This document shows positions 1-64,000 of a DNA stretch of 64,000 bases, piece after piece. The translations under genes and the position numbers were made by a program. The first letter of the stretch is position 1. Every line of letters begins with the position of its first letter. Source of the DNA: an uncultured Latescibacterota bacterium (GTDB lineage Bacteria; Latescibacterota; UBA2968). A model generated the notes under the pieces. That model saw only the letters and a program-made list of their open reading frames with translations. It was not told the origin of the DNA and did no database searches. Location of the stretch: the NCBI GenBank assembly GCA_958295785.1, contig OY282377.1:944394-1008393 (forward strand), in the 5' to 3' direction.

Positions 1-221
1 TCAATGTTGACATATATACAGCGGTAGCTATCTTCGGCGTTGAGCAAGTCGCGCAGGGCCAGCAGGGCAGAGGTCTTGCCCGTCTGCCGAGGCGCGTGCA
101 GGACAAAGTAGCGTTTGGTGTGGATGAGCCTGCGAATCTCGGCGAGGTTCAACCGTTCCAGTGGCGGGATGCAGTAGTGATCCGCAGAGACCACCGGCCC
201 GCTCGTGTTGAAGAAGCGCAT
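1..221 (-). CDS. AAA ATPase, partial (runs off window)
   Basis: The reverse strand starts with ATG at 221, behind an AAAGGAG ribosome site, and stays open to the window edge (73 codons). The visible N-terminus carries a Walker A motif, APRQTGKTS, at about residues 43-51, followed by a helix and a strand ending in CIYVNIE. This layout is typical of the widespread single-domain predicted AAA ATPases that begin with a short FFNTSGPV-like leader. The C-terminus, including Walker B, lies outside the window. The cellular role of such proteins is mostly unknown; a defence or mobile-element association is common but not shown here. Confidence 0.75.
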   Translation of the reverse strand, partial: MRFFNTSGPVVSADHYCIPPLERLNLAEIRRLIHTKRYFVLHAPRQTGKTSALLALRDLLNAEDSYRCIYVNI

Positions 222-354
222 GGCTTATGTCTCCTTTATCAAAACAGCCCGTAAAACCCCGTTCCTTCAGGGCGGGGATATGGTGTTGATCGCACAATCT
301 CCGCTGGACGGGGGGGTTGTGAGAGCCGCCCTTTGCTTCAGCAAGGGGAGTTCG

Positions 355-771
355 TCACGCCATACATACTGGCCTCAGGTTGATCCAAGGTTCATCTTCC
401 GACACATCGACCAGTGCGGGGCCATCGAATTTCGCGGGCGACAAAATCGCCAGAAAGACCAAATTTTCATCGCCTGCATTATACGTGCCATGCACCACAT
501 CCATTGGAATATGCGCGGCATCGCCCGGCCCGAGGCGTTGCGACGTCTTATCCACCCACTGCTCGGCTTGTCCCGCGATCACGTAAATGATCTCTTCCAT
601 ACGCGGATGGCGATGAAATTTGTGCGCTTTGCCCGGCGGCATCGTCACCCGCACCAGCAGGAGATGTTCCGCTTGGGTCAAGCCCTCCCGACTGATCCAC
701 TCGTGCGGTCCCCACGGCAGTTCCTCCACCTGCACATCGTCCCGCGCAATAAACCTCAGCACATCGGACAT
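355..771 (-). CDS. Cupin-domain protein
   Basis: 138 residues, one small cupin barrel. The metal-binding motif is visible as HRHP around residues 53-56, followed by EEIIYVIAGQAE, then PGDAAHIP and HGTYN for the second motif. The start is supported by a GGAGA ribosome site just upstream. Such cupins bind a metal and act as small dioxygenases, isomerases or ligand sensors, so the substrate cannot be assigned. The next gene on the same strand is a sulfatase 225 bp upstream, so shared transcription is possible but not certain. Confidence 0.8.
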   Translation of the reverse strand: MSDVLRFIARDDVQVEELPWGPHEWISREGLTQAEHLLLVRVTMPPGKAHKFHRHPRMEEIIYVIAGQAEQWVDKTSQRLGPGDAAHIPMDVVHGTYNAGDENLVFLAILSPAKFDGPALVDVSEDEPWINLRPVCMA

Positions 772-995
772 GGGTATCTCCTTGGGGAATGGGATGGGGC
801 GTCAGTCCAGACGCCATATTGCTCACAAGAACGCGACAAAACCCGCCTGTGTAAAATCGCGGTCATGGCCGGCCATACAGGTAGTGTTTGTAGTTCTTAG
901 CACCGTCAGTTGGCACATCGTCCCAGGTTCCTTTTGGCGCGGATTTGTGAATTTTTTCAAATTTGTGACGACAATGCCCGCGTAAGAGCACGGGA
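772..995. other. Intergenic gap between cupin and sulfatase
   Basis: I see no gene, strong promoter or terminator in this 224-bp stretch. Confidence 0.5.
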
Positions 996-2372
996 TCATG
1001 CCTGTGGCAATTGCTCGGTGCTGATGTCGATCTCCGCGATCAATCGCGCCAGGTCGGTTTCCACTTCTGTTTGCACATCGGCATAGGCCGGATCGCCGTA
1101 CACGCTGATCATCTCTTGCGGGTCTTTTTTTAGATCGAACAAATCGCGCTCGCCCGTGCGGTGGACTGCCAGCGTGTATTTTTGCGTGCGGACGCCGTAG
1201 TGCTTGGTCGGCCCATCCCAATACGCATAAAAAGCCGACTGCCGCCAATCGGCTGGCGTCTCTCCTTCGCACAGGCCGCGAAAACTGCGGCCCTGCATCC
1301 GCGCATCGGGTTCTAATCCCGCAAAATCGAGATAGGTCGGGCCAAAATCGACATTCACCACGATATCCTCGTTCACCGAACCGGGGGCTATCGCCTTTGG
1401 ATAGCGCGTAATGTAGGGCATTTGAAGCGACTCCTCCAAGATCAACCGCTTGTCAAAATAACTGTGCTCGCCCAAAAACATGCCTTGATCGGACGTATAG
1501 ACCACTATCGTATTTTCCGTCAGTCCCTCGGCATCCAAATAATCCAACAACCGCCCCACGCCTTCGTCTATCGCCGCGATGCAGCGCAAATAATCCTTCA
1601 CGTATTTCTGATAGGCCGCGCAGATCTTCTCCGCATCGCCCATCCCCGCGGTATCCAAGCGACCCGTGGGCCATTCTTTTCCGCGCACGCCCTCGTCCAT
1701 GCGCTCGGCCTGTGAGAGCATGGTTCGGTGGTGATTTTGCAACGCGGTGGACACTTTGTTGAATGGCTCGTAAAGATTGGACGGCTCGGGCAAATCCCCT
1801 TCGGTGAATAAATCCGCGTGGCGCGGCGCGTATTCCCACAGGCCATGCGGGGCTTTGTGATGGCACAACATCAAAAAGGGTTTGTGCGGATCGCGCGCTT
1901 GCAACCAGTTCAGCGACAGGTCGGTAATGATATCCGTGGCATAGCCCGCGTACTGCGTTGGCTCGCCATTGCGCGTGAAAGACGGGTCAAAATAAGCCCC
2001 CTGCCCCGGCAGCACTTCCCAGTAATCGAAGCCCTCGGGTTCAGATCCCAAATGCCACTTGCCCGCAATGCCCGTTTGGTACCCCGATGCCTGCAACTGC
2101 CGCACAAAATTGGGGTGATCGTCTGCCAGCGGTTGATTCAAGCGCAACACACCGTTTTTATGGCTGTATTGCCCGGTGATAATGCTCGCCCGGCTCGGCG
2201 AACACAGCGCGTTGTTGCAGATGCAGTTGTCAAACCGCATGCCCTCTCGCGCAATGCGGTCGATATTCGGCGTCTCCACCACCTCGTTCAGCCAGCCGTT
2301 GTAGGATCCGATGGCGTTCACGGTGTGGTCGTCGGACATGATGTAGAGAATATTGGGACGTGGATCGGACAT
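996..2372 (-). CDS. Sulfatase (arylsulfatase family, S1)
   Basis: 458 residues, full length for a type I sulfatase. The N-terminus NILYIMSDDH supplies the metal-binding Asp pair (about residues 14-15). The C-x-P-x-R signature is C57-S-P-S-R61, where the Cys would be matured to formylglycine. Further metal and substrate residues follow in GKWHLG and YTSDQGMFLGEH. There is no signal peptide, so it is either cytoplasmic or the leader is not detected. It would hydrolyse sulfate esters, probably on carbohydrates. The start has a GGAGG site nearby. A second sulfatase with a different active-site motif lies at 53701. Confidence 0.93.
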   Translation of the reverse strand: MSDPRPNILYIMSDDHTVNAIGSYNGWLNEVVETPNIDRIAREGMRFDNCICNNALCSPSRASIITGQYSHKNGVLRLNQPLADDHPNFVRQLQASGYQTGIAGKWHLGSEPEGFDYWEVLPGQGAYFDPSFTRNGEPTQYAGYATDIITDLSLNWLQARDPHKPFLMLCHHKAPHGLWEYAPRHADLFTEGDLPEPSNLYEPFNKVSTALQNHHRTMLSQAERMDEGVRGKEWPTGRLDTAGMGDAEKICAAYQKYVKDYLRCIAAIDEGVGRLLDYLDAEGLTENTIVVYTSDQGMFLGEHSYFDKRLILEESLQMPYITRYPKAIAPGSVNEDIVVNVDFGPTYLDFAGLEPDARMQGRSFRGLCEGETPADWRQSAFYAYWDGPTKHYGVRTQKYTLAVHRTGERDLFDLKKDPQEMISVYGDPAYADVQTEVETDLARLIAEIDISTEQLPQA

Positions 2373-2608
2373 GAAATACCTCCGGTGGTAAGTGAAGCGA
2401 TTTCTATTCCCCTACGGTCATCAACACCTGAGCGATGACGGATGTTATACCAATTTGATTTTTATTTTTCCTTATTCCGCATCCCATCAGGGAGGAATGA
2501 GGAACAGATGTTCTGTAAGGATCATGGGTTGCTTGTCTCAAGCATTTGGTCCTACAGCGTCGTTTGTTGCCTTTGATGCCTTCGGCGACCAACTTTTTTT
2601 AACAGAAA

Positions 2609-3700
2609 TAGGACTTACGCAATCACCATTGGAATATGAGGTGCTTTGAGTTGTTGTCTCAAGAAGTCAGCCATCCCCCGGTATTTGACTTGATAAATGG
2701 TTTGTCCTGTTTGATAGGCCACCTGCTCGAGTCTTATCCAAACGAACATCGCACACCCAATATGATTTCGTACAATGCGTGCCAACCGGCATTGACACTT
2801 TTCAAGCCCGGTCACCTGTTTGACTTCGCGGTGAAATTGCTCAATTTTCCATCTTTGGTGACACACCTGTTGTACCCCTGAAGAATCGTTTTGAGCATGG
2901 TCGTTAGTCACGACATACGCCGTGCGTCTGGCAGCAGACGCCACCCGGAATAATTTCACTTTGTGGTCTTTGGGGAACCCTCTGATTTTAATTGACTTGC
3001 CTTGTTTGCGTTGCGCTTTCGTCCAAGTTAAGCTATCTACGCGCTGGTAGGGGGTTGTGCCTGCCGAATCGTCCACGCGCCGGTTCGTCTTGAGGGGACA
3101 ATAATAGGTTTTTTGCATCTGCTCTATGTGTCGCATGACCGTTTTAGTCGCATACCCACTGTCCATCAAGACCCCGGTAAAAGGAAGGCGCTTCTGATAG
3201 ACCCACGCAGAGAGCATGTCCTTGAGATGATCCAATTTGGTTTTGCCATCGCCTTGCGGGTCATAAATCCGATAGTCAATCAACCAGAATCGATCCTGTT
3301 GCGGATTGACATAGACACATGTGACCACCCCGATGCCGTTGATGACGCCTTGGGCGTTGCCGCTATATTGACGGCGCACTAACGCGATCTTGCGTGCGTG
3401 TCGCTTGTCTAAAACCGGGTCATCAAAGATCACATAGCCTTCAGGCGTCAACGCGATGGGGGCTTTGACGTGTTCCCACACCAAGCGGGGCGGGATACGC
3501 TCACCGGCGAGATAGCGGTTGATCCTATCATGACTGAACCCTTCGCTATGGTCGGCGAAATGGGTCAGGGTATAGTTGAGGGGACTGCTAAGCAGATACT
3601 GACAGTAATCCAAACGCGTCGGTCGGTCCATTGACACCTCCTCAAAGTGATAAATTTTACGGAATTGCACCCTTTTTTAACTCAGCATGCGTAAGTCCTA
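2609..3700 (-). mobile_element. IS701-like insertion sequence, copy 1
   Basis: 1092 bp, the same length as the copies at 21376 and 56069. The ends are TAGGACTTACGCA and its inverted complement TGCGTAAGTCCTA. It is flanked by the direct repeat AGAAA at 2604-2608 and 3701-3705. It sits inside dispersed repeat R440, between the poly-T/AACAG stretch and the AAAAGTAAGC stretch that are contiguous in the copy near 63850. Confidence 0.9.
2615..3631 (-). CDS. DDE transposase, IS701-like
   Basis: 338 residues from an ATG at 3631, chosen because a GAGGAGGTG ribosome site precedes it; the frame is open further upstream to 3670. The acidic triad is probably the Asp of VIFDD, the Asp of LMDSGYATK and the Glu of FHREVKQ, in the IS4/IS701 arrangement. 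The frame is open, but against the copy at 56075 it has several substitutions at conserved spots (for example DDP for DDT, and QFHREV for PFHREV), so activity is doubtful. The family call rests on motif memory, not a search. Confidence 0.85.
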   Translation of the reverse strand: MDRPTRLDYCQYLLSSPLNYTLTHFADHSEGFSHDRINRYLAGERIPPRLVWEHVKAPIALTPEGYVIFDDPVLDKRHARKIALVRRQYSGNAQGVINGIGVVTCVYVNPQQDRFWLIDYRIYDPQGDGKTKLDHLKDMLSAWVYQKRLPFTGVLMDSGYATKTVMRHIEQMQKTYYCPLKTNRRVDDSAGTTPYQRVDSLTWTKAQRKQGKSIKIRGFPKDHKVKLFRVASAARRTAYVVTNDHAQNDSSGVQQVCHQRWKIEQFHREVKQVTGLEKCQCRLARIVRNHIGCAMFVWIRLEQVAYQTGQTIYQVKYRGMADFLRQQLKAPHIPMVIA

Positions 3701-3980
3701 AGAAAAAAAAAGTAAGCAAAAAATGCCGCTCTCAAACGCCGAGAGGCTTGCACAGCGCAAAACGCTTTTGTAACAGAACGACATGCGTTGGCCTGCAAAG
3801 TGGTTGCAAGAGGGAGGTTGGTTGCGAGACAGCCTTGCGCGCTGTGCGTGATGGCTTTGTCTGATGGTCTTTTGGGATGGCCTGGTTGTAATGGCTTCTC
3901 TGAATGCGTAAGGTCAAGAGGATCATTTGCGGGCAACATATCGCATCAGATCAGGGCAACAGAAAATCAATTTAGTATTA

Positions 3981-4160
3981 CGCAGTCCGTCAGATCAACG
4001 TTTCGCTTTGGCCCTAATGGTTTGTATCAATGCCGTCGTATCAACCCTAAAAGCGTCAAAGTTCTAGAGAGTTGATAAGATGATCGAGGTAAGAGCGCAA
4101 CTCTTCTTGGTTCATATCAAAATCCGCCAAAAAAATCTAATCTCGTTCAGAATCGCTCCA
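3981..4160. other. Gap between R440 copy 1 and methyltransferase
   Basis: No gene is supported. A 19-codon reverse ORF (4076-4132 region) reads plausibly as a protein tail but lacks a ribosome site, so I do not call it. Confidence 0.4.
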
Positions 4161-5131
4161 TCAATCCTGCAAATCCCGATCTATTTCGGGAAAGGGATTA
4201 TGCCACTGCCAGCCGGTTTTGCCGGTTTTGCGGTAATGCTCCAAGCGACGGATGGTGATTTCAGCGAAGATAGGGTCAATGTCAAAGGTATAAACTTTCC
4301 GATGAGACAACTCTCCGGCCATTAAAGCCGTTCCAGAATGGGCAAAAAAGTCAACCATAAGGTCTCCTGCTTTGCAACTTGATTGCGCGATTCGCCGAAT
4401 CGCTTTTAGGGGTTTTTGGGCATAGCAACCTGGGACGTTTTCTTTCATTCGGTAGAACACTTGCTGGACATCGACCCAAACATTACCGGGGCGTATGGTT
4501 TCCGATTTGCTTCTCTCGAGATTCTCTGTCACGCGGCCATTTACTTTTTTGTGATATCCTTTGAGGATTTTGGGAATATCCGTATAGATGACCGTGAAAT
4601 CGGGATTGCCTTTGACGTAGTGAAGCAGTTCTTGCCGAGCCCACATCCAGTTTTTCTGTATGCCATAGCCGCGCTGATTGCGTAGCGTTATGAAATTTTT
4701 GGGGCTAAAATCCCGAAACGCCCTCATCGAGAGCATAAAGTCTGGAAGAGGCTGGAAATCGTCTTTATAATCAGCACCGATCCAGACGTACAGGTGGGTA
4801 TTTGGCTTGGAGATTTGAAGCGCATTGGCGATCCACTTTTTGGTAAAGTCGAGATATGAGGCGAGATTAACTTTTGAGAGGGTGGTCGTATTTGCATTTC
4901 CAACTCTCATGTTGTAGGGGGGGTCATTGATGATTAACCCCGTCTTTTCACCTCCCATGATGCGATTGACATCCGCCCGATTCGCCGCGTCGAGGACCCC
5001 GACCCTGTGACCGCTTATTGGATCTTCCCAAATATCCCCAGGTCGAAGTCGGCAATAAGCGCGTAGGCGTTCCAGGAGTTTGACATCTGCATCAAGTCTC
5101 TTGAGTTGTTCAGTCGTTTTCCCTTTTTTTT
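4161..5131 (-). pseudogene. DNA methyltransferase (N4/N6 type), 5' end cut off by IS
   Basis: The frame has motif IV NDPPYN, an LYVWIGADY strand, the QKPLKAIRRI helix region and a weakened motif I, VDFFAHSGTA, in the beta-type order. An ATG at 4958 exists, but the same frame continues upstream with sensible protein (KTTEQLKRLDADVKLLERLR, then RPGDIWEDP) to the IS1595-like element at 5134, where it meets a stop in the terminal repeat. Removing the element and one 8-bp T tract rejoins it in frame to a start at 6395. The surviving part lacks a clear ribosome site and is probably inactive, although an internal start at 4958 would keep the catalytic motifs. Confidence 0.85.
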
Positions 5132-5155
5132 GGGGGAATTATATACTTGACAACC

Positions 5156-5351
5156 CTAAATCATCTTGTTAAAGTAATCACGGGTTTTTGGTGTTGAATG
5201 CAAGCGCCCTCTGATTTTCGGCACGCCTGCCCCTAACATCTGGCGTTTCAAAACGTTTTCCTTCGCGTCTTTCAGGAACGGATCACATTTGCATGCGTGG
5301 ATAACATTTCCCGTTGACTTCCATATCGCCCGCCTGTGCCATAAAGGTTGT
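5156..5351 (-). pseudogene. Passenger ORF remnant of IS1595-like copy 1
   Basis: Behind the transposase stop, the sequence GCATGAACAAC gives an ATGA-overlapping start for MNNLYGTGGRYGSQ, which closes after 27 codons. Another frame over the rest reads to NKMI and stops at a TAG inside the terminal repeat. The passenger of the second copy starts MNKLYSGDC and ends NKKI at the same TAG. Both therefore look like deleted versions of one coupled passenger gene, probably a DNA methyltransferase. Little of it remains here. Confidence 0.5.
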
Positions 5352-6296
5352 TCATGCAACCCCCTCACTGGCTATAAGTTGCTTGTAAGTCAACCGGGCG
5401 CCCATCGCCCTATTCAACATCTCATCAACACGACTTAAGGTATCACCCTTTTTTCGATTGATGCGAAACACGCAAGCATTCAGGTACTTTTGCATGTGTT
5501 TGTCTGACCCGTGGTGATGAATACCCATATAGACACGCTTAACCAATGCCCACAAACTCTCAATGGCGTTCGTATGGACACCATCGCGTTCATATTCGTC
5601 GGCAGAATGATTGATTTGTTCCCCTTCGTAATCATCCCTCAATGCGCCGTATGCGCGGTTCTCGTCTGCATGAATAGTTGCGCCCGTCAAGACCTGGTTC
5701 AACATCTGATCGTGTCATGTGGCCCCTTTTGCATCCTGTACATGAACCGCCATTGCCTCACCATCTTCCCCTTTTTCCCGCATTCCGAAAGCAACCGATT
5801 TACCTACTGTTCCGCGACCAGCATTCAACTTTTTGGATTTATGTTTGTTCTTTTCTTTGCCACCGATGTAGGTTTCATCAATTTCAACGATACCAGACAG
5901 AAAACCATCATCATCATCGTCTTTGTTGCCAAAAGCGTTTCGTATTCTTTGAAGCATAAACCAAGCGGTCTTTTGCGTTGTACCGATCATTTTAGCCAAC
6001 TGAACGCTTGAAATACCTTTTGAGTGGTTCGTTTCAATCCATATTGCCGCGAACCATTTAGGCAACATCTTGATTTTTGACGCGCCAAACATCGTTCCGT
6101 AAATCATATGAAAATTACGCCCACAATCCGAGCACCGATACGCCAAATCAGAACGACGATAGATTTTTCCCATACTACCACAATGCGGACAATACGCGCC
6201 ATCCTTAAAGCGTATCTTTTCAAGGTGCAAAATACACGCTTCAGGCGTGGCAAACTTCTGTGTGAACGCGACGAAACTAAGCTGCTTTGCCATCAT
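5352..6296 (-). pseudogene. IS1595-family (ISXO2-like) transposase with in-frame TGA
   Basis: It starts at MMAKQLSF (AAGGGGG upstream). The N-terminal zinc ribbon is CPHCGS...YRCSDCG at about residues 34-58. A helix-turn-helix region (GISSVQLAKMIGTTQKTAWF) and an acidic motif, GIVEIDETYIGG, follow. The frame meets TGA at 5715-5717 after DAKGAT and continues in the same frame with HDQMLNQVLTGATIHADE and the rest of the DDE domain to 5352. The second copy has the TGA at the identical place. The protein is either inactive or depends on readthrough. Confidence 0.85.
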
Positions 6297-6368
6297 ACAC
6301 CCCCTTGTTAATTCGTAACTTCTATAAATATAACAAGAATGTTTAGGGTTGGCAAGTATATAATTCCC

Positions 6369-6395
6369 TTTTTTTTTAACCGGGCTGAACACCAT
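6369..6395 (-). pseudogene. Detached 5' end of the interrupted methyltransferase
   Basis: ATG at 6395 opens the frame MVFSPVKKK that runs into the IS1595-like element. With the element and one T tract removed it joins KGKTTEQL and the rest of the gene at 5131. An alternative start at 6430, overlapping the previous stop as ATGA, reads MNQSQQATLFPIDGVQP. It needs one base deleted in the CCC run to join the same frame, so the gene may also carry a frameshift. Confidence 0.6.
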
Positions 6396-6428
6396 CAATG
6401 GGAAAAAGCGTTGCTTGTTGCGATTGGT

Positions 6429-7517
6429 TCATTTGATCCATCCAAGGCCCTCATTCAATTTCGCCACGGCGATGGCGTCCTCTTCTCGGCAGGAGTAAAA
6501 CAAGTACAACGCGCCATCCGATTTGAACAGGTATGAGTCATGCACGACTTCGCCTTCCCAATCTTCCTCGGCGCGGATGATGTCTTCGGGGGGATAACTC
6601 GTTTGCCAAGTCTGCCAGTTGCCCGCGCTCAAATTCACTGTTGAACGCACGATGTATTCGGGCACTTCCCATTTGCGACTGTAAAACGCTTCCAGTGTCT
6701 CGCCATCTTCCATGACCCGCACAGCACCGTGCCGCATGCCCAAGCCCCCATTGGGCAAGTGATCGCCGGCCAGCCCGGCCGCGATGAGGTCTTTTTCAAT
6801 GGGCGATGTTTCCGCGCACACCCACAGGGGATTGTGGGGATGCCAACCCGGGGGTAAATCCCAGGGATGAGCGGGATCGGCGGGTCGCAAAAAATATCCG
6901 CGCTGCCCAAAACCGTACCACGCTCCCCTGTATTGAAATACGCGGAGATAATTCCGATCTGCAAATATCAGCCGCTTCAGGCCACGGCCCGGTTCGCCGC
7001 CCACGCGATTGAAATTCAGGCCGTATTTCGAGGTCGCCACAAATGATCGCTGGCTCGCGTTGCTCTTTCCGTGAACGATCATGATGAAGTGCTGGTTTTC
7101 GTCATCCACGATCACTTCGGGGGATGAGACATGCCCGGTCAATACGACGCCATCTACCGCGTCAATCGTCTCGGCATCGCCCAATCGCAGGTCGAATACA
7201 CCGCGCCCGGGAAAGCGCGGATCATCCAATCTGCCGGCATTGAAAATTGTCCAATCAGGTGAATCCACGCGCTTGGACCATGCCATGTGAATGCTCGTCC
7301 CGTGGTGCGATGCAAAGTAGAGATAATACCTCGCCTGCGGATGCGCCCGATCTGCTGCGGGCACCCAGTCGGGTATCCCAACCAGGGTGGGAAACATCGC
7401 GTCGCCCCGAAACCGCGAGCGATTGGGATCTGCTCCAATGCCGAGCCGCCGCACGTCGTACCCATCCACTATCGGTTTGCCATGCAATTTCTCAATGCGA
7501 TAAGTCGCTTTTGCCAT
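6429..7517 (-). CDS. Beta-propeller protein, glycoside hydrolase 43-like fold
   Basis: 362 residues from an ATG at 7517 preceded by GGAGGA; a TTG 15 bases upstream is less likely. The sequence shows repeated propeller-blade features: YYLYFASHHGTSIHMAWS, a SPEVIVDDENQHFIMIVHG strand pair, and SYLFKSDGALYLFYSCREED near the end. These resemble GH43/GH32-type five-bladed propellers, often acting on or binding glycans. I cannot place the catalytic acids with certainty. No signal peptide is seen. The stop overlaps a possible start of the next frame (ATGA). Confidence 0.7.
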   Translation of the reverse strand: MAKATYRIEKLHGKPIVDGYDVRRLGIGADPNRSRFRGDAMFPTLVGIPDWVPAADRAHPQARYYLYFASHHGTSIHMAWSKRVDSPDWTIFNAGRLDDPRFPGRGVFDLRLGDAETIDAVDGVVLTGHVSSPEVIVDDENQHFIMIVHGKSNASQRSFVATSKYGLNFNRVGGEPGRGLKRLIFADRNYLRVFQYRGAWYGFGQRGYFLRPADPAHPWDLPPGWHPHNPLWVCAETSPIEKDLIAAGLAGDHLPNGGLGMRHGAVRVMEDGETLEAFYSRKWEVPEYIVRSTVNLSAGNWQTWQTSYPPEDIIRAEEDWEGEVVHDSYLFKSDGALYLFYSCREEDAIAVAKLNEGLGWIK

Positions 7518-7547
7518 ATCTTCCTCCGTCAAAATAACGCCCGAACG

Positions 7548-7949
7548 CTAAGGTCTTCGATGCAACGCAATGCCACCGTCGGGGAAACGCTCGTCAAAGG
7601 TGTAGATGACGCTCGCGCCATCCGTCCGAGCGGCTACCTATATCATCGCATCTGCAACAGATACCCTGCCAGATGGTCGGCACTTATACAACCCCTCCAA
7701 CACGAATCTCTCGTCTATCGCATAGGTGGAAATGTTGTCCATCTGAACCAGGGCAATGAGCCGATCAACCACAATTTCTCTGGCAACCCGATACTGATTT
7801 CTCAAAACGTATGCCGTTTCAGTCAGTACAATATCGGTAATCTGAAGGTCGTCAACTCGATGTATAATTCGGGCTGCTTCCATCGCAGTTTCTGGAGGCT
7901 GGCCTGTCAGATATCGAACAACGACACTTGTGTCCAAGAATCTACTCAA
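7548..7949 (-). pseudogene. PIN-domain toxin (VapC-like) with premature stop
   Basis: It begins at a TTG behind GGGAGAGG and reads MSRFLDTSVVVRYLTG. The PIN acidic residues are Asp6, the Glu of LTETAYVL and the Asp of VADAMI. An in-frame TAG at 7638-7640 follows VADAMI. The same frame then continues VAARTDGASVIYTFDERFP to a second TAG at 7548, which supplies the missing fourth acidic residue. A single nonsense mutation therefore truncates an otherwise normal ribonuclease toxin. Its antitoxin lies just upstream. Confidence 0.82.
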
Positions 7950-7973
7950 TTTCCTCTCCCTTCTTTTTTATTT

Positions 7974-8238
7974 TCATTGATCGGCTTCTTCTTCAATGGC
8001 CTTTGCCCAGGCGTTCTCCTTTATTTTTTCCCAATCCCTATCATCAAATGCGTTGTCTTCCGTTGCGTACTCGGCGGCTGCCCTTCAGGGATTTGTCGTG
8101 CTCTGGCGGGATGAATTGAATTTCTATGCGGTTAGACACCAAGCGTTGCAACGCGATCCAACCGGGTCTTATGCCCAGTTGTTCACGCAGTTCCTTTTCG
8201 ATGACGATCTCGCCTTTGTCTCCAACTTTGCAAGCCAA
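7974..8238 (-). pseudogene. AbrB/MazE-type antitoxin with frameshift
   Basis: A TTG start at 8238 with GAGGAGG seven bases upstream (GTG at 8244 is the alternative). The N-terminus KVGDKGEIVIEKELREQLGI is a swapped-hairpin AbrB domain. After SLKG near 8081 the open frame gives an unlikely Arg-rich tail. Shifting by one base gives an acidic tail (AAAEYATEDNAFDDRDWEKI...EEEADQ) ending at 7974, typical of toxin-binding antitoxin tails. One extra G in the GGG run explains this. Both members of the module are therefore damaged. Confidence 0.75.
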
Positions 8239-8263
8239 AACCACCCTCCTCTCGGATTACAAA

Positions 8264-8292
8264 AAAGCGGCTTTCAATAAAAAAGCCGCTTT
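8264..8292 (-). terminator. Rho-independent terminator after tRNA-Leu
   Basis: The stem AAAGCGGCTTT pairs with AAAGCCGCTTT around a 7-base loop. Read on the reverse strand it is followed by a T run, 15 bases beyond the tRNA 3' end. Confidence 0.8.
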
Positions 8293-8306
8293 GCGTCTTT
8301 GATTTG

Positions 8307-8393
8307 TGGTGCCGAAGGTGGGACTCGAACCCACACGGCCTTGCGGCCACTGGATTTTGAGTCCAGCGCGTCTACCAATTCCACCACTTCGGC
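8307..8393 (-). tRNA. tRNA-Leu (CAA)
   Basis: 87 nt. The acceptor stem GCCGAAG pairs with CTTCGGC, and CCA is encoded. The D-loop has AATTGGTAGAC, the anticodon stem CTGGA/TCCAG surrounds loop CTCAAAA (anticodon CAA), and the variable arm GTGGCCGCAAGGCCGT is long, as expected for a class II tRNA. The T arm is GTGGGTTCGAGTCCCAC. Confidence 0.96.
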
Positions 8394-8414
8394 ACCTGAA
8401 GTTCTGTGGTCAAC

Positions 8415-8443
8415 AATATGTCAAACCCAGCGTTGTGTGTCAA
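8415..8443 (-). promoter_or_regulatory. Sigma-70-type promoter of tRNA-Leu
   Basis: TTGACA at 8443-8438, a 17-base spacer, then CATATT at 8420-8415, 22 bases before the tRNA 5' end. Confidence 0.7.
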
Positions 8444-9009
8444 GGATTTTTGAGGGGATCCGTGTCGGCGCGTGGCGGGCCGATGATTTCATTGTAGATG
8501 ATGGCTTTGCGAACCGTAGCGGGTTCAAAATCGAGTTTCAGGCGGCGTTTGCGTTTGGGACGGATGACGCCCTGCGTTTGAGATGCGCGTACAAATGGGG
8601 TTTGGCCTTCGGTATAAGACGAGTCGTCAGAGACCGGGCGTTTGCCGCGAATCGCGTGAAATTCCGGCCCTGTGTCGGTCTCGTCAACGGGGCGTTTGCC
8701 CTGCACCTCCCGAAACTCAGGCCCTGTATCTGCTTCGGAAACCGGGCGTTTGCCCTGCACCTCTCGAAATTCTGAAGGCGATTTTGGCGCGGGTTCGGGT
8801 TCTGGCTCGGAGGAACCGAAGAGCATATCCCATTCAGAGAGGTCGATCTCTTTGTCGTCAAAGGGATCGTTGGCGGCCACGTCTCGAGACGGGGGCTTGC
8901 GCTGGAGTTTGGATTCATCGGGTTCGCGTTCCCCGCGCAGCTTTTTGAGCAACGACGACAAGAGACCGAAGAGCGCGAACGCGATGATGGCGATGATTTC
9001 TTTTTCCAT
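8440..9009 (-). CDS. Membrane-anchored hypothetical protein with 18-residue repeats
   Basis: 189 residues. An N-terminal transmembrane helix (about residues 4-22, IIAIIAFALFGLLSSLL) is followed by a charged, acidic, low-complexity region. This contains three tandem repeats of about 18 residues of the type EFREVQGKRPVSEADTGP (about residues 81-135), the last one diverged. A basic KRKRRLKLDF stretch and a conserved-looking tail (TVRKAIIYNEIIGPPR) follow. It starts two bases after floA ends, so it is probably cotranscribed with floA and nfeD and may be an accessory part of that membrane-microdomain system. Function unknown. Confidence 0.7.
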   Translation of the reverse strand: MEKEIIAIIAFALFGLLSSLLKKLRGEREPDESKLQRKPPSRDVAANDPFDDKEIDLSEWDMLFGSSEPEPEPAPKSPSEFREVQGKRPVSEADTGPEFREVQGKRPVDETDTGPEFHAIRGKRPVSDDSSYTEGQTPFVRASQTQGVIRPKRKRRLKLDFEPATVRKAIIYNEIIGPPRADTDPLKNP

Positions 9010-9011
9010 GG

Positions 9012-9968
9012 TTAGGTGTTCTCCTCCTCTTCAGTCTCGCCGGCAATGCCTTCGCGCATTTGCGTGTCGGCTTCGATGTTTCGCATGCGGTAGTAGTCCA
9101 TAATGCCGAGGTTGCCGCTGCGGAAGGCGTCGGACATGGCGCGGGGCACTTCGGCTTCGGCTTCGACCACTGTGGCGCGCATTTCTTGCTCGCGTGCGAC
9201 GGCCATGGCGCGGCGTTCTTCGGCGCGTGCCTGTGCGATGTTTTTGTCGGCTTCGGCCTGATCCGTTTGGAGTTTCGCACCGATGTTGTCGCCCACATCC
9301 ACATCGGCGATGTCGATAGAGAGTATTTCGTAGGCCGTGCCCGAGTCGAGGCCCTTGTCGAGCACGGTTTTGGAAATCAGATCGGGATTTTCGAGCACGT
9401 CTTTGTGGGTTTCCGAGGAGCCGATGGTGGTGACAATGCCCTCGCCCACGCGCGCCATAATGGTTTCTTCGCCCGCGCCGCCGACCAAGCGTTCTATGTT
9501 GGCGCGCACGGTGACGCGAGACGTGGCTTTGACCTGTATGCCATCTTTGGCAACGGCGGTGACCATAGGGGTGGAAATGACTTTGGGATTGACGCTGACC
9601 TGCACGGCTTCGAGCACATTGCGCCCGGCCAGGTCAATGGCGGCGGCGCGTTCGCGCGTGAGACCAATCCCCGCTTTGTCTGCGGCGATGAGGGCGTTGA
9701 CGACATTTTCAACGTGGCCGCCTGCCAAATAGTGGGCTTCGAGAAATGCAGTGGGAATTTCGAGGCCGGCTTTGGTCGCGTTGATTTGCGAGCCTAAGAT
9801 GGTGCGCGGAGGCACGCGGCGCAAGCGCATGCCAATGAGTTCGCCAATGCCGATACGCACGCGCGCGGCAAGGGCGGAAATCCAGAGGCCGACCGGAATA
9901 AAGTAAAAGAAAAGCGAGAACACGAGGATAATGGCAATGACTGAGAAGAGAAGGAAAATGGCGTCCAT
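9012..9968 (-). CDS. floA: Flotillin-like protein FloA
   Basis: 318 residues, normal for FloA. An N-terminal hydrophobic segment (residues 4-35) is followed by the FloA hallmark sequences [17 protein letters not shown] and [23 protein letters not shown], then a long Ala/Glu-rich coiled coil ([20 protein letters not shown]). FloA scaffolds functional membrane microdomains. Its usual partner, a NfeD-type protein, lies directly upstream, 43 bp away. The AAGGAG site supports the start. Confidence 0.93.
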
Positions 9969-10011
9969 AAAAAGCTCCTTAAAAATGGGCGTGGTCCGAC
10001 AGCCTTGGGAT

Positions 10012-11346
10012 TTACGTGTCTTCCGCCTGTCGCACGATCACGCGGCTGCCTTCAACTTCGACAACGGTGATGGGCGTGTCTTTGGCGAGATAGTCGCCCT
10101 CGGTGGATACGCTGATGCGGCGGTTCTTGAACAAGCCCGTGCCTCCGGGGCGCAGGTCGGTAAATGCCGTGCCCGACGCGCCCAAAAGGTCGCTGTAGGG
10201 TGCGGCGACATATCCTTCAGAGGCTTTTTCTTCGGTATCGAGCACCAGACGGCGCCACATCCTGGAGTCGGGCAGGGAACGCAAAATGAGAAGGCCGAGG
10301 ACACCGGTGAGAATGATAGCCATGAACAGGGGCGTGAGCACGGTGCTGATGTCGTCCCATGTCCAGAGTTCAAAGCGGCCCATCAGGCTCAAGAACAGGC
10401 TGGTCAAGATCAGAAGGCCGCCGGGGATGGCGAGCAAACCAAAACCCATGACGAAGAACAGGTCGATGAAAATGAGCGCGATGCCGAGGAGGAAGATGAG
10501 AATTTCAGTCCAATTGGCCAGGTTGATGAGCAGGTGACTGCCAAAAAACAAACCCAGACAAATTAAGCCGATGCTGCCCCCAATGCCCCAGCCCGGGCTT
10601 TGGATTTCAAAGAGCAGGCCGAGAAAGCCCAAGGTCATGAGCAACGACGCCAGATAGGGATGGGTGAGATAGCGCACGGCTTGTTCGGCCCAATTGGTCG
10701 ATTGGTGGATGATGCTGGCTTGCACGAGGTCGTAGTATTTGAGCACGGCGATGAGTTTTTCCGATTCGTTTTTTTCCGCGATTTTGTGTTCGGCAATGCC
10801 GTGTTCCACGGCTTCTTCTGTGGTGAGGGTGAGCAATTTGCCCTTGGGGGCCAAATCTTCGATATCGACGTCTTCGTCGACCATTGCCTCGGCCAATTTG
10901 GAGGAGCGGCCGGTTTTTTCGGCTGTGGCTTTCATTTCGTTGCGAAAGTAAGAGATAATTTTTTCGCTGGCTTTGTTGCCCTGCATGTCGACGGCTGTGG
11001 CCGCGCCTATGGTGCCGCCTTCGGTCATGATGATATGGTCGGTTGCCAAAGAGATGAGCGCGCCGGCAGATATAGCGCGGGGATTGATAAAGGCGATGGT
11101 TTTGACGTCGCTGTAGAGGATGGCGTCTCGGATGTCGAGGGCCGCGTCGAGGGCGCCGCCGGGCGTGTCGATTTCGAATATGACAGCGGCGGCCCCCCCG
11201 CTTTCTGCTTCGTCCATCACGCGGATGACAAAAGCGGCGACGCCGCCTTCAATGGTGCCGCTGATTTTGGCGACGTGTACTTCCGCGGCCCGAGCGGGCG
11301 AGCCGAGCGCGAGGCTGAGAACAAAGAGTGTCAATACGGATTTCAC
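10012..11346 (-). CDS. NfeD family membrane-bound serine protease (ClpP class)
   Basis: A GTG at 11346 has GGGAGA eight bases upstream and opens a typical signal peptide ([17 protein letters not shown]); the ATG at 11361 is the alternative. A ClpP-fold domain follows, with the EIDTPGGA loop and the catalytic Ser in [14 protein letters not shown], as in the 1510-N/STOPP proteases. Four or five transmembrane helices come next, then a C-terminal NfeD OB-fold domain ([20 protein letters not shown]). It probably cleaves membrane proteins and works with FloA in membrane microdomains. Confidence 0.92.
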
Positions 11347-11476
11347 GGCGGAATCTCCCATGCGTATATTTTCATATACCTTATATCGAGGCGGTTGTCA
11401 ATCATTATTGATACCCGATGCCAAACATTTTTGCGGTTTGACAAGTGCCTTAGAGATGGCTTGGCGATCAGAGGAA

Positions 11477-11528
11477 AAACAAAAAGCACCTGTGACAAAT
11501 CGCAATGTCGCAAGTGCTTTTTTGTTTT
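11477..11528 (-). terminator. Rho-independent terminator after tRNA-Met
   Basis: On the reverse strand, AACAAAAAAGCAC pairs with GTGCTTTTTGTT around an inner GCGACATT/GTCAC hairpin, and ends in T-rich sequence. Confidence 0.7.
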
Positions 11529-11529
11529 T

Positions 11530-11605
11530 TGGTAGCGGCAGAGGGACTCGAACCCCCGACCCATGGATTATGATTCCACTGCTCTCCCAACTGAGCTATG
11601 CCGCC
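11530..11605 (-). tRNA. tRNA-Met (CAT)
   Basis: 76 nt with encoded CCA. The acceptor GGCGGCA pairs with TGCCGCT (one G-U), the D arm is AGCTCAGTTGGGAGAGC, the anticodon loop ATCATAA gives CAT, and the T arm is GGGGGTTCGAGTCCCTC. The G1-U72 pair and the loop argue against the initiator. Lysidine-type tRNA-Ile cannot be fully excluded. Confidence 0.92.
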
Positions 11606-11625
11606 ACTTGATGTCAGGACAAACA

Positions 11626-11654
11626 ATAATACGGGAAAACGCTTCTGGTGTCAA
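11626..11654 (-). promoter_or_regulatory. Sigma-70-type promoter of tRNA-Met
   Basis: TTGACA (11654-11649), a 17-base spacer, then TATTAT (11631-11626). This is a near-consensus promoter 20 bases upstream of the tRNA. Confidence 0.8.
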
Positions 11655-11837
11655 GCATTCACAAAGCATTATGATCCAGCGTTGTCCGCTCCGAATCCCT
11701 CGCATTGTGCTTCAAGCCGCTTCCGCTTTCATTTGGGTTCTTTGAAAATGAGAAGCACCTTCGGCGCGAGGCAGGGCCGCTCTCTTTGGTTGTCCAATAA
11801 GGATTGAAAATTTTTTGATCGAGGTCAACCAAATTTA

Positions 11838-11949
11838 GAGTCCCTAACAAAAAGAAATCAAGCGTCTGAAACAGATGAGTGAACACCCGCAGGAACGCCT
11901 CAAAGGCGGCCTCTCACAAATCCATGGCAACGCTTTTTGTTAGGGACTC
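11838..11949. repeat. 112-bp MITE-like element
   Basis: Perfect 17-bp terminal inverted repeats: GAGTCCCTAACAAAAAG and its complement at the other end. The element is flanked by TTA on both sides (11835-11837 and 11950-11952), consistent with a 2-3-bp TA/TTA duplication. The 78-bp interior has no coding frame. No matching transposase is seen in the window. Confidence 0.75.
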
Positions 11950-11977
11950 TTAGTGCAGATGCGTGATCGGGCGAAGG

Positions 11978-13261
11978 TTAATTCACCGGTTCGAGCACCT
12001 CTTTGCCGCCCATATAAGGTCGCAAGACTTGGGGGATGGTGACGCTGCCATCGCTGTTTTGGCACTGTTCAACGATTGCGGGAATGATGCGGCTGGTCGC
12101 CAGGCCCGAGGCGTTGAGGGTGTGGACAAATTCGTTTTTGCCGGTTTCTGTGCGTTTGAATCGGATGCGCCCGCGTCTGGCCTGATAGTCGCCTGCATTG
12201 GAGGCGGAGCTGACTTCTTTGTATTCGCCCATGCTCGGAATCCAGATTTCAATGTCGTAGGTTTTGACCATAGACGCGCTGACATCTCGCGCGGCGAGCA
12301 TGGAGACGCGGTGGTGCAAGCCGAGGGCCTGCACGAGTTTTTCGGCTTTGCCGATGAGTTCTTCGAGCGCGTCTTCGGCGTTTTCGGGGCGGGTAAATTG
12401 GAACATTTCGATTTTGTTGAACTGATGACCGCGAATCATGCCTCGCTCCTGCGTGCGGTAACTGCCCGCTTCCCTGCGATAACAGGGCGTGTACGCAAAG
12501 AATTTTTTGGGCAAGTCCGCTTCTAAAAGGATCTCGTCTCGGTAAAAGTTGATCAATGCGGTTTCAGAGGTGGGCAAGAGAAATTGCACTTTGTCGCCAC
12601 CGGTTTTGAGGTGAAACACATCGTCGGCAAATTTGGGAAATTGCCCGGCGGCAAAACCACAGGCTTCGTTGAGAATGTGGGGGGGCAAGACAAATTCGTA
12701 GCCGTCGTTGATGTGGCTGTCGATAAAAAAGTTGAGCAAGGCCCATTCGAGGCGCGCGCCGTCGCCGATGTAGAGCCAGAATCCCGTGCCCCCCATTTTG
12801 ACGCCGCGCTCGTAGTCGATCAGGCGAAGGTCGGTCACGAGGTCAACGTGATCTTTGGCGTGGAAATCGGGCGCGGGTTTTTCGCCCCAAGTGCGGATCA
12901 CGCGGTTGTTTTCTTTTCCTCCGGGCGGCACGTCGTCTGCCGGGATGTTGGGGAGGCCTTCGAGAAATGCGCGGATGCGTCGCTCGGTTTCCGCCAATTC
13001 GGTTTCGAGGGTTTTGATGCGGGCAGAGACGGCGCGCATTTCCCGTTGAACAGGGGCGATGTCTTCTCCGGCTTTTTTTCGGGCGGGAATCCGTGCGGAG
13101 ACCCTGTTGCGTTTTTCGCGCAGTTGCCCGACTTCTGCGATGTGTGCGCGGCGTTTTGCGTCCCAGGCGAGCAGGTCTGTAAAGTCTATGTCGTCCATGC
13201 GTTTTTTTAGGGCACGGGCGACGCGTTCGGGGGTTTGGCGAATGAGGTTGATGTCGAGCAT
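11978..13261 (-). CDS. serS: Seryl-tRNA synthetase
   Basis: 427 residues, the usual length. The N-terminal two-helix coiled-coil arm (about residues 30-100) is followed by the class II catalytic core. Motif 2 is seen in YRREAGSYRTQERGMIRGHQF and motif 3 near ASGLATSRIIPAIVEQCQN. It charges tRNA-Ser and selenocysteine tRNA with serine in the cytoplasm. It stands alone between a tRNA-Met/MITE region and a small divergent gene. Confidence 0.98.
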   Translation of the reverse strand: MLDINLIRQTPERVARALKKRMDDIDFTDLLAWDAKRRAHIAEVGQLREKRNRVSARIPARKKAGEDIAPVQREMRAVSARIKTLETELAETERRIRAFLEGLPNIPADDVPPGGKENNRVIRTWGEKPAPDFHAKDHVDLVTDLRLIDYERGVKMGGTGFWLYIGDGARLEWALLNFFIDSHINDGYEFVLPPHILNEACGFAAGQFPKFADDVFHLKTGGDKVQFLLPTSETALINFYRDEILLEADLPKKFFAYTPCYRREAGSYRTQERGMIRGHQFNKIEMFQFTRPENAEDALEELIGKAEKLVQALGLHHRVSMLAARDVSASMVKTYDIEIWIPSMGEYKEVSSASNAGDYQARRGRIRFKRTETGKNEFVHTLNASGLATSRIIPAIVEQCQNSDGSVTIPQVLRPYMGGKEVLEPVN

Positions 13262-13559
13262 AAATCAGTACTCCAAAAAAGAGGGTGTCAGATTGACCCC
13301 CCGCAGGGGCAAGGGTGGAATGATGGCGCGAAAAGTAAAAAAATGTGCCAATGTGTCGGACGCGATGGGGTCATTTTAACCAAAATTTTCAATACCCACC
13401 CCATGGGTTTTGAAAACAAAGAGTGAGGATTTTGCAATAAGCCTTGTGAAATCAGTCATTAAAAGGAAAAAAATAAAAAGAGAACAGAAGTGGCATTTGG
13501 TTTGCTATACATAGATGGCGATATTGAAACTGTCACCAACCCACATGAGGAGGGATCAC

Positions 13560-13730
13560 ATGGCACCTATCGAGTTGGAAAAACGCGACCAGATGGCTTA
13601 TTTGGCTCTGTATTATGCCATTCGCGGCGATGTTGACCGGTCTGAAAAAATTCGCGCAACATTGCGTCTCATAAACGCAACGCACAAACGGGTTCACATT
13701 GCCGCTCGGCAATTTGTCCCGGTTGTGTAA
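13560..13730 (+). CDS. Small protein of 56 residues
   Basis: An ATG at 13560 follows GAGGAGGG by six bases, and a strong terminator follows the stop, so this is a real monocistronic unit. The sequence MAPIELEKRDQMAYLALYYAIRGDVDRSEKI...VPVV is mostly helical and charged, with no membrane segment. I do not recognise a family. It faces away from serS. Confidence 0.65.
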   Translation: MAPIELEKRDQMAYLALYYAIRGDVDRSEKIRATLRLINATHKRVHIAARQFVPVV

Positions 13731-13763
13731 AACCAATGGTCGACGTTGGTCAAACCCACCTAT

Positions 13764-13787
13764 ATCTCGAGGATATGGGTGGGTTTT
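13764..13787 (+). terminator. Rho-independent terminator of the small gene
   Basis: AAACCCACC pairs with GGTGGGTTT, extended by TATATC/GATATG, and is followed by a T run. It lies about 33 bases after the stop. Confidence 0.85.
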
Positions 13788-13978
13788 TTGTTGGGGGTTG
13801 GGCACGCAGGGCATAAGGCCAGTTGTGAGGTTCGCACCGCGAATTTTAAGATACGCGCCTTTAATCCCAATCCGATATAGACTCGTAGGTGTCATCTGTC
13901 GATGGCTTTGGATCGCGTGGATGATGCCAACCCCTCACATAATCCATCCTCATTTCCCCTTTCAGGAGGGTTGGGGGG

Positions 13979-15109
13979 TCAACCGGCGATGAGTCCTTTT
14001 TGTTGCAGTGCGCGTTGTGCTTTTGCAAAGCCATCGGTGGCTGTGTGGTTTCTGCCCCATGCGACGAGTTCTGCCATGCCGCGTTGAAAGTCAACCCTGG
14101 GTTGAAAGCCCAGTGTTTTTTTGATAAGCGAAATATCGGCTGTGCCGTGGCGCGTGTCGCCGTGGCGATAGTTGCCGGTGATGTGCGGGGCGAGGTGTTC
14201 GAGGCCGAGAACTTTGGACAAGGTCAGGGCGACGCGTTCGATAGATGTGCCAATCCCGCTGCCGATGTTGAAGGCGCGGTAATCGCCATCGGATTTTTCC
14301 ATGGCGAGCAGGTTGGCCTGCACCACGTCGCGGACCGAGACGAAATCGCGCGATTGTTTGCCGTCTTCGTAGATCACGGGGCGTTTGCCGTTTTTGAGGC
14401 GGCTCATGAATATCGCGCTGACGCCTGTGTAGGGATTGGAAAGCGATTGTCGCGGGCCATAGATGTTGAAGCAGCGCAGGGCGATAGATGGGATTTTGTA
14501 CGCGCGGCCGATGTTGAGCACCATGTCTTCTTGGTGCATTTTGGTTTGTGCATAAATGGCATAGCAGACGCGCTGTGCGTCTTCGGGGATTGGCACGGGC
14601 GACATGTCTTTGCCGCATAAAGAACACTGGTGTTCCCACTGCGCCTTTCCGAGTTGGGCGTCTGGCCGCAGGTCCGGGTGCTGTGTGCCGTGTTCCGCGC
14701 AGGTGTAAAGCCCTTCGCCATAGCTGGTTTGCGACGCCGCGACAATGAGTTTTTCCACGCTGTGGTGGTGGTTGGCGAGGATGTCGAGCAAGTTCGCCGT
14801 GCCCCCGGTGTTGACGTCCACGTATTTTTTGATCTCGTATTGCGATTGCCCCATGCCGACCGCAGCGGCTTTGTGGAAGACAATTTCAATGCCCGCGAGT
14901 GCTTTTTTGAGCGCATCGCGGTCACGTATGTCGGCGTGGATAAATTCGGCATGGGGGTTGGCGTACTCCGGCACTGCGCCGTGGGGGTGTACTTGTGGAT
15001 CGAGGTTGTCGAAGATGCGAACGCGATGCCCGCGTTGTACGAGTTCATCGACGAGGTGGGAACCGACAAATCCCATCCCGCCGGTGACGAGAATGTTTTT
15101 CGGCGACAT
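13979..15109 (-). CDS. NAD-dependent sugar epimerase/dehydratase with zinc-knuckle insert
   Basis: 376 residues, extended SDR family. The Rossmann motif GGMGFVGSH (residues 10-18) binds NAD(P), and the active site is Ser/Thr at 126-129 with Y186-x3-K190 (YAQTK). Between them is an insert with C137, H140, C162 and C165 (CSLCGKD), which looks like a zinc site seen in one subgroup of nucleotide-sugar epimerases. It probably makes an NDP-sugar for the adjacent glycosyltransferases, six bases upstream in the same operon. The exact sugar is not assignable. Confidence 0.88.
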   Translation of the reverse strand: MSPKNILVTGGMGFVGSHLVDELVQRGHRVRIFDNLDPQVHPHGAVPEYANPHAEFIHADIRDRDALKKALAGIEIVFHKAAAVGMGQSQYEIKKYVDVNTGGTANLLDILANHHHSVEKLIVAASQTSYGEGLYTCAEHGTQHPDLRPDAQLGKAQWEHQCSLCGKDMSPVPIPEDAQRVCYAIYAQTKMHQEDMVLNIGRAYKIPSIALRCFNIYGPRQSLSNPYTGVSAIFMSRLKNGKRPVIYEDGKQSRDFVSVRDVVQANLLAMEKSDGDYRAFNIGSGIGTSIERVALTLSKVLGLEHLAPHITGNYRHGDTRHGTADISLIKKTLGFQPRVDFQRGMAELVAWGRNHTATDGFAKAQRALQQKGLIAG

Positions 15110-15115
15110 AGATGG

Positions 15116-16045
15116 CTATTCCAAAGTTTTGCGGATGTTGAATTTTTCGTTGGGCCGAGGGCCTCGGGTGAACATGTCGGCGAGCAGGCCCGTGCAGACG
15201 AATTGCACGCCGATCACAGTGAGGAAGACGCCGAGCATCAGCAGGGGGTAGCGGTATTGAATGGTGCCGGTTTGCAACCAGAGCGATGCGATGAAGATGT
15301 TGATCAGCATTCCCAAGATGCCAAAGATGAGGCCCACCGTGCCGAACAAGTGGAGCGGGCGGCTCATGTATTTGCCGATGTACATGACGGTGAGCAGGTC
15401 GAAAAAACCCTTGAACAGGCGCCCCCAACCGTATTTGGTGACGCCAAATTGCCGGGGGTGATGCCGCACCGGAATTTCGCCGATGCGGTAGCCTTCCATG
15501 TGGGCGAGCACCGGGATGTAGCGATGGAGTTCGCCGAAAACGCGCACGTCTTTGACGACTTCGTTGCGATAGGCTTTGAGGCCGCAATTAAAGTCGTGAA
15601 TGTCGATGCCCGAGACGCAACCGGTGACCCAGTTGAAAAATTTGGAGGGCAGGGTTTTGCCCAAGGGGTCGAAGCGTTTTTTTTTCCAGCCCGAGACGAG
15701 GTCGTAGCCCTCTTCGAGTTTGTCCAGCAGGTTGGGGATTTCCGCCGGGTCGTCTTGCAGGTCCGCGTCCATAGTGATGACATAGGTGCCGCGTGCGCGT
15801 TGAAAGCCCGCGGTATACGCCGCGGCTTTGCCAAAGTTGCGCCGAAATTGGATGACCTTCACCTGGGGATGGGCAGCGTGCAGTTCTTGGAGGACGTTGA
15901 TCGAACCGTCGGTGCTGCCGTCGTCGATGAAGAGGACTTCGTAGGTCAGGGCTTGTTTGGCGAGCGCGTTTTGGATTTGCTGCATGAGCGGGCGCAGGCT
16001 TTCTCGCTCGTTGAGCAGGGGTATGACGAGGGTGAGGTCAAGCAT
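15116..16045 (-). CDS. Family 2 glycosyltransferase, polyprenyl-phosphate sugar type
   Basis: 309 residues from an ATG at 16045, where homologous sequence begins (LTLVIPLLNERESL). The GT-A fold has VLFIDDGSTDGS, MDADLQDDP (the metal-binding D-x-D region) and a QFRRNFGKAAAY segment, then two C-terminal transmembrane helices (GTVGLIFGILGMLINIFI and GVFLTVIGVQF). This is the DPM1/GtrB-type architecture, transferring a sugar to undecaprenyl phosphate. The PMT-like gene upstream could use that lipid-linked sugar. Confidence 0.92.
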   Translation of the reverse strand: MLDLTLVIPLLNERESLRPLMQQIQNALAKQALTYEVLFIDDGSTDGSINVLQELHAAHPQVKVIQFRRNFGKAAAYTAGFQRARGTYVITMDADLQDDPAEIPNLLDKLEEGYDLVSGWKKKRFDPLGKTLPSKFFNWVTGCVSGIDIHDFNCGLKAYRNEVVKDVRVFGELHRYIPVLAHMEGYRIGEIPVRHHPRQFGVTKYGWGRLFKGFFDLLTVMYIGKYMSRPLHLFGTVGLIFGILGMLINIFIASLWLQTGTIQYRYPLLMLGVFLTVIGVQFVCTGLLADMFTRGPRPNEKFNIRKTLE

Positions 16046-16130
16046 GGGACGAGACGTGTTTGAGGTTGAAAGCGGCGGGTCAAGACAAAGATAGCAAAGT
16101 GCGGTTTTTTTGACAAATCCGAATGGGGCG

Positions 16131-17696
16131 TCACTTGAATGACAAGACGTAGGTGTCGGGGTTGGGGATGACGTGGATGACTTCAAAGCGGTCAGCGCGT
16201 GCCTGAATCGCGGGAACGAGAAATTCGGGCGTGGATCGGAATCCGATTTGGTCAACGACGACGATGTCGATGCCGTTTTTTTCAAAGTCGGCGATGATCT
16301 GATCAGGGGCTTTCCAGGGGTACCCCGCGGTTTTGCGGTTGGCAACCGCGTTCATCAAAAAGGGTTTGCGGCAGGCGATTTTGACGTGTGGATCCGTGTT
16401 GTTCTTGATCCATTCCCCGGCGGCGAAGTAGTTGCCCCAGTTGGGTGGAAACCGCCCGATGCGGTCGGCGAGGTCGTGGGTCGCAAAGAGGTTTGAGGCG
16501 AGGAGAAAAAGACAAAAGAATACGGGGCCAGCGCGAGAGGCGGATTTCTTCAGGGTTTTGGCGAGCAGGCCGAGGAGTTCGGCAACGCTGGCGAGCGCGG
16601 CGCAGAACAACATGGGAATGGCCGGGACGAGGAAGCGCACATCTGCCCACACTTGCGGCCAGAGCATGTGGAGGCCTAAATAGCAGGTGAGATAGACGGC
16701 CAATAGGTGGCGTCTCATCAGGCCAGTGACCAAGGCGTAGAGGATCAAGCCGGAAAAGACGAGGCCGATAAAAACATTTGCTTCGCCAAAAGAGGGGACG
16801 AAAATTTGGGGGATGACGTGTAGGCCATAGCTTTCAAAATTGGCACTGATGCGTTCGATCAGCGTGGGGAATGTGAGAGGCCCTTCTTCCGGGCGATAGG
16901 GGTTGATGCTGAACAGTTGGCGGATGTAGTCGTTGCCGCCGAGTGTTGCAGTGCGGATTTGCCACGGAAGGGCGAGCAGAAAACTCCCGCCCGCGATGAT
17001 GCCCGCTTCTTTCCATTTTTTGTGCAAAAGAAAAAAAAGCACGCCCGTGCCGACGAGAAGGATGCCCGCGCTGCGAATGTAGTACGCGGCGATGATGGCG
17101 AGTGTTGCGAGGCCGAGTTGGGCACTGGGCGACTCGGCGTTGTGTGCGCGATGCAACAACAGGAGGGCCAAGAGGGAAAATGTCAGGAAGGGGATTTCGG
17201 ACATGACTTGGTGCGAAAAATTCAACAGCGGAGGCGAGACCAGGCACAACGCGCTCACGCCCAGGGCCAAGGGCAAGCCGGCAAAGCAACGGATGAGGCG
17301 ATAGGTGAGGGGGATTGAGATGGCGTAGAGGATGAGCACGAGCCCTTTGAGTGCGATGAGATTTCCCGGAAAGGCGATTTCAACGAGGGCGAGGAGAAGC
17401 GGAAAGCCAAAGGGATATTTGGTATGTGGAACGGGATCGCCGCCGCCAATGGTTTCCACAAGCCCGCGTCCATCCGCGAGGGAGCGACCCAGGTTGATGA
17501 AGTTGGCGTTGTCGCCACTGAGGGAGAGGTTGGCGTCAAAAAGAAGCAGGCCCATGAGCAACCCGCACAGGCCGAGCGCGGGCAAAAAATAGGGTTTGCT
17601 TTCGCATCGCGTCAGGTCAAAAGTCCGTCTTGAGACACGAGGGACTGGGGCTGCTGATGGCGTTGTTTGACGGCGCGTGCGGCGTTTTTTTGCCAT
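16131..17696 (-). CDS. PMT/ArnT-like membrane glycosyltransferase
   Basis: 521 residues from ATG 17696 (MAKKRRTRRQT), with a basic N-terminus and about ten transmembrane helices. An acidic loop motif, LSLSGDNANFINLGRSLADG, follows the first helix, as in GT39/GT83 enzymes that use polyprenyl-phosphate sugars. A soluble C-terminal domain with KIACRKPFLMNAVANRKTAGYP ends the protein. The frame is open further upstream through a tandem repeat, so the longer 557-residue reading is unlikely. It is the first gene of an operon with the GT2 and epimerase genes. Confidence 0.85.
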   Translation of the reverse strand: MAKKRRTRRQTTPSAAPVPRVSRRTFDLTRCESKPYFLPALGLCGLLMGLLLFDANLSLSGDNANFINLGRSLADGRGLVETIGGGDPVPHTKYPFGFPLLLALVEIAFPGNLIALKGLVLILYAISIPLTYRLIRCFAGLPLALGVSALCLVSPPLLNFSHQVMSEIPFLTFSLLALLLLHRAHNAESPSAQLGLATLAIIAAYYIRSAGILLVGTGVLFFLLHKKWKEAGIIAGGSFLLALPWQIRTATLGGNDYIRQLFSINPYRPEEGPLTFPTLIERISANFESYGLHVIPQIFVPSFGEANVFIGLVFSGLILYALVTGLMRRHLLAVYLTCYLGLHMLWPQVWADVRFLVPAIPMLFCAALASVAELLGLLAKTLKKSASRAGPVFFCLFLLASNLFATHDLADRIGRFPPNWGNYFAAGEWIKNNTDPHVKIACRKPFLMNAVANRKTAGYPWKAPDQIIADFEKNGIDIVVVDQIGFRSTPEFLVPAIQARADRFEVIHVIPNPDTYVLSFK

Positions 17697-17728
17697 TGGT
17701 TTTCTCGTAAAAAATAAGATGTATCCGC

Positions 17729-17939
17729 AGATGACGCCTAAGAACGCAACACCTGTAGGGACAGGCCCCAGTGCCTGTCCGAAGCGATAAGCAACCACAG
17801 GCATGTCCCGTAGTGCATAAATGCGGGAGCGTTAGATGACGCCTAAGAACGCAACACCTGTAGGGACAGGCCCCAGTGCCTGTCCGAAGCGATAAGCAAC
17901 CACAGGCCATGTCCCGTAGTGCATAAATGCGGGAGCGTT
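17729..17939. repeat. Tandem duplication of about 105 bp
   Basis: Two head-to-tail copies (17729-17833 and 17834-17939) that differ by one inserted base. Each includes the short palindrome GTAGGGACAGGCCCCAGTGC, found in related form at many intergenic sites. It lies upstream of the PMT-like gene. Confidence 0.9.
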
Positions 17940-18040
17940 CAGGGGCACCCGCTAGCGTATTGAGATACGAGAGTATGGGCTTGTTGGATATACTGTTGTG
18001 GCTGTCTCTCGTAAGAGGTATATTGCGCGAGGTGGTTTGA

Positions 18041-18274
18041 ATGCCGCTCTATCTCTATTTAGATGTCTATGCGTCCGGATCCGTGCCTTTGGGCTGGCGG
18101 CCCGTTCGAGGTGGGACTGTCAAATATCCGGTTCGCAATCGCGCTGTGCTGTTTGTGTTGAGAACCTTGCGGGCGGGCAGATGGCAAAAGGTTATCAAAA
18201 AAGGTAATTCGGGCGAAATCCATTATTTTGAACACGAATCCGGTGCTGTTGCTGGTGTGAAATTTTTTTGGTGA
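18041..18274 (+). CDS. Hypothetical 77-residue protein
   Basis: An ATG with GAGGTGG upstream. The sequence is basic with an aromatic C-terminus (GEIHYFEHESGAVAGVKFFW), a pattern of small single-domain beta proteins. I do not recognise the family. The next gene starts four bases after its stop, so the two form a pair followed by a terminator. The small two-gene layout would fit a toxin-antitoxin module, but nothing else proves it. Confidence 0.55.
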   Translation: MPLYLYLDVYASGSVPLGWRPVRGGTVKYPVRNRAVLFVLRTLRAGRWQKVIKKGNSGEIHYFEHESGAVAGVKFFW

Positions 18275-18278
18275 ATGT

Positions 18279-18626
18279 ATGAAAGCGCGTCCTCGCATTC
18301 TGCTCTCAGATTCCAATGGCAATTCCACGGCGGCATTGGCGTCGTTTGCATTTTTGAATCTGGGCCTTGTGCAGTCCTTGAACAGTGGTGCGTTGAATCC
18401 TTCTGAGGCGATTCAATGTTTTTATCACGCGGACAACTGTCTCTATGTTCGCGAGCATTTCCAAAGCCGAGCAGCCGATGCCATTATGAGCCGCGGGGTG
18501 CAGTTGCCAGATTTGTTCGAGCATCTGCCGCCCGAAGAAGCGCAGCGCGCGTTTTTTTGCGAATTGGAAGAGATGCGGGCATTGTGCTTGCAACTTTTGG
18601 AGGAGGAACGGGCGCTAGTCGTTTAA
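18279..18626 (+). CDS. Hypothetical 115-residue protein
   Basis: Second gene of a two-gene unit. It is predicted alpha-helical, with no membrane segment and Glu-rich at the C-terminus (CELEEMRALCLQLLEEERA). The motif NPSEAIQCFYHADNCLYVRE suggests a compact helical fold. No recognised family. Confidence 0.55.
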   Translation: MKARPRILLSDSNGNSTAALASFAFLNLGLVQSLNSGALNPSEAIQCFYHADNCLYVREHFQSRAADAIMSRGVQLPDLFEHLPPEEAQRAFFCELEEMRALCLQLLEEERALVV

Positions 18627-18721
18627 TGCCAATTGGATTGGCAATCCACCCCAAGCAATGGATGGACTTACCGCTTATTTTCCCGACTGCTAACCGCTGA
18701 GAGCCAAGATACAAGACGGGT

Positions 18722-18747
18722 GAAGAGGTGCTATTGGGCACCTCTTT
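18722..18747 (+). terminator. Rho-independent terminator after the two small genes
   Basis: AAGAGGTGC pairs with GCACCTCTT around TATTGG, followed by TTTATTT on the + strand. Confidence 0.8.
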
Positions 18748-19704
18748 TTATTTGGCAATTTTTTGAAAAAAGGCTTCGTACTGCGACGCCACGAGGCGGT
18801 AGTCGCATTTGGCTAAGACGTTTTCGCGTGCTCTGATGCCTATTTCCGGATCGACAGGGGTGCTGGTAAGGTGCAGGATTTGGTCCGCAAAAGCGTCTGT
18901 GTCGTAGCGCGGAATGAGATAGCCGCTTTTTCCGTGGGCGATGACTTCGCGCAGCGATGGGAGATCGAATGCGACGATGTTGCGCCCTAGTGCCATCGCG
19001 CCCAACAGCGAATGCGGGATGAGGTTAAAGGTGGTGGTGATCACGACGCATCGCGCTCGGGCTTGACAATCGGGCATTTCGTTTTGCGGGAGGGCGCGCG
19101 TGGAGACATTGGGATAGTTGGCGGGGTCAATTTCGGGATTGACGCCCAAAAACTCAAAATGCACTTCGGGGTCTCGTTCATAGACTTTTGCCATGATGGG
19201 TTCGAGGTATTCCCAGCCCATGATGTCGCGCGAGGCAAAGTGATTGCCCACGCATAAGACGCGCTTGGGATCGGGCTCTTCTTCTCGGAGGGTGAAAATG
19301 TCGGGATCGACCGGGCAATACATGACCGCCGAATCCATGTTGTGGTGTTCCATGAGGTATTCGCGGCCCCATTCGCACACGCTGATTTGGTGGGCGAATT
19401 TGTACACAGTGTGTGCAAATCGCACGATTGAGGGCACCCACCAATGCGTGAGCACAATGGGAATGCGCGGGCGGAGCTTTTTCCATTTGTACAGCAGGGC
19501 GTAGCCCACATCCTGCGTTGAGCCGACCCAGATGAGGTCGGGGTTGCGCGGCCATTCGCGTTTGACGCCTTCGGCTATCGGTGCCATTTCTTCTTTCCAG
19601 CGTCCAATGCCTTCGGTGAGGTAGATTTCATGGCCGCGGGCGATCCATTCGCGCAACAAACTTTCCTGAACGCCTTCGTGACAGGCGTAAACCTGAATTT
19701 TCAT
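18748..19704 (-). CDS. Family 4-like glycosyltransferase
   Basis: 318 residues, GT-B fold. The N-terminal half begins MKIQVYACHEGVQE. The C-terminal nucleotide-sugar domain has VLCVGNHFASRD and the signature region SLLGAMALGRNIVAFDLPSLREVI, in the place of the family's EX7E motif (the first Glu is not obvious). It probably transfers a sugar from an NDP donor in assembly of a surface glycan. A GGAG site precedes the start. A 33-bp repeat lies 38 bases upstream of the start and recurs near the glycosyltransferase gene at 22768. Confidence 0.85.
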   Translation of the reverse strand: MKIQVYACHEGVQESLLREWIARGHEIYLTEGIGRWKEEMAPIAEGVKREWPRNPDLIWVGSTQDVGYALLYKWKKLRPRIPIVLTHWWVPSIVRFAHTVYKFAHQISVCEWGREYLMEHHNMDSAVMYCPVDPDIFTLREEEPDPKRVLCVGNHFASRDIMGWEYLEPIMAKVYERDPEVHFEFLGVNPEIDPANYPNVSTRALPQNEMPDCQARARCVVITTTFNLIPHSLLGAMALGRNIVAFDLPSLREVIAHGKSGYLIPRYDTDAFADQILHLTSTPVDPEIGIRARENVLAKCDYRLVASQYEAFFQKIAK

Positions 19705-19741
19705 CGCAAAATTCTCCGTTCTTTATTTTTTTGAGAGCAAT

Positions 19742-19774
19742 TGAATATAGGGTTTTGATGGGGAAAGGTCAAAT
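19742..19774. repeat. 33-bp direct repeat, copy 1
   Basis: Identical to 22705-22737. The two copies bracket the 2.9-kb block holding the IS630- and IS701-like elements and lie 38 and 30 bases upstream of two divergent glycosyltransferase genes. Confidence 0.85.
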
Positions 19775-20174
19775 AACGCATCATTTCTTTTTCCCTTGAA
19801 AAGATGCTTGTGGCGTGCATGAAATTGTTGGAGAACGAAAGATCCTTGGATGCCGTTTTTAGTCGCGGACACATACAAAAAAATAAGGTGCCAGTTGTCG
19901 CGGGCACCTTTTCTTTTTTTGATCCACAACTCTCTAAAGCGACGTACTGTCAGACAAAATGAGAGGGATTAGCCTATTGAGGTGTTGTTCTCGGGTAAAT
20001 GTCTTGCGGTATCGATTGATGGATGCTCGACTCATCGCGTAGAACTCGTCCGGATCTCGAATGTAAAATTCGATCACGCGGGCAATTTCTTCAGGCCGAC
20101 TGAAATGCAATGGTCTGTCCGGTCATGGGGGGAGGCAGTGATCCGATTAAAATTGTCTCTGACAAAGTTTATTA
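19775..20174. other. Intergenic stretch, no gene seen
   Basis: It contains a short GTGCCAGTTG...GGCACCTT hairpin near 19890-19910 that may be a terminator. No coding frame with a ribosome site is seen up to the IS630-like element. Confidence 0.4.
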
Positions 20175-21364
20175 CTCTGTAAATTAAGTTATTCTAAGTT
20201 TTGAATTGTCTGGATAAACGCGTTGATAATGGGTATTCATCTTGTCTCTGGCCTTGGGCAAAGTGAACTGCCAATTCAAGGGGATACCCTTGGCCTCCCG
20301 CTCCTGAAAGAAGGCCAAAACTTCCCGGCGCAGTTCCGCCTGCGTCGCGATGCGCCTATTCAAACATCCTCGCGCCAGAGCCGAAAATTCGATCTCGATC
20401 ATGTTGAGCCAACTCGCCGACTTGGGAGTAAAGAAGAACTCAAACTTCTGCGCGAGGGCAAACGCCTCATCGGCCGGCAAGTAACGATAGAAGGCATGGC
20501 GGGTATGCGTATTGAGATTGTCTTGCACCAAGCGGATTTTCTCCGCTTGTGGCCAATGCTGTGTCAGCGCCTGACAAAAGTGGGTGTATTCCTTCATCGT
20601 GCGCCGGGGATAGATTTCGGCAAGCCGTTTGCCGGTTAAAGGCTCAATGGCAGCCAACAGCGCACGCGAGCCGTGTTTGGTATAGGCATCATGTTCTTTG
20701 GTCACTTGGCCTGTTGTCAGGGGCAAGGGATCAAGGACTTGTCCGATGAGAAAACAAGGACGTTCATCAAAGCAGACCACAGGAACGTTGGGATCATAAG
20801 GTTGGTCATACAGCCAAAGCAAGGCTTCCATGCGTGCGAGAAAGGACGCATCCACTTTGCGGATGCACCAGGTTTTCTTCAAGTGGGGCTTCAATTCGTT
20901 TTTTTGAGACTCGTCTTGACATGCGTGTGTGAGAGATGCTCACAAGAGCCCAATGCCACGCAGTGATCCGCCAAGAGGCGCAACGTCCATCTGCCATGGC
21001 CTGCCGGGGGGGTTGAACAGGCCAAGGCGGTGATTTGGGCCCGTTGCTTGCCGGTCATCTCCACCGGGCGTCCTGGCCGCGGGGCATCTTTGAGGCTGTC
21101 CAAGCCGAGGGTGCGGTATTTCTTTGCCCAATTGCTCAGGGTCTGTCCGGTCATGCCGAGGGTTTGAGCCACTTGGGTGTAGGTTTTGCCTCGGTCAAGT
21201 TCAAGCAAGCCCAAGGCGCGTTTGTAGATTCGGGCTTTTTGGTCGCCTTTGGTGATCAAGGCGGTCAAAGTATCTCGGTCTGTGGGGGTGAGTTGGACGT
21301 GTTGTTTGGGCATGCGAACGCCTCCTTGAAACAATTGAAATTCCAAATTATTTAATTTACGGAG
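20175..21364 (-). mobile_element. IS630-like insertion sequence, copy 1
   Basis: 1190 bp, the same length as the copy at 44641. The ends CTCTGTAAATTAA and CTCCGTAAATTAA are inverted and flanked by TA on both sides, the usual IS630 target duplication. Nine bases after its right-hand TA an IS701-like copy begins. Confidence 0.92.
20184..21313 (-). CDS. IS630-family transposase, two frames joined by -1 frameshift
   Basis: OrfA (20891-21313) starts MPKQHVQLTP after AAGGAGG. It carries helix-turn-helix sequences TYTQVAQTLGMTGQTLSNWA and RPGRPVEMT. OrfB (20184-20894) has the DDE triad in VVCFDERP, RLVQDNLNTH and SASWLNMIEIEF. At the junction a run of seven A (CTCAAAAAAACG) allows a -1 shift that gives LKKNELKPHLKKTW, the normal IS630 sequence. 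Both frames look intact. Confidence 0.88.
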
Positions 21365-21375
21365 TATTTATTCCT

Positions 21376-22467
21376 TAGGACTTACGCATGCTGAGTTAAA
21401 AAAGGGTGCAATTCCGTAAAATTTATCACTTTGAGGAGGTGTCAATGGACCGACCGACGCGTTTGGATTACTGTCAGTATCTGCTTAGCAGTCCCCTCAA
21501 CTATACCCTAACCCATTTCGCCGACCATAGCGAAGGGTTCAGTCATGATATGATCAACCGCTATCTCGCCGGTGATCGTATCCCCCCCCGCTTGGTGTGG
21601 GAACACGTCAAAGACCACATCGCGTTGACGCCCAAAGGCTATGTGATCTTTGATGACACGGTTTTAGACAAGCGACACGCACGCAAGATCGCGTGAGTGC
21701 GCCGTCAATATAGCGGCAACGCCCAAGGCGTCATCAACGGCATCGGGGTGGTCACATGTGTCTATGTCAATCCGCAAGAGGATCGGTTCTGGCTGATTGA
21801 CTATCGGATTTATGACCCGCAAGGCGATGGCAAAACCAAATGGGATCATCTCAAGGACATGCTCTCTGGGTTGGTCTATCAGAAGCGCCTTCCTTTTACT
21901 GGGGTCTTGATGGACAGTTGGTATGCGACTAAAACGGTCATGCGACACATAGAGCAGATGCAAAAAACCTATTATTGTCCCCTCAAGACGAACCGGCGCG
22001 TGGACTATGAGGCAGGCACAATCCCCTACCAGCGCGTAGATAGCTTAACTTGGACGAAAGCGCAACGCAAACAAGGCAAGTCAATTAAAATCAGAGGGTT
22101 CCCCAAAGACCACAAAGTGAAATTATTCCGGGTGGCGTCTGCTGATAGACGCACGGCGTATGTCGTGACTAACGACCATGCTCAAAACGATTCTTCAGGG
22201 GTACAACAGGTGTGTCACCAAAGATGGAAAATTGAGCCATTTCACCGCGAAGTCAAACAAGTGACCGGGCTTGAAAAGTGTCAATGCCGGTTGGCACGCA
22301 TTGTACGAAATCATATTGGGTGTGCGATGTTCGTTTGGATTCGACTCGCGCAGGTGGCCTATCAAACAGGACAAACCATTTATCAAGTCAAATACCGGGG
22401 GCTGGCTGACTTCTTGAGACAACAACTCAAAGCACCTCATATTCCAATGGTGATTGCGTAAGTCCTA
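21376..22467 (+). mobile_element. IS701-like insertion sequence, copy 2
   Basis: 1092 bp with the same TAGGACTTACGCA ends as the other two copies. It is flanked by TTCCT on both sides (21371-21375 and 22468-22472), or ATTCCTT if the element is taken to start one base later. Confidence 0.9.
21445..22461 (+). pseudogene. IS701-like transposase with nonsense mutation
   Basis: The start MDRPTRLDYC follows GAGGAGGTG. An in-frame TGA at 21694-21696 replaces the TTA (Leu) found in both other copies, after RHARKIA. The rest of the frame is intact to 22461 and keeps MDSWYATK and FHREVKQ. This copy cannot make full-length transposase. Confidence 0.9.
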
Positions 22468-22472
22468 TTCCT

Positions 22473-22767
22473 TTGATTTACTGATCTTTCATCGAGATCA
22501 TATCTAGGCGCGTGTGCGCGTAGTACGATTCTGCGGTATAAGATAGGGGGGGCATTTTTTAGGCTTATCCGATTGCATAACTTGAGCCGATTGGGTATTT
22601 TGTCAGTGTGTTGTCTCAACTGGTCTGAAGTGTCGTGGATTTGGGATATTTTGGTGAGCGACACTTTTTTTTTATTACAAAAATCGCATGATATTTAAGG
22701 CGACTGAATATAGGGTTTTGATGGGGAAAGGTCAAATGCGTGAACTTAGACCTCAAAAGGACATAGT
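22473..22767. other. Intergenic stretch upstream of glycosyltransferase
   Basis: No gene is seen. It contains GCGCGTGTGCGCG (a short palindrome near 22510) and the second copy of the 33-bp repeat. Confidence 0.4.
22705..22737. repeat. 33-bp direct repeat, copy 2
   Basis: Identical to 19742-19774. Confidence 0.85.
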
Positions 22768-23604
22768 ATGAGTGCCCGGCTGGCGGTTGTCATTGTCAAC
22801 TACAATACGCGGGACTGGCTTCAGCAGTGCTTGCACTCGGTCTATGCACAGGATATGGGCGAGGAACTGGAAATCGTTGTGGTTGACAGTGCCTCAACCG
22901 ACGATTCGGTTGATATGGTGCGGCGTGAGTTTCCCGACTGTACGCTTATTGCTTCAGAAGAAAATCTCGGCTTTGGCCGCGGCAACAACCTCGGCGCAGC
23001 CCGGAGTTCAGCTCCGATTTTGCTCTTTCTCAACCCCGATACGCATGTGACCGCCGGGGCACTGGTTGAACTGTTGCACTTTATGGAGCAGAATCCCCAT
23101 TGTGGGGCAGTTGGTGGGCAAATCTACGATGAGAAGGGGCAACAGGAACTTTCAGCGGGAACGTGGCCGACGCTTTTGAGCCTCATTTTAGACCGCGTGC
23201 CGGTGCGCTTTCACGTATTCCGCAGGCATCTGGAACCCTTGGGTCACCACTATTACCATTACGAAAAACAACGCGAGGTTGGCTGGGTGACCGGGGCCTA
23301 TTTGTGGATTCGCCGCGATCTGTTTGAGCGGTTGGAGGGGTTTGATCCCGCAATTTTCATGTACTACGAAGACGTAGAACTCTGTTATCGCCTGTGGGCG
23401 GCCGGGTCGCGGGTCTGTTATTATCCCGGCGCGTCAATCATCCACTATCGCAACAAAGGACCCATTCGCCAGCGGCACCGCAGGCTTTTGATGCTTGGGG
23501 GTTTGCGCCAGTTTGCACGCAAGCATTACGCTTGGGGCCGCCATGGGACCACGCGCTGGGTTGCAGAGTTGTTGTATTTCTTCAATCGGTGGGGCAATAA
23601 ATGA
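22768..23604 (+). CDS. Family 2 glycosyltransferase, rhamnosyltransferase-like
   Basis: 278 residues. The GT-A fold has VVIVNYNTRDWLQQCL, VVDSASTDDS, ENLGFGRGNNLG and the D-x-D-type FLNPDTHV. The acceptor region GWVTGAYLWIRRDLFE and MYYEDVELCYR matches the WbbL/RfbN-type rhamnosyltransferases of O-antigen synthesis. It is soluble or peripheral. It is the only long gene of the polysaccharide locus on the + strand, next to the IS block, so it may have been moved or inverted there. Confidence 0.9.
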   Translation: MSARLAVVIVNYNTRDWLQQCLHSVYAQDMGEELEIVVVDSASTDDSVDMVRREFPDCTLIASEENLGFGRGNNLGAARSSAPILLFLNPDTHVTAGALVELLHFMEQNPHCGAVGGQIYDEKGQQELSAGTWPTLLSLILDRVPVRFHVFRRHLEPLGHHYYHYEKQREVGWVTGAYLWIRRDLFERLEGFDPAIFMYYEDVELCYRLWAAGSRVCYYPGASIIHYRNKGPIRQRHRRLLMLGGLRQFARKHYAWGRHGTTRWVAELLYFFNRWGNK

Positions 23605-23632
23605 TGCGCGAATGCTTTGTTTTTTTCTATCT

Positions 23633-23740
23633 CTATTTGACCGCGTGGATGATGGTTTTGATTTTTCGGATCGGGGTTTTGCGTTCCGCGATGAGCAGGC
23701 CAATGCCGGCGCCCACCACAAAGATCGCGCTGGCGAGACG
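23633..23740 (-). pseudogene. Duplicated 3' fragment of the flippase gene
   Basis: The reverse strand encodes ASAIFVVGAGIGLLIAERK followed by TPIRKIKTIIHAVK and TAG. This is a diverged copy of the flippase C-terminus at 25251 (GGAIFVLGYGVGLLLAERK, then TLIREIKTVIHAV). Only about 36 codons remain. It lies on the other side of the ATPase gene, in the same orientation as the intact gene. Confidence 0.85.
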
Positions 23741-23758
23741 CGGGCAAAAAGGGATCAT

Positions 23759-25168
23759 TTATTCGGTCAGCAATGTTGCGATGTCGTTAGGGTCCCAAAG
23801 GTAGAGGCGTGGATCGCGGTGGTTTTTGAGCGCGGGGGTAAATCCCGATTTGGACGCGATGAGGTAGAAGGGCTGGCTGGCGTGGAGGTTTTGCGCGCGT
23901 TGTTTGAGGGCATTCAGAACGCCTGTGCCAACGGGATGAGAGGTCCATTTGCATTCGACAAAGAGGGTTTGGCGCGTTTCGCGGTTGAGGGCGACGAGAT
24001 CGATTTCGCTTTGTCTGTCCCACCAGCGGCCGATTCTGTGAAAGCAGAAAGGCGCGCGGTTTTGCCGGTTGAGTTTGAGCAAGAGTTCTCGCGTGATGTT
24101 TTCAAACGCAAAGCCCATAAATTCCGACACGTAAGTATCGAGGCGATTGAGAAAATACGAAAAGTTGCCCGATTCGTAAATGCTCAACTGCCGGTAGATG
24201 AAACGCATCCAAAAAGTGATAAAAGGGTCGCGGATTTTATAGCGACTTTTTTTTGGGCGCCAAGCTCGCTCGGTAATGGGCACTTCGCGTTCGATCAGAT
24301 CGAACAGGTCGGATAATTCGCGCAGGTATTTGGACAAGCTGGTGGCCGGCAGACCCGCAGGGCCGGCGATTTCGGACAGCCGGGTTTTGCCCGTGGCAAT
24401 GGCCTCGAGAATTGCCAAATAGGTATGCGCCGTGCCCCCAAATTCGGAAAGGATGATGTCGCGCATTTCATTGCGAAAAGGGGCAAAAGGCGTGAACAGC
24501 GCGCGGTGTAGAATTTGACGGATGGGCGTGCCGCCCAGTCCCAGACTCTCAATAATTTCGTAATAGCGGGGCATGCCGCCGAAGATGCCGTAGAGGGTGA
24601 GGATGTCTTCTGGCGATTGAAAGCCGAGGTCCGCGGCGAGTTGATAGATGGCTTCGAGGGGCAATGGGCGAAGGTCCATTGCTCGCGTGAGGCGACCGTA
24701 GAGGGGTTCTTTGGCATCTTGGAAGACTTTTTTCATCAAACCCACCACAGAACCAATGGCGATGAGATGGATTTTGGATCGTTTGTGCCAGTCGTCCCAC
24801 ACGCCTTGCAGGATGGAATAAACAGAGGGATCCACGGCGAGAAAGTTTTGAAACTCATTGAAGACGACGACCGAGGGCCGCTGCTGCGTTTCCACGAAGA
24901 GAAAAACAAAAAAATCCTTCCAGTTCGCAAAAATTGGCGCGTGGGCGATTCGCGATTTGAGCGCGGCTGAAAATTCGGACAGGAGGGCGTTTGGAGGGCG
25001 TTTTTCGACAAAGAAGTAGAGGCCGCGATTTTGAAGGTGCTGGCGCACGAGTTCTGTTTTTCCCACGCGGCGGCGGCCGAAGATCGCGGTGAATTGAGCG
25101 AATTGCTCCGATCTTTGGGTCAGATCTTGAAGGAGTGCCAGTTCGGTTTCTCTGTTGTAGAATTTCAT
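23759..25168 (-). CDS. ATPase_2/DUF234 family ATPase with nuclease-like tail
   Basis: 469 residues from ATG 25168. The Walker A motif GRRRVGKTEL is at residues 31-40, and VVVFNEFQNFL is the Walker B-like strand. A winged-helix region (TSLSKYLRELSDLFDLIE) follows, then a C-terminal PD-(D/E)XK-like motif, SEIDLVALNRET and LFVECKW. This is the archaeal-type ATPase family of unknown function, often found in mobile or defence contexts. It has its own consensus promoter and is bracketed by the flippase gene and a fragment of that gene. Confidence 0.88.
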   Translation of the reverse strand: MKFYNRETELALLQDLTQRSEQFAQFTAIFGRRRVGKTELVRQHLQNRGLYFFVEKRPPNALLSEFSAALKSRIAHAPIFANWKDFFVFLFVETQQRPSVVVFNEFQNFLAVDPSVYSILQGVWDDWHKRSKIHLIAIGSVVGLMKKVFQDAKEPLYGRLTRAMDLRPLPLEAIYQLAADLGFQSPEDILTLYGIFGGMPRYYEIIESLGLGGTPIRQILHRALFTPFAPFRNEMRDIILSEFGGTAHTYLAILEAIATGKTRLSEIAGPAGLPATSLSKYLRELSDLFDLIEREVPITERAWRPKKSRYKIRDPFITFWMRFIYRQLSIYESGNFSYFLNRLDTYVSEFMGFAFENITRELLLKLNRQNRAPFCFHRIGRWWDRQSEIDLVALNRETRQTLFVECKWTSHPVGTGVLNALKQRAQNLHASQPFYLIASKSGFTPALKNHRDPRLYLWDPNDIATLLTE

Positions 25169-25199
25169 TATTATTCTCCCAATAATTATTCTGATAAGC

Positions 25200-25228
25200 A
25201 TAATATCGGAAACGCGGGCAAATGTCAA
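25200..25228 (-). promoter_or_regulatory. Sigma-70-type promoter of the ATPase_2/DUF234 gene
   Basis: TTGACA (25228-25223), a 17-base spacer and TATTAT (25205-25200), 32 bases upstream of the start codon. Confidence 0.8.
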
Positions 25229-25250
25229 GGTGTGGGAGGCTGACCACTAA

Positions 25251-26813
25251 CTACTGCTTCGGATCGTGCCTGACCGCGTGGATAACGGTTTTGATTTCGC
25301 GGATCAGGGTTTTGCGTTCCGCCAGGAGCAGGCCAACGCCGTAGCCCAACACAAAGATCGCGCCGCCAGCGATGACGCCCATTGAAGTTGATAATGTGTC
25401 GCGCCATGCGGCTGTTGCAACGTGCAGGCCAGTGCCGAGGGCTGCGGCAATGAGCGGTGGCGCGAAGGTTTTGCCGATGGGCAAATCCACATGCGGGCGC
25501 GCCAAGACGAGGGCATAGATGAGGCCGACAACGGCCGTGGCATTGAGGCTGATGGCAATGCCCGTTATGCCCATGATGCGCCCGAGCAAGGGGGCGAGAA
25601 TGAGGAGCGCGAGGGCTTGAGCCGATGCGAATTTCGCAATGGTTTTGGGATTGCCGATGCTGTAGAACAGGGCGTGGATATCGTCGAGCACGGGGCGACA
25701 AAGGGAGTAGATGATGAGCCATTGGAGCAATGGCGCGGCGGGCGTCCATTCGGGTCTGAAGAGCAAGATCCAGCGGTTGGATTCGAGCGCGAGCACCAAT
25801 GAGATGGGAACGGTGGTGCGAAGGATGAGGCGCAGGGCGCGGCGGTACGTTGCCGAGAGTTGGTCGCGCCTGTTTTGATAGCGCGCGTACACCGCGCCGG
25901 TAATCCGCACGATGACCAGGGTGATGGCGCCTGTGGGTATTTGGGCAAAATTGTGTGCGGTGTCGTATATTCCGCGCAGGTGCAACCCGAAGAACACGCT
26001 GATGATGAGTTTGTCGTAGTGGTGGGCGAATACCTTGGGGATGCCGCCGACCCAGAACCACAGGCCGTAGCGGATCATGCGGCGTGCGGCGTCTCGGTTG
26101 AAGGTGTGCAATAGGTTCAGAGGCGGGGGATGGCGCAGCCAGACGACCGAACAGTAGAAGAGGATGTAGGTGACGCTGTATGGAAAAAACCCGAGGATCA
26201 ACGCCCATTTGCCGTATCCGAGGTACGCGAGGCCAAGGCCGACCAGGGATGCGAGCACGGTTCCGCCCGCGTGTGCAAAGGCCAGTCGGCCAAATGCGAG
26301 GTCGCGCTGGAGTTGCACTTCGGCGGTGAGGGCGGCTGTTCTGAGCAAGTCGAATATCCCCAATACGGCGAGGGCCAGGGCGACTTTGTGATAGGTTTTG
26401 CTGACGTTGTGCGCCGCGTGGGGTTCTGCGTTGCCGAGGTAGGTATTGAATGTGCGGGTGAGTTCAAGCACTTGGTCCGCGTAAAATGCCAGTGCCAAAG
26501 CGAGGATCGCGCTGATGCTGCCCGAACAGACGCTGAGCACAAAATGCGTGGGGGCGAGTTCGTGGACGCGGTCGTGTTCGTGCAACAGCGCGTAGTGCAA
26601 GCCAAAGTCGCGGATGGCAATGGCGAGGGCGAGGAGGGAATAGGCCGTGCCGACGGCGCCAAAATCTTCGGGGACGAGGAGTTGATAGAGAAAGAGGAGG
26701 ACGACAAAGTTGATGATCCGCGCGGGATAGGTGCTCCCGAAGGTTTGAATCGCGCCCCGCACAATGCGCTGAACGGCCGTGGCCGAGTGCCCGCCCTGCG
26801 CCTCATTTGGCAT
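25251..26813 (-). CDS. Polysaccharide flippase (Wzx/MATE-like)
   Basis: 520 residues from ATG 26813 (MPNEAQGGHSATAVQRIVRG). The open frame reaches 27137, but that part overlaps the upstream gene. There are 12-14 predicted transmembrane helices. Sequences such as FLYQLLVPEDFGAVGTAYSL and RYGLWFWVGGIPKVFAHHYD are characteristic of lipid-linked oligosaccharide flippases. It would export undecaprenyl-linked sugar units for surface polysaccharide. The start overlaps the end of the upstream membrane-protein gene by about 11 bases, implying coupled translation. Confidence 0.9.
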   Translation of the reverse strand: MPNEAQGGHSATAVQRIVRGAIQTFGSTYPARIINFVVLLFLYQLLVPEDFGAVGTAYSLLALAIAIRDFGLHYALLHEHDRVHELAPTHFVLSVCSGSISAILALALAFYADQVLELTRTFNTYLGNAEPHAAHNVSKTYHKVALALAVLGIFDLLRTAALTAEVQLQRDLAFGRLAFAHAGGTVLASLVGLGLAYLGYGKWALILGFFPYSVTYILFYCSVVWLRHPPPLNLLHTFNRDAARRMIRYGLWFWVGGIPKVFAHHYDKLIISVFFGLHLRGIYDTAHNFAQIPTGAITLVIVRITGAVYARYQNRRDQLSATYRRALRLILRTTVPISLVLALESNRWILLFRPEWTPAAPLLQWLIIYSLCRPVLDDIHALFYSIGNPKTIAKFASAQALALLILAPLLGRIMGITGIAISLNATAVVGLIYALVLARPHVDLPIGKTFAPPLIAAALGTGLHVATAAWRDTLSTSMGVIAGGAIFVLGYGVGLLLAERKTLIREIKTVIHAVRHDPKQ

Positions 26814-29199
26814 TGTCGGTTGCTCCCTGGGGTTTGCGAATGCACAGCGCGATGGCGGCGATGAAGATGGCAACGCCGCCGAGGGTGATCCATCGCGCAA
26901 TGGCGAGGATGGGGTCGCGGTAGGTGAGTTCCACGATGTGTTCGCCAGGCGCGAGCGCGACAGCGGTCCACAGATAATTGGCGCGGATGAGCGGCTTGGG
27001 TTCGCCGTTGACGGTGGCGTGCCAGTTGGGGTGGTGGTTTTGCGAGATGACGAGTATGCGCGCGCCCGACGCCTGTGTTTTGAGTTTGAGGTAGCCTTGG
27101 CGTTCGTCATAAACGAGGCGTTCAACTGTGCCCGCATTGGTCGCGTGGGGATCGCCTGCGATGCCGGGGTCTTGTTCGATTAGGACTGTTCGCGTCGGGC
27201 GGGTATTTGGATCGCGCAATTTTTGGAGGATCGCATCTTCATCGGGGATGATTTCGTATTGGGGCGCGAGATAAAACCACGGGAGTGCCTGGAGGTTGCG
27301 ATAGATATGCAGTCCCTGCCTGCCGGCAACTTTTTGAAATTGGACGGTGCTGAGTTCGGATGACGCGACAATGTATTTGGCGTTGAGCAAGTTGAGAATT
27401 GCAGGCGTGTTGAGGGCATCTGATTTGAGAATGTTGTCATAACGCCTGATGGTATAGTCGTTAAATCCCGTGACGATGTCGATGCTGGGCAAGGGCATGG
27501 CCTTGCGGTTGGGAAGCGCGAGCACGCGGAAGAGGCTGTCGTCTCGTTTTAGGAAAGCAACCGCATCTGCGTTGACGCGCTCTTCGGGGGGAAAGCGATT
27601 GGGATTGGCATACGCGAGAAAGAGTTTGTCGATGCGCCATGTGTCGATGAGAACGACGGTCAGGATGATGAGGGCAAAGGTGTGAAGGGGGAGTTTGTTT
27701 TGCACGCGGCGGTACGAGATAGCGGTGAGCACGCCGACAAAGAGCGCGGCGAGCAAAGCCCCCGTTCCCACCTGCGACAGATTCGCCTGTGCGACTTGCT
27801 GACGAACAGCGGGCATGTCTGTCCACATGATATTTTGCCACGCGGACAAGAGCGCGGCGGGGGCAAAGGCAAACAAAAGGAGGAGCGCGGTGCATATCCC
27901 CCCCGCGATTCCAATCCTTTTGGCCGCTTCGGGCGCGAAGTCGCCGGTTGTGAGACGGTGGACGCCATAAGCGCCGAGCACGCACAGGGCAAAGGCAAAG
28001 AGGAAGGCGATCATGCCGGGCGCGCGCAGGACTTTGACCCCCGGCAGGAAATGGTAACAGAGCTTGTGCATGGGCGTGTGTGGGCCAAGCGCGTAGGCAA
28101 CCGCGAGCACAAAAAGGCCGATCAGAAATGCGATGTGCGATTGTCGGCGGATGCGCGATAGGGCGATGATGGCAAAAAAGAGCGGGACAATGCCGACGTA
28201 TTCCGAGTTGATTTTGAAGGGATTGCGGCCCCAGTATTGATGGGTCTCTGTGTCAAAGCCGCCAAATTCGGGGATGACGAGGGCGAAAATTTCTTCGGGA
28301 TGGAGCGACCACGATGCGGCAAATTCATAACCGGCGGCGTCGGATTTTCGCGCCTGAACAGCGCGTTTTGACGATGTTTGGGTGTTCCAGTATTGCGGGA
28401 ACAGACCCTCCGCGCCTATGGCGAGGCCCAGGCAGATCGCGCCTGCGGATAGGAGGGTTTGATACAGCGCGGTCTCGGTCTTTCGCGTTGCGCGATAGTG
28501 CGAGATGAGTTTGTAGAGAAACAGCAGGCCGAGTGCCCACAGGGCGAAGTAGGCCATTTGGAGGTGCGGACTGTAGATCGCGATGCCGACCGCGCCGCCG
28601 AGGATCAAAAAGTAGATGACGCGGCGCGTGTCCATGCCTTTGCCCAATGCCCAATACATGAGCGGGAAGAGGCCGATGACCGTCATTTTCGCATAGTGAC
28701 CGGCGAGCGAGAACGCGAGAAACGCGGGCGCAGACGCATAAGCGGCCCCTGCGATGAGTGCGGCGAGCGGATGCAGGCCCAGGTTGCGGACGCAGAGAAA
28801 TGTGAAATAGCCCGCGGTGAACATGGCAAAGACATAGCGCCAGCCAAAATAGCGGTGCTCGCTCGTGAAGAGGTCAATGACAACGAGGGGATAATACTGC
28901 GGCCGGAGCGCGGCAGATTCCGGCGTGCCGCCCAGGAATCGGCTCCAGTTGGCGGGACGCAATTTGCCGAGGGCTTCGGCAAAGGGTTCATTGCCTCTGT
29001 GAAATTCTGTCCCGGTGTCGCTGCCGAGGATCATATCGCCCGTGAAGATGAAGTGATAGAAATAGCCCGCCGCGAGCAGGGCAAAGAAGACCACGGGCAC
29101 CCAAGCGCGAGACAGGAAGGCGGCGATACTGACTTTGGGCTTTTCGGCACCTGCGCCATAAGTGCGTTTTGGCCGCGGGGATCGGCGGGAAGCAGGCAT
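26803..29199 (-). CDS. YfhO-like multispan membrane protein
   Basis: 798 residues. The basic N-terminus is followed by about 12 transmembrane helices and a long soluble C-terminal region with a final helix (ITLGGVAIFIAAIALCI). Sequences GSDTGTEFHRG, PQYYPLVVIDLF and HPNWHATVNGEP match the YfhO family, membrane glycosyltransferase-like proteins of the GT-C type. A role in adding a sugar to a surface polymer is likely. It starts only three bases after the Septu-like HNH gene stops, so it may be partly transcribed from that unit. Confidence 0.85.
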   Translation of the reverse strand: MPASRRSPRPKRTYGAGAEKPKVSIAAFLSRAWVPVVFFALLAAGYFYHFIFTGDMILGSDTGTEFHRGNEPFAEALGKLRPANWSRFLGGTPESAALRPQYYPLVVIDLFTSEHRYFGWRYVFAMFTAGYFTFLCVRNLGLHPLAALIAGAAYASAPAFLAFSLAGHYAKMTVIGLFPLMYWALGKGMDTRRVIYFLILGGAVGIAIYSPHLQMAYFALWALGLLFLYKLISHYRATRKTETALYQTLLSAGAICLGLAIGAEGLFPQYWNTQTSSKRAVQARKSDAAGYEFAASWSLHPEEIFALVIPEFGGFDTETHQYWGRNPFKINSEYVGIVPLFFAIIALSRIRRQSHIAFLIGLFVLAVAYALGPHTPMHKLCYHFLPGVKVLRAPGMIAFLFAFALCVLGAYGVHRLTTGDFAPEAAKRIGIAGGICTALLLLFAFAPAALLSAWQNIMWTDMPAVRQQVAQANLSQVGTGALLAALFVGVLTAISYRRVQNKLPLHTFALIILTVVLIDTWRIDKLFLAYANPNRFPPEERVNADAVAFLKRDDSLFRVLALPNRKAMPLPSIDIVTGFNDYTIRRYDNILKSDALNTPAILNLLNAKYIVASSELSTVQFQKVAGRQGLHIYRNLQALPWFYLAPQYEIIPDEDAILQKLRDPNTRPTRTVLIEQDPGIAGDPHATNAGTVERLVYDERQGYLKLKTQASGARILVISQNHHPNWHATVNGEPKPLIRANYLWTAVALAPGEHIVELTYRDPILAIARWITLGGVAIFIAAIALCIRKPQGATDNAK

Positions 29200-29202
29200 A
29201 GT

Positions 29203-29970
29203 TTATATCCACGTTTGAGGTTGTTGTGCAAGGACGCGCTCGCCGAGAGGTCCAAAGTAGCACCGGCTCGTTGTAAAAAAGGGATCTAACAAGTCGTCCT
29301 CATTCGGCATTAGCACAGAGTGTACCCAAGCGTTCATCATATTTGGATGGTTAATTTGTACTGACCTGTCAACGAGATCGTTCCACCACTTTTCTCGCGC
29401 CAACCGGAGCCGTTTCGCGTTGAGGTTCAAAATCTCAATGGTGCGGATCACGCGGATAGGGGACATGCCCTCTGACCTACATGCTTCCTCATCTACTTCG
29501 ATCCGGCCATCGTGAAGGATCTTTGTAAGCGATGGCAACGCGGGCAACTTCCGAGGATCTAAAAAAACCGTGTCATTGCGGTCGCCCTTCGCTTGACCAC
29601 AACTCATATTATATCTTATCGGCTTAAGGTACCTGTCCTCATCGCGGCTTTTTTCAGAGGAAGCAAACACGGATGAAGTTCCGCCTTTGCAGCAAGCGAT
29701 CAAGTTGGTAATGTCGATCTCTCTTGATGCTCCGTGCTGTGGATCGCTTCGCGGGATAACGTGTTCAATCTGATAATCTAGCTCTGTAAGCTCAATCTCG
29801 CAGTAGGCGCAAAGGCCGTGTTGGTTTTGGGTGAGAGTGTCTCTGAGTTCTCGGTACGACGCGCCCGAATTGTGAGAACGAAAGTCCTCCCAGTTCGCAG
29901 TGCTACCCACAGCATTGAGGTATTCGGCGAGGCCGGAAGTTGGGCTGTTCAAGGCGCGAATGGTCTTCAT
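29203..29970 (-). CDS. ptuB: Septu-like HNH nuclease PtuB
   Basis: 255 residues from an ATG at 29970 that overlaps the ATPase stop as ATGA. The HNH region is CAYCEIE (residues 54-60), the IEHVIPRSD core (His70) and DITNLIACC, as in the HNH partners of Septu and retron-Ec78 systems (TIGR02646-like). The C-terminal half (NAKRLRLAREKWWNDLVD) is helical. With PtuA it would form an anti-phage complex that cuts nucleic acid when triggered. No retron reverse transcriptase or msr/msd is seen beside it. Confidence 0.85.
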   Translation of the reverse strand: MKTIRALNSPTSGLAEYLNAVGSTANWEDFRSHNSGASYRELRDTLTQNQHGLCAYCEIELTELDYQIEHVIPRSDPQHGASREIDITNLIACCKGGTSSVFASSEKSRDEDRYLKPIRYNMSCGQAKGDRNDTVFLDPRKLPALPSLTKILHDGRIEVDEEACRSEGMSPIRVIRTIEILNLNAKRLRLAREKWWNDLVDRSVQINHPNMMNAWVHSVLMPNEDDLLDPFFTTSRCYFGPLGERVLAQQPQTWI

Positions 29971-31259
29971 TGCGATTTCGCCATCTGTTTGAACAGCTCG
30001 CGCTGCTTGATTTCGAGTTTGGCCCTGTTGAGGGCGGGATCGTGGGGAGACATACGTTCGAGGTTCTTCCGCAAAGCCAAGGCTTCTTCGGACTTCCACT
30101 GCCCTTCTCTGATTAGATGCCGATATTGATTCAACGCTTTTGTGAACTCATTCTCGGGCGGTCGCTCATCTACCCCCATCACCACGGACAGAACATCGCC
30201 TGCCTCGGCGCCATAAGTTGCCCCAGACGCTGTCCCGGCCGCAATGCAGTCGGCATCTCGATACAGTTCCACAATGCGCTGTGGCTCGACTGTGGTCAAT
30301 ACCTGTGGGCTGTGGGTAGAGACGATGAATTGCGTATTCGGGAAGGTCCGCCGCAGGTCGTCCAAGACGCGCTGTTGCCAAGCCGGGTGCAAGTGGAGTT
30401 CGATCTCGTCGATCAGCACAACCGCTTTGGATTCGAGGGGGTTGTCCAAATAGGGATTGCCCTGTGCCATTCGCCGCGCGATGTCTGCCGCCAGTGCCAG
30501 CACGATGCGATAGCCACCGCTCAACTGGTTGAGCGCGAGGTTCTCTACCCGTCCATTGGATTTCACGGATACGACGAAACGGGTCGGATTCAACTCGAAC
30601 CGCGGATCGGATACTTCCGGGAGCATGGACGAGATCGCTCGGCGAACCGCGGATAAATCCTTTAGCTGATAATCGAAATCTCGTCTCACTTTTTGCGCCC
30701 TCAGTTCCTCGTCCTCTTTGGCATAGAACCAAGTGAAGAGAGCCTCAAAATTCGCCTGAGCGGACAATGCCCCCTCCAGCGCGGCTAAACGGGAAAATTT
30801 GCGAATATGCCTGGGATCACCTGGCACCTCCGGCATACTTGAGGCCGTGCGGTCCGTATCGTAAAAGGCGACTATCGGCATCTCGTTTTGACTCGTGGGG
30901 TCGTACTCATCCATATTTTTTCGTCTGAACGCCAACAGAACCTGCTTTTGCTTCTTCGACTGCTCGTCCGCCCAATCATCCCCTCGCCATTCCCATGTAA
31001 ATTCTCCATCTCTATCGATTCTGGAGACGCAGATTCGCGGCGGCCCCGCGCCCTCGCGCCAATCCTCCTCGCAAGAATCAAGGGTCGATTTATCGAGAAA
31101 ACCTCCCATCATATCCCCTAAGCCAATCGCAATCGCGTTCAAAACGCTCGTCTTGCCGTATCCATTGGCCCCGTGAAAGACCGTCAGCGATGGGTCGAGC
31201 GGCAGGTCGAGTTTTTCAATGGCGCGATAATTTTCAATTTTTACAGATTTCAATTTCAC
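29967..31259 (-). CDS. ptuA: Septu-like ATPase PtuA
   Basis: 430 residues, SMC/ABC-type ATPase. The GTG start has AGGAGGT upstream. Walker A is HGANGYGKTS (residues 29-38), the signature is LNQLSGGYRIVLALA, and Walker B is KAVVLIDEIELHLHP, followed by the FIVSTHSPQVLTTV switch. The C-terminal helices (NEFTKALNQYRHLIREGQW...) are typical of PtuA. The partner ptuB overlaps by four bases. A promoter lies 76 bases upstream. Confidence 0.88.
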   Translation of the reverse strand: MKLKSVKIENYRAIEKLDLPLDPSLTVFHGANGYGKTSVLNAIAIGLGDMMGGFLDKSTLDSCEEDWREGAGPPRICVSRIDRDGEFTWEWRGDDWADEQSKKQKQVLLAFRRKNMDEYDPTSQNEMPIVAFYDTDRTASSMPEVPGDPRHIRKFSRLAALEGALSAQANFEALFTWFYAKEDEELRAQKVRRDFDYQLKDLSAVRRAISSMLPEVSDPRFELNPTRFVVSVKSNGRVENLALNQLSGGYRIVLALAADIARRMAQGNPYLDNPLESKAVVLIDEIELHLHPAWQQRVLDDLRRTFPNTQFIVSTHSPQVLTTVEPQRIVELYRDADCIAAGTASGATYGAEAGDVLSVVMGVDERPPENEFTKALNQYRHLIREGQWKSEEALALRKNLERMSPHDPALNRAKLEIKQRELFKQMAKSQ

Positions 31260-31334
31260 GAGCGACCTCCTGTGTCTTGCGTTAGGCGATCAAAAAGCGC
31301 GATGTGATTGGTACCCTCCCCCACTTGACCGAGA

Positions 31335-31363
31335 TTTATACATCAAACCATGTGTTGCGTCAA
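31335..31363 (-). promoter_or_regulatory. Promoter of the Septu-like operon
   Basis: TTGACG (31363-31358), a 17-base spacer and TATAAA (31340-31335) on the reverse strand. Confidence 0.7.
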
Positions 31364-31387
31364 GTGCTGTACGAATTTACGGAACGG

Positions 31388-31444
31388 GGGACTGACCACC
31401 GGCCACTGACCGCTATTCGGGCGGACACAGGGGCCGCGTCCCTA
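31388..31444. repeat. Heptamer-type repeat plus short palindrome
   Basis: GGGACTGACCACCGGCCACT carries TGACCAC-like units. It is followed by CGGACACAGGGGCCGCGTCC, a member of the intergenic palindrome family. Confidence 0.6.
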
Positions 31445-31460
31445 CGATTCGTCTATTCGT

Positions 31461-32963
31461 CTATTTGTCTATTTGCATTACTTGTCGCGCAGAATATACG
31501 GCGAGGAGCGTCAGGCCGATCACGACGAGGATGAGCGCGAAGGTCATGGTTGGACTGAGCATGTTTGTGCGGAGGGCATTGACCCACCACATGTCGATCA
31601 GGTCGTAATTTTCCAACGATGCGGAGACAAAACGCTCTGTGCCGGAGGGGATGGTGTAGTGGAGCGACTGCCCGGTGAAGAGGCGATAGATTGCCGAGGC
31701 GAATTGGTAGTAGCCGCCGAGAATGGGCGATAGGTATGGGGAGAACAGCAGGTCGCCCATTTGATGGGGCGCGAAGATCATGGCGCCGATCTTTTTCTTT
31801 TCAACAAAGTGGGTAAAAAGATGGGGGTTCATCAGCGCGGCGGGAAGTTGGACGAAGAAGCCGAGAATGGCGAGGCGACGAATCCATTTGATATTGGCGA
31901 GGACACCGAGCGGGAGCATACAAAAGGGAATGATGGGAAGCAAATAACGCGGCCCCCACGACGAGCCGGCGTGCCAATCGATCATGGGCAAAAGAAAGAC
32001 AAATAGCATCAGGATGAGGCCGAGAAAGAGACGGGCGTCGTTTGGGTGCGATGATCTGAATTTCAAATAGGCGATGGGAAAGAGACAGATTAGGGGCAAA
32101 AAGAAGATGAGACCGCGCCCTGTGCTGAATATCAAGCCGTAAAAAGCAGTGACAAATTGCGTGAACAGAAAGGTGAAATAGCCCCCTTTTTGGGCGAGCG
32201 CGTCGAGGTGATAGCCGGTTGAAAAAATGTTGCCATAGCGCAGGTGATTGTGGTACGCGATCAGGAGACAGGTTGCGGCGATGGGTGCTAAAAAGACGCC
32301 GACGCGATGGGTGGCCCATTTGTTGCGGCGCAGATAAAGGAGCAGGACGGGCAACAGGACGACCATGTACAATTTGGTGAGGATCGCAATCCCAAACCCC
32401 ATACCCGCGAGGAGGGGCGAGGGCTTGCGTTTGGTAAGGCCATAGATTGAGATGAGCAAGCCCAGTCCGACAAGGGATTCTGAAAAGCCATATCCCGCGT
32501 AGGGAAAGACCATTGTACCGAATGCAAAAGCACCTGTGAGCCATCTGGTTTTTGAGGGCGCGTAATCATAAGATCGAATGACACAAAAAAAGACGATTAC
32601 CCACAATGCGGAGATGATCACATTGGCCATGGAGGTGGTGAACATGGTGAGGTAGTCCGCGGGGATGTGGGGAAAGATATTGGCAAAGAGGAGGCCAACG
32701 GCGTAGAAAGGCGTTTCTACGAGGGACATGCCAAGCCCGTATTTGGAATATCGGCGCCCAGAAGATGTGACCGCATCGTAGGTGCGTTGCATTTCGGGCA
32801 TGGCGAAGATTTCATCGGCGATGATGAGGTCGCCATCGCGCACGAGGCTTTGCGCGGTGAGGTAGTGCCAAAATCCATCGCCGCCGTAATGCCCGCCTGC
32901 GGTTAGTGCGTAGATGCAGATTAGAAAGAGGAAGAGATGGGTTGTCGTGGGTTGATTGGTCAT
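31461..32963 (-). CDS. Multispan membrane glycosyltransferase-like protein
   Basis: 500 residues from ATG 32963 (MTNQPTTTHLFLFLICIYAL), with about 12 transmembrane helices. The first loop, GGHYGGDGFWHYLTAQSLVRDGDL, contains the acidic residues expected of GT-C type enzymes. RRYSKYGLGMSLVETPFYAVG is typical of a large uncharacterised family of such proteins. It is part of the polysaccharide locus and probably transfers a sugar from a polyprenyl-phosphate donor, but the substrate is unknown. The GT4 gene immediately upstream is on the same strand. Confidence 0.78.
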   Translation of the reverse strand: MTNQPTTTHLFLFLICIYALTAGGHYGGDGFWHYLTAQSLVRDGDLIIADEIFAMPEMQRTYDAVTSSGRRYSKYGLGMSLVETPFYAVGLLFANIFPHIPADYLTMFTTSMANVIISALWVIVFFCVIRSYDYAPSKTRWLTGAFAFGTMVFPYAGYGFSESLVGLGLLISIYGLTKRKPSPLLAGMGFGIAILTKLYMVVLLPVLLLYLRRNKWATHRVGVFLAPIAATCLLIAYHNHLRYGNIFSTGYHLDALAQKGGYFTFLFTQFVTAFYGLIFSTGRGLIFFLPLICLFPIAYLKFRSSHPNDARLFLGLILMLFVFLLPMIDWHAGSSWGPRYLLPIIPFCMLPLGVLANIKWIRRLAILGFFVQLPAALMNPHLFTHFVEKKKIGAMIFAPHQMGDLLFSPYLSPILGGYYQFASAIYRLFTGQSLHYTIPSGTERFVSASLENYDLIDMWWVNALRTNMLSPTMTFALILVVIGLTLLAVYSARQVMQIDK

Positions 32964-32993
32964 TTTTTTTGCGTTAAAACAACGTACAAGCCC

Positions 32994-33018
32994 GTAGGGG
33001 CAATGCCCCTGTGCCCGG
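32994..33018. repeat. Short intergenic palindrome
   Basis: GTAGGGGCAATGCCCCTGTG, a member of the GTAGGG...GCCCC family. It lies just downstream of the GT4 stop codon region. Confidence 0.7.
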
Positions 33019-33021
33019 CTG

Positions 33022-34131
33022 TCAGCCATTGGCGACTTTGAGGTAGATGCGTTCTTGGTTTTCTGCGGTGCGGTCCCAGGTGAATTGCTCGGCCCATTTG
33101 CGACCGGCGCGTCCCAAGCGGTGGCGCAGGGGGGCGTCGTTGAGCAGGCGTTTCATGGCACGGGCGAGTGCATGGGGATTTTCTGGGGGAACGAGGAGGC
33201 CGGTTTTGTCGGGGCGAATGGCGTCTGCCAAGCCGGGGATTTTTGTGCCAATGACGGCTTTGGATGCGGCGCCTGCTTCAATGGCGACAATGCCCCAGCC
33301 CTCGTAGCGCGAGGGGATGCAGACAAAGAGGGCGTTGCCGATGAGGTCGTTTTTTTTTTCGGGTGTGACAGGGCCGGTCAATTCGAGGCGGTTTGCGATG
33401 TCGAGCTCCTCGGCCATCGCTCGCAATTCGCGCAGGCGTTGGGGCGTCCCTTTGCCCGCGAGGACGAGGCGGGTGTCCGCACCTGCTTTGGCAAAGGCGG
33501 ACAGGAGTATGTCGATGCCTTTGTTGTGGGTATCCAGGCGGCCAAAATACAGGATGTAGTCTCGTTCCCCCCAGGGCGCGTCAAAGCAGATTTGATCAAC
33601 ACCGGTGTACACGAGGTAAAATTGCGTGTTGTTTTCATTCGCCGGCAGGCGTTCTTGAAGCTGATGCCTTGCCGAAGGTGAGATTGTTAGGATGTGGGGA
33701 TGCAGGCGAAGGGCGCGGCGTTCGGCTTTGCGGGCGATGTGGCCGAGCAAGGGATATTTTTTAATGGCGTGATCGCCCATGAAATGGAAAAATTCGAGGA
33801 GGCCATCGCGCCTGTGTTTGGCAGAGACGCAAAGCGGGGCAAAGGCCGAGAATTGATGTACCCAGAGGTCGGCGCGGGTGCGGGCGATCTCTCGAGAGGC
33901 CAGGCAGGCAAAGCTCAGGCGACTTGCGAGATACGAGCGGTCTGATCCCACGCGGCGGATGTGTACGCCGTCTCTGATTTCTTCTTTGGGGGCGTTGGGA
34001 TACGCGCCTGTCAAAATGGTGATCTGGTGTTTGTGCGATAGGCGACGGGATATTTCCCAGGTGCGAAACGCGCCGCCGCCGCCGCACCAGGGGTTGTTGA
34101 TGTCGTCGTATATAGTGTGTAAGATGTTCAT
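33022..34131 (-). CDS. Family 4 glycosyltransferase
   Basis: 369 residues, GT-B fold. An N-terminal Gly-rich loop (WCGGGGAFRTWEISRRLS) contacts the donor. The C-terminal domain has ILYFGRLDTHNKGIDILL, RLVLAGKGTPQ, and the EX7E-type region PSRYEGWGIVAIEAGAASKAVIGT with its two Glu. It is cytoplasmic and transfers a sugar from an NDP donor. It lies at the junction between the polysaccharide locus and hisB, 12 bases downstream of hisB. Confidence 0.93.
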   Translation of the reverse strand: MNILHTIYDDINNPWCGGGGAFRTWEISRRLSHKHQITILTGAYPNAPKEEIRDGVHIRRVGSDRSYLASRLSFACLASREIARTRADLWVHQFSAFAPLCVSAKHRRDGLLEFFHFMGDHAIKKYPLLGHIARKAERRALRLHPHILTISPSARHQLQERLPANENNTQFYLVYTGVDQICFDAPWGERDYILYFGRLDTHNKGIDILLSAFAKAGADTRLVLAGKGTPQRLRELRAMAEELDIANRLELTGPVTPEKKNDLIGNALFVCIPSRYEGWGIVAIEAGAASKAVIGTKIPGLADAIRPDKTGLLVPPENPHALARAMKRLLNDAPLRHRLGRAGRKWAEQFTWDRTAENQERIYLKVANG

Positions 34132-34143
34132 GTTAGACGCGAT

Positions 34144-34734
34144 CTAAAGACTTCCCTTGGTCGAGGGCACGCCGCTGATGCGATGGTCGAGGGCGACGGC
34201 CTGTCGCAGGGATCGGGCGACGGCTTTGAAGATGGCTTCCATGCCGTGATGGGCGTTGGTGCCGCGCAGGAGGTCAATGTGCAGGTTCAAACGGGCATTG
34301 TGGGCGAATGCCGTAAAAAATTCGAGGCCGAGTGCGGTGGGAAACGCGCCGATGCGTTCTTCGGCAAAGGTGGCGCGATAGATGATGCAAGCGCGTCCAG
34401 AGAGATCGACCACAGCGCGGGCGAGGGCCTCGTCCATCGGCACATAAGCCGAACCGAATCGCGCAATGCCGGTTTTGTCGCCCAGCGCGTCAGATAAGGC
34501 ACGGCCCAAGCAGATGCCGACATCTTCGACCGTGTGGTGGGCGTCGACTTCGAGGTCGCCTTTGCAGGTGATCTCGAGGTCGAGCAAGGCGTGGCGGGCG
34601 AGGGCCGTGAGCATGTGGTCGAAAAAGCCGATGCCCGTGTGGATGTTGGAATCGCCTTGCCCGTCGAGGGTAAGCGACAGGTCAATGGCGGTTTCAGAGG
34701 TTTCGCGCTGGATGTGCGCGGTGCGTGAAGGCAT
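34144..34734 (-). CDS. hisB: Imidazoleglycerol-phosphate dehydratase
   Basis: 196 residues, the usual length for the monofunctional enzyme. The manganese-binding motifs DAHHTVEDVGICLG and NAHHGMEAIFKAVARSLRQA are intact. It catalyses the sixth step of histidine synthesis. The his genes here run hisG, hisD, hisC, hisB on the same strand, but with foreign genes between them. Confidence 0.97.
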   Translation of the reverse strand: MPSRTAHIQRETSETAIDLSLTLDGQGDSNIHTGIGFFDHMLTALARHALLDLEITCKGDLEVDAHHTVEDVGICLGRALSDALGDKTGIARFGSAYVPMDEALARAVVDLSGRACIIYRATFAEERIGAFPTALGLEFFTAFAHNARLNLHIDLLRGTNAHHGMEAIFKAVARSLRQAVALDHRISGVPSTKGSL

Positions 34735-34749
34735 GGCAAAGCCCTTTGT

Positions 34750-36141
34750 CTAAACGGGTTCGGGGAGCGTGCGGTCGATCTGGTCGCGTTTGTATCCAAA
34801 GCCGGGGCCTTCCACTGTGGCGAGGTCGATATGGCCGTTGCGGCGGCGATACAGGCCGGGGTGTACCGCGGCTTCGGGCAGGGAGGCATCCGGGTAAAAT
34901 TGCATGGCATTGGTTTCAAAGCCCATTACGGTACCGGCGTGTGCGGTGAGGAGGGCGTGGGGAATTTGGGCGAGCATGGGATTGGTGAGGTCTTGCACCA
35001 TGAGCGTCATGCCGTGTGCGCGCGCCCAACAAAGCGAGAGCAAGGCGCCGGTTTGGGTTTTGCAGGTTTTGAGCGCGACGCCAGTCCAACCGAGTTGCCG
35101 CCCGAGGCGCACAACGCGCCAATCGTGCGCGCTTTCGTCCATGAACAGGGGTTTGCGCGCCGAGATGCTGTGGACCGGGAGGGGGTTGTCGGCCAATTCG
35201 TAATCAAAGGGTTGCTCCACGTAGAGGATCATTTGAAAGATGCGCGGGTGATCGAGCATGAGGCGGTCGAGGATGTCGATGACGTAATCGACTTCTCGCA
35301 CCGTGCAATTGAAATCCGTACACAGCCACAGGGCATTGTGCGCGAGTGCAATTTGCCCCACGCGGACGATGCGGTCGTAATCCCATCCGGGTTCTTGCCC
35401 GGTGAGTTTGATTTTGAGGCAGGTGATCCCGTCTCGCCGAATCCAGTCGGGCAGAATGACGGGATAGCCGTCGTCGGGTTCGTCGCCCGTACGCTCGGCA
35501 TTGTCAAGGAGGTCATTGCCCCCGACCGCGTGCCATGCGGGCAAGCGGGTTGGACGCGGGTGAACGAGGTAGTCTGTGGGATAGCGACCGCGAAAGTCGC
35601 AATTTATGTCGTCAGCGGGTTCGAGATAATGCGCGAGGTCCGCGTTCATGAAGTCCGCATTGTACGTGGCGTAGATGTCGATACCGTGGCACATACCGTA
35701 GGCATCGTGGAGCGCGAGGTCAAAGGCCGAGGCGCAGACGAGCGCGGCCAAGCGGGGCATGTCTCCTGCGCGCTGTTCGGCGTTGAAATCCGACAAGAGG
35801 TTTGGCAGAACGGTCTCTTGGAAAGCGTGGCCGATTTCCAGCGGATGGCCTGTGTGGTCGATATCTGCCCAGGCGCGGGCGATTTTGAGGCAGAAATTTT
35901 TCATCGCCGTTTCTCGAATCGCATAAGTGAGGTGCGCGGCAGGCCATGCCCAAGGCGCGCTCAACGGCGTTTCACCCCAGCCGGAGGCCGCGTTTCCTTT
36001 CCTGTCTTCAACATCCAGGCGAACCCTTACGCAGGTGACGCTGTCGAGTTGTTCGTTGCCAAACCGGTAGGGCATGCGCGTTTGCACGGGGAGGAAATAG
36101 ACGGTGGTGGATTTGATTCTTACGTCTGTTGGTTTTGACAT
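34750..36141 (-). CDS. Enolase-superfamily protein (mandelate racemase/MLE type)
   Basis: 463 residues, longer than the 350-400 usual for the family. The barrel shows CLKIKLTG (the catalytic K-x-K motif), LCTDFNCTV (first metal Asp), YVEQPFDYEL (second metal residue Glu), and FMDESAHDW (third). Near the end, MVQDLTNPMLAQIPHALLTA follows. It probably acts on a carboxylate such as a sugar acid. It lies between hisB and hisC with gaps of only 15 and 66 bases, although no histidine-pathway step needs such an enzyme. Confidence 0.82.
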   Translation of the reverse strand: MSKPTDVRIKSTTVYFLPVQTRMPYRFGNEQLDSVTCVRVRLDVEDRKGNAASGWGETPLSAPWAWPAAHLTYAIRETAMKNFCLKIARAWADIDHTGHPLEIGHAFQETVLPNLLSDFNAEQRAGDMPRLAALVCASAFDLALHDAYGMCHGIDIYATYNADFMNADLAHYLEPADDINCDFRGRYPTDYLVHPRPTRLPAWHAVGGNDLLDNAERTGDEPDDGYPVILPDWIRRDGITCLKIKLTGQEPGWDYDRIVRVGQIALAHNALWLCTDFNCTVREVDYVIDILDRLMLDHPRIFQMILYVEQPFDYELADNPLPVHSISARKPLFMDESAHDWRVVRLGRQLGWTGVALKTCKTQTGALLSLCWARAHGMTLMVQDLTNPMLAQIPHALLTAHAGTVMGFETNAMQFYPDASLPEAAVHPGLYRRRNGHIDLATVEGPGFGYKRDQIDRTLPEPV

Positions 36142-36167
36142 GTGAGTGTCTCGTTTGAAAGTGCAGA

Positions 36168-36187
36168 GTAGGGGCGCGGCCCCGACG
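36168..36187. repeat. Short intergenic palindrome
   Basis: GTAGGGGCGCGGCCCCGACG, between the enolase-like gene and hisC. Confidence 0.65.
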
Positions 36188-36207
36188 CGTTGACCGATGA
36201 TGGCGAT

Positions 36208-37275
36208 TCAACTTTCTTTTACTGTCTTTTCGAGCGCGTCCAAAAAGCGGTTGTTTTCTTTTTGTGTGCCGATACATACGCGCAGGGCATGGCCGAGCAT
36301 GGGGTAGGAGGTGACATTGCGGATGAGCACGCCTCGTTCGATCAAGCCCTCGAAAACAGCGTCTGGGTCCGCGACTTCAAAGAGAATGAGATTGGCGTGT
36401 GAGGGATAGGGCGTGACGCCGTCTATTTGCGCGAGGGCTTGAAAGACGCGCTCGCGTTCGGAACAGATAAAGGCAATGCGTTTGGCGATGAGGGGTTTTT
36501 GGTTGAGGATGGTCAGGGCCGCTGTGTGCGAGAAGATGTTGATGTCAAAGGGGATTTTGCCTTTGATGATTTCGTCTCGCAAGTCCGGATGGGCGATGAG
36601 GTAGCCGATGCGGATGCCCGCCGCGCCGTAGGCTTTGGACAGGGTTTTGAGCACGATGAGATTGGAATGTTTGGGCAAGAGATCCACGGCGGTTTGGTCG
36701 TAAAATTCGCCATACGCCTCATCGACCATGACCAAGGCGTTTGTGCTGGACAAGAGGTCGTCGAGGTCGCGGTTTGAGATGGCGCACCCCGTGGGGTTGT
36801 TGGGCGAGCACAGGATGATCAGGCGCGCGTTTTTTTGGTTCGCAACGCGGCACAAGGCGGGCAGGTCAAAGCCATAGTCCGAGGTGAGGGGGACTTCGAG
36901 GATGCGACCGCCAAATATCCCGGCGTAGAGGCCGTACAGAGAAAATGAGGGCGAGGGGATGACAACGCAGGCACCGGGCGCAGAGACGACGCCTATCACG
37001 AGTTGCACCAATGTGTTCGAGCCGTTGCAAACGATGAGCCCGCGAGCGTCAACGCCGACGTGATCAGCGAGTGCTTGGACGAGGTCCATTTGCATGGGTT
37101 CGGGATAGCGCGACCAGGGTTTGTTGCGAACCGCGTGCAGGATTTCGTCTTTCACGCTGTCGGGCACGTCAAACGGGCTTTCGTTTTGATTGAGCTTGAT
37201 CGGGCAATCAAACGCGGTCAGGTGATAGCCACGCAAGGCGCGGACTTCGGGTTTGATGTTGTGGAGATAGGTCAT
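36208..37275 (-). CDS. hisC: Histidinol-phosphate aminotransferase
   Basis: 355 residues, a fold type I PLP enzyme. The Lys that binds PLP is in VLKTLSKAYGAAGIRIGY. The substrate and cofactor region is NESPFDVPDSV, CSPNNPTG and VDEAYGEF. It converts imidazole-acetol phosphate to histidinol phosphate. It sits between the enolase-like gene and hisD on one strand. Confidence 0.96.
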   Translation of the reverse strand: MTYLHNIKPEVRALRGYHLTAFDCPIKLNQNESPFDVPDSVKDEILHAVRNKPWSRYPEPMQMDLVQALADHVGVDARGLIVCNGSNTLVQLVIGVVSAPGACVVIPSPSFSLYGLYAGIFGGRILEVPLTSDYGFDLPALCRVANQKNARLIILCSPNNPTGCAISNRDLDDLLSSTNALVMVDEAYGEFYDQTAVDLLPKHSNLIVLKTLSKAYGAAGIRIGYLIAHPDLRDEIIKGKIPFDINIFSHTAALTILNQKPLIAKRIAFICSERERVFQALAQIDGVTPYPSHANLILFEVADPDAVFEGLIERGVLIRNVTSYPMLGHALRVCIGTQKENNRFLDALEKTVKES

Positions 37276-37318
37276 GTTGGGAGTTGTCCGTTGTCAGCCC
37301 GCCCGACCCCCATCACCC

Positions 37319-37344
37319 GTAGGGACAGGCCCCCGTGCCTGTCC
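37319..37344. repeat. Short intergenic palindrome
   Basis: A GTAGGGACAGGCCCCCGTGC-type palindrome ending in CTGTCC, between hisC and hisD. Confidence 0.75.
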
Positions 37345-37357
37345 TGAAAACAAGCGG

Positions 37358-38665
37358 TTAGCGGGGTAGGTCCCCTATTCTCTGTCTGATGGCGTTGGCG
37401 TGGGCGTCGAGGCCCTCGGCTTCGGCCATGTCGATGATGTGGCCTGCGGTTTTTTGCAGGCGTTGGTCGGTGTATTGCAAGATGCTCATGGTTTTGGTGA
37501 AGGTGTCAACGCCAACGGATGACGCGAACCGCGCCGTGCCGGCGGTGGGGAGAATGTGATTGGTGCCGGCGTAGTAGTCGCCCACGGGTTCAGACGATGC
37601 CGCGCCCAGAAAGACGGCGCCGGCATGGCGAACCGATTGCACGAGTGCCCAGGGATCGGCGACGATGAGTTCGAGGTGCTCGGGCGCGATGCGATTGGCG
37701 AGGGCTATACCCTCGGCGAGATCGTTGACGATGACGATTGCGCCAAAGCGGTTGAGCGCGTTTTTGATGGCCTCGCGGTGCGTGAGGTCAGCGGCTTGCG
37801 CGGCAACTTCACCGGCGATTTGAGACGCGAGTTCCGCGCAGGGCGTGATGCAGACCACCGCTTCAAAGCCGCTGCCGTGTTCGGCTTGTGAGAGCAGGTC
37901 CGCGGCGACATACTTGGCGTTTGCGGTCTCGTCGGCGAGTACGACGATTTCGCTGGGGCCGGCGACCATGTCGATGTCAACGGTTCCAAAAACGAGTTTT
38001 TTGGCAATTTGAAGATAGGGGTTGCCGGGGCCGACGAGTTTGTCAACCGGGGGTATGGTTTGGGTGCCGTAGGCGAGTGCGCCCACGGCCTGCGCGCCGA
38101 AGACTTTGTAGATTTCGCGTATCCCCAGGCTGTGGGCCGTTGCTAGTACGGTGGGGTGAACCGCGCCATTTGCCTGGGGGGGCGTTGCGATGCAGAGTTG
38201 CGGAACGCCTGCGATTTGCGCGGGGATGGCGGCCATGAGCAGGGTTGAAAACAGCGGCGCACTCGCGCCGGGAATGAGCAGGGCAACGCGGTTGAGCGGG
38301 AGGACGCGCTTGCCGAGCACAACCCCGTCGCCATCTTCGATGAACCACGAGTTTTGCCGTTGTGCCTCGTGAAATTTGCGGATATTTGCCGCGGCGGCGG
38401 CGATGATTTCGAGGAATTTGGGATCGGCGTTGTCATAAGCCGTTTTGATTTCGGATTCGGGCACGCGCATGTCGGCAGATGTCATGTCAATGCCGTCAAA
38501 TTTTTTTGTATAGGCGAGCAGGGCGCGGTCGCCGTGTTCTTTTACAGCGGCGACGATCTCGTGCGCGGTTGCTTCTTGCGCGGCTGAAAAATCGGGAGTG
38601 CGCGAGAGAATGGCGTCGAGCTTTGCGCTGCCGGGCGCGTTTTTGATGATTTCGATCACAGTCAT
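37358..38665 (-). CDS. hisD: Histidinol dehydrogenase
   Basis: 435 residues from ATG 38665 (MTVIEIIKNAPGS); the frame stays open to 38695. The family signatures are present: LIPGASAPLFSTLLMAAIPA, VDKLVGPGNPY, DMVAGPSEIVVLADE, and the HLELIVADP and NHILPTAGTARF motifs near the zinc and base residues. It oxidises histidinol to histidine. A diverged copy of its first 84 codons lies at 39623-39900, beyond the methyltransferase gene. Confidence 0.97.
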   Translation of the reverse strand: MTVIEIIKNAPGSAKLDAILSRTPDFSAAQEATAHEIVAAVKEHGDRALLAYTKKFDGIDMTSADMRVPESEIKTAYDNADPKFLEIIAAAAANIRKFHEAQRQNSWFIEDGDGVVLGKRVLPLNRVALLIPGASAPLFSTLLMAAIPAQIAGVPQLCIATPPQANGAVHPTVLATAHSLGIREIYKVFGAQAVGALAYGTQTIPPVDKLVGPGNPYLQIAKKLVFGTVDIDMVAGPSEIVVLADETANAKYVAADLLSQAEHGSGFEAVVCITPCAELASQIAGEVAAQAADLTHREAIKNALNRFGAIVIVNDLAEGIALANRIAPEHLELIVADPWALVQSVRHAGAVFLGAASSEPVGDYYAGTNHILPTAGTARFASSVGVDTFTKTMSILQYTDQRLQKTAGHIIDMAEAEGLDAHANAIRQRIGDLPR

Positions 38666-38772
38666 GTCACTCGTTCTATTTGTCGCCTTCTTCACTATCC
38701 AATGATTTTTTTGTCGGCATACAGGGCGTCAATCCGTTCTCAGATCGCAGGCATTCGTTTGATGGTCGTTAC

Positions 38773-39540
38773 CTAAAAGTCCAACTCGGCCTGCGAGTTT
38801 AGCGTCTCGATGCGATTCCGTATCAGTTTGCAATAATCAGAGTTTATCTCAAAAGCGAGACACTGCCGTTTGTGCTTGAGACAGGCTTCGATAGTTGTGC
38901 CTGATCCCGCAAAAGGATCTAGCACAATGCCATTTTTTGGACAACTGGATTTGACCATCCTCTCGATTATTTTTACCGGTTTCTGAGTAGGGTGATTTTC
39001 GCGCTCTTTGTGTAATCTGTGCAATCGAGCAACGCGCCACACATCTTTCGGATTGTAACCCATTTCCAACCATTTTTTGCCTACGAATATGGAACGGGTA
39101 CGCGTTTTTTTGGTTTCGCAGTCGTAGGGAATTCGCACAGCATCTAGATCAAAGTAATACTTCTTTGACTTGGCAAAGAATCCGATGGTGTCGTGTACGG
39201 ATGAGAATCGCCTCGTCGTCCCGCCCATACTGGGAACTTTGCGATCCCAGATGATTTCGTTGACCATCATCATCCGCGTTTTGATAAACGAAAATATCTC
39301 CGGCGAAAATCGCCAAGTGGTGAAAATGTACAAACTGCCAGTTTCTTTGAGCTTTGGCACTGCCGCCTCAATCCATGCTTGAGTCCACTTCAGAAACGCT
39401 TGAGCGTGCATCATATCAGACTCATTGCCAAAGTCTTTGCCCAAGCCATACGGCGGATCAGCAATAACCAAATCCACAGAATCATCGTCAATACGGTCAA
39501 CGCCGTCCAAGAAATCCTCATTGAAAAGTGTGTAATTCAC
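38773..39540 (-). CDS. DNA methyltransferase (beta-type N4/N6)
   Basis: 255 residues. Motif IV DPPYGLG is near residue 30, WDRKVPSMGGTTRRFSSVHD is the target loop region, and NHPTQKPVKIIERMVK precedes motif I, VLDPFAGSGTT. The beta order (IV before I) is clear and all motifs look intact. The start is GTG at 39540, overlapping the stop of a short upstream frame ending SRSIVLR (GTGA). No restriction enzyme is adjacent, so it may be an orphan. It is bracketed by intact hisD and a hisD fragment. Confidence 0.92.
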   Translation of the reverse strand: MNYTLFNEDFLDGVDRIDDDSVDLVIADPPYGLGKDFGNESDMMHAQAFLKWTQAWIEAAVPKLKETGSLYIFTTWRFSPEIFSFIKTRMMMVNEIIWDRKVPSMGGTTRRFSSVHDTIGFFAKSKKYYFDLDAVRIPYDCETKKTRTRSIFVGKKWLEMGYNPKDVWRVARLHRLHKERENHPTQKPVKIIERMVKSSCPKNGIVLDPFAGSGTTIEACLKHKRQCLAFEINSDYCKLIRNRIETLNSQAELDF

Positions 39541-39622
39541 CGTAGCACAATGCTCCTTGACTGCGTTTGCAAAAGTTCTAAAAATTCATCGCGCATCCGC
39601 TTCTTCTGGCGGAGCATGATAA

Positions 39623-39900
39623 GCTTGGAGTTTGTCGTTGCGCTTCGTGAAATTTGGGATTGGCGTTGTCATAGGCCGTTTTGATTTCGGATTCGGGCAC
39701 GCGCATGTCAGCAGATGTCATGTCAATGCCGTCAAATTTTTTTGTATAGGCGAGCAGGGCGCGGTCGCCGTGTTCTTTTATATCGGCGAAGATCTCTCGC
39801 GCGGTTGCTTCTTGCTCGGATGAAAAATCAGGGGTGCGCGAGAGAATGGCGTCGAGCTTTGCGCTACCGGGTGTGCCTTGTTCAGATGATTGCGATTATG
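39623..39900 (-). pseudogene. hisD 5' fragment
   Basis: The reverse strand repeats hisD codons 1 to about 84 with roughly one change per 10-12 bases. It lacks a start codon, contains an early TGA and has a 42-bp deletion between short GAATTTG repeats. Residues such as EHGDRALLAYTKKFDGIDMT remain readable. It has the same orientation as intact hisD. Confidence 0.88.
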
Positions 39901-39915
39901 CTATTCCTCAGCGGT

Positions 39916-40413
39916 CTATCCGTCAGGTATCATTTTTTTCCACGCGGCTAAGTCGGCCTCTAAGTTGGGGTCGAGTTCAATGGCCTTTTTGATGTGATAG
40001 CGTGCCTTGTCCGGATCGGGTAGAAACTTGGCCATGATTTTCCCCAAAGCCGCATGCGCGGTAGCTTGATTGTCTTCTAATTGCAACGATTGTTCGAGAT
40101 AGGCTGTTGCTTGTTGGTAGTCCTTGTCATCTAAGGCGATTACTGCCAAGTTAAAATAAGCCAAAAAGGACGGATGGATTTGGGTTGTCAGCGTGAAAAT
40201 TTTCGTTGCCGCTTCCTTTTTTTGGCGGTTGTAGAGCAGCATGATGCCGATGTCGTTATAGGCATTGGACATACCTACAACGGCCTCAGTGGACAAATAG
40301 GCGGCTTGTTGCACACCTGAATTGAGAACGAACAGAGCCAAGTCGGTCAAGCCCAAGTCAAACAAACTCTTCGCGGTCGCCCACGGAATCAAGTGCCAAT
40401 TGTTTCTCTTTTT
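39916..40413 (-). pseudogene. 3' part of interrupted glycosyltransferase-TPR gene
   Basis: The frame from the IS1595-like boundary to the stop at 39916 encodes at least three TPR-like helical pairs (AYNDIGIMLLYNRQKKEAAT, FLAYFNLAVIALDDKDYQQA, ATAHAALGKIMAKFLPDPDK). An internal TTG at 40392 is not needed as a start. Removing the IS plus one TTTTTTTC copy joins the frame exactly to the large gene at 41689-43627, giving NTKKKKRNNWHLIPWATAK. It is the TPR tail of that protein. Confidence 0.88.
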
Positions 40414-40438
40414 TTTCGGGAATTATATACTTGACAAC

Positions 40439-40666
40439 CTAAATTTTCTTGTTTCGGATCGCCCATTCCCGTTCACTGTCAAGCGTCCACCTATCACAAA
40501 ACGCCTCAACCTGCTCGGGAAGTGGTCGCCCTGTTTCATCCTTGTAAATCGCGTGGTAAGCCCTATTGGAATTGAACGGAGGATCAAGGGAGATAAGATC
40601 AACGCTTGATGCCCTCATTTCCTGTTGCATGATGGTCATACAATCGCCAGAATAAAGTTTGTTCAT
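40439..40666 (-). pseudogene. Passenger DNA methyltransferase N-terminus in IS1595-like copy 2
   Basis: 75 residues, starting by ATGA overlap with the transposase stop. LYSGDCMTIMQQEM is followed by VDLISLDPPFNSNRAYH, a DPPF motif IV, then EAFCDRWTLDSERE. The frame ends IRNKKI at a TAG inside the terminal repeat. About 60 residues are a normal DNA methyltransferase N-terminus. The rest of the enzyme, including motif I, is missing, so this is an internal-deletion remnant. Confidence 0.8.
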
Positions 40667-41604
40667 GCAACCGCCTCACTTGCTACAAGTTGCTTGTAAG
40701 TCAACCGTGCGCCCATCGCCATATTCAACATATCATCAACCCGACTTAAGGTATCAACCTTTTTTCGATTGATGCGAAACACGCAAGCATTCAGGTACTT
40801 TTGCATGTGTTTGTCTGACCCGTGGTGATGAATACCCATATAGACACGCTTAACCAGTGCCCACAAACTCTCAATGGAGTTTGTATGGACCCCATCGCGT
40901 TCATATTCGTCGGCAGAATGATTGATTTGTTCCACTTCGTAATCATCCCTCAATGCGCCGTATGCGCTGTTCTCGTCTGCATGAATAGTTGCGCCCGTCA
41001 AGACCCGGTTCAACATCTTCTCGTGTCATGTTGCCCCTTTTGCGTCCTGCACATGAACCGCCATTGCCTCACCATCTTCACCTTTTTCCCGCATTCCGAA
41101 AGCAACCGATTTACCTACTGTTCCGCGACCAGCATTCAACTTTTTGGATTTATGTTTGTTCTTTTCTTTCCCACCGATGTAGGTTTCATCAATTTCAACG
41201 ATACCAGACAGAAAATCATCATCATCATCTTTGTTGCCAAAAGCGTTTCGTATTCTTTGAAGCATAAACCAAGCGGTCTTTTGCGTTGTACCGATCATTT
41301 TTGCCAACTGAACGCTTGAAATACCTTTTGAGTGGTTCGTTTCAATCCATATTGCGGCGAACCATTTAGGCAACATCTTGATTTTAGACTTGCCAAACAT
41401 CGTTCCATAAATAATATGAAAATTACGCCCACAATCCGAGCACCTATACGCCAAATCAGAACGACGATAGATTTTTCCCATACTACCACAATGCGGACAA
41501 GACTCGCCATCCTTAAAGCGTATCTTTTCAAGGTGCAAAATACACGCTTCAGGCGTGGCAAACTTCTGTGTGAACGCGACGAAACTAAGCTGCTTTGCCA
41601 TCAT
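40663..41604 (-). pseudogene. IS1595-family transposase with in-frame TGA, copy 2
   Basis: Same architecture as copy 1: zinc ribbon CPHCGS/RCSDCG, helix-turn-helix, VEIDETYIGG and HADENSAYG. TGA at 41026-41028 follows DAKGAT exactly as in copy 1, although the codons just after it differ (HEKML against HDQML). Otherwise the frame is open. Confidence 0.85.
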
Positions 41605-41688
41605 AACCCCCTTGTTAATTCGTAACTTGTAACTTGTAACTTGTATAAATATAACAAGAAAGTTTAGGTTGTCAAGTATATAATTCCC

Positions 41689-43627
41689 TTTTTTTCTTTG
41701 TGTTATATGGTTCCAAGACATTTCGCGTTGATCGTCCCATCTGCCGGTATATCTCCGCTTGGATGAGATGGGCCAGCTTTGATTGCGGCACTTGTGCTAT
41801 CGCCTGTCTGGTGGTTTGCAGACTCTGGTCAAGGTTGCCCGATTGGAGGGTGGAACTGGCTGTCGCCAGCAGGGAATCGACGCAATGCGGGTTTGACGAG
41901 AGGCGTTCTTGCAGGAGTGTCTGACCTTGTTGCCATGCCGCGTCATCCCTTTTTTTAAGAATCCTGACCGTTGGATGGTCGTATCCGGTAAACGACGGTT
42001 CGCTGTCATCATCTTTAAATGCGATGCTTCCCAGGGCGGGATAGTGCCGAAAGCGTTGGACGAGATCAAAGCCCAACTCGCCGGCCATCAACGCAAAATA
42101 AAAAGTCGCGCAGCCCGGCACCAATTCGGGTGCGGCAGTGAACTGTTGGTAGCGATTGGCGTCTATGATGACCAGATACTCCAGATTGTGCAGGCGGCTT
42201 TGGAGATATTGGAGTTCGACTTGGCAGGTCATGAATCCGCGCAGGGAAAAGAGCGTCCCGGTGTTGATGATATTGATGGCGTATTTTTTGGAATCGATCA
42301 GCTCACGCATGGAGAACCCGCCCCGTTCGACGCCGATCCGACTCGTGACCGGAATGTGGTTGTCTATCCAGCGTGCGGCTTGGATGCGACTGTCTTCCCG
42401 GGTGTAGAGACTGGCAAACGCAACGCCGTACATGGTGCTGTAAATGAACACCGCGCTACAAATTGCGATGCCCAATCTCCGCACCCAAACAAACCGCGGG
42501 ACACGGACGAGCCAAACGCAAAAGTCTGCGGTCAAGAGGGCGAAGAAGGGCAGCAGGGGCAGGAGATACCGGATGGGCTTGGTATGCAAACCGCCAATCA
42601 AGGCAAAATAAATCCCGACCCAAAGCAGAATCAGTCCTTTGTGATGATCGACTTTCCAAAGGCCATAGGATAATCCAAAGAGAAAGAGGACGGTCAGGGG
42701 CCAACCTACGCCCAAAGGCCACAGATGGGTCCAGTGATAGAGGTAAGGCGTGGTGTGTACATCCACCAAGTTCCAAGTTGTGAGGAGCTCGCCTCGGGCG
42801 ACTTTCATCGAAAACTCCAGAGAGATGGCAGTATATTGAAAAAGCAGGTCATAGTTGGTCACGAGATACGGCTGGAGCGCGAGCAACACAACCACCGCTG
42901 TCAGCCCTGCCAGATAGATAGGGGGTGCGAAGATGGCCTTGAGTTGCCGCTCGCGAATGACATAGCCGACCAGCAAGACGAGGCCCATGGATAGGCCCAT
43001 CAGGCGCACGGACGCACAGAGTCCTATCAGGATGCCCGTCGAGATGAACCACCGCCAATCGGGTCGTTCCAGTGAACGCAACAGGACGTACAGGCCAGCG
43101 ACTGTCAGCAGAGTGAACGCGCTATCCACGGTCAAAAAATGAGATAGTTGGATCGCGATTGGGGCTGTGGCGACGACACAAACAGCCAATAGGCCCGTCC
43201 ATTCACCAAACCACCGGACGCCCAATAACCAAACCAGATACAGCGTGAAACAGGAAATCAGTGCTGATAGCCCGCGAGCGGTGAAATAGATGTAGCGCGT
43301 CCTATCGGGCGATTGCTGGTTTTCAAAGTCCCACCCGAAGACGATCCGATTCAATTCCAAGACGCCTCGCAAGAGATAGGCGGGCAACAGGCCGTACGCG
43401 GTGAGCTTGGGGGCGAAGGGATCGAGGGGACCCAAAGCGGCTTGTATGACGGTGGTCTCATCCGGATGAAAATGGTAAAACGCCGTGCTGTTCTCGGATT
43501 GTCCGGATCCGTTCAGCACAAACGAACTGTCCCCTCGCGTCAATCCCACAAAGCGCAGCGAACAGCCCAAGATGAGGCATAGGATGATGCAGAGGGTAGG
43601 AAGTTTGATGTGCAGTCTGTTTTTCAT
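41689..43627 (-). pseudogene. Glycosyltransferase-TPR gene, 5' part, interrupted by IS
   Basis: The intact 5' part starts ATG 43627, directly after the hisG stop (TGAATG). An N-terminal membrane anchor and about ten more helices form a GT-C (ArnT/PMT_2-like) domain, with FHPDETTVIQAALGP as the acidic loop. A soluble region and the first TPR-like repeats (DSLLATASSTLQSGNLDQSL, SKLAHLIQAEIYRQMGR) follow. The frame enters the IS and stops at 41672. The original protein was about 800 residues. The catalytic membrane domain is complete, so partial function is possible. Confidence 0.88.
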
Positions 43628-44506
43628 TCAATAAATCACTTTGTTCAAGGGATATTCGATGATGCCTTCGGCGCCCAGTTTTTTGAGTTTGGGGATGATG
43701 TCGCGCACGACGCGCTCATCGACGATGACTTCGATTGCAACCCAATTTTTGTCGAGCAAATTGGCGACGGTGGGGTTGTTGAGCGCGGGCAAGTTTTCCA
43801 CGATGCGTGCGAGGTCCGTGCGGCGCACGTTCATTTTGAGGCCGACTTTGTCTTCGGCGTTGAACGCGCCAATGAGGAGGGTGGCGATGTTGCGCGCTTT
43901 TTCGCGCTTCCACGCATCGACCCACGTCTGTTTGTTGGCGATCAGCCTGGGCGCGGTTTCAAACATGGTTTCGACAACGCGCAATTTGTTGGCGCGCAAA
44001 GACGAGCCCGTTTCGGTGATTTCGGCAATGGCATCGACCAACCCGGGCACGCGGACTTTGGCCTCGGTGGATCCCCACGAGTATTCGACTTCGGCAGTGA
44101 TGCCCCGGTCTTTGAGGTAATTGCGCGTGGCTGTGACCAGTTCGGTGGCAACGCGCTTGCCCTGCAAGTCTCGAATGGTTTGGATGGCGGAGTTTTCGGG
44201 CACTGCAATGACCCAGCGTGCGGGTTGCGATGTGGTTTTGCTGTAGGCAAATTCGGCAATTTCGACCACCTCGGCTTCGTTTTCGCGGATCCAGTCGATG
44301 CCGGTCAGGCCAATGTCGAGCACGCCGCGCTCGACATAGTGTGCAATTTCTTGGGCGCGCAAAAACAGGCCCTCGAGTTCGAGGTCGTCAATGACGGGCG
44401 TGTACGAGCGAGGGCTGGTGCGAATGCGGTAGCCGGCTTTGGCAAATAAATTGAGTGTGGATTCTTGAAGACTGCCAGAGGGAAGTCCGATTTTTAATAC
44501 GGGCAT
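43628..44506 (-). CDS. hisG: ATP phosphoribosyltransferase, long form
   Basis: 292 residues from ATG 44506 (MPVLKIGLPSGSLQESTLNL). Phosphoribosyl-binding sequence GKRVATELVTATRNYL and the periplasmic-binding-like fold are clear. The C-terminal regulatory HisG domain (KNWVAIEVIVDERVVRDIIPKLKKLGA) marks the long, hexameric form that does not need HisZ. It catalyses the first, histidine-inhibited step. The glycosyltransferase-TPR gene follows without a gap. Confidence 0.96.
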   Translation of the reverse strand: MPVLKIGLPSGSLQESTLNLFAKAGYRIRTSPRSYTPVIDDLELEGLFLRAQEIAHYVERGVLDIGLTGIDWIRENEAEVVEIAEFAYSKTTSQPARWVIAVPENSAIQTIRDLQGKRVATELVTATRNYLKDRGITAEVEYSWGSTEAKVRVPGLVDAIAEITETGSSLRANKLRVVETMFETAPRLIANKQTWVDAWKREKARNIATLLIGAFNAEDKVGLKMNVRRTDLARIVENLPALNNPTVANLLDKNWVAIEVIVDERVVRDIIPKLKKLGAEGIIEYPLNKVIY

Positions 44507-44640
44507 AGGGGATTGACTCCTCGGCGAATCAGCGGAGCGGGGTACAATTGGCCGTTTATCAGCAGTCAGCAAAACAAGCGGTAAGACCATCTCACTTTCA
44601 TGAAAGATACGATTTTTTGTCTTTTGGGGGAAATTTAATA
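44507..44640. other. hisG upstream region ending at IS630-like element
   Basis: Contains GCGGAGCGGGGTACAATTGG, shared with 61740-61765 in reverse, and AGCAGTCAGCAAAACAAGCG, shared with other spacers. No his leader peptide or T-box is seen. The IS630-like copy sits 134 bases upstream of hisG. Confidence 0.5.
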
Positions 44641-45830
44641 CTCCGTAAATTAAATAATTTGGAATTTCAATTGTTTCAAGGAGGCGTTCGCATGCCCAAA
44701 CAACACGTCCAACTCACCCCCACAGACCGAGATACTTTGACCGCCTTGATCACCAAAGGCGACCAAAAAGCCCGAATCTACAAACGCGCCTTGGGCTTGC
44801 TTGAACTTGACCGAGGCAAAACCTACACCCAAGTGGCTCAAACCCTCGGCATGACCGGGCAGACCCTGAGCAATTGGGCAAAGAAATACCGCACCCTCGG
44901 CTTGGATGGCCTCAAAGATGCCCCGCGGCCGGGACGCCCGGTGGAGATGACGGGCAAGCAACGGGCCCAAATCACCGCCTTGGCCTGTTCAACCCCCCCG
45001 GCAGGCCATGGCAGATGGACGTTGCGCCTCTTGGCGGATCAGTGCGTGGCATTGGGCTATTGTGAGCATCTCTCACATACGCATGTCAAGACGATTCTAA
45101 AAAAAACGAATTGAAGCCCCACTTGAAGAAAACCTGGTGCATCAGCAAAGTGGATGCGTCCTTTCTCGCACGCATGGAAGCCTTGCTTTGGCTGTATGAC
45201 CAACCTTATGATCCCAACGTTCCTGTGGTCTGCTTTGATGAACGTCCTTGTTTTCTCATCGGACAAGTCCTGGATCCCTTGCCCCTAACAACAGGCCAAG
45301 TGACCAAAGAACATGATGCCTATACCAAACACGGTTCGTGTGCTTTGTTGGCCGCCATTGAGCCTTTAACCGGCAAACGGCTTGCCGAAATCTATCCTCG
45401 GCGCACGATGAAGGAAGACACCCACTTTTGTCAGGCCCTGACACAGCATTGGCCACAGGCGGAGAAAATCCGCTTGGTGCAAGACAATCTCAATACGCAT
45501 ACTCGCCATGCCTTCTATCGTTACTTGCCGGCCGATGAGGCGTTTGCCCTCGCGCAGAAGTTTGAGTTCTTCTTTACTCCCAAGTCGGCGAGTTGGCTCA
45601 ACATGATCGAGATCGAATTTTCGGCTCTGGCGCGAGGATGTTTGAATAGGCGCATTGCGACGCAGGCGGAACTACGCCGGGAAGTTTTGGCCTTCTTTCA
45701 GGAGCGGGAGGCCAAGGGCATCCCCTTGAATTGGCAGTTCACTTTGCCCAAGGCCAGAGACAAGATGAATACCCATTATCAACGCGTTTATCCAGACAAT
45801 TCAAAACTTAGTATAACTTAATTTACAGAG
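44641..45830 (+). mobile_element. IS630-like insertion sequence, copy 2
   Basis: 1190 bp, ends CTCCGTAAATTAA and CTCTGTAAATTAA inverted, TA duplications at 44639-44640 and 45831-45832. Confidence 0.93.
44692..45821 (+). CDS. IS630-family transposase, two frames joined by -1 frameshift
   Basis: OrfA 44692-45114 and orfB 45111-45821 match the copy at 20184-21313 almost residue for residue (for example GLKDAP against SLKDAP). The slippery run here is CTAAAAAAAACG with eight A. The DDE residues lie in CFDERP, QDNLNTH and NMIEIEF. Both frames are intact. Confidence 0.88.
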
Positions 45831-45940
45831 TATTTAATCTATGGGCGTGTTTGTTGACAAATGACAAGGTGAAACGTAAGTTACCCTAAAGGAGTGATGT
45901 TTGGTTCTGGGCAATGTTTATCACGCGGGAGTTTGACGCG

Positions 45941-46435
45941 ATGGCAAAGGCACATCTCGTTGGTTTGATTACCGATACACACGATAATAAACACGCGATT
46001 GAGAAGGCGGTCGCACTTTTTAAGGCACGCGATGTGGGGTTGGTGTTGCACGGGGGCGATTATATCGCGCCGTTTAATGCGCGTTGGATGGCCGATTTGG
46101 GCGTGCCCTTTGTCGGGGTTTTTGGCAATAATGATGGCGAGAAGTTCGGTTTGCGGGCGTTTTTTGAGGCTCTGGGTCCGATTCACCGCGCTCCTTATGT
46201 ACACGAGTGGGAGGGCAAGCGCGTTTTGATGTTGCACGAGCCGGATGAAGTGGATGCCCTGGCGCGGAGTGGGGCTTATGATGTGATTTTTTACGGGCAT
46301 ACGCATGAGATCGATGTGCGAAAAGGCGAGACGCTGGTGGTCAATCCCGGCGAAGCCGGCGGCTGGACAACGGGCAGAGAGACAGTGGGCATTCTCGATT
46401 TACATGCGATGGCGGTGGAGATTGTGGATTTGTGA
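45941..46435 (+). CDS. YfcE/MJ0936-type metallophosphoesterase
   Basis: 164 residues from ATG 45941 (GGGAG upstream); an in-frame start at 45914 is possible. The calcineurin-like motifs are all present: DTHDN, LHGGDY, GNNDGE, and YGHTHEI with the final VNPGEAGG. Such enzymes hydrolyse phosphodiesters in the cytoplasm; the physiological substrate is not known. It precedes uvrC by 146 bases that hold two short palindromes. Confidence 0.93.
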   Translation: MAKAHLVGLITDTHDNKHAIEKAVALFKARDVGLVLHGGDYIAPFNARWMADLGVPFVGVFGNNDGEKFGLRAFFEALGPIHRAPYVHEWEGKRVLMLHEPDEVDALARSGAYDVIFYGHTHEIDVRKGETLVVNPGEAGGWTTGRETVGILDLHAMAVEIVDL

Positions 46436-46545
46436 AGAGGCAGGTAAAATGAAAGTTTATCCACAAAAAGCACGAGCGAGGTGTGTAGGGGCGATGCGGT
46501 GTAGGTCGTTCCTGCGGTCAGGTCAGAGATTGCTCGCCCGTATGT

Positions 46546-46572
46546 GTAGGGGCGATGCCCCCGTACTCGCCC
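46546..46572. repeat. Short intergenic palindrome
   Basis: A GTAGGGGCGATGCCCCCGTA-type repeat ten bases before the uvrC start. A partial one lies at 46485-46498. Confidence 0.7.
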
Positions 46573-46581
46573 AAAGAAAGG

Positions 46582-48489
46582 ATGAGGCCGTTGGCTGAGG
46601 GAACGAAAAATAGGGGTGCGAGTCGCAAAGCGATGCGCGAGCGTATTGATGGCGTTGTGGGGTTGATGCCCCGAGAGCCGGGTGTGTACATCATGAAGGG
46701 CGAGGACGGACAGATTATTTACATCGGCAAGGCCAAGGTGTTGCGCGGCCGGGTGCAGCAGTATTTTCGGCCCCAGGCCAATGATGGGCGGCGGCAGTTT
46801 CGGGCGTTGGTTCGCAGTGTGCGCGATTTGGAGTACATTGTGACGGATACGGAATTGGAAGCCTTGATTTTGGAAGCCAATTTGATCAAGACCCACAAAC
46901 CGCGTTACAACATCAGCCTGAAGGACGATAAAAAGTATCCCTATATCCGCATTACAAAAGAGCGATTTCCCCGTATTGTGGTGACGCGCGAGGTGGTCAA
47001 AGACGGGTCGCGCTATTTGGGGCCTTATACCGATGTGAAGGCGATGCGGCGCATGCTGGAGACCATGCATCGCTTGTTTCGGATCCGGAGTTGCCATTAC
47101 GATTTGCCAAAGGCCAATGTGCGGGTGTGTCTCGATTACGAGATCAAGCGGTGCGACGGGCCGTGCGAGGGGTTGATCGTCGCCGAGGCGTATCAAAAGA
47201 TCGTAGATGAGGCCGTGTTGTTTCTCACCGGGCGACACAGGCAGGTGATGACCGTGCTCGAAGAGCGGATGAATCGGGCGGCGACGGCGTTGAAATACGA
47301 AGAGGCCGCGATTTACCGCGACCGCATTCGGGCGTTGGAACAGGCGGCGAGCCGGCAAAAGGTGGTGTCGAACGATTTGACGGATTGGGATGCGATAGCG
47401 ATAGCGCGAGAAGACGACGAGGCGTGTGGGGTGGTGATGGAGGTGCGCGATGGGCGGTTGATCGGGCGGCAGAATTACTTTATCGGCGGGGTGCTCGATG
47501 CGTCTGAAGAAGAGGTGGTGTCGGCATTTGTGCAGTTGTTTTACGCAACCGCCACATTTGTGCCCAAAGAAATCTGTTTGCCGTGCGATATTGAGGATCG
47601 CGAGACCGTGCTCGACTGGCTTTCCGAACGGGCAAAGGCCGGGGTTGAGATTCGCCTGCCGCAGCGGGGCGATAAGTTTCGGCTGATGAAGATGGCCGAG
47701 AACAATGCGCGGTTGCTGTTGGCGGAGCGGCGGTTGAAACGCGAGAACCGGCGGTCACAAGCGCCGGCCGCGGTGCTGTCCCTCCAGCGCGATTTGCGTA
47801 TGGAGAAAGCACCGCGGTGGATTGAGGCGGTGGATATTTCAAATATTCAGGGGGCGGATTCCGTGGCATCGCTGGTGTGTTTTGTCGATGGCAGGGCGCG
47901 AAAGCGCGAGTACCGGCATTTTAAGATTACGGGCATTGAAGGCCCCAATGATTTTGCGATGATGCAGCAGGTGGTGACGCGGCGGTTTAAGCGGCTGATG
48001 GAAGAGGGCAAGTCGTTTCCGGATTTGCTGTTGGTCGATGGGGGAAAGGGACAGCTTTCGAGCGCGGTTGAGGCATTGCAGGCGTTGGGCATTGCGGATC
48101 AACCGGTGGTTGGCTTGGCCAAGCGGTTGGAGGAGGTGTTTTTGCCGGGGCTGTCCAACGCGCAGAATATTCCCAAAACGTCTTCGTCCTTGAAGTTGTT
48201 GCAGATGTTGCGCGATGAGTCGCATCGGTTTGCGATAGCCTATCACCGCAAGTTGCTCCAAAAGCGCACGTTGACCTCGGAATTGGATGATATTCCCGGC
48301 GTGGGGCCGTCGCGGCGAAAGGCGTTGTTGAAACACTTTGGTTCTGTCAAGCGCGTGCGCGAGGCGGCAGTCGAGGATGTGGCACAGGTGAATGGCGTGA
48401 GTCTCAAACTCGCAACGGCGATTTGCGAGGGATTGCGTGGAGGAAAGATGGATCGCGGATTAAACGGATTGCGCGGATTGCGCGGATGA
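46582..48489 (+). CDS. uvrC: Excinuclease ABC subunit C
   Basis: 635 residues from ATG 46582 (AAAGAAAGG upstream). The GIY-YIG domain (PGVYIMKGEDGQIIYIGKAK) makes the 3' incision, a UVR motif (ALKYEEAAIYRDRIRALEQ) binds UvrB, and the RNase H-like domain (EAVDISNIQGADSVASLV, LLVDGGKGQ) makes the 5' incision. A C-terminal helix-hairpin-helix (DDIPGVGPSRRKALLKHFGS) follows. The last 13 residues (MDRGLNGLRGLRG) come from a short direct nucleotide repeat, an unusual tail. Confidence 0.96.
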   Translation: MRPLAEGTKNRGASRKAMRERIDGVVGLMPREPGVYIMKGEDGQIIYIGKAKVLRGRVQQYFRPQANDGRRQFRALVRSVRDLEYIVTDTELEALILEANLIKTHKPRYNISLKDDKKYPYIRITKERFPRIVVTREVVKDGSRYLGPYTDVKAMRRMLETMHRLFRIRSCHYDLPKANVRVCLDYEIKRCDGPCEGLIVAEAYQKIVDEAVLFLTGRHRQVMTVLEERMNRAATALKYEEAAIYRDRIRALEQAASRQKVVSNDLTDWDAIAIAREDDEACGVVMEVRDGRLIGRQNYFIGGVLDASEEEVVSAFVQLFYATATFVPKEICLPCDIEDRETVLDWLSERAKAGVEIRLPQRGDKFRLMKMAENNARLLLAERRLKRENRRSQAPAAVLSLQRDLRMEKAPRWIEAVDISNIQGADSVASLVCFVDGRARKREYRHFKITGIEGPNDFAMMQQVVTRRFKRLMEEGKSFPDLLLVDGGKGQLSSAVEALQALGIADQPVVGLAKRLEEVFLPGLSNAQNIPKTSSSLKLLQMLRDESHRFAIAYHRKLLQKRTLTSELDDIPGVGPSRRKALLKHFGSVKRVREAAVEDVAQVNGVSLKLATAICEGLRGGKMDRGLNGLRGLRG

Positions 48490-48515
48490 AAGGCGAAAAC
48501 CAACCCCACAAAAAC

Positions 48516-48668
48516 GTAGGGGCGCGGCCCCTGTGCCCGCCCGAAAATGCAAGATACAAGATGTAAGTTTAGCCACAAAAAACACGAGCGGGGTACAACT
48601 GGCGACAGCCCGTTCAAAGGCACAGAAGGCGAGCGGAGTGTGTAGGGGCGATGCCCCCGTGCTCGCCC
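48516..48668. repeat. Cluster of short palindromes after uvrC
   Basis: Two members (48516-48542, GTAGGGGCGCGGCCCCTGTG; 48642-48668, GTAGGGGCGATGCCCCCGTG). Between them is a shared stretch (GCCACAAAAAACACGAGCGG) that also appears near 46460. Confidence 0.7.
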
Positions 48669-48846
48669 GAAAGTGCAAAGTGCAGTGGATAAGACCTACA
48701 AAGGGGCGTGAACGTCACTCCTGCGAACGCAGAAGTCACAGAGCAAACGGAGCGATAAATACACACATCACAGGCGGGGCCTACAACGCGCGGAGCGAGT
48801 AACGGGGTAGGTCCCAAAAAAATTAAAACAGCTTTTAACATCCCTC

Positions 48847-48884
48847 CAATTACAAAAGCCGACGTTTGTGCGTCGGCTTTTTTC
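48847..48884 (+). terminator. Rho-independent terminator after uvrC
   Basis: AAAAGCCGACG pairs with CGTCGGCTTTT around TTTGTG, followed by TT. It lies between uvrC and xerD and excludes a xerD start before it. Confidence 0.8.
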
Positions 48885-48969
48885 AGTTGATCTGTCGGTG
48901 CGAGTTGTACACTGCTCGCCGCGAATAGGCAGCGTTGACCATTGGCAGGGTTTGGATTATCATGGATTT

Positions 48970-49917
48970 ATGTCAAAAATGATTCTTATGCCGACACAAT
49001 CAGAACAGAGGCCGGAAATCGCGCCTGAATTGCAGGGGGCGTTGCAGCGGTTTCTCGATTACGCGATGCTCGAACGCGGGTTGTCGGACAATACGGCGCA
49101 GGCGTATCGCCGCGATTTGATCAGGTATTTGACGCTGTTGACCGAGGTGGGCGTCCGCGTGCCCGATGCGATTTCTCAAGCGGATGTGTCCGCGCTTTTG
49201 AAGTTGCTCGCCGAACTGGGGTTGGAGGCATCGAGTGTGGCGCGCAATTTGACGGCGGTGCGGATGTTTCATCGGTTTTTGTTGGCAGAGGACCTGGCAC
49301 AGCGCGATCCGACCGAGCATTTGCGTCCGCCCAAGTTGGGGCGCAAGTTGCCATCGGTGCTCAATGTGTATGAGATCGAGCGGTTGATGCTGGCCCCCGA
49401 TGTGGAAACGCCGCTAGGGTTGCGCGACCGCGCGCTGTTGGAGATGCTTTACGGGGCGGGTTTGCGCGTGTCGGAATTGATCGGATTGGCGCGAACGGAT
49501 TTGCTGTTTGACGTGGAGGTGATTCGGGTGATGGGCAAGGGCAACCGCGAGCGGGTGGTGCCAATAGGGTCAGAGGGGATCGAGTGGGTGACGGCGTATC
49601 TGGACGATGTTCGCCCCGGGCTGGTCAAGCCCCATACTGGGCAGGAGGTGTTTTTGAATTTTCGAGGTGCTAGATTTTCGCGGATGGGCGTATGGAAGTT
49701 GTTGCGGCAATACGTTGCCTTGGCGGGTTTGGAGAAGAAGGCGAGTCCGCATACGCTGCGGCATTCTTTTGCCACGCATCTTCTGGAAGGCGGGGCGGAT
49801 TTGCGGGCGGTTCAGGAGATGTTGGGGCATGCGAATATATCGACGACTCAGATTTATACGCACGTTGACCGCGAGTATTTGAAGGAAGTGCATCGGATGT
49901 TTCATCCGAGGGCATGA
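48970..49917 (+). CDS. xerD: Tyrosine recombinase XerD
   Basis: 315 residues from ATG 48970; the frame is open further upstream but crosses a terminator. The SAM-like N-terminal domain (LQRFLDYAMLERGLSDNTAQAYRRD) is followed by the catalytic domain, with Arg in GAGLRVSELIGL, H-x-x-R in SPHTLRHSFATHLLEGG, His in GHANISTTQIY and the nucleophile Tyr in TTQIYTHV. It resolves chromosome dimers at dif. Length and neighbours do not separate XerC from XerD firmly, but the sequence style favours XerD. Confidence 0.9.
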   Translation: MSKMILMPTQSEQRPEIAPELQGALQRFLDYAMLERGLSDNTAQAYRRDLIRYLTLLTEVGVRVPDAISQADVSALLKLLAELGLEASSVARNLTAVRMFHRFLLAEDLAQRDPTEHLRPPKLGRKLPSVLNVYEIERLMLAPDVETPLGLRDRALLEMLYGAGLRVSELIGLARTDLLFDVEVIRVMGKGNRERVVPIGSEGIEWVTAYLDDVRPGLVKPHTGQEVFLNFRGARFSRMGVWKLLRQYVALAGLEKKASPHTLRHSFATHLLEGGADLRAVQEMLGHANISTTQIYTHVDREYLKEVHRMFHPRA

Positions 49918-49932
49918 GGTCGTGCAAAGCGA

Positions 49933-50384
49933 TAATATTAAATTGATTTTCTGTTGCCCTGATGCGATATGTTGCTCAGCAAGAGATCTCCTTTGACGTT
50001 CCGCAGTCATTCAAAGAAGCCATTGCAACCAGCCATCCCAAAAGACCCTCCGATAAAGCCATCGCGCACAGCGTGCAAGGCCGTCTCGCAACCAACCTCC
50101 CTCTTGCAACTTCCTTCGCAGGCCAGCGCATGTCGTTCTGTTACAAAAGCGATTTGCGCTGTGCAGAGCACCCCTCGGCGTATGAGAGCGGCATTTTTTG
50201 CCTACTTTTTTTTGCTGTTGAAAAAAAGTGGGGCGCCGAAGGCATCAAAGGCAACCCACATGGAGGCAGAGCCAAACGCTTGAGACCAGCAACACAGGAT
50301 CTCTACGGAACGTCTGTTCCCCATTCCTCATTCCTCCCTGATGGGAGGCAGGATACGAAAAAATAAAAATCAAATTGGTATAAG
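49933..50384 (-). repeat. MITE-like dispersed repeat R440, copy 2 (intact)
   Basis: 452 bp, in reverse orientation to copy 1 and uninterrupted. The ends are TAATATTAAATTGATTTT and AAAATCAAATTGGTATAA, an imperfect inverted pair. The forward ORF at 49962-50366 over it has no ribosome site and is not supported by the other copies. Confidence 0.8.
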
Positions 50385-50659
50385 CCGTTATACGAGCGCA
50401 CCTTCGAAGCCATCGAGAGGCTGGTTTTTTGGTCAATCCAATTGAACAAGGACGCAATCGGCTTTCACATCTCGACTTTAAGGAGAAAGGGATTGCGCCG
50501 CGCCCCGTGTATTGTGCGGTTGCATATATTGAAGTCTCGCGCTATTTTGGAGAGCGAATTGGGCGGAGCGGCGGATGGACGAATCAGTGCCGCACGATTG
50601 AATCGCGACCCCAGTTTTCCCTTCGTGTCCTTTGTGGATAGAACCAGGAGAGTGTCGCA
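50385..50659. other. Gap upstream of S9 peptidase, possible coding remnant
   Basis: A frame over 50429-50590 reads LDFKEKGIAPRPVYCAVAYI, which looks protein-like but has no start or family match I can name. No other feature is seen. Confidence 0.3.
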
Positions 50660-52453
50660 ATGGATGAAGTCAAATTGCCACCGCATTTGGATCGTTTGAC
50701 CGATCCGGATTTGGATCTCAGGCGCGTTCAAGGTATGGTGCGCGTGGGAGACGAGAGCTTGTTCGCAATATTGAGCGGGGGCCTGTTCAAGTTGATGGCA
50801 GATGGCGATGTGCTTGAATACCTGTTCGATTCTGTAGATCGCATAAGGCCGGGCGATGAATATTGCGCGTTGGTCGAATCCGAAGACGCGATTTGGCGGG
50901 TCGATTTGGCTGGCGACAAGGCGCGGTTGCTCGATCTGCCAAAAGGCACGGTTTCGCACGATGTCAAGTGGCGCGCGCAGGGGTTGATGGTGGCCGCCTT
51001 GGTGGATCGCCGTCCGTCCGTTGACCCCAGCGCGCCCTATTTTTATCCGGCACCGCGGAGGGAGATAACCCTGTGTCGATATGCGTCAACCGAGGGGTGG
51101 CGCGATCTCGCCCAAGTGCCAGAGGGATGCGGCGGGTTGAGCATGTGCCGAAACGGCCGCCGAATCGCGTGGCGCGAACCCCTCAATGCCGTACCCGAAG
51201 AAGCGCAACGCGGGGAGTTTTACGGATTCGATGTGGACGCGGACGAAGTGCGGCAATTGACCGAGGGCGCGGGCAAAGCGGGTCGCATAACAATGGCAGC
51301 GGACGGATCGGGCTATCTCTACGAAGCCAATCACGAAGCCCAATATCCCATTACCACGCACACGGACGTGTGGTGGGCGTCATGGGATGGCAACGCGCGG
51401 ACGAATCTCACGAAAGGCGGGCGGTGTGTTGCGCGATTTGGCTGGGGGCATCGGGAAAAAACCGCGTGGGTGTCATTTGTGGAAGGGTTGAAAATCCGCA
51501 CAGAAGTCCTAACTTTGGATGGCGCGACCGAACGGATGTTTGGCGATCTGAACGCGGTATCGGATGTGGTTTGGATGCGCGATGGGCGGGCTGTTTTTGA
51601 AACCGAAGACCGCGAGCGATTCCCCGCAATATGGACGGGCTATCGCCGCGTGCCCTTGCCCCAGCCGGAAAATTGCGATGACTTGCGCGTGTTGGAACTC
51701 GCGTGGGAAGCCCCGGATGGTGTGGCGATAGAAGGCGTGCTCTACGAAGCCAATGGCGCGACCGACCCCGCGCCCTTGCTCGTGTCGGCGCACGGAGGCC
51801 CGGCCGCGCCCGTGGAAAATGTGCGGAGCGAGGCGGCGCGCTATCGCTCTATGCTCCGCGCGGGCTACCGGGTTTTTCGCCCGGCATTTCGCGGGTCTTT
51901 GGGGTTTGGAGACGATTTCGCACGGGGCAATATCGGTTGCCAAGGGCGGGCAGATCTCGAGGATATTATTTTCGGCGTGGATTGTTTGATCGCAAAGGGC
52001 ATCGCAACAAACGATCAGGTGGGCATTTTCGGGGGGTCTTACGGGGGATATCTGACCTTGCAGGCCCTGGCATCGACGGATCGCTTTTGCGCGGGTGTCG
52101 CGCTGTACGGTTTTATCGACATCCGCCGCATGACGCTCGAAACGGGCGATTTTACCTATGAGACCGAATATTTTCACCCGATCTCGTGGCCGATTACAGA
52201 ACGCACGCGCACAAGCGATGTGTTTCCCAAGTTGGGCGCGATTCGCACGCCGCTTTTGCTGCTGCACGGTGACCGCGACCCGATTTGCCCCCTGTCGGAA
52301 TCCAAAGTGACCTATCGCGCCTTAGAGGCATTGGGCGTGCCGGTGGGCCTCGTGGTCTATCCCGGCGAGGGGCATGGGTTTCGCAACGCCACAACCCGAC
52401 GCGACAGTGCGCGGCGGACGCTGGCGTGGTTTTTGAAGTATTTGCCACCCTAA
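50660..52453 (+). CDS. S9 family serine peptidase (acylaminoacyl/prolyl oligopeptidase type)
   Basis: 597 residues. The N-terminal half is a beta-propeller. The C-terminal alpha/beta hydrolase begins near VSAHGGPAAPVENV (oxyanion loop HGGP). The triad is Ser in GIFGGSYGGYLT, Asp in LLLHGDRDPICP and His in YPGEGHGF. There is no signal peptide, so a cytoplasmic peptidase cleaving short peptides is likely. The GGAGAG site supports the start. A 133-bp spacer with repeat sequence separates it from the next gene. Confidence 0.93.
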   Translation: MDEVKLPPHLDRLTDPDLDLRRVQGMVRVGDESLFAILSGGLFKLMADGDVLEYLFDSVDRIRPGDEYCALVESEDAIWRVDLAGDKARLLDLPKGTVSHDVKWRAQGLMVAALVDRRPSVDPSAPYFYPAPRREITLCRYASTEGWRDLAQVPEGCGGLSMCRNGRRIAWREPLNAVPEEAQRGEFYGFDVDADEVRQLTEGAGKAGRITMAADGSGYLYEANHEAQYPITTHTDVWWASWDGNARTNLTKGGRCVARFGWGHREKTAWVSFVEGLKIRTEVLTLDGATERMFGDLNAVSDVVWMRDGRAVFETEDRERFPAIWTGYRRVPLPQPENCDDLRVLELAWEAPDGVAIEGVLYEANGATDPAPLLVSAHGGPAAPVENVRSEAARYRSMLRAGYRVFRPAFRGSLGFGDDFARGNIGCQGRADLEDIIFGVDCLIAKGIATNDQVGIFGGSYGGYLTLQALASTDRFCAGVALYGFIDIRRMTLETGDFTYETEYFHPISWPITERTRTSDVFPKLGAIRTPLLLLHGDRDPICPLSESKVTYRALEALGVPVGLVVYPGEGHGFRNATTRRDSARRTLAWFLKYLPP

Positions 52454-52586
52454 ACCCCCTGTGCGTGCGTTAGAAGCAGGGCAGAGGGCAACCGACTCCA
52501 AGCGGTCAGCAAACTCGAGGTGGCGCGGTAGGGGCGGATAGCTGCCCCGCGTGTTGGTTTGACACGTATCGCAAAAGGAGATCGCG

Positions 52587-53570
52587 ATGAAAAAAATTTT
52601 ATCCGTTGGGCTGATTGGCGCGGGCAGTATTGCGCGGGGGCATGTGCGCGGCATTGAGGCCAATGACAATATCGCGCTGGCTGCGGTGATGGATATTGAC
52701 CGCAGGCGGGCGTTGGCCCTCGCCAACGCACACAATGCCCGCGCGTACGAGAAATTGGACGATTTATTGAATGATCCCCAGGTGGATGCGGTACACGTCT
52801 GTTCGATCCACAACGCACACGCCGAGCAGGTGATCGCTGCTGCGCGTGCGGGAAAACATGTGCTGGTCGAAAAACCAATGGCCCTGTCTGTGGTCGAATG
52901 CGACCGCATGATTGCCGCGTGTGAAGCGGCCGGCGTCGCGTTGATGGTCGGGCAAGTGATGCGGCACTTTCCCGTAAATCTAAAGGCAAAGGCCGTGATT
53001 CGGGATGGCGCGATTGGCGAGGTTGGGCACATCATCCGCAGGCGATACAGCAATTTTGATCCACCCGACCGGTCGTGGTATCTCGACTTGGAACTGGGCG
53101 GCGTTTGCGTGCTGTATTGCTTTGGCCCGCACGAGTACGATATTTTGCCTTGGTATCTCGATTCTCCAGTTGTCAAAGTTTATGCACAGGGCAGTGAAAG
53201 CGCGCAGCGGTACGCGGGACAAAAAGATTCGTATTCGACCATTATGAATCACCAAAATGGCGCGGTGAGTGTGTTGACACAAACAGTAGTGACGCATACG
53301 GGCGCGCACGACACGCATATTGTAGGCAGCAAAGGATCGATTTGGATGACCAATCAGAAATTGACGGTCAATGGCGAAGACGTGTTCTTGGATGAAACAT
53401 CGCAGGTGGGGATGCCCCGTCAGATCGGCGAATTTGCAGATTGTTGTCTCGATGGGAAAGTGCCCGATGCCCATGGCCGGTCCGTGCGGCATACAATGGC
53501 CGTGATTGAAGCGGCAAAACGCAGCGCAGAGCGCGGGGAACCGGTGATGGTATCGGAATTTGATGAGTAG
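52587..53570 (+). CDS. Gfo/Idh/MocA family oxidoreductase
   Basis: 327 residues. The N-terminal Rossmann fold (VGLIGAGSIARGHVRGI) binds NAD(P), and the family EKP motif is HVLVEKPMAL. The C-terminal domain has the catalytic-region YCFGPHEYD. Members oxidise or epimerise sugars, inositols and related polyols. It starts after AAAGGAG. Next to a sulfatase, an isomerase and an aldolase, it probably serves breakdown of a sulfated or modified sugar. Confidence 0.92.
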   Translation: MKKILSVGLIGAGSIARGHVRGIEANDNIALAAVMDIDRRRALALANAHNARAYEKLDDLLNDPQVDAVHVCSIHNAHAEQVIAAARAGKHVLVEKPMALSVVECDRMIAACEAAGVALMVGQVMRHFPVNLKAKAVIRDGAIGEVGHIIRRRYSNFDPPDRSWYLDLELGGVCVLYCFGPHEYDILPWYLDSPVVKVYAQGSESAQRYAGQKDSYSTIMNHQNGAVSVLTQTVVTHTGAHDTHIVGSKGSIWMTNQKLTVNGEDVFLDETSQVGMPRQIGEFADCCLDGKVPDAHGRSVRHTMAVIEAAKRSAERGEPVMVSEFDE

Positions 53571-53638
53571 GGGCGACAGTGGCGCGTGCAACCCGTCCCG
53601 TGCTCCAAGCAGTCAGAGGTCGGCAAAACAAGGCACTC

Positions 53639-53664
53639 GTAGGGACAGGCCCCCGTGCCTGTCC
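53639..53664. repeat. Short intergenic palindrome
   Basis: A GTAGGGACAGGCCCCCGTGC-type repeat, preceded by AAGCAGTCAGAGGTCGGCAA, which is related to other spacers. Confidence 0.75.
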
Positions 53665-53700
53665 GCGCACTCGGCGCAGTCAGTCAAACAGGAGAACACC

Positions 53701-55161
53701 ATGAATCGACCCAATGTCATTGTCATCATGAGCGATCAGATGAAGGCCACGGCCAGCCATTTGTACGGCAGCGCGTTTTGCCAAACGCCATCGTTGGAGC
53801 GGATGGCGAATGAGGGCGTGTTGTTCAAGCACGCGGTGACGCCCCATCCCCTGTGCGTGCCGTGCCGCGTGTCGTTTTGGACGTCGCAATTTCCGCACGC
53901 GCACGGGGGGCGGCGCAACCAGACGCCGATGCCGGGAGACGCGCTCCATGCGTTTAAGCTGTGGAAAGCCGCGGGCTATCGGTGTGGGCTAATCGGGAAA
54001 AACCACTGTTTTGAGCAGCAAAGCGATCGCGACTTGTTCGACGTGTGGTGCGAGATTTCGCACGGGGGGTTGCCCCGCGATGCCGCGACAAAGGGTATGG
54101 ACTGGTTTCGGCCCATCGCGTCTGTCCATGCGGCGCACGCGGTGCGAAAAAATATGCCGGAGATCAGCCCGCGGTTTTCATACTCGGTCAGCGATTTCCC
54201 GCTCGAGGATTATTCGACTGGGCTTGTGGCCGGCCAAACCGTGCGGTTTTTGGAGCAATTTGGCGATGATCCATTCGCGCTGTGGGTGTCCATTCCCGAT
54301 CCGCACACGCCTTATGAGTGTCCTGAATCCTATGCGATAGCCCCCGACGATGTGGCGATGCCGCCGTGGCGCGCAGACGAATACACCGATGGCACGGCGC
54401 CCGAGCGCAACCGGGTTTTGCACGCCATGCTCGGCGTGGCGGATGATCCCGTTGAACACGTCAAGGGTTGCGTGGGCGTATATCACGGGATGGTGCGGTT
54501 CTTGGACGATGGCGTGGGGCAGATTTTAGACGCGCTGGACCGCCTCCATTTGCGCGAAAATACCATTGTGATTTTTTGCTCTGATCACGGCGATTTCTCG
54601 GGCGAACACGCACAGGTTTCCAAAGGGGGCGCGTTTTACGACTGCTTGACGCGCGTGCCCCTCATCGCGTCGTGGCCGGGGCATATCCCACAGGGCGCGG
54701 TGGATGAGAGTTGCGTCAATTTGATCGATATCGTGCCGACGGTTTTGCAGTTGCAGGGCCTCGACATCCCGCGTGCCATGCACGGAGAGGGCTTGCCCAC
54801 CGTGACGGACATGGCGCCGAGAGACGCGGCTTTTTCGGAATACGGCGCGGGTGGCCCGGCATTTACGATGGCGGATTTGGAACAGCTCGAGAAACCCTGG
54901 GGGCGAAAGACCATTGGACAGTCTTTGCAATGGCGCGAGGCCGAAGGCCGCCGCAAAATGGTGCGGACAACCGCGTGGAAATACGTACACGACCCCATGG
55001 GGGATCGGGATGAGATGTACGATCTGGTGAACGATCCGTGGGAATTGCACAATGTGGCGGGCAATCCCGATCACCGCGATGTGCTCGCCGAATTGCAACT
55101 CAAACTCGCGGATTGGAGCATCGACACAGAGGACGCAAAACCCGTTCCCCTGCCGGCGTAA
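53701..55161 (+). CDS. Sulfatase / phosphonate monoester hydrolase-like
   Basis: 486 residues from ATG 53701 (CAGGAGAACACC upstream). Metal site VIIMSDQMKA-like at the N-terminus, active-site C52-V-P-C-R56 (formylglycine Cys), GLIGKNHCF, and FCSDHGDFSGEH. The lack of a second N-terminal Asp (SDQM rather than SDDH) resembles the phosphonate/phosphodiester-cleaving branch and S1 subfamilies with DQ. It is cytoplasmic as predicted. The substrate is probably a sulfated sugar. Confidence 0.92.
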   Translation: MNRPNVIVIMSDQMKATASHLYGSAFCQTPSLERMANEGVLFKHAVTPHPLCVPCRVSFWTSQFPHAHGGRRNQTPMPGDALHAFKLWKAAGYRCGLIGKNHCFEQQSDRDLFDVWCEISHGGLPRDAATKGMDWFRPIASVHAAHAVRKNMPEISPRFSYSVSDFPLEDYSTGLVAGQTVRFLEQFGDDPFALWVSIPDPHTPYECPESYAIAPDDVAMPPWRADEYTDGTAPERNRVLHAMLGVADDPVEHVKGCVGVYHGMVRFLDDGVGQILDALDRLHLRENTIVIFCSDHGDFSGEHAQVSKGGAFYDCLTRVPLIASWPGHIPQGAVDESCVNLIDIVPTVLQLQGLDIPRAMHGEGLPTVTDMAPRDAAFSEYGAGGPAFTMADLEQLEKPWGRKTIGQSLQWREAEGRRKMVRTTAWKYVHDPMGDRDEMYDLVNDPWELHNVAGNPDHRDVLAELQLKLADWSIDTEDAKPVPLPA

Positions 55162-55195
55162 AACGATTGGATAGGTCGGCAAAGGAGTTGTGAAT

Positions 55196-56071
55196 ATGCC
55201 GCTGGAAAACCTGCTGACATTGGTCGAAAAGCTCCGCGAGCGCGTGGACGATCACGGCTCTGCGCTCAGACAAAACGAAATGCTGACCCGCTACGCGCTG
55301 ATCGATCCCTTGTTGCGCGAACTCGGTTGGGACACCGAAGACCCGGATGTGGTGATACCCGAATACAAGCCCGGTAGCGGCTCTGCGGATTACGCCCTTC
55401 TCAACGATGGCAAACCGGTGATGATCCTGGAAGCCAAAAAGTTGGATACGCCCCTACAAGACGTGGTCGAACAGGGCATCAAATACTGCATGATGCAGGG
55501 GACGAACTATTTGGCGTTGACCGATGGCAGGCGGTGGGAAATCTACGAAACCCACAAACCCGTTCCCATAGACGACAAGCGGGTTGTCGCATTTGACTTG
55601 AAGGACCAATCAGCGACTGAAGTCTGCCTGAAGGCGTTGGCCCTGTGGCGGCCCAGCGTCATTTCAGGCCGCATTCAGGCGGGACAAACGCCAGTCTTCG
55701 ATCTGACTGATGATCCGCCAAGCACAACTGCACCTCAGCCAATCCAAGAAACAAGCGTTCTATCACCGCCTACTGAAAATCAGCCACCGCTGTTCGTTGA
55801 AGAGCAGGGATGGCAACCACTTTCAGCGTTGAATCCTCAAATAGGCGATTCACAGCCAACTGAAATTTTGTTTCCCGACCAAAAAAAAGTCACAATCAAA
55901 ACATGGAAAGCGGTGTTAGTTGAGGTTGCGCGTTGGCTGATAAAGAAAGGCGACCTGAACGAAAACCACTGCCCTATTAGATTTGGGCGTACTAATTACT
56001 TGGTAGATACCTCTCCCAAGCACTCAACTGGCAAGGAGTTTTGGGGGTCTGAAAAAATAGAATCCTTATAG
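55196..56071 (+). pseudogene. HsdR N-domain-like protein, 5' part, interrupted by IS
   Basis: From ATG 55196 (AAAGGAG eight bases upstream; GTG 55190 possible). The first 170 residues match the N-terminal nuclease domain of type I restriction HsdR proteins: LLRELGWDTEDPDVVIPEY, ADYALLNDGKPVMILEAKK (the D...E-x-K nuclease core) and YLALTDGRRWEIYE. A Pro/Gln-rich linker and a C-terminal domain (WKAVLVEVARWLIKKGDLNE) follow. There is no helicase domain, so it is a stand-alone protein. The IS701-like copy at 56069 cuts it after EKIESL. Confidence 0.85.
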
Positions 56072-57160
56072 GACTTACGCAATCACCATTGGAATATGAG
56101 GTGCTTTGAGTTGTTGTCTCAAGAAGTCAGCCAGCCCTCGGTATTTGACTTGATAAATGGTTTGTCCTGTTTGATAGGCCACCTGCTCGAGTCTTATCCA
56201 AACTAACATCGCACACCCAATATGATTTCGTACCATGCGTGCCAACCGACATTGACACTTTTCAAGCCCGGTCACTTGTTTGACTTCGCGGTGAAATGGC
56301 TCAATTTTCCATCTTTGGTGACACACCTGTTGTACCCCTGAAGAATCGTTTTGAGCATGGTCGTTCGTCACGACATACGCCGTGCGTCTATCAGCAGACG
56401 CCACCCGGAATAATTTCACTTTGTGGTCTTTGGGGAACCCTCTGATTTTAATTGACTTGCCTTGTTTGCGTTGCGCTTTCGTCCAAGTTAAGCTATCTAC
56501 GCGCTGGTAGGGGATTGTGCCTGCCTCATAGTCCACGCGCCGGTTCGTCTTGAGGGGACAATAATAGGTTTTTTGCATCTGCTCTATGTGTCGCATGACC
56601 GTTTTAGTCGCATACCCACTGTCCATCAAGACCCCGGTAAAAGGAAGGCGCTTCTGATAGACCAACCCAGAGAGCATGTCCTTGAGATGATCCAATTTGG
56701 TTTTGCCATCGCCTTGCGGGTCATAAATCCGATAGTCAATCAGCCAGAACCGATCCTGTTGCGGATTGACATAGACACATGTGACCACCCCGATGCCGTT
56801 GATGACGCCTTGGGCGTTGCCGCTATATTGACGACGCACTAACGCGATCTTGCGTGCGTGTCGCTTGTCTAAAACCGTGTCATCAAAGATCACATAGCCT
56901 TTGGGCGTCAACGCGATGTGGTCTTTGACGTGTTCCCACACCAAGCGGGGCGGGATACGATCACCGGCGAGATAGCGGTTGATCATATCATGACTGAACC
57001 CTTCGCTATGGTCGGCGAAATGGGTCAGGGTATCGTTGAGGGGACTGCTAAGCAGATACTGACAGTAATCCAAACGCGTCGGTTGGCGCATTGACACCTC
57101 CTCAAAGTGATTCATTTTACGGAATTGCACCCTTTTTTAACTCAGCATGCGTAAGTCCTA
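56069..57160 (-). mobile_element. IS701-like insertion sequence, copy 3
   Basis: 1092 bp, flanked by TCCTTA on both sides (56063-56068 and 57161-57166), or ATCCTTAT if the element is one base shorter at each end. It interrupts the HsdR-N-like gene. Confidence 0.93.
56075..57091 (-). CDS. DDE transposase, IS701-like (best intact copy)
   Basis: 338 residues from ATG 57091 with GAGGAGGTG upstream. It keeps VIFDDTVLDK, MDSGYATK and PFHREVKQ, and differs from copies 1 and 2 at scattered positions (for example MRQPTRL against MDRPTRL). This is the only one of the three copies with neither a stop nor a suspicious change in the acidic motifs. Confidence 0.88.
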   Translation of the reverse strand: MRQPTRLDYCQYLLSSPLNDTLTHFADHSEGFSHDMINRYLAGDRIPPRLVWEHVKDHIALTPKGYVIFDDTVLDKRHARKIALVRRQYSGNAQGVINGIGVVTCVYVNPQQDRFWLIDYRIYDPQGDGKTKLDHLKDMLSGLVYQKRLPFTGVLMDSGYATKTVMRHIEQMQKTYYCPLKTNRRVDYEAGTIPYQRVDSLTWTKAQRKQGKSIKIRGFPKDHKVKLFRVASADRRTAYVVTNDHAQNDSSGVQQVCHQRWKIEPFHREVKQVTGLEKCQCRLARMVRNHIGCAMLVWIRLEQVAYQTGQTIYQVKYRGLADFLRQQLKAPHIPMVIA

Positions 57161-57166
57161 TCCTTA

Positions 57167-57271
57167 TATGTTGAAACAGATCACAATACCTCAAGGAAGG
57201 TCGAGGGGGCTAGGCACATCATCGAGTACGTCGATTGTGACCCCACCCAATTCAAAGTCCGCTTTCCCTGA
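57167..57271 (+). pseudogene. HsdR N-domain-like protein, 3' part
   Basis: With the IS and one target copy removed, the frame continues YVETDHNTSRKVEGARHIIE, then YVDCDPTQFKVRFP and TGA at 57269-57271. It completes the C-terminal domain of the gene at 55196. Confidence 0.85.
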
Positions 57272-57291
57272 GTGCTGACAACGGGGCGACA

Positions 57292-57400
57292 GGTCAGGCA
57301 CGGGGCCTGACCCTACGAGTGATGGGGGTTGGGCGGGCTGACAATTGACCACAGGATCCGCGTTTTTCGTAGTTTGTTTTCATTGACCACTGACCACTGC
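57292..57400. repeat. Palindrome and TGACCAC heptamers before the membrane-protein gene
   Basis: Palindrome GGTCAGGCACGGGGCCTGAC at 57292-57311, and tandem TTGACCACTGACCACTGCC at 57384-57402. Confidence 0.65.
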
Positions 57401-57404
57401 CTCT

Positions 57405-59354
57405 ATGGCTCTATCGTCCAACCTACAACCCGAACCCGCACCCGATACCATCACGTTGCGATCCATCGTGTTGGGGCTTGCGACCATTGCCGTCGCCACG
57501 TGGTATATGACCTATTTTGCCGGGAATTTGGTCAAGAGCTATTTGCCCGTGGCCGCGCTGATTCCCTTTGTGCTGTGGGTGGGCATCAACATCGGGCTAA
57601 ATCGCTTCGCGCCCCGCTTTGCCCTGTCCCGCATCGAATTGCTCACCATTTTCTCGATGATGTGGATCGTGGGCAATTTGCCCGCGGTGGGCTGGGGGTT
57701 TTACGCGGTCAGCCTAATTCCAGCGCCCGAGTTTTACGCATCGCCGGAAAATCGCCTGCGCGACGTGGTCATTCCCTTTTTGCCCGACTGGCTCTTTTTG
57801 GATGCGAACCGCCCGGATGTGCGGGCCGTGTACACCGGGCGGCATCGCGGCGAACCCGTGCCGTGGCTGCTGTGGGTGAGGCCCTTTTTGTGGTGGTTTG
57901 TCGGCTGTATCAGCGCGGTCATGGCCGGCTTTTTCGGCAGCGTGCTCTTCTTCAAGCAGTGGCAGGAAAGAGAGCGGTTGGTCTTTCCCATGTCCGAATT
58001 TCCCGTGGCCCTGCTCGAAGGCGCGGATGAAGGCCGCACGCCCGCGGTGTTTCGGGATAAAATTTTTTGGATCGGGTTCTGGTGCGTGGCCGGCGTAATA
58101 TGTTGGAATATCATCGGGTATTTTCAACTGAGTTTGCCGCGCATTACAGTTTTTGATCAATATCGCACCAAAGCGGTGGATTTGGGCCTGTATTTTCCGC
58201 CGTATTATTTGCGCGTGCAACCGCTGATCATGGGCTTGGCCTATCTGTGTCCGGTCGATATTTTGTTCAGCGTGTGGTTTTACAATGCGGTCAATATTTT
58301 CAAGGTGGGCATGCTCAATCGCACGGGCTTCACTGTGGGGTTGGCCGGGCAACCGGCCAAGGCCGGCGAGATCGCCATGCTCGAGATGCACGGCGCGCTG
58401 GCCTGTCTGGTGCTGTGGTCCGTGTGGGTGGCGCGCCACCACCTCAAAGAGACCGTCCAAAAAGCTCTCAACCGCATCCGCGCAATGGACGATGGCGCGC
58501 CCGTGACGTATCGCACGGCATGGGTGGGCCTGGGCGTGGCAACCGCGGGCATCGGGGGCTGGATGTTGTCCGCGGGCGTGGGATTTTGGGCCATGGCTGG
58601 GCAACTCGCGCTGATGTTCATGTGCTATTTCGGCATTGCAAAATACGCGGCAGCGACCGGATTTACCTTTCTCAATCCCGCAGGGGGCAAAGGCGTGTCC
58701 CTCATCCACTCGCTGATCGGCACATCGACACTCTCGCCCGCGTCGCAGTCGATGCTGATCTTGTTCAATCGCAATGTGTTTTTGGGCGATTCGAGCCGCA
58801 CGACGTGTTTGGCCGCGGTGCCGCATATTTTTCGCATGTTTGGCAACGCGCTGCGCCGGCATCCGTGGCTTTGGGGGATGGTGCCGCTGGCCTATTTGAT
58901 CGGATATGTGAGCGCGGGCGGGTTTTATTTGTTTCGCTGTTATGATGAAGGCGGGTTGAACGGCCTGTTGGTGTCGTGGCCGATAGACGCGCTGGTGTCG
59001 CGGGTGGCCTATATCGAGGGCAGCAAGCTGTCGGTGTTCGACACGCAAAAGCTCGGCGTGTGGTTGTTTGGCTTTGCCGAGGCCGGGGTTTTGACCTATT
59101 TGCGCTCGCAGTTTGCGTGGTGGCCCTTTCATCCGGTCGCCATTGCCTTCCCGCCCGGGCGATATGCGTTTTGCCTGCTGATCGTGTGGGTCGTCAAGGT
59201 GGTCATCCTGCGATTCGGCGGGGTGCATCTCTACAGGCGATCCCTGCCGTTTTGGTACGGCGCGATAGTCGGGTATTTGTTCGGCATTTCCCTGTCGAGC
59301 GTCGTGGATGCGATCTGGTTTCCAGATGGCGGGCATTTTGTGCACGGTTGGTAA
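57405..59354 (+). CDS. DUF6785-like multispan membrane protein
   Basis: 649 residues with about 14 transmembrane helices. Sequences MMWIVGNLPAVGWGFYAVSL, FPMSEFPVALLEGADEG and GSKLSVFDTQKLGVWLFGFA match a large uncharacterised family (DUF6784/DUF6785) in Planctomycetes-, Lentisphaerae- and Poribacteria-like genomes. It has an overall oligopeptide-transporter-like look. The start codon lacks a clear ribosome site. The downstream DUF3604 gene begins 13 bases after the stop, so the two form an operon. Transport of a sugar-related compound is a guess from context. Confidence 0.8.
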   Translation: MALSSNLQPEPAPDTITLRSIVLGLATIAVATWYMTYFAGNLVKSYLPVAALIPFVLWVGINIGLNRFAPRFALSRIELLTIFSMMWIVGNLPAVGWGFYAVSLIPAPEFYASPENRLRDVVIPFLPDWLFLDANRPDVRAVYTGRHRGEPVPWLLWVRPFLWWFVGCISAVMAGFFGSVLFFKQWQERERLVFPMSEFPVALLEGADEGRTPAVFRDKIFWIGFWCVAGVICWNIIGYFQLSLPRITVFDQYRTKAVDLGLYFPPYYLRVQPLIMGLAYLCPVDILFSVWFYNAVNIFKVGMLNRTGFTVGLAGQPAKAGEIAMLEMHGALACLVLWSVWVARHHLKETVQKALNRIRAMDDGAPVTYRTAWVGLGVATAGIGGWMLSAGVGFWAMAGQLALMFMCYFGIAKYAAATGFTFLNPAGGKGVSLIHSLIGTSTLSPASQSMLILFNRNVFLGDSSRTTCLAAVPHIFRMFGNALRRHPWLWGMVPLAYLIGYVSAGGFYLFRCYDEGGLNGLLVSWPIDALVSRVAYIEGSKLSVFDTQKLGVWLFGFAEAGVLTYLRSQFAWWPFHPVAIAFPPGRYAFCLLIVWVVKVVILRFGGVHLYRRSLPFWYGAIVGYLFGISLSSVVDAIWFPDGGHFVHGW

Positions 59355-59367
59355 TCGGGAGGATTAG

Positions 59368-61578
59368 ATGTCAGACATAACGAAATTATACGGCAGTGCG
59401 GCGCTGCATCCCGCGACAGATGTGGTCGCCGCGTCTTATGGCACATGGACCTTGACCTATACGGCGGGCGAAAAAGGCGTTGCGCCGGGCGGGACGATCC
59501 GGATGTACACGGATGCGGATTCGGACCGCGCAACCCCGCAGGTGGATGACCCCGCAGGCGCGGATTATTTGACACTTGATGCGCCCAAAGAAGCGCGGAT
59601 CGGGGTTTTGGTGCAAAGTGTGATGTCGCTTTTGCTGACCGTGAACGGACGCGCATTGGCCCCTGGCGAGCAGGTCTCTGTGACCTACGGCGATACGAGC
59701 CGCGGCGGCCCCGGGTTTCGGGCGCAGACCTTTGCCGAAGCGCGGCACTACTTTTGGGTGGGCGTCGATGCGGGCGATGGCAAAGCCATCACATTGCCCG
59801 ATCCCCCTGCGCTGCGAATCATCGGCGGCGAGGCCGCATCGCTGACGATCAACGCGCCGTCCATTGTCGCATTGGGCGAGCCGTTTCGCATTCAGGTCAA
59901 GGCGGAAGACGCCTGGGGCAATCCCGCCATCGCGTATCGCGGGGAGGTCGCGCTTTCGGGCCGCGATGTGCGCGTGCCGGAAATTGTGACCTTTGATCGC
60001 GCGGACGGGGGCGTGCGCTGGATCGAGGGGGGCATCGCGCAGGCCGAGGGGATTTGTCGCCTCCAAGCCACGGATGGCGCGTTGACCGCGCAGAGCAACC
60101 CGATAGATTGCCGCAAGACCGCGCCGGACCTGATGCTCTATTGGGGGGATTCGCACGGCGGGCAGGTGGCGATGGCAGAGAAGATTCCCGATTTTTTTAG
60201 GTATGCGCGCGACGTGGCGGGCATCCACTTTGCGGGGTACCAGCGCAATGACCACGTCTTGAGCACGCGCGATTGGATGTTGCAACAAGAAGCCGAACGC
60301 ACCTATCACCAGCCCGGGCGGTTTGTCGCGTTGCCGGGCTTTGAATGGTCCGCACAAACCGCGCGCGGCGGGCATCACAACGTGTATTTTCGGCGGCACG
60401 ATCAACCCATCCGCCGGTCGGGTCACGAGGGTCTGGCAGACAAATCGGACGCGGATACGGATTTGACTCATATTACAGCGGTCTATGAAGCGTATCGCGG
60501 CACCGATACCGTGATTACCGCGCATGTGGGCGGAGAGCATTCCGATTTGCAATACCACGATCCCCACCTGGAGCCCGCAGTGGAAATCACCTCGGATCAC
60601 GGCACCTTTGAGTGGATTTTGCAAGAGATGTTTGCGCGCGATTATCGCATGGGATTTTTCGGCGGAAGCGACAGCCACAACGGGCGCCCGGGCGGGGACG
60701 CGCCGGGCTTTCAGCATAGGCGCTACGCCAAGTCCGGATTGGCCGCGGTGTACGCGCCGGAGTTGACCCTTGAAAGCGTGTTGGCAGCGTACAAAGCGCG
60801 GCGCATTTACGCCACCACGGGCGCGCGAATTTTGCTCTATACCGATTGCGAAGGGCACGGGATGGGCGAGGAATTTACGACGCGAAACGCGCCGCGCATC
60901 TCGGCTTTTGTGGCGGGCACGGCGCCGTTTGAGTCCGTGGAATTATACCGCGGGTTGGAAAGCATTTACAGCCATCCGATTCGCTCCCCCAAAGACCGCT
61001 ATCGCGTGCGCGTGATGTGGGAGGGCGCCAGTCGCAAGAGCAGTTATTCCGGCGTGATATGGGAGGGAAAATTACAGGTGTCGGGCCGCGCCATCAACGG
61101 GGTCAAGCAGATTCGGTTTGACAGCCCGCGCTCGCATGTTTTTGACGTTGCGGATCACGGCCTGCGCTGGTATTCGGTGACGTGTGGGTATCGCAGTGGC
61201 ATCATTTTGGACCTGCCGGGCGATGGCGATGTTGATATCGAATTGGCGGTGAACACCTCGGTGATTACCGGCCCCTTGTTCGGGGATCAGGGCATCAAGC
61301 CGCCGCGGCGCATGTCCTACGCGCCCGCTGAAAAGGTGGGCTTTCACATTGGATCGCGCGATTTGGAACGCGGCGCAGTGAGCGTGGAACTCGGCTCATT
61401 GAACCGCCGCGTGACCGTGGATTTCGCGCCCGAAGCACGGCCCGCGGGCGAGGTCGCGTTTGACTTTGTCGATGAAAACGCACAGCCGGGCATCAATCCT
61501 TACTATGTTCGCGTGGTGCAAACCGATATGGAAATGGCTTGGAGCAGTCCCATTTTTGTGGATTGCGTCGGGGAATGA
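59368..61578 (+). CDS. DUF3604/PHP-like metal-dependent hydrolase
   Basis: 736 residues with GGGAGG upstream. The N-terminal region is two beta-sandwich domains (for example LGEPFRIQVKAEDAWGNPAI). The central domain has PHP-type metal motifs: LMLYWGDSHGG, FVALPGFEWSA, GGHHNVYF, ITAHVGGEHSD and GFFGGSDSHNGRPG. A beta-rich C-terminal part follows. The closest family is DUF3604, putative phosphoesterases or hydrolases of unknown substrate. It has no signal peptide. It is probably cotranscribed with the membrane protein. Confidence 0.85.
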   Translation: MSDITKLYGSAALHPATDVVAASYGTWTLTYTAGEKGVAPGGTIRMYTDADSDRATPQVDDPAGADYLTLDAPKEARIGVLVQSVMSLLLTVNGRALAPGEQVSVTYGDTSRGGPGFRAQTFAEARHYFWVGVDAGDGKAITLPDPPALRIIGGEAASLTINAPSIVALGEPFRIQVKAEDAWGNPAIAYRGEVALSGRDVRVPEIVTFDRADGGVRWIEGGIAQAEGICRLQATDGALTAQSNPIDCRKTAPDLMLYWGDSHGGQVAMAEKIPDFFRYARDVAGIHFAGYQRNDHVLSTRDWMLQQEAERTYHQPGRFVALPGFEWSAQTARGGHHNVYFRRHDQPIRRSGHEGLADKSDADTDLTHITAVYEAYRGTDTVITAHVGGEHSDLQYHDPHLEPAVEITSDHGTFEWILQEMFARDYRMGFFGGSDSHNGRPGGDAPGFQHRRYAKSGLAAVYAPELTLESVLAAYKARRIYATTGARILLYTDCEGHGMGEEFTTRNAPRISAFVAGTAPFESVELYRGLESIYSHPIRSPKDRYRVRVMWEGASRKSSYSGVIWEGKLQVSGRAINGVKQIRFDSPRSHVFDVADHGLRWYSVTCGYRSGIILDLPGDGDVDIELAVNTSVITGPLFGDQGIKPPRRMSYAPAEKVGFHIGSRDLERGAVSVELGSLNRRVTVDFAPEARPAGEVAFDFVDENAQPGINPYYVRVVQTDMEMAWSSPIFVDCVGE

Positions 61579-61580
61579 GA

Positions 61581-61765
61581 AGCAGTGGTTAGTGGTCAGT
61601 CCCCACCCAACAGCCCCAAAACCCGACGCACTTCGTTGATGAATTGCTACGCAGTTGTACCCCCTTCCGTTGATTCGGACAGGCACGGGGGCCTGTCCCT
61701 ACAATTTTCATGCGTAGGTGAACGGGCCTGAAAAACGGCTAGTTGTACCCCGTTCCGCCGATTTG
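61581..61765. repeat. Spacer made of dispersed short repeats
   Basis: AGCAGTGGTTAGTGGTCAGT (61581-61600), palindrome GGACAGGCACGGGGGCCTGT (61677-61702 in full) and AGTTGTACCCCGTTCCGCCG (61741-61760), the last shared in reverse with the hisG upstream region. Confidence 0.7.
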
Positions 61766-61783
61766 CTTTTAAGGAGGTTTGAT

Positions 61784-62587
61784 ATGGATGTGACGCGCAT
61801 TTCCGCGTGTAGTTTTCCCTTGCGGGAAAGGGGTTTGGACGAGACGTTTCGCGTGATTGCCGAAGCGGGGTTTGACAAAATTGACCTGTTGGGGCGCGTG
61901 CCGCATTTTTCCGTCACGGATCCGGATTACGACATGGACGCCTTGGGCCGGGCGTGCGACAAATACGGCGTTGCACTGGCAAATATCGGGTCGTACTGCG
62001 GGCGGGATTTTGTCGCCGATTCCGAGGATGTCCGCCGCGCCGCGATAGACGAATTGAAAAAGACGCTGGACGTGGGCAAAGCGTTTGGGGCAAAGTCCAT
62101 TCGCATTGTGCCCGGCGATGGCAAACGCGCATCCATAGACGCGCTGTTGCCCCAGTTCCGAGACGCAGCGGAATACGCCGAGAAACTGGGCATTTACATG
62201 GGCATTGAGAACCACGGCAGCGAAATTTCGGGCGATCCAGCCGCATGTCGGGAACTGTGCGAAAAGGTCGGGTCGAAATATTTTGGGATTTTGTACGAGC
62301 CGTGCAATTTGATGGCCGCGGGGACAGACTACAAATCCGCTTTTGACGTGTTCAAAGATCACATCGTGCATGTGCATATCAAAGATGGCGATTACAACTC
62401 GGAAGGCCAATGGGAACGCTGCATGCTCGGCGATGGCATCATCGATTATCGCTGGGTGTGGAACCAGGTGGAAGCCCTGGGCTATGACCGCGATTACGCA
62501 CTCGAATTTGAGGTCGGGCATATCGAACCCGTGGAAACCGGCTATCGCAAGTGGTACGAGACGTGGGAAAAAGCGAGCGCGGGTTAA
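61784..62587 (+). CDS. Sugar phosphate isomerase/epimerase (AP endonuclease 2 fold)
   Basis: 267 residues from ATG 61784 behind AAGGAGG. A TIM barrel with the family metal residues: IENHGSEISGD (Glu), GILYEPCNL (usually Asp), HVHIKDGDYN (His and Asp) and ALEFEVGH (Glu). Such proteins interconvert keto sugars or act on inosose-type compounds. It lies between the DUF3604 gene and the aldolase, on one strand, in the catabolic cluster. Confidence 0.9.
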   Translation: MDVTRISACSFPLRERGLDETFRVIAEAGFDKIDLLGRVPHFSVTDPDYDMDALGRACDKYGVALANIGSYCGRDFVADSEDVRRAAIDELKKTLDVGKAFGAKSIRIVPGDGKRASIDALLPQFRDAAEYAEKLGIYMGIENHGSEISGDPAACRELCEKVGSKYFGILYEPCNLMAAGTDYKSAFDVFKDHIVHVHIKDGDYNSEGQWERCMLGDGIIDYRWVWNQVEALGYDRDYALEFEVGHIEPVETGYRKWYETWEKASAG

Positions 62588-62670
62588 AGGCAGTGGTCGG
62601 TGGCTGATGTAGCAGGTGGAAAGGAACAGGGATGGAGGGCAAGGCGGGGACTTCACGAAAGGAGATAGAA

Positions 62671-63549
62671 ATGAATCGCATCAATCGCGCAGTTGAACTG
62701 CTGTCACGAGATCAACCCATTTATTACACGGGCGCGCATACCGGGCATGTGCTCACCTTTGAGCAGGGCGAGAAAGACGCCGCAACTTGGGCGGATTACA
62801 TCAATGTGGGCATGGAACACGGTGCTTTTAATTTGGCCGGGCTGGACGAGTACATGCGCGGGTTGGTCGCAGGAGGGCCGACAAACAGCGGGCACAGGAC
62901 GCCGGCCGTCATTGTCGAAGCCCCAGTGGAGGGCGCGTCTGAACAGATCGTGCGCTACAATGCGTGGCAATTTCGCCAAATTCTCGCGCGCGGTGTACAC
63001 GGCATTTTGCTCTGTCAGGCCGAATCCGCGGATGCGGTGCGCGCCTTTGTCGAATCGTGTCGCTATCCCATCAACAAAATCGGCGTTGGGCGCGGCTTGG
63101 GCACGGGTAGCCGAGGCGTGGGGTCCGAATCCCATGCCGCAGCGATATGGGGCGTCAGCCGGGACGAGTACGTCCAAAAAGCCGATCCCTATCCCCTGAA
63201 CCCAGATGGCGAATTGCTGTTGGGTCTCAAGATCGAGAATGTGCGCGGCGCGTCCAATATTGAACAAATCCTCAAAGTACCCGGCATTGGGTTTGCCGAA
63301 ATGGGCCCTGGGGATTTGAGCATGTCCCTGGGCTATTTGCACCGCCCAACGCCCTTTTCGCCCGAGATGCAGGAGATTCGGGATCGCGTCAAAGCCGCGT
63401 GTGCGGAAAATGGCATTGCGTTTCTCGAGGGGGCCAGCCCGGAAACAGTTGCATCAAAAATCGACGAGGGCGTGCGCGTCATTTCGGGCGGCAGGGAAGA
63501 AACCGCGCGGATCGGGCGCGAGCATTCGGGGCGTAGCATGCCGGTTTAA
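62671..63549 (+). CDS. HpcH/HpaI aldolase family protein
   Basis: 292 residues from ATG 62671 (GAAAGGAGATAGAA upstream). The metal-dependent class II aldolase barrel is seen in VIVEAPVEG, GVHGILLCQAESADAVRAFV and GFAEMGPGDLSMSLGYLHRP (Glu and Asp metal ligands). It would cleave or form 2-keto-3-deoxy sugar acids. As the last gene of the cluster it is likely to finish the breakdown pathway begun by the sulfatase, dehydrogenase and isomerase. Confidence 0.9.
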   Translation: MNRINRAVELLSRDQPIYYTGAHTGHVLTFEQGEKDAATWADYINVGMEHGAFNLAGLDEYMRGLVAGGPTNSGHRTPAVIVEAPVEGASEQIVRYNAWQFRQILARGVHGILLCQAESADAVRAFVESCRYPINKIGVGRGLGTGSRGVGSESHAAAIWGVSRDEYVQKADPYPLNPDGELLLGLKIENVRGASNIEQILKVPGIGFAEMGPGDLSMSLGYLHRPTPFSPEMQEIRDRVKAACAENGIAFLEGASPETVASKIDEGVRVISGGREETARIGREHSGRSMPV

Positions 63550-63592
63550 GGGCAAAAAGCGCGAATAGACGAACCCCGTCCTGCTCCATTCC

Positions 63593-63620
63593 CAAGTGGT
63601 CAGCGGTCAGCAAAACAAGC
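63593..63620. repeat. TGGTCAG-type dispersed repeat
   Basis: AAGTGGTCAGCGGTCAGCAA followed by AACAAGC. Closely similar to spacers at 44561 and 53606. Confidence 0.65.
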
Positions 63621-63682
63621 ACGTAGCGGGGAAGCGGCGGGGGCTGAAAGCTGATTGCCGATAGTATCTCGCCTCTCCCGTC

Positions 63683-64000
63683 TTATACCAATTTGATTTT
63701 AAGTTGTCTGTATCCTGCCTCCCATTAGGGAGGAATGAGGAATGAGGAATGAGGAACAGACGTTCCGTAGAGATCATGCGTTGCTCGTCTCAAGCATTTG
63801 GTCCTACAGCATCGTTTGTTGCCTTTGATGCCTTCGGCGACTTACTTTTTTTCAACAGCAAAAAAAAGTAAGCAAAAAATGCCGCTCTCATGCGCCGAGA
63901 GGCTTGCACAGCGCAAAGCGCTTTTGTAGTAGCACGACAGGCTTTGGCCTGCAAGGTGGGTTGCAAGATGGATGTTGGTTGCGAGATGGACTTGCGCGCT
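63683..64000 (+). repeat. MITE-like dispersed repeat R440, copy 3 (runs off window)
   Basis: It starts TTATACCAATTTGATTTT as in copy 1 and continues with the uninterrupted sequence (AACAGCAAAAAAAAGTAAGC) into which the IS701-like element inserted in copy 1. A GAATGAG unit is tandemly repeated at 63732-63752. The right end lies beyond the window. Confidence 0.8.

What the first reader, a model, noticed from the sequence alone, without database searches (positions are those of the whole stretch)
23633..26813. Second case: ATPase_2/DUF234 gene bracketed by the flippase gene and its 3' fragment
Intact flippase (26813-25251), an ATPase with its own consensus promoter (25228-25200), then a diverged copy of the flippase C-terminus (23740-23633), again in direct orientation. 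Together with the hisD case this suggests a repeated mechanism: accessory genes arrive attached to a piece of the target gene that restores it. The ATPase family, with a PD-(D/E)XK-like tail, has no agreed function and is often in mobile contexts.
Basis: partly seen in the sequence, partly recalled or inferred. Interest (0 to 1): 0.74.

Follow-up and report, generated by a model that had tools for sequence, protein, structure and literature searches.

The report
Defence ATPase bracketed by flippase tail
In a Latescibacterota genome a candidate anti-phage gene sits between an intact flippase gene and a decayed copy of that gene's last 93 bases, and at least seven other places in the same genome show the same layout, mostly around defence genes, which suggests that defence genes enter this genome beside ordinary genes by a recurrent but not yet proven route.

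Summary
In detail: an 88% identical, 93-nt direct repeat (23638-23730 and 25271-25363) brackets an ATPase_2-winged helix-PD-(D/E)XK gene with its own promoter. The ATPase matches PADLOC candidate defence family PDC-S27 and folds like STAND/Orc-type ATPases.

Comparison with 10 same-genus genomes changes the story. The ATPase sits behind the same flippase in four of them without any fragment. Three of the five flippase-bearing genomes that lack it keep its orphaned promoter palindrome, so loss is recurrent. The fragment occurs only here, is a sister of this genome's flippase tail, and has drifted. ATPase and fragment are therefore separable. DUF234 ATPases elsewhere are not generally flanked by neighbour-gene pieces (1/56 versus 3/166 control genes).

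In 2.0 Mb (35%) of this genome I curated nine host-gene-end brackets. Six hold strong PADLOC matches (PDC-S27, two methyltransferase or restriction-modification loci, HEC-01, PDC-M38, NsnB-like); a seventh holds a TIR gene. About 7 of 107 random genes match as strongly.

Most likely mechanism: one-sided recombination anchored in the neighbour gene, leaving the resident gene end as an orphan. Tandem duplication and long-target-duplication insertion, known for restriction-modification genes, are not excluded.

The parts
25251..26813 (-). intact flippase gene (Polysacc_synt_3, 520 aa); its last codons (HDPKQ region) differ from all same-genus relatives
25271..25363 (-). 93-nt 3' segment of the intact flippase, first copy of the direct repeat
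25200..25228 (-). ATPase promoter TTGACA-17-TATTAT (11 of 12)
   Evidence: the TTGACA leader is conserved in relatives
25169..25205 (.). imperfect palindrome (minus strand TATTATGCT...AGAATAATA) overlapping the -10 box: probable operator. In relatives the exact pattern is found once per genome and only at this ATPase, or as a scar where the ATPase has gone
23759..25168 (-). ATPase_2 - winged helix - DUF234/PD-(D/E)XK gene, 469 aa, PADLOC PDC-S27; Walker B Asp104 replaced by Asn; nuclease motif E388xD390...E405xK407 intact
23633..23738 (-). orphan flippase 3' fragment (about 34 codons, native-like stop), second copy of the direct repeat, drifting without constraint
22768..23604 (+). family 2 glycosyltransferase, tail-to-tail with the fragment (about 28 nt between): the resident right flank
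   Evidence: a 75% homolog in G002 lies 5.5 kb from its flippase
37358..38695 (-). hisD, host gene of the companion case
38773..39540 (-). N6/N4 DNA methyltransferase (PADLOC MTase_II), cargo of the companion case
39644..39896 (-). orphan hisD 5' fragment of the companion case (253-nt pair at 91%; 228-nt core at 93%)

Best explanation
The locus is a site beside a conserved gene at which a mobile single-gene defence candidate (PDC-S27: STAND/Orc-like ATPase, winged helix, PD-(D/E)XK nuclease) comes and goes. SHOWN: the ATPase is present or absent at this site across the genus; occupied relatives have no fragment; empty relatives carry what read as deletion scars; the fragment is a sister of this genome's flippase tail and looks unconstrained; the layout host / defence cargo / host-end fragment recurs in this genome. 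INFERRED: the fragment is the resident flippase 3' end. Incoming DNA from a sister lineage carrying flippase tail plus ATPase paired with the flippase by homology on its left. It was joined illegitimately on its right inside codon ~483 of the resident gene, because the downstream glycan genes differ between strains and offer no second homologous arm. The incoming tail completes the gene; the resident tail is left as an orphan and decays. This is homology-facilitated illegitimate (one-sided) recombination. INFERRED FUNCTION: the ATPase represses itself through the palindrome over its -10 box and, when triggered by phage, oligomerises and cuts DNA. In this genome the Walker-B Asp-to-Asn change may have weakened it.
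For: Occupied/empty polymorphism and scars. Palindrome unique to the ATPase or its scar. Right flank non-homologous between genomes, with several different downstream contexts. Fragment versus intact tail: 11 derived sites shared against nine other genomes, 6 changes private to the fragment (5 at codon positions 1-2), 5 private to the intact copy; the fragment keeps states that the intact gene lost. Recurrence: nine curated host-end brackets in 2.0 Mb, six with strong PADLOC cargo against about 7 of 107 random ORFs (p = 4e-5; 4/7 and p = 0.0015 without the two window loci; uncurated 6/19, p = 0.005, or 4/17, p = 0.044 without the window loci). Variable duplication length (65 to 543 bp) in unrelated host genes argues for an arbitrary illegitimate end. 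Donor-like state seen: HEC-01 behind the same aminotransferase in G001 and G002. Empty site seen: ADH next to the selB-like gene in G006 and G007. Precedent: V. cholerae orphan immunity genes (PMC5361080).
Against: No sampled genome is the donor or the pre-event resident, so the crossover inside the flippase cannot be shown. ATPase divergence (82% to other genus members, which share about 93%) parallels the flippase (74% versus about 91%), so simple vertical inheritance plus a local duplication also fits. The altered C-terminus of the intact flippase could equally mark the left edge of an insertion with target duplication. The anti-phage function of PDC-S27 is unvalidated (PMC12988326).
Confidence: 0.47

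Rival explanations
1. Insertion with long target duplication: in this lineage alone a DNA piece of about 1.5 kb (leader, ATPase, about 19 nt) was inserted into the flippase two codons before its stop, duplicating about 95 bp of target. The ATPase of the other genus members at the same site would be an independent arrival.
For: The intact copy ends in non-native codons (VRHDPKQ*) while the fragment keeps a native-like end. This ATPase and its leader are closest to the Binatia copy (86%), not to the other genus members (82%). Long target duplication is documented for restriction-modification genes (PMC3874152, PMC1643837), and this genome has a restriction-modification pair bracketed by a 543-bp, 99% copy of a nucleoside-hydrolase-like gene end.
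Against: It needs two independent insertions of the same ATPase family, in the same orientation, behind the same gene. ATPase divergence is what vertical inheritance in the genus predicts.
Confidence: 0.25
2. In-situ tandem duplication of [flippase tail + ATPase], followed by loss of the second ATPase, as ATPase loss is common at this site.
For: The ATPase is probably ancestral at the site. Loss scars occur in several relatives. Both repeat copies are of one lineage.
Against: It needs two to three events (duplication, deletion, loss of the native stop and spacer). No trace of a second leader or ATPase follows the fragment. It does not explain the hisD and ADH cases, in which relatives lack the cargo.
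Confidence: 0.2
3. Integrase-type element using gene ends as attachment sites (as e14 in icd, recalled from general knowledge), with the recombinase supplied in trans.
For: The layout (restored gene, cargo, displaced end) is that of an element integrated into a gene end.
Against: There is no recombinase in the bracketed stretch. Host genes are unrelated and the duplications are diverged and of different lengths with no common core. hisD is duplicated at its 5' end.
Confidence: 0.05

Closest known systems
Insertion with long target duplication of restriction-modification genes (Nobusato et al. 2000; cited in PMC3874152 and PMC1643837)
   Same: Single defence gene or pair between a complete gene and a partial direct copy of order 100 bp; relatives have an empty site (hisD, ADH).
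   Different: Cargo here is mostly not restriction-modification (PDC-S27, HEC-01, PDC-M38, NsnB-like, TIR); copies are often diverged (83-99%); in two cases relatives carry the same cargo at the same site, for the flippase demonstrably without the duplication.
Homology-facilitated illegitimate recombination; orphan immunity-gene arrays of V. cholerae T6SS (PMC5361080)
   Same: Conserved anchor on one side, non-homologous join on the other, displaced resident 3' piece left downstream.
   Different: The anchors are unrelated housekeeping or glycan genes and the leftover piece has no apparent function.
PDC-S27 candidate defence ATPases (PADLOC; PMC12988326)
   Same: ATPase fused to a PD-(D/E)XK nuclease, single gene, patchy distribution, HMM match E 3e-55.
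   Different: This copy has Asn instead of the otherwise near-invariant Walker-B Asp; the genus lineage carries a conserved palindromic operator.
Archaeal ATPase_2 proteins of known structure (2qen, 2fna) and STAND/ORC ATPases
   Same: The model (pLDDT 91) matches them best.
   Different: They cover about 350 residues; the C-terminal nuclease is additional.

Membership tests
PDC-S27 / ATPase_2-DUF234 | HMM match over nearly full length | tested here: met
   PDLC04985 E 2.9e-55, residues 7-433; DUF234 and ATPase_2 above cut-off
PDC-S27 / ATPase_2-DUF234 | Walker A and PD-(D/E)XK catalytic residues | tested here: met
   GRRRVGKT and E388xD390...E405xK407 invariant in 32 homologs and present here
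PDC-S27 / ATPase_2-DUF234 | Walker B acidic pair | tested here: not met
   NE instead of DE at 104-105 in this genome only; membership rests on the full-length match, so this lowers the claim of activity rather than of kinship
PDC-S27 / ATPase_2-DUF234 | Anti-phage activity | not testable with these tools
   Unvalidated also in the literature (PMC12988326)
Insertion with long target duplication | Cargo between complete gene and partial direct copy | tested here: met
Insertion with long target duplication | Relatives without cargo have one uninterrupted target and no fragment | tested here: inconclusive
   Met for hisD and ADH. For the flippase, empty relatives bear ATPase scars and occupied relatives lack the fragment
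Homology-facilitated illegitimate recombination | One homologous and one illegitimate junction | tested here: inconclusive
   Right junction shares no sequence with relatives; left crossover not locatable without a sister genome
Homology-facilitated illegitimate recombination | Donor-like arrangement exists | tested here: met
   Flippase-ATPase without fragment in G003, G006, G008, G009; aminotransferase-HEC-01 in G001, G002
Integrase-type integrative element | Recombinase gene or common att core | tested here: not met
   None in the flippase-ATPase bracket; unrelated duplicated sequences

The most novel reading that the evidence does not exclude
In this genus, ends of ordinary conserved genes serve as homologous docking points through which many kinds of defence genes are exchanged between strains by one-sided recombination, without any mobile-element enzyme, leaving countable orphan gene ends that date each arrival.
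Probability: 0.33. Interest if true: 0.75.

Novelty: new variant of a known kind. Interest (0 to 1): 0.56.

Why it matters
How small defence genes without a transposase or integrase move between bacteria is an open question. If the layout found here is general, orphan ends of neighbouring genes are footprints that reveal recent arrivals, allow dating, and point to undescribed defence genes (for example the AAA_22 gene behind a PD40 protein). It would also show that long target duplication is not special to restriction-modification genes.

Tried and rejected
Rejected: that DUF234 ATPases as a family carry flanking neighbour-gene pieces. One tight 146-bp bracket in a Sulfuricurvum genome (L137) is intergenic; other hits are terminators, low-complexity or leader repeats. 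Rejected: chance repeat (E 1e-29). Rejected: the palindrome as an independent mobile repeat, since it occurs once per genome and only with the ATPase or its scar. Rejected as part of the pattern: a bracket at 4215267 in the genome that looks like a diversity-generating retroelement (reverse transcriptase plus a small accessory ORF, repeat at the end of a SUMF1-like gene), and many multi-copy repeats. Not decisive: gene trees (ATPase and flippase forks poorly supported). No sequence match in the PDB by phmmer; no Rfam family. Phage and plasmid records hold only distant relatives (<60%). The PADLOC control count (about 7 of 107 at E <= 1e-45) is inferred from the family table, which does not list members. 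The nine host-end brackets were curated by hand and the host at 802115 is uncertain.

Full report
OBSERVATION. A direct repeat of 93 nt at 88% identity links 23638-23730 with 25271-25363. The second copy is the 3' end of an intact flippase (26813-25251, minus strand; Polysacc_synt_3). The first is an orphan open frame of about 34 codons (23738-23633) that ends in its own stop. Between them, on the same strand, lies a 469-codon gene (ATG 25168 to 23759) with ATPase_2, DUF234 and a restriction-endonuclease-like C-terminus. It has a TTGACA-17-TATTAT promoter at 25228-25200.

WHAT THE ATPASE IS. It matches PADLOC PDC-S27 (E 2.9e-55), a candidate single-gene defence family described as an ATPase fused to a PD-(D/E)XK member and not yet validated (PMC12988326). 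In 32 aligned homologs the Walker A motif and the nuclease residues E388xD390...E405xK407 are invariant. The Walker-B Asp104 is near-invariant but is Asn in this genome. The predicted structure (pLDDT 91) matches the archaeal ATPase_2 structures 2qen and 2fna best, then ORC/Cdc6 and STAND/NLR proteins. A nuclease-armed STAND-like sensor that controls its own promoter is the natural reading; it is inference.

RELATIVES. The genome is a 5.66-Mb Latescibacterota assembly; the phylum follows from named records whose contigs match same-genus hits. Of ten same-genus genomes, G003, G006, G008 and G009 have the ATPase directly behind the same flippase (82-85% identity) and no flippase fragment. G001, G002, G004, G007 and G010 have the flippase without the ATPase; G005 has no flippase match. 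The ATPase leader carries a palindrome, TATTATTCT...AGAATAATA, overlapping the -10 box. An exact-pattern search of 60 genomes found it once in each of nine: beside the ATPase in G003, G006, G008, G009, G040 and G041, and behind the flippase without the ATPase in G001, G002 and G010. The window copy has one mismatch. These orphan palindromes are best read as deletion scars: G003 reads ...CCAATAAAAATAGGGG after the ATPase stop, and the scars read AGAATAATAAAAAATAGGGG, a join at AATAA. G004 keeps only the TTGACATT part. ATPase loss is therefore recurrent, and the ATPase probably predates the fragment at this site.

MOBILITY OF THE ATPASE. Copies 84% identical occur in another family (G040, G041) with the same leader, between an acetyltransferase-like and an oxidoreductase gene; G034 and G046 show the empty site. 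A copy 86% identical occurs in a Binatia genome, with a related leader. None is bracketed by direct repeats. Over 56 DUF234 loci, bracketing by a piece of a neighbouring gene is no commoner than for control ORFs (1/56 versus 3/166). Bracketing by any repeat is slightly commoner (10/56 versus 13/166, p = 0.04) and is almost entirely intergenic. So the family as such does not travel with gene pieces.

AGE AND NATURE OF THE FRAGMENT. Against nine same-genus flippases, the fragment and the window tail share 11 derived sites. Six further changes are private to the fragment, five of them at codon positions 1 or 2, and five are private to the intact tail. The fragment keeps ancestral states (for example Ser, Ile, terminal Lys) that the intact copy lost, and the intact copy ends in VRHDPKQ* where relatives and fragment end near ..K(S)*. 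The fragment is therefore a sister allele or copy that arose on this genome's own branch and has since drifted without visible constraint.

IS THERE A REPEATED MECHANISM? The hisD companion is clean: five relatives have TPR and hisD directly joined, with neither methyltransferase nor fragment. I then scanned 2.0 Mb of this genome (35%) for low-copy direct repeats 0.7-5 kb apart. I curated nine brackets in which one copy is the end of a gene and the other an orphan. Host gene / cargo: Type ISP restriction gene / TIR protein (126556); zinc dehydrogenase / NsnB-like AAA ATPase plus a small gene (329211, 97%); LolD-type ABC ATPase / IS1595-like transposase (388493); uncertain host / PDC-M38A+B (802115); flippase / PDC-S27 (968031); hisD / MTase_II (982801); PD40 protein / AAA_22 ATPase (1248016); nucleoside-hydrolase-like gene / type II restriction enzyme plus methyltransferase (1474447, 543 bp at 99%); aminotransferase / HEC-01A+B (4064750, 247 bp at 99%). 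Host names without a Pfam hit here (LolD, IS1595, nucleoside hydrolase) are my reading of the sequence. Six of nine hold a PADLOC match at E <= 1e-45, against about 7 of 107 random ORFs (p = 4e-5; without the two window loci 4/7, p = 0.0015). Without curation, for all two-copy brackets with an ORF inside, it is 6/19 (p = 0.005) or 4/17 (p = 0.044). For ADH, relatives G006 and G007 have the downstream gene (the selB-like GTPase) directly after ADH, and none of the ten relatives' loci has the insert within 1.5 kb. For the aminotransferase, G001 and G002 carry HEC-01 at the same place. Thus both empty and occupied states exist among relatives, which one-sided recombination between strains predicts.

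MECHANISM. I favour homology-facilitated illegitimate recombination: one homologous arm in the conserved gene, one illegitimate join in the non-homologous flank, the resident gene end left behind. The precedent is the V. cholerae immunity-gene arrays (PMC5361080). Two rivals remain: insertion with long target duplication, known for restriction-modification genes (PMC3874152, PMC1643837), and tandem duplication with loss. The altered C-terminus of the intact flippase and the closeness of this ATPase to the Binatia copy favour the former rival; the parallel divergence of ATPase and flippase favours the latter or vertical presence. Only sister genomes can decide.

VERDICT. The specific story (this ATPase arrived with the piece that restored the flippase) is not established, and the ATPase appears older at the site than the fragment. 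The general story (defence genes repeatedly bracketed by host gene ends in this genome) is supported and extends a known phenomenon to other defence cargo and to another phylum.

Noticed in passing
window 29203-31259 (minus): Septu-like pair: PtuA (PADLOC E 1e-117) and PtuB HNH (6e-60), within the same glycan gene region; PtuB homologs also lie near the flippase in G006, G007 and G008.
   Followed up: partly
window 19737-19774 and 22700-22737: A 38-nt repeat (95%) that reads as a promoter (TTGACC-17-TATATT on the minus strand) flanks a 3-kb stretch with two transposase loci; nearly the same promoter occurs in G004, G006 and G010 glycan loci.
   Followed up: no
window 17729-17939: A tandem repeat of about 105 nt (two perfect copies) containing a GGGACAGGC-type hairpin that recurs at 37311.
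   Followed up: no
window 24840-24880 (ATPase codon 104): Walker-B Asp replaced by Asn only in this genome; the ATPase of G009 is frame-broken. The gene may be decaying in several lineages.
   Followed up: partly
L124 (Binatia, OY282432.1) 6010-7419: ATPase 86% identical to the window's across phyla, with a related palindromic leader: recent transfer between phyla.
   Followed up: partly
own genome about 4211661-4217094: Probable diversity-generating retroelement: SUMF1-like kinase genes with variable 3' ends, a small accessory ORF and a reverse transcriptase.
   Followed up: no
own genome about 327370-331490: 3' end of a zinc dehydrogenase gene holds two successive AAA-ATPase defence-like pairs before the selB-like gene: a possible defence hotspot.
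   Followed up: partly
own genome 1473058-1477500: Type II restriction enzyme and methyltransferase bracketed by a 543-bp, 99% copy of a nucleoside-hydrolase-like 3' end, with an adjoining 211-bp, 100% repeat.
   Followed up: partly
L137 2680-2825 and 4301-4446 (Sulfuricurvum): A DUF234 ATPase tightly bracketed by a 146-bp, 92% intergenic direct repeat, next to a possible toxin-antitoxin pair.
   Followed up: partly
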